Both the position numbers and the translations under genes were made by a program. A stretch of DNA of 13,457 nt from the NCBI GenBank assembly GCA_946614405.1, contig CAMOGZ010000016.1, forward strand, positions 1 through 13,457, written 5' to 3'. This DNA comes from an uncultured Eubacterium sp. GTDB lineage: Bacteria; Bacillota; Clostridia; Peptostreptococcales; Anaerovoracaceae. A model generated the notes under the pieces. That model was not told the DNA's origin, searched no databases, and worked only from the letters and a program-made list of their open reading frames with translations. Below are positions 1-13,457 of this stretch, piece by piece (positions within the stretch are counted from its first letter, which is position 1; every line of letters begins with the position of its first letter).

Positions 1-209
1 GATTCTCTGACCCGGATCCCGGTCTTGATCTCCGTTCCGTCCGGATACCGGATGGCCACGGCGATCTCTGTTCTCTCCGTGAATCCCTTCTCCTTCACCT
101 GATTCATAAAGACAGGGATCTTCGGGTGATTTGCCAGAAAGGTACTGTAAGCCTGTCTGGCCTTCATTAACATCTCCATATTGCCGAAATTAAAATTGCC
201 GAAATTCAT
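1..209 (-). CDS. small protein of unknown function, C-terminus cut by window edge
   Basis: The first 69 codons of an open frame are visible before the window ends. The start ATG (209-207) is preceded by a GGGAGAG ribosome site about 5 nt upstream. The N-terminus carries a short repeat (FGNFNFGN), then a predicted amphipathic helix (residues 11-24, MEMLMKARQAYSTF), a short NHPKIP turn, a second helix, and a strand-rich part (EIAVAIRYPDGTEIKTGIRVRE). No signal peptide or membrane segment is seen. From memory it resembles short Clostridia proteins with a helix, an NHPK-P motif and a small beta unit, for which I know no function. It lies only about 20 bp after the nitrilase terminator, so there is no obvious room for its own promoter. 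A later in-frame ATG at codon 11 is possible but lacks a comparable ribosome site. Confidence 0.75.
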   Translation of the reverse strand, partial: MNFGNFNFGNMEMLMKARQAYSTFLANHPKIPVFMNQVKEKGFTERTEIAVAIRYPDGTEIKTGIRVRE

Positions 210-227
210 CTCATCTCTCCCTTTGTC

Positions 228-258
228 AAAACAGGCTGCCGCATCACTGCGGCAGCCT
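228..258 (-). terminator. intrinsic terminator after the nitrilase gene
   Basis: Read on the minus strand, GGCTGCCGC and GCGGCAGCC form a perfect 9-bp GC-rich stem (plus-strand arms 234-242 and 249-257) with a 6-nt loop, plus one further A-T pair. TGTTTT follows. It sits 13 bp after the nitrilase stop and fits a Rho-independent terminator. The T-run is short, so some read-through into the small downstream gene is plausible. Confidence 0.85.
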
Positions 259-270
259 TGTCTCATTCTG

Positions 271-1194
271 TTACCGGTCCACCACCCGGAAATCAAAGAT
301 ATCCGGACGGTTATAATGACCAATGGCATCGAATTCCATCTTGCTGGATGCTACATCATCCATGTTCAGATCCGCATAGATGATGCCTTCCTTATCCCAG
401 ACCGGCTCCGTCAGATAGTGGCCGTAAGGATCCACCACGCAGCTTCCGCCGCGGCAGACCACATCCTCCAGCCGTTCCACTTCCTCGGCCCGTGCCAGAT
501 CCTCCGGATAGCTGCTCTTTCGGAAGAGGAGATCACTGTTCAGAACGAAGCAGTGTCCCTCGATGGCAATGTGACGGATGGTGTTCTGCCATTCCTCATT
601 GTCATTGGTATTGGGCGCGATATAGATCGTAACGCCCTTCTCGTAGAGCACCATTCTGGCAAGAGGCATATAGCTCTCCCAGCAGATCAGACTTCCGATG
701 GGCCCCCATGGTGTATGGACCACGGGGAAGTAGCCTTTGTTGGCGTCTCCCCAGACCACACGCTCCGCCCCGGTGGGCTTGATCTTGCGATGAGCCGCCT
801 TGATCTTTCCATCCGGTCCGAAAATCAGATTGGTATTATACAGCGTCCCATTCACAGGATCCCGCTCCGAGATGCCGATGCTGACGTAAGCGCCGGCCTT
901 CTTGGCGGCCCATGCGATCCGTTCCGTTTCCGGACCCGGTACCACAACAGAAGCATCGTAATAACGCTTCCAGTCCACGCGTCCCTTCTCCTCGCGGGCG
1001 CCCACGGTAAACCCGAAGGTCAGTCCGTAGGGATAGCCCGGGATCGACATTTCCGGGAACACGATGAGGTCGCAGTCACGGCCTCCCGCGTAGGAAATGT
1101 ATTCTATGATCTTCTGGGTGCAAGCGGCCTTGTCGAACAAAACCGGCTCGAACTGCACCAGAGCGACCTTGCAATTCTTCTCTAAATCCTTCAT
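271..1194 (-). CDS. nitrilase-branch carbon-nitrogen hydrolase
   Basis: This 307-residue cytosolic enzyme has the complete nitrilase-superfamily catalytic set: Glu48 in VFPEMSIPGYP, Lys137 in HRKIKPT, and Cys171 in LICWESYMPLAR, with the extra conserved Glu144 in TGAER. The HRKIKPTGAERVVWG and LICWE-YMPLAR blocks match true nitrilases (R-CN + 2 H2O to R-COOH + NH3) rather than omega-amidases or N-carbamoylases. The length is typical of the catalytic core, without the long C-terminal tail of many filament-forming nitrilases. The start is supported by AGGAGAGG 5-12 nt upstream. It begins 29 bp after ilvD with no terminator between them, so it is probably in the ilv transcript. The substrate is unknown. 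An aliphatic or branched nitrile related to valine or isoleucine is an inference from context only, and amidase activity cannot be excluded. Confidence 0.9.
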   Translation of the reverse strand: MKDLEKNCKVALVQFEPVLFDKAACTQKIIEYISYAGGRDCDLIVFPEMSIPGYPYGLTFGFTVGAREEKGRVDWKRYYDASVVVPGPETERIAWAAKKAGAYVSIGISERDPVNGTLYNTNLIFGPDGKIKAAHRKIKPTGAERVVWGDANKGYFPVVHTPWGPIGSLICWESYMPLARMVLYEKGVTIYIAPNTNDNEEWQNTIRHIAIEGHCFVLNSDLLFRKSSYPEDLARAEEVERLEDVVCRGGSCVVDPYGHYLTEPVWDKEGIIYADLNMDDVASSKMEFDAIGHYNRPDIFDFRVVDR

Positions 1195-1223
1195 CGTTCC
1201 TCTCCTATATAATTATCGAAGGA

Positions 1224-2891
1224 TCAGTCTTCCAGCATAACGGCGCCCTTGCAGGCTGGTCCTACCATCTTGGAATAGCGGTAGAGCCATCCCTTCTTGA
1301 TGTTCGGCTCACGAGGCACATAGCTCTCGCGGCGCTTCGCCAGTTCTTCGTCAGATACTTTTACGTTGAGCTTTCCGGCCGGAATATCGATCTCGATGAT
1401 ATCGCCTTCCTCGATCAGTCCGATGTTTCCGCCACTGGCAGCTTCCGGACAAACATGTCCGATGGAAGCACCGCGGCTGGCTCCGCTGAAACGTCCGTCA
1501 GTGATCAGAGCGACGGTCTTGTCCAGCTTCATGCCGGCCAGTGCACTGGTGGGATTCAGCATCTCACGCATGCCCGGGCCGCCCTTGGGACCCTCATAGC
1601 GGATGACGACCACATCTCCGTCCACGATCTTTCCATCGTAGATGTCAGCGATGGCATCCTCTTCACAGTCATAGACTCTGGCCGGACCGCTGTGCACCAG
1701 CATTTCCGGAGCAACGGCGCTGCGCTTGACCACAGCTCCCTCCTGGGCGATGTTGCCCCACATGATGGCGATGCCGCCGGTCTCACTGTACGGATTGTCG
1801 ATGGTACGGATGGCATCGGTCTTCACATAAGCGTGCTCGATGTTCTCCCCTACGGTCTTTCCGTTGGCGGTGATCAGGGATGTGTCGATCAGTCCCTTCT
1901 TATTCAGCTCTGCCAGAACAGCCTGTACGCCGCCGGCATAGTTCAGGTCGTGCATGTGGGTGCCGCCGGCGGGAGCCAGGTGGCACAGGTTCGGAGTCTT
2001 GGCGCTCATTTCGTTGAAGATCTCCATATTCAGCTCGATGCCTGCCTCATTGGCCAGAGCCAGAAGGTGCAGCACGGAGTTGGAGGAGCAGCCCAGAGCC
2101 ATGTCGCAGGCCAGAGCGTTTCTCAGAGACTTCTCATTGATGATCTGGCGAGCGGTGATGCCCTTCTCCACCAGACCCATGATGGCCATTCCTGCATGCT
2201 TGGCCAGCATGATACGGCCACTGTGAACAGCCGGGATGGTCCCGTTTCCGGGAAGTGCGATGCCCACTGCCTCGCAGAGACAGTTCATGCTGTTTGCCGT
2301 ATACATTCCGCTGCAGGATCCGCATCCCGGGCAGACGTTCTGCTCGTAATCCATCAGACCATCGTCATCGATGATGCCGGCTTTGCGGGCTCCTACTGCC
2401 TCAAACATCTTGGACAGGGAAGTCTCCACGCCGCCGACCAGACCGCTCATCATGGGGCCGCCGGAGCAAACGACTGCAGGAATGTCCAGACGCAGAGCGC
2501 CCATGACCATTCCCGGAACGATCTTATCGCAGTTTGGTACCAGCACCAGTCCGTCGAACTGATGGGCATTGGCCATGGTCTCCACGCTGTCAGCGATAAG
2601 TTCACGGCTGGCCAGGGAATACTTCATTCCGATGTGTCCCATGGCGATACCGTCGCAAACACCGATGGCAGGAACCATGATGGGGGTTCCTCCGGCCATT
2701 CTGACGCCGGCCTTGACGGCCTCGGTGATCTTGTCCAGGTGCATATGTCCCGGGACGATCTCACTGTGTGCAGATACCACTCCGATCAGCGGACGCTCCA
2801 GTTCTTCCTTGGTATATCCCATTGCATAGAACAGGCTTCTCATTGGGGCACGTTCTACGCCCTTTGTTACGTTATCACTTCGTCTTGTCAT
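1224..2891 (-). CDS. ilvD: dihydroxy-acid dehydratase
   Basis: This cytosolic Fe-S enzyme (555 aa, normal length) dehydrates 2,3-dihydroxy-isovalerate or 2,3-dihydroxy-3-methylvalerate to the 2-oxoacid precursors of valine/leucine and isoleucine. Both family signatures are present: [14 protein letters not shown] (from residue 119, Cys121 a likely cluster ligand) and [12 protein letters not shown] near the C-terminus. [16 protein letters not shown] (187-202) supplies further cluster cysteines, notably Cys193. The early [11 protein letters not shown] block has Gly where the oxygen-tolerant plant [2Fe-2S] type has Cys, so the E. coli-like, oxygen-sensitive [4Fe-4S] type is more likely. That fits an anaerobe. 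The ATG is preceded by GAGGT about 7 nt upstream. A terminator-like hairpin lies just upstream, between ilvC and ilvD, and no separate promoter is evident, so expression probably relies on read-through. Confidence 0.97.
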
Positions 2892-2903
2892 ATTTTACCT
2901 CAT

Positions 2904-2948
2904 AAACAAAAGGCACCGCCCCTGCCCCCAAAGGAGCAGAGGCATGCC
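2904..2948 (-). terminator. terminator-like hairpin between ilvC and ilvD
   Basis: On the minus strand a left arm GGCATGCCTCTGC (2948-2936) pairs with GCAGGGGCGGTGCC (2925-2912). There is one G-U pair and a small bulge, an apical loop of about 10 nt, and TTTTGTTT follows (2911-2904). This is a standard intrinsic terminator shape. It starts 14 bp after the ilvC stop and ends about 12 bp before the ilvD start codon. It may set a lower ilvD level, act as a conditional attenuator, or stabilise the 3' end of an ilvBNC message. No clear antiterminator pairing was found by eye. Confidence 0.75.
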
Positions 2949-2962
2949 GTATTTTACTTAAA

Positions 2963-4032
<1,070 letters not shown>

Positions 4033-4044
<12 letters not shown>

Positions 4045-4545
4045 CGGTGAAGTGCGTACGTTCCGCTCTACTGCCGTCACGCCGCTGCGGCTGTAGTCCA
4101 CGATCTCGTATTCCCGCATCAGATCCAGGAATCCGTTCAGCTTCTCCGGGGCGCCGGTCACCTCGATGACCATGCTTCCGGTGGAGAGATCCACTACATG
4201 TCCGCGGAACACATCGATGATGTTCTTCAGTGTGCCCCTCTGCTCCGGTGATGCATTGACCTTTACCAGCAGAAGCTCTCTGTACAGAGTGTTCTCCCGG
4301 TTCAGGATGTTCACCTGACGGACCACCTCCATCTTCTCGATCTGGGCGATGATCTGTGCCAGGAACTGCTCTTCCACGTCGAATACCATGGTGATCCGGG
4401 TGATCCCCGGGTCATTGGTACTGGACACCGTGATGGTATCAATGTTGAAGCCCCGGCGTCCCAGGACGCTTCCGACTCTTGTCATAACGTTCGGGGAGTT
4501 TTCGACGAGAACGCTGACGATGATCTTTTTCATTTCTTTTGCCAT
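4033..4545 (-). CDS. ilvN: acetolactate synthase small (regulatory) subunit
   Basis: This 170-residue protein, the usual IlvN/IlvH length, activates the IlvB catalytic subunit and confers feedback control by valine or related amino acids. Residues about 6-80 form an ACT domain (IIVSVLVENSPNVMTRV, then GRRGFNIDTITV) with the classic effector-binding Asn-rich turn. Residues about 85-160 form the second ferredoxin-like domain found in IlvH (ELLLVKV, IIDVFRGHVVDL, VIEVTGAPEKLNGFLDLM). The end RSGVTAVERN is typical of the family. The start ATG lies 13 bp after the ilvB stop, and its AAGGAGGA site includes the last bases of ilvB, so the two subunits are probably translationally linked. The orthologue is also called ilvH. 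Confidence 0.96.
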
Positions 4546-4552
4546 ATTCTCG

Positions 4553-4560
4553 TCCTCCTT
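4553..4560 (-). promoter_or_regulatory. ilvN ribosome binding site overlapping the ilvB stop
   Basis: AAGGAGGA on the minus strand is close to the ideal anti-16S complement and sits 7 nt before the ilvN ATG. Its first two bases are the last two of the ilvB TAA stop, so ribosomes ending ilvB are delivered to the ilvN start. This would help keep large and small subunits balanced. Confidence 0.75.
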
Positions 4561-6220
4561 AATCTGTAATGATATCTTCTACGGTCTTGCCGCCCGGGAT
4601 CATCGGGAGCACGCGCTCCTCCTTCTCGATGCGGCAGTCGATCCAGACAGGACCTTCCGACTTCAGAGCTTCTTCCATAGCTGCCCGGAATTCCTCCATG
4701 GTCTCCACGTGGTATCCCTTCAGTCCGAATCCCTCTGCCAGCTTGACAAAGTCGGTCTTTCTTTCCGGGACGGTGCTGGAGTATCTGCTGCCATAGAAGA
4801 TGGTCTGCCACTGATAGACCATACCCAGGACGCTGTTATTGAAGATCACAGTGATGATGGGCAGGTTCTGACTGACGGCAGTGCATGCCTCATTCAGGTT
4901 CATGTGGAAGGAACCGTCTCCTGTGAGATGGATCACTCTGCAGTCCGGACATCCTTCCTTGGCGCCGATGGCAGCTCCGTAACCGAAGCCCATGGTGCCC
5001 AGGCCTCCGCTTGTGAGGAACTTCTTCGGCTTCTTGAACTTCAGGTACTGGGCCGACCACATCTGATGCTGACCGACATCGGTAACATAGATGGTCTCAT
5101 CGTTGCACATGTTGCTGATGGTCTCCAGGATTTCCTTGGGATCCATTCCGTGGTCCATGGTCCTCTTCTGGGCGGATTTCTTCTTCCAGCCCACGACGCG
5201 GTCATGCCACTCATAATGTCTTGCTTTATCCACATACGGAAGTGCCCGGGTCAGGACCTCCTTCACGTCCCCGACGCAGCACTTGTCGATGGGTACGTTC
5301 TTATTGACCTCACTGGCGTCGATATCGATCTGAACGATGCGGGCACGTCTTCCCCATTTCTTGGTGTTCAGGGCCACACGGTCGCTGAAACGTGCTCCCA
5401 GAGCGATGATGAGGTCTGCCTGGTCGATGGCCCGGTTGGCTGCCACGGTTCCGTGCATGCCAATGAGCCCCAGATCCAGTTCATCATCCGCACTGACAAG
5501 GCCGGATGCCATCAGTGTATGGACGCATGGGATATCTGCCTTATGCAGCAGTTCATTCACCTCATCCCAGGCTTCTGCGGACATGCATCCGCCGCCAAGA
5601 TAAGCCACCGGCTTCTCGGCATTATTGATCATCCGCACCACATCGGCTACATCGTCCTTGGAGGGAACCGGTGCCGGTGTCAGTGCCATGGGAGGCTTGT
5701 TGGTGAACTCTGTCTTCGCTGCGGTCACGTCCTTGGTGATGTCCACCAGGACCGGTCCCTTCCGGCCGCTGTTTGCGACACGGAAAGCATTACGAAGAGC
5801 GTCCTCCAGATTCTCGATATCGTTGACGAAATAATTTAGTTTGGTGATCGGAATGGTGATTCCGGCAATGTAGATCTCCTGAAAGGCGTCTCTTCCGATC
5901 AGGCTGTTATCAACATTGGATGTGATCGCCACCATGGGGATACTGTCCATATATGCTGTAGCGATACCGGTGACCAGGTTCGTTGCACCCGGTCCGCTGG
6001 TTGAAAAGACGACTCCCGTCTTGCCGGTGGCACGGGCATAGCCGTCTGCCGCGTGGCTGGCCCCCTGTTCATGGGCGGTCATCACGTGTTTGATCCGGTC
6101 GCTGTATTTATACAGCTCATCATAGATATTCAGAGCCGCGCCGCCGGGATAGCCAAACACGGTATCCACACCATGATCGAGCAGGACCTCCAGCACGATC
6201 TGTGATCCAGTCAGTTGCAT
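4559..6220 (-). CDS. ilvB: acetolactate synthase large (catalytic) subunit
   Basis: This 553-residue ThDP- and FAD-dependent enzyme condenses pyruvate with pyruvate (valine/leucine branch) or 2-oxobutyrate (isoleucine branch). The catalytic Glu51 lies in TAHEQGASHAADGYARATGK. The FAD-binding middle domain spans about 190-340, and the ThDP motif runs from GDGSF (434-438) to NN (461-462). Trp471 in MVYQWQ matches the E. coli AHAS II tryptophan that favours 2-oxobutyrate, and Lys127 in TKLNY is conserved. The usual ITGQVP segment reads ITSNVD (99-104), so the conserved Gln becomes Asn102. I recall similar SNV/CNV variants in Clostridia. The ATG has GAGGTAA upstream and a strong promoter about 26 nt before the start. 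It is the first gene of ilvBNCD. Confidence 0.95.
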   Translation of the reverse strand: MQLTGSQIVLEVLLDHGVDTVFGYPGGAALNIYDELYKYSDRIKHVMTAHEQGASHAADGYARATGKTGVVFSTSGPGATNLVTGIATAYMDSIPMVAITSNVDNSLIGRDAFQEIYIAGITIPITKLNYFVNDIENLEDALRNAFRVANSGRKGPVLVDITKDVTAAKTEFTNKPPMALTPAPVPSKDDVADVVRMINNAEKPVAYLGGGCMSAEAWDEVNELLHKADIPCVHTLMASGLVSADDELDLGLIGMHGTVAANRAIDQADLIIALGARFSDRVALNTKKWGRRARIVQIDIDASEVNKNVPIDKCCVGDVKEVLTRALPYVDKARHYEWHDRVVGWKKKSAQKRTMDHGMDPKEILETISNMCNDETIYVTDVGQHQMWSAQYLKFKKPKKFLTSGGLGTMGFGYGAAIGAKEGCPDCRVIHLTGDGSFHMNLNEACTAVSQNLPIITVIFNNSVLGMVYQWQTIFYGSRYSSTVPERKTDFVKLAEGFGLKGYHVETMEEFRAAMEEALKSEGPVWIDCRIEKEERVLPMIPGGKTVEDIITD

Positions 6221-6253
6221 TGTATTACCTCATTTCATAATAGTCCAACCTTA

Positions 6254-6281
6254 ATTATAGCTTATGACTTTCAAAAGTCAA
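6254..6281 (-). promoter_or_regulatory. ilvB promoter
   Basis: On the minus strand TTGACT (6281-6276) and a perfect TATAAT (6259-6254) are separated by 16 bp. The predicted start is near 6247, which gives a leader of about 26 nt before the ilvB ATG. That is too short for a T-box, a leader peptide or a classic attenuator, so control at this site, if any, should be by a DNA-binding protein. It lies between the pyruvate:ferredoxin oxidoreductase stop and ilvB. Confidence 0.75.
6265..6280 (-). promoter_or_regulatory. candidate operator dyad over the ilvB -35 box
   Basis: TGACTTTCAAAAGTCA is a 7-bp perfect inverted repeat with a 2-nt centre. It overlaps five of the six -35 bases and the first part of the spacer. 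A dimeric regulator bound here would block RNA polymerase. It does not match the CodY consensus or the TTGWTACAA repeat near ilvC. It is not a convincing terminator because the stem is AT-rich and no T-run follows. Confidence 0.45.
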
Positions 6282-6284
6282 CCG

Positions 6285-9200
6285 TCACGAAGTCTCTTCC
6301 ATGTGTTTGTAATGGGCGTAGCGATTTTCCGCATCCTTGCTTCCCACGGAGAAAAGCTCCTTGGCATTCTCCGGGAAAGTGCGCTTCAGAGCGCTGTAAC
6401 GAGTTTCTCCGTCCAGGAAGTCCTCATACTTCATCTTCGGTTCCTTGGAATCAAGATGCAGAGGCTGTTCCTTTCTCGGGTCATAGCGGTACAGCAGCCA
6501 GTAGCCTGAGTCCACTGCCCTCTTCATTTCCTCCTGAACTTTGTTCATACCGCTGCGGATGCCGTGGGATGTGCATGGAGTGTACGCCACGATGACACTC
6601 GGTCCGTCGTACTCCTCTGCTTCCTTCAGGGCTTTGATCAGCTGGTTCGGGTCTGCGCCCATGGCCACCTGTGCCACGTAGACGTTGCCGTAGCTCATCA
6701 TGATGCCGCCCAGGTCCATCTTCTTGCTCCTCTTGCCGCTGGAGGCGAACTGTGCCACGGCGCCGATAGGCGTGGCCTTGCTGCTCTGTCCTCCGGTGTT
6801 GGAGTAAACCTCAGTATCGATGACGAAGACATTGACGTTCTCGCCGCTTGCGATAACATGGGCCAGGCCGCCGAAGCCGATGTCGTAGGCCCATCCGTCT
6901 CCGCCGTACATCCAGAAGGTCTTCTTGGCCAGCTGATCCTTCTGAAGCAGGATCGCCTTTGCCTCCGGAGTGTCTTCCTCCTCCAGCAGAGCACAAAGCT
7001 TATCGGCCGTTCTTCTGGAGCCGTCGAAGTCATCGAAGTTATCCAGATAACGGATGCAGGCCGTCCGGAGTTTTCCTTCCGCCGTGTTGGCCAGATCCTC
7101 TACCTTGGCTTTCACAGACTCCCGCTGGGCTTTGACCGAAAGGTACATACCCAGGCAGAGCTCTGCATTGTTCTCGAACAGAGAGTTGGTCCATGCCGGT
7201 CCGAAACCTCTGTGGTTCGTGGTATATGGAATGCCCGGCATCGATGCGCCCCAGGCCTGGGAGCATCCGGTGCCGTTGGCCCAGTAAACACGCTCGCCGA
7301 AGAGCTGGGTCATCAGCTTGGCATAAGGTGTCTCTCCGCATCCTGCGCAGGCTCCGGAGAATTCCACCAGCGGCTGACGGAACTGGCTTCCCTTCACCGT
7401 CCAGCGGTTGAAGATGTCCCCCTTGTCGGAGAGAGACAGGCCGTAGTCCCAGCAGTCTTTGCTCTGCTGTGTCAGTTCCACCGGTACCATCTCCAGGACT
7501 CCCGTCGGACAGCACTCTGCGCAGCTTCCGCAGCTGGTGCAGTCGTAGTGAGAGACGGCGATGGAGAAGTGATATCCCTTGGCAGATCCGGTGGCCGGAA
7601 TGGTGTCGAATCCCTCCGGCGAATTAGCCTTCTCCTCATCATTCAGGAGATAGGGCCGCAGACATGCATGAGGACATACGATGGCGCAGCGGTTGCACTG
7701 CACGCACTTGGTGGCGTCCCATTTGGGCACGGTGATGGCATAGCCCCGCTTCTCATGAGCCGTCAGACCCATGGGGGTGTTTCCGGTCTCGTAGCCGATG
7801 AAGGAGCTGACCGGAAGGTCGTCTCCCTTCTGGGCGTTGATGGGATGCAGGATCCTCTTCACCACATCCTTGATGTCGCAGTTGCCGCAGTACTCACCGC
7901 TGCCGCAGTCTTCTACTGCGTCATTCAGGATCTTCACGGCGACATTGGGTGTATCCGGAAGGTTCGCCCATTCTGCAGGGACCTTCACCTCGATCAGTTC
8001 CTGATCTCCGGCATCAATGGCGGCGATGTTTCTGGCCACCACGTCGTCACCCTTTGTATAGTAGGTGGAACGAGCTGCTTCCTTCATGCGCTCCAGCGCC
8101 TCTTCCTTGGGGATCAGTCCCGCGATGGAGAAGAATGCTGCCTGAAGCACCGTATTGGTATGGCTGCCCAGTCCCAGACGCATGGCGATCTCCGTGGCGT
8201 CGATGACGTAGAACTTAATGTCGTTGACAGCAAGGTAACGCTTGACGTCATTGGGCAGATGCTCATCCAGCTCGTAGGGCTTCCATTCACAGTTCAGAAG
8301 GAATGTGCCGCCGGGCTTCAGCTCGCTGACCATATCGTAAAGCCGCAGAAAACTCTGGTTGTGGCAGGCCACAAACTCGGCTCTCTTTACATAGTAACTG
8401 CCCCGTACCGGTTCCCTGGAGAAACGCAGGTGGGACTTGGTGACGCCGAAGGACTTCTTGGCGTCGTATTCGAAGTATGCCTGGGCATGCATCCCCGCCG
8501 CTTCTGACAGGATGTGCACGGTGTTCTTGTTGGCTCCCACTGTTCCGTCGCCGCCAAGACCCCAGAACTTGCATCGATAGGCTTTGCCGCCGGATACGCC
8601 CGAGACATGGGGTGCATCCAGGGACAGATGGGTCACGTCATCGTTGATGCCGATGGTGAATCCATCCTTGGGCTGATCCTTGGACAGGTTGTCGAAGACC
8701 GCCAGGATCTGGTCCGGATCGGTGTCCTTGGAGGACAGGCCGTAGCGTCCTCCGATGACCTTGAAGAATCGTCCGGTCTTGACCATAGCTGTACAGAAAT
8801 CCTCATAGAGAGGCTCCCCTGCCGAGCCCATTTCCTTGCAGCGGTCCAGGACTGCCACACGCTTTACGGTCTCCGGGATCACTTCCATCAGTTTCTCCGC
8901 GGAGAATGGCCGGTACAGGTGGACCTGCACATAGCCCACCTTGCGTCCGTGTTCGTTGAGATAATCCACGGCAAGCTTCGCCACGCCGCTGACAGAACCC
9001 ATGGCAACGATGATATCCGTTGCCTCGGGATCGCCGTAATAATTGAACAGCTTATAATCGCGGCCGGTAAGGTCGCTGATCTTCTTAAGATATTTCTCCA
9101 CTACGCCGGGCACCGCATCGTAGGAACGATTGCTGGCTTCCCGGATCTGGAAGTAAACGTCCGGGTTCTGAACGGTGTTCCGCAGGACCGGATGCTCCGG

Positions 9201-9839
9201 ATTCAGTGCTTTCCGTTTGAACTCCGCCAGAGCGTCCTGATCCAGCATGGCCACCAGGGCGTCCTCATCGATGGGCTCGATGGTTGCCAGTTCGTGACTG
9301 GTACGGAATCCGTCGAAGAAGTGCATGAATGGAATGTGACATTCCAGCGCCGCAAGATGGGCCACCGCAGCAAGGTCCATGACCTCCTGGACGTCTCCTG
9401 TGGAGAACATGGCAAAACCGCAGGCTCTGCAGTCCATCACGTCACTGTGATCGCCAAAAATACTCATGGCATGAGTTCCTACCGTACGGGCCGCAACATG
9501 CATGACCGCAGGGAGTCTCTCGCCGGCGATCCGGTGAAGCACCGGGATCATCAGCATCAGTCCCTGGCTGGAGGTGAAGGTGGTGGCAAGGGCACCGGTC
9601 TGCAGTGCGCCGTGCACTGCGCCGATGGCTCCCGCCTCACTCTGCATCTCCTGCAGGGTCACTGGCTGACCGAACATATTCTTCCTTCCCAGAGCGGACC
9701 ACACGTCGGTGTGCTCTGCCATGGGGGAAGACGGCGTGATCGGATAGATGGCGGCGATCTCCGTAAAGTTATAGGCTACGTGGGCCGCCGCCTCGTTTCC
9801 ATCCATGGTCACGAGTTTTTTCTCTTTCTTATCGGGCAT
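6285..9839 (-). CDS. nifJ: pyruvate:ferredoxin (flavodoxin) oxidoreductase, single-chain
   Basis: This 1184-residue ThDP and Fe-S enzyme oxidatively decarboxylates pyruvate with CoA to acetyl-CoA, CO2 and reduced ferredoxin, or runs in reverse. Domain I has IYPITPSSPM (31-40) and the carboxylate-binding Thr35 and Arg118 counterparts. Domain III has FWGLGGDGTVGANK (425-438). The ferredoxin-like domain binds two [4Fe-4S] clusters: Cys712, 715, 718, 722 and Cys767, 770, 773, 777. Domain VI has the proximal cluster Cys831, 834, 859, 1089 and the ThDP motif GDGWAYD (980-986). It lacks the C-terminal extension of the Desulfovibrio enzyme. An insertion before the ferredoxin domain carries three extra cysteines (645, 651, 654). 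GGAGGA precedes the ATG, 15 bp after the fusion gene. Pyruvate is the likely substrate; use of other 2-oxoacids cannot be excluded. Confidence 0.95.
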   Translation of the reverse strand: MPDKKEKKLVTMDGNEAAAHVAYNFTEIAAIYPITPSSPMAEHTDVWSALGRKNMFGQPVTLQEMQSEAGAIGAVHGALQTGALATTFTSSQGLMLMIPVLHRIAGERLPAVMHVAARTVGTHAMSIFGDHSDVMDCRACGFAMFSTGDVQEVMDLAAVAHLAALECHIPFMHFFDGFRTSHELATIEPIDEDALVAMLDQDALAEFKRKALNPEHPVLRNTVQNPDVYFQIREASNRSYDAVPGVVEKYLKKISDLTGRDYKLFNYYGDPEATDIIVAMGSVSGVAKLAVDYLNEHGRKVGYVQVHLYRPFSAEKLMEVIPETVKRVAVLDRCKEMGSAGEPLYEDFCTAMVKTGRFFKVIGGRYGLSSKDTDPDQILAVFDNLSKDQPKDGFTIGINDDVTHLSLDAPHVSGVSGGKAYRCKFWGLGGDGTVGANKNTVHILSEAAGMHAQAYFEYDAKKSFGVTKSHLRFSREPVRGSYYVKRAEFVACHNQSFLRLYDMVSELKPGGTFLLNCEWKPYELDEHLPNDVKRYLAVNDIKFYVIDATEIAMRLGLGSHTNTVLQAAFFSIAGLIPKEEALERMKEAARSTYYTKGDDVVARNIAAIDAGDQELIEVKVPAEWANLPDTPNVAVKILNDAVEDCGSGEYCGNCDIKDVVKRILHPINAQKGDDLPVSSFIGYETGNTPMGLTAHEKRGYAITVPKWDATKCVQCNRCAIVCPHACLRPYLLNDEEKANSPEGFDTIPATGSAKGYHFSIAVSHYDCTSCGSCAECCPTGVLEMVPVELTQQSKDCWDYGLSLSDKGDIFNRWTVKGSQFRQPLVEFSGACAGCGETPYAKLMTQLFGERVYWANGTGCSQAWGASMPGIPYTTNHRGFGPAWTNSLFENNAELCLGMYLSVKAQRESVKAKVEDLANTAEGKLRTACIRYLDNFDDFDGSRRTADKLCALLEEEDTPEAKAILLQKDQLAKKTFWMYGGDGWAYDIGFGGLAHVIASGENVNVFVIDTEVYSNTGGQSSKATPIGAVAQFASSGKRSKKMDLGGIMMSYGNVYVAQVAMGADPNQLIKALKEAEEYDGPSVIVAYTPCTSHGIRSGMNKVQEEMKRAVDSGYWLLYRYDPRKEQPLHLDSKEPKMKYEDFLDGETRYSALKRTFPENAKELFSVGSKDAENRYAHYKHMEETS

Positions 9840-9854
9840 AATATCCTCCGTTTA

Positions 9855-12335
9855 TTATAATTTCAGTCCCAATTCTTCTGCTGCTTCTTCCCTCATCTTA
9901 TACTTCAGGATCTTACCAGCTGCATTCATGGGGAAGGAGTCGACAAATCTAATATACTTCGGAACCTTATGACGCGCAAGACGTCCCACGATAAAATCTC
10001 TCATTTCCGGCTCCGTAATGGATCCTTTTTCTTTCAGAATGATGCAGGCCATGGCCTCTTCACCATATTTCTCATCGGGAACGCCGATGACCTGAACGTC
10101 GCTGACACCCGGATGGGTATAGATGAATTCCTCGATTTCCTTCGGATAGAGGTTCTCGCCGCCGCGGATGATCATATCCTTCAGACGTCCGGTGATGCGG
10201 TAGTTGCCGTTCTCATCCTTGCAGGCCAGGTCTCCGGAATGGAGCCATCCGTCCTCGTCGATGGTCTCTTTGGTGGCCTCCGGCATCTTGTAGTAGCCCT
10301 TCATCTGGTTGTAGCCCTTGGCGCAGAATTCACCATTGACTCCCGGGGGTACTTCCTCTCCGGTCTCCGGGTCGATGATCTTGCAGAGAACATGGGGGAA
10401 GTCGTATCCCACTGTCTCCGTGCGGACATCCAGCGGGTCCGTCCAGGCTGACATGGTGTTGCCCGGGGCGGTCTCCGTCTGTCCGTAGACGCTGACGATG
10501 CCTCTCATATTCATCTCGTCCGGCTGGGCTGCCTTCTTCATCAGTTCCGGCGGGCATCCGGATCCTGCCATGATACCGGTACGCATGTAGGAGAAATCCG
10601 TCTTGCGGTAATCCGGATGATTGAACATGGCGATGAACATGGTTGGCACGCCGTTGAAGCAGGTGATCTTCTCCTGATTGATGCAGGCCAGAGATGACTT
10701 GGCCGAGAAGTAAGGCATGGGACACATGGTGGCTCCGTGGGTCATGGAACTGGTCATACTCAGTACCATGCCGAAGCAGTGGAACATGGGCACCTGGATC
10801 ATCATCCGGTCTGCCGTGGAAAGTCCCATCCGGTCTCCGATGCACTTACCGTTATTTACTACGTTATAATGGGTCAGCATGACTCCCTTGGGGAAGCCCG
10901 TGGTCCCGGAAGTGTACTGCATGTTGCAGACATCGTCCGGCTGGACCTGTGCGGCCAGGCGGGCCGTCTCCTCTGCCGGAACCATCTCTGATCTTGCCAT
11001 GGCCTCTTCAAAGGTCAGGCACCCCTTCTGCCGGAATCCGCAGGTAATGACATTACGCAGGAACGGCAGTCTCTTGCAGTGCAGAGGCTCTCCTGCCTTG
11101 CTTCCGGCGATTTCCGGGCAGAGCTCATTGATGATGGCGGAGTAGTCACTGTCCAGCGCTCCGTCGATCATCACCAGCGTATGGGTATCCGACTGGCGCA
11201 GAAGATATTCTGCCTCGTGGATCTTATATGCCGTATTCATGGTCACAAGCACGGCGCCGATGCGGCAGCATGCCCAGAATGTGATGTACCATGCCGGTAC
11301 ATTGGTGCACCATACCGTTACCTTGTATCCGGGTTTTACTCCCATGGAAACCAGGGCTCTTGCAAACCGGTCCACATCCTCCCGGAACTGCTCATAGGTT
11401 CTGGTATAGTTCAGTGTCGTATATTTGAAACAGTACTGATCCGGGAACTCTTCCGCCATGCGGTCCAGGACCTGGGGGAAGGTCAGGTTGATCAGTTCGT
11501 CTTTCTTCCATACATAACGGCCGGTGCGGTCGTGGTTGTAGAACAGGCTGTTCTGTCTCGCACGGGAACGCTTGAACCGGTTCATGTAGTTCACAAAGTG
11601 CGGCAGGATGACCTCTCTGTCCGTAAGCTCAGGCAGCCACTGGGGCTTCCATTCCAGTGAAACAAAGCCGGAATAGTCCACGCTCTCCAGTGCTCTCATC
11701 ACCTCATCCACCGGGAAGTTTCCTTCACCGATCAGTTCGAACTCTTCTGCACTGAAGCTGTCACGTATGTGAACGTGCTTCACATAAGCGCCCAGGTTGG
11801 TGATGGTCTCAGCAGGCGTCTCATCGCAGTCGCGGTAAGGATGATGGACATCCCAGAGGACTGCGATCTGGTCGCAGGCAAAACGGTCCAGCAGCGCACG
11901 GAGCTGCTCCGTGGAGGAATACACTCCGCAGGTCTTGATGAGGATCGTCACCCCCAGCTCATCAGCAAGTGGGATCAGCTGCTTCAGGTTCTCTTCTGCA
12001 GTCTCTTCATCTTCTGAAGCCCATACGGCTACATAGGGAGAACGGAGATCCGCAGCCAGATTCATCTCGGTGCGGAGAAGATCCATAGTATCCTCCCCTG
12101 CTGTTCCGATATCCAGCGCACTGTCAAAGCAGGCGATGGTCAGATGCTTCTCCCGCAGGGTGCGGTATGTGGATGCCACCGCATAGGTATGGAACGGGCC
12201 GCCACGGTCCGTCAGAGCCGGTGCCGCCGACACGTGGTACATCTCCACGCCATCGAATCCCATTATTTCCGCATCCTCCAGGATCTCCTGCCAGGTCAGT
12301 TCCGGCCAGCCCCGGGTGGAAAATGATAATCTCAT
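9855..12335 (-). CDS. fusion: sugar-phosphate-isomerase-type TIM barrel + AMP-forming acyl-CoA synthetase
   Basis: This is one 826-residue frame with two domains. Residues about 1-255 are a xylose-isomerase-like TIM barrel (sugar phosphate isomerase/epimerase family) retaining VLWDVHHPY (159-167, Asp162), HVHIRD (187-192) and LEWK (Glu228). The strand that usually ends in a Glu ligand reads ILIKTCG (Lys134). Residues about 270-826 are an adenylate-forming acyl-CoA synthetase resembling the ACSF2/YngI group: P-loop [12 protein letters not shown] (474-485), YGQTE (617-621), [20 protein letters not shown] (716-735), and catalytic Lys808 in NAAGKILK. The ligase should convert a fatty or organic acid, ATP and CoA to acyl-CoA, AMP and PPi; short-to-medium chain is a guess. 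No frameshift is seen at the junction. The start is fixed by the ATGA overlap with the upstream gene and GAGGAGGG upstream. The barrel's reaction is unknown. Confidence 0.9.
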
Positions 12336-13457
12336 ATGTCTCCCTCCTCATATACGATCTTATTCACGGCGCTGACATAAGCGTCGATGGAAGAACCGAT
12401 GATATCGGTAGAAATACCCCGTCCGGAATAGACCTTTCCGGTATTGCTTCTCAGTCTTACGACGGTCTCACCCATGGCTTCTCTTCCTTCGGTGACCGCC
12501 TGGATCTGGAAATCGTCCAGTTCATAGTGGCTTCCCACGATCTGCTCGATGGCCAGGAAGGACGCATCGATAGGTCCGTCTCCCACAGCCAGACCGTCCA
12601 GGGTCTGTCCCTCTTTCTCAAGGCGGATATGGCTGGTGGCCATGATGATATTGCCGGAGTTGATCACGTAGCTTGCTACCTTATATGTAGGCGGTACCTG
12701 CAGAGCCGTGGATGCGATGATGGCATCCAGTTCCTTGGACCCTACGGATTCCTTCTTGGATGCGATGCGGGTGAAAGCCTCGAATACCTTCACGGAATCC
12801 TCTTCACTGAGATCGTATCCGATCTCGGCAGCCACCTTCATCACGGCAGTCATGTCATCATGAATGGTAAGAACGGCGCCGGAATTATCGTGGATCTCGG
12901 AATCATAAGTGGATCCCTTACCTCTTTCGGTCTCGCAGATCCGGCGGATCTGTGCCGTGGTTCTGCGAAGCTCTGTATCACGAACGCTGCAGGAGACATC
13001 GTATTCGCTTCCGCGCACCTTCAGGATGTTCACCAGATCCTCCAAAGATGTGGTGAAACCTCCGCATGCGGTGACCTTTACTTCATCTGCGCCCGCAAAT
13101 ACGGCGGAGACCGCACATGCCTCAGCAAGGGAGATCTCATTGGAAACCAGGACGCCCAGGCGTACGTGCTCCGGCAGATCTTCTCTGGCTGCCTTCACGG
13201 AGTCGTAGAACTCTCCGGGCAGGAGGTTCCCTGCGGTGTCACAGATCGTAACGATGTCGGCGCCTGCCTTAACGGCGGCGTGGATGATCTGATTCAGGAA
13301 ATCCTTATCACTTCTTCCGGCATCCTCAGCTACGAACTCTACTTCACTGCAGACAGCCTTGGCCTCAGCCACCAGCTTCTTCACCTTCTCCATGACCGCA
13401 TTGGGCTTAAGACGGGAGATGTATTCCATCTGAACGGAGCTCACGGGAGCCACCACC
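12332..13457 (-). CDS. LeuA-like protein with altered metal site and intact regulatory domain, N-terminus cut
   Basis: The frame is open at the window edge and the visible 374 codons start inside the barrel, so the first part (roughly 80-100 residues, including the DxTLRDG motif) is missing. Residues 1-145 (counted from the edge) follow the 2-isopropylmalate synthase TIM barrel: EVEFVAEDAGRSD (38-50) and ICDTAGN (71-77). Residues about 250-370 are a good LeuA regulatory (dimer) domain with AVGDGPIDASF and GRGISTDIIGSSIDAYVSAVN, the fold that binds leucine in LeuA. The HCHND metal motif is replaced by LVSNE (103-107) and the TINGIG block by TACGGF, so two His and one Asn ligand are lost. The LeuA linker with GIHQDG and GKHSGRHAL is also not recognisable. 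A standard 2-isopropylmalate or citramalate synthase activity is therefore doubtful. It ends in an ATGA overlap with the fusion gene. Confidence 0.85.
   Translation of the reverse strand, partial: VVAPVSSVQMEYISRLKPNAVMEKVKKLVAEAKAVCSEVEFVAEDAGRSDKDFLNQIIHAAVKAGADIVTICDTAGNLLPGEFYDSVKAAREDLPEHVRLGVLVSNEISLAEACAVSAVFAGADEVKVTACGGFTTSLEDLVNILKVRGSEYDVSCSVRDTELRRTTAQIRRICETERGKGSTYDSEIHDNSGAVLTIHDDMTAVMKVAAEIGYDLSEEDSVKVFEAFTRIASKKESVGSKELDAIIASTALQVPPTYKVASYVINSGNIIMATSHIRLEKEGQTLDGLAVGDGPIDASFLAIEQIVGSHYELDDFQIQAVTEGREAMGETVVRLRSNTGKVYSGRGISTDIIGSSIDAYVSAVNKIVYEEGDI
12342..12349 (-). promoter_or_regulatory. ribosome site and ATGA overlap coupling the LeuA-like and fusion genes
   Basis: GAGGAGGG lies inside the last codons of the LeuA-like gene, 6 nt before the fusion-gene ATG at 12335. 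The stop TGA of the upstream gene (12334-12332) overlaps that ATG as ATGA. This arrangement fixes the start of the fusion protein and indicates translational coupling, suggesting that the two products are needed together. Confidence 0.8.

Follow-up and report, generated by a model that had tools for sequence, protein, structure and literature searches.

A LeuA homologue without its catalytic site, encoded beside an acid-activating ligase in gut and rumen bacteria, suggests a reused sensor for another leucine route

Enzymes of the LeuA type bind their metal ion through two His residues and one Asp, and passages of the papers describing this also report that exchange of the catalytic Arg for Lys abolishes activity in related enzymes (PMC11532901, PMC10464499). 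A descendant of LeuA with a changed role is described in part of PMC11532901, namely methylthioalkylmalate synthase (MAM). Excerpts on the short form of ATP phosphoribosyltransferase describe HisZ as a non-catalytic subunit with an end-product pocket, which controls the separate catalytic subunit HisG (PMC9734150). Among acid-activating enzymes, MbcS is presented in excerpts of PMC10026030 as a branched-chain acyl-CoA synthetase acting on short branched acids. That rumen microbes make leucine from isovalerate has been known since the 1960s (work cited in a passage of PMC7356843).

Here, we analyzed a stretch of 13,457 nucleotides (hereafter the window), which is contig C16 of a genome of 1.46 Mb that is 89% complete in 223 contigs. 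It encodes a LeuA homologue, termed pseudo-LeuA below. Homologues of this kind, with the active site gone and the regulatory end retained, occur in numerous gut and rumen bacteria beside an acid-activating ligase, which suggests a reused sensor for another leucine route. Pseudo-LeuA resembles LeuA in its barrel fold, a remnant of the linker and the LeuA allosteric domain, and it is nested inside bacterial LeuA. However, it lacks the metal ligands and the greater part of both the active site and the linker, its genomes usually have no leuB, and its partner is a ligase. While MAM kept catalysis and lost the regulatory domain, pseudo-LeuA shows the opposite loss. In the role proposed here, pseudo-LeuA would sense leucine for the ligase by analogy with HisZ, which senses histidine for HisG, and judging from the sequences it shares two traits with HisZ, the loss of catalytic residues and a fixed partner that has kept its own. 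HisZ likewise descends from an enzyme, an aminoacyl-tRNA synthetase. The fold of pseudo-LeuA is unrelated, its end product would be leucine, its partner is an acyl-CoA ligase and its allostery is putative.

The pseudo-LeuA gene and its family

The pseudo-LeuA gene of the window (12332..13456, minus strand) is an open frame that codes for 374 aa, the C-terminal part of a ~471-aa protein, with the N-terminus and the leader lying beyond the contig edge. In a domain profile search the frame matched an HMGL-like barrel and, at 105 bits (cut-off 24.9), the allosteric (regulatory) domain of LeuA (PF08502, LeuA_dimer; 12356..12739, minus strand, residues 240-367). At the former metal site (13064..13150, minus strand), where the His, His and Asn of LeuA are replaced by Leu, Ser and Cys, phmmer comparison with solved LeuA chains aligned HCHND with LVSNE and set TINGIGER opposite TACG plus a four-residue gap, and the register was unchanged when the family profile was aligned to four solved LeuA chains. 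An earlier note on this DNA, made from the sequence alone, had claimed these replacements at Leu103, Ser105 and Cys131 (residues 103-131 counted from the contig edge, i.e., 13064-13150), together with an intact frame free of frameshifts and a retained regulatory domain. Both alignment methods bear out the replacements, the coordinates are right, the frame is open as it is in the full-length relatives, and the domain score supports the last claim.

The fragment exposes only the His pair of the LeuA metal ligands, the Asp site being past the contig edge. The nearest among the listed relatives, P0001, which is 99% identical to the window protein, has MKQPVE in place of the LRDGEQ of LeuA, so that the metal Asp is Gln and the catalytic Arg is Lys. 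About 30 linker residues, including the FAH and TYE motifs of true LeuA, are absent in the full-length relatives. A structure model of pseudo-LeuA has the LeuA fold (pLDDT 87.7, pTM 0.59), with M. tuberculosis LeuA and a related MAM as its top structural matches. Among NCBIfam LeuA models, the best score of the window fragment was 238 bits (cut-off 532), far under every LeuA cut-off, and the few listed relatives with a source name are all called 'hypothetical protein'. Therefore, the label 2-isopropylmalate synthase, which had been thought the probable outcome of automated annotation, is not inevitable.

To describe the family, we used database proteins and the best 80 of 554 loci that were confirmed with a relative in one genome scan. 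Isolated occurrence in a single genome, which the earlier note would have taken as a sign of decay, is thus not what we found. Listed relatives are ~470 aa long, and removal of three sequences of at most 440 aa (L065, L078, P0118) from a set of 200 left 197 (119 database proteins and 78 loci). In these 197 the metal Asp, the Asn and the second His are missing throughout, and a single member (L063) retains the first His. The catalytic Arg is kept in 24 and is Lys in 145, and the linker columns of FAH and TYE are empty in all 197. All five residues are present in 22 true LeuA. The motif at the old site varies among members (KISNE, MISNE, RCSNE, SCSDA and others). In 20 more divergent members, the Asp and either His were found in none, the Asn in two and the Arg in four, with an empty FAH column in 18/20 and an empty TYE column in 20/20. 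Traces of the old site are borne by three early-branching members, namely the Asn in L139 and L140 and GGIGN in L141.

In a tree of 68 proteins, obtained like our other trees by a quick search with support from SH-aLRT only, the 36 pseudo-LeuA formed a single clade (SH-aLRT 100) nested within bacterial LeuA, in answer to the earlier note, which had asked whether the L-V-S-N-E variant forms a conserved clade of its own. Members of the clade are labelled Bacillota, Bacteroidota and Synergistota, which are MAG labels with possible binning errors. We found no description of the family in open-licence PubMed Central text. In the same text, 'isopropylmalate synthase' with 'pseudoenzyme' gave no match, and no paper with 'catalytically inactive' looked relevant by its title or the start of its abstract.

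Conservation was assessed on 78 locus-derived pseudo-LeuA and 22 true LeuA, leaving out L087, L107, L117 and the fungal types. The barrel of pseudo-LeuA had a mean conservation of 63% and its regulatory domain one of 79%, vs. 76% and 59%, respectively, in true LeuA. Constraint has shifted away from the catalytic part, and it is now the allosteric domain that is best conserved, contrary to true LeuA. The allosteric domain of pseudo-LeuA has also kept the LeuA-type GDGP..DA block. In 12 hand-picked pairs of pseudo-LeuA genes dN/dS was at most 0.21, and the regulatory part had the lower value in all 11 pairs where both could be computed. Nevertheless, 48 of 240 barrel columns are conserved at 90% or more and several positions are near invariant, which would seem to exceed the need of a bare spacer.

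The ligase partner and the T-box leaders

Pseudo-LeuA is followed by a gene for an 826-aa fusion protein (9855..12335, minus strand; PF01261, PF00501, PF13193), which joins a xylose-isomerase-like TIM barrel (11643-12278, minus strand; PF01261) to an AMP-forming acyl-CoA ligase (9912-11465, minus strand; PF00501, PF13193). The stop of pseudo-LeuA and the start of the fusion overlap by four bases (12332..12335, minus strand), as in 46 of 79 loci; ten loci have a one-base overlap. The first domain of the fusion lies directly downstream of pseudo-LeuA in 79 of 81 loci (the window and the best 80 of 554), and since just 115 and 100 bases remain in the other two, in 79 of the 79 with room for it. 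The two genes also adjoin in 20/20 further loci and, by coordinates, in 31/31 carriers among 393 genomes of the class. In this class sample, pseudo-LeuA was defined by a score of at least 468 bits (29 genomes) plus two contig-edge fragments (G176, G411); the 31 comprise the window, 19 fetched loci and 11 loci assessed from their coordinates and score.

The pairing is not mutual: a LeuA-like gene does not accompany every such ligase, as a related fusion stands alone in 18 fetched loci. In one genome, G246, an intact LeuA lies on a different contig. The unlinked fusions group together in the ligase tree (support 97), and only this grouping was used because the outgroup, one ligase at the end of a very long branch, makes the root meaningless. 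The ligase Lys is kept in 85/85 readable linked and 18/18 unlinked fusions. The conserved Glu of the TIM barrel is present in all 18 unlinked fusions vs. 22 of 100 linked ones, 75 of which have Lys instead, and the barrel of the linked fusion may therefore have lost a metal site of its own.

The window itself has no T-box match, the leader of its pseudo-LeuA falling past the contig edge. In 19 loci scanned, an Rfam T-box over the gathering score was found directly upstream of pseudo-LeuA in seven, and all seven read CUC or CUG by hand. A script detected the core of a T-box upstream in 66 of 97 loci. Leucine is the specifier in 62 of these 66, and in the remaining 31 loci no core was found just upstream. 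These values depend on the fixed rule that we used for the specifier; a looser rule with a shifting register gave 34 leucine out of 53 read and a pairing-based rule 56 out of 64, and displacing the register by one base left no leucine reading. The four non-leucine cases under the fixed rule were either unread (L007, L080) or misread (L071, L073) and by eye have CTC or CTG. The relevant part of PMC2494555 places the specifier 1-5 bases ahead of GAG, and the register used here is 6 bases. As a control, the rule was applied to relatives from the genus, where it gave the correct Thr, Ile and Val for the leaders of genes matching thrS, ileS and valS, respectively. It failed before a trpE, where the expression missed the right site and read Phe, while TGG is seen by eye at the same spacing. 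The genus mates G006 and G009 have leaders before pseudo-LeuA that scored 86 and 89 bits (gathering score 93), with the specifiers CTG and CTC, respectively. Of the 18 fusions without pseudo-LeuA, 11 have a T-box, each reading CTC (leucine).

A second kind of ligase, fused to HTH and cupin domains, occurs in the same neighbourhoods. Divided into two types by a rule of our own, these ligases are preceded by an Ile T-box in 22/25 cases (type A) and by a Val T-box in 20/25 (type B). From the Leu, Ile and Val specifiers before the three ligases, it appears that there is one ligase for each branched-chain amino acid. The HTH-cupin ligases (L012, L021, L024, L064, L071 and others) are candidate enzymes for 2-methylbutyrate and isobutyrate. 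The best NCBIfam match of one of them is MbcS, although the 439 bits fall under the MbcS cut-off of 850. In one locus a cobalamin riboswitch was found downstream of the ligase fusion (L142:5962-6126).

Pathway genes in carrier genomes

Both leuA and leuB over cut-off were absent in 43 of 50 carriers searched, which are largely MAGs, related to each other, and in which the absence of a gene can reflect incompleteness. Three carriers have a bacterial-type leuA over cut-off, three a fungal type and one another LeuA-like gene, and leuB over cut-off is confined to these same seven; LeuB-like matches below cut-off at ~260 bits (G064, G106) were scored as absent. In the class sample leuB was present in 5/31 carriers vs. 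235/362 other genomes (E up to 1e-90; Fisher p 2e-7, the genomes being related). Since 7/50 and 5/31 carriers still have leuB, the route would be more than a mere replacement. We rejected pseudo-LeuA as a substitute LeuA, since leuB over cut-off is missing in 43/50 and 26/31 carriers.

Within the genus of the window, pseudo-LeuA was found in 3 of 17 genomes, none of which has leuA, and a fungal-type LeuA in 11 of the 14 genomes without pseudo-LeuA. The earlier note had asked whether the same genome has a canonical leuA; none was found in this 89%-complete genome (G000), and neither were leuB and leuC. In place of leuC and leuB, G006 and G009 have only an aconitase-sized frame of ~650 aa and a LeuB-like frame below cut-off. 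G006 also has consecutive LeuA-like, aconitase-sized and isocitrate-dehydrogenase-like frames (G006:C1:964493-969523), which are probably a Re-citrate synthase cluster. The carriers G069, G102 and G110, which have no leuA and leuB, encode a LeuC-like protein that passes the cut-off of TIGR02086 and may serve another dehydratase reaction.

Downstream of the fusion, the window encodes a pyruvate:ferredoxin oxidoreductase (PFOR; 6285..9839, minus strand; TIGR02176, 1648 bits vs. a cut-off of 911), a candidate for the carboxylating enzyme. It is followed on the same strand by ilvB for the acetolactate synthase large subunit (4559..6220; TIGR00118), a probable ilvN for the small subunit (4033..4545), ilvC for ketol-acid reductoisomerase (2963..3958; TIGR00465) and ilvD for dihydroxy-acid dehydratase (1224..2891; TIGR00110). 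The ilvB, ilvC and ilvD products are over their cut-offs, and ilvN was recognized by eye from its translation, with no NCBIfam match at E 1e-60. The window stretch thus combines ligase and PFOR, with no transaminase; in the fetched stretches an oxidoreductase gene was present in 37/81 loci and a transaminase in 19/81, and the one VorB and one transaminase tested were both over their cut-offs.

Among the 50 carriers, ilvC was found in 12 (one partial), including the window's genome, G006 and G009. An HTH-cupin ligase was present in the stretch in 29 of 38 ilvC-negative vs. 1 of 12 ilvC-positive carriers, and none turned up when the window's genome, G006 and G009 were searched with one type B query. 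Read from its genes, the content of the window genus fits de novo synthesis of valine and isoleucine, with leucine made from isovalerate.

Proposed role and alternatives

We propose that pseudo-LeuA is a dead LeuA that senses leucine for its partner, a ligase activating isovalerate, in a route from isovalerate to leucine, a reading to which we assign a probability of about 60% and which is supported by the pairing, the selection pattern and the T-box. Speaking against it are the carriers that have retained leuB, the 31 loci lacking a T-box core, the presence of an oxidoreductase or transaminase gene in only some of the stretches, the conservation of the barrel and the ligase fusions that stand alone. 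A bacterial 2-isopropylmalate synthase would have lost its condensing activity and been retained for its leucine-responsive allosteric domain. The AMP-forming ligase encoded with it would most likely activate isovalerate; isovaleryl-CoA would then be converted to 2-oxoisocaproate by reductive carboxylation through an oxoacid:ferredoxin oxidoreductase, and 2-oxoisocaproate to leucine by transamination. When leucine is plentiful, pseudo-LeuA most likely binds it at the allosteric domain and restrains isovalerate activation by the complexed ligase; when charged tRNA-Leu is scarce, the leucine T-box would switch the operon on. We give slightly better than even chances to the fuller history, in which a dead LeuA joined the ligase in a single event as its obligate leucine-sensing subunit, feedback control thereby moved to the isovalerate route in bacteria that had lost the isopropylmalate pathway, and the gene later spread between phyla together with the ligase.

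A role as a structural or activating ligase subunit, concerned with assembly or the channelling of isovaleryl-CoA while the T-box alone provides control, would also account for the fixed pairing, the overlapping genes and the conservation of the barrel. However, the strongest constraint falls on the allosteric domain rather than the barrel, and the retained GDGP..DA block is of the LeuA type; we consider such a role possible but unlikely. The earlier note had left the choice between a protein that senses a branched-chain product without catalysis of its own, regulating its partners, and one that catalyzes a different reaction. Of these the sensor fits best, and we rank it higher because of the separate clade, the fixed gene partner and the leucine T-boxes. 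Catalysis of some other reaction, independent of metal and with a related oxo acid or acyl-CoA as substrate, is still considered because the barrel, with its near-invariant positions, is under purifying selection. Nevertheless, the residues at the old site differ between members, which is unusual for an active site, and the catalytic linker is gone, making this more doubtful than a structural role.

The reactions of transaminase, oxidoreductase and ligase can in principle run backwards, and the operon might instead break down branched-chain amino acids to acid and ATP, with pseudo-LeuA as the sensor. This we regard as quite improbable: a leucine T-box activates its genes under leucine shortage, which suits synthesis, and the HTH-cupin ligases with Ile and Val T-boxes are found chiefly in the ilvC-negative carriers. 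As the genome is incomplete and fragmented and the contig edge cuts pseudo-LeuA, an artefact also had to be weighed. Decay or a frameshift of leuA is ruled out by the 554 confirmed loci, full-length open frames, low dN/dS and the single clade, and misalignment by the register shared between phmmer and the family profile, leaving an artefact of any kind with next to no probability.

If the sensor role is correct, it would be a clear case of feedback control transferred between pathways through the sensor domain of a dead enzyme. It would also provide a concrete gene set for the acid-activating step of the isovalerate-to-leucine route, for which the leucine T-box is a separate line of evidence on amino-acid specificity, along with putative matching ligases for isoleucine and valine in other genomes. 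A LeuA-like gene in a gut genome would then not always be proof of the ordinary leucine pathway.

Finally, a small CbiA/ParA-like ATPase of ~225 aa is encoded in 26 of the 81 stretches (L010, L012, L024 and 23 others), often beside VorB. In the window, ilvD is followed by a nitrilase-superfamily gene (271-1194), whose nearest NCBIfam model is Nit6803, with a score far under the cut-off.
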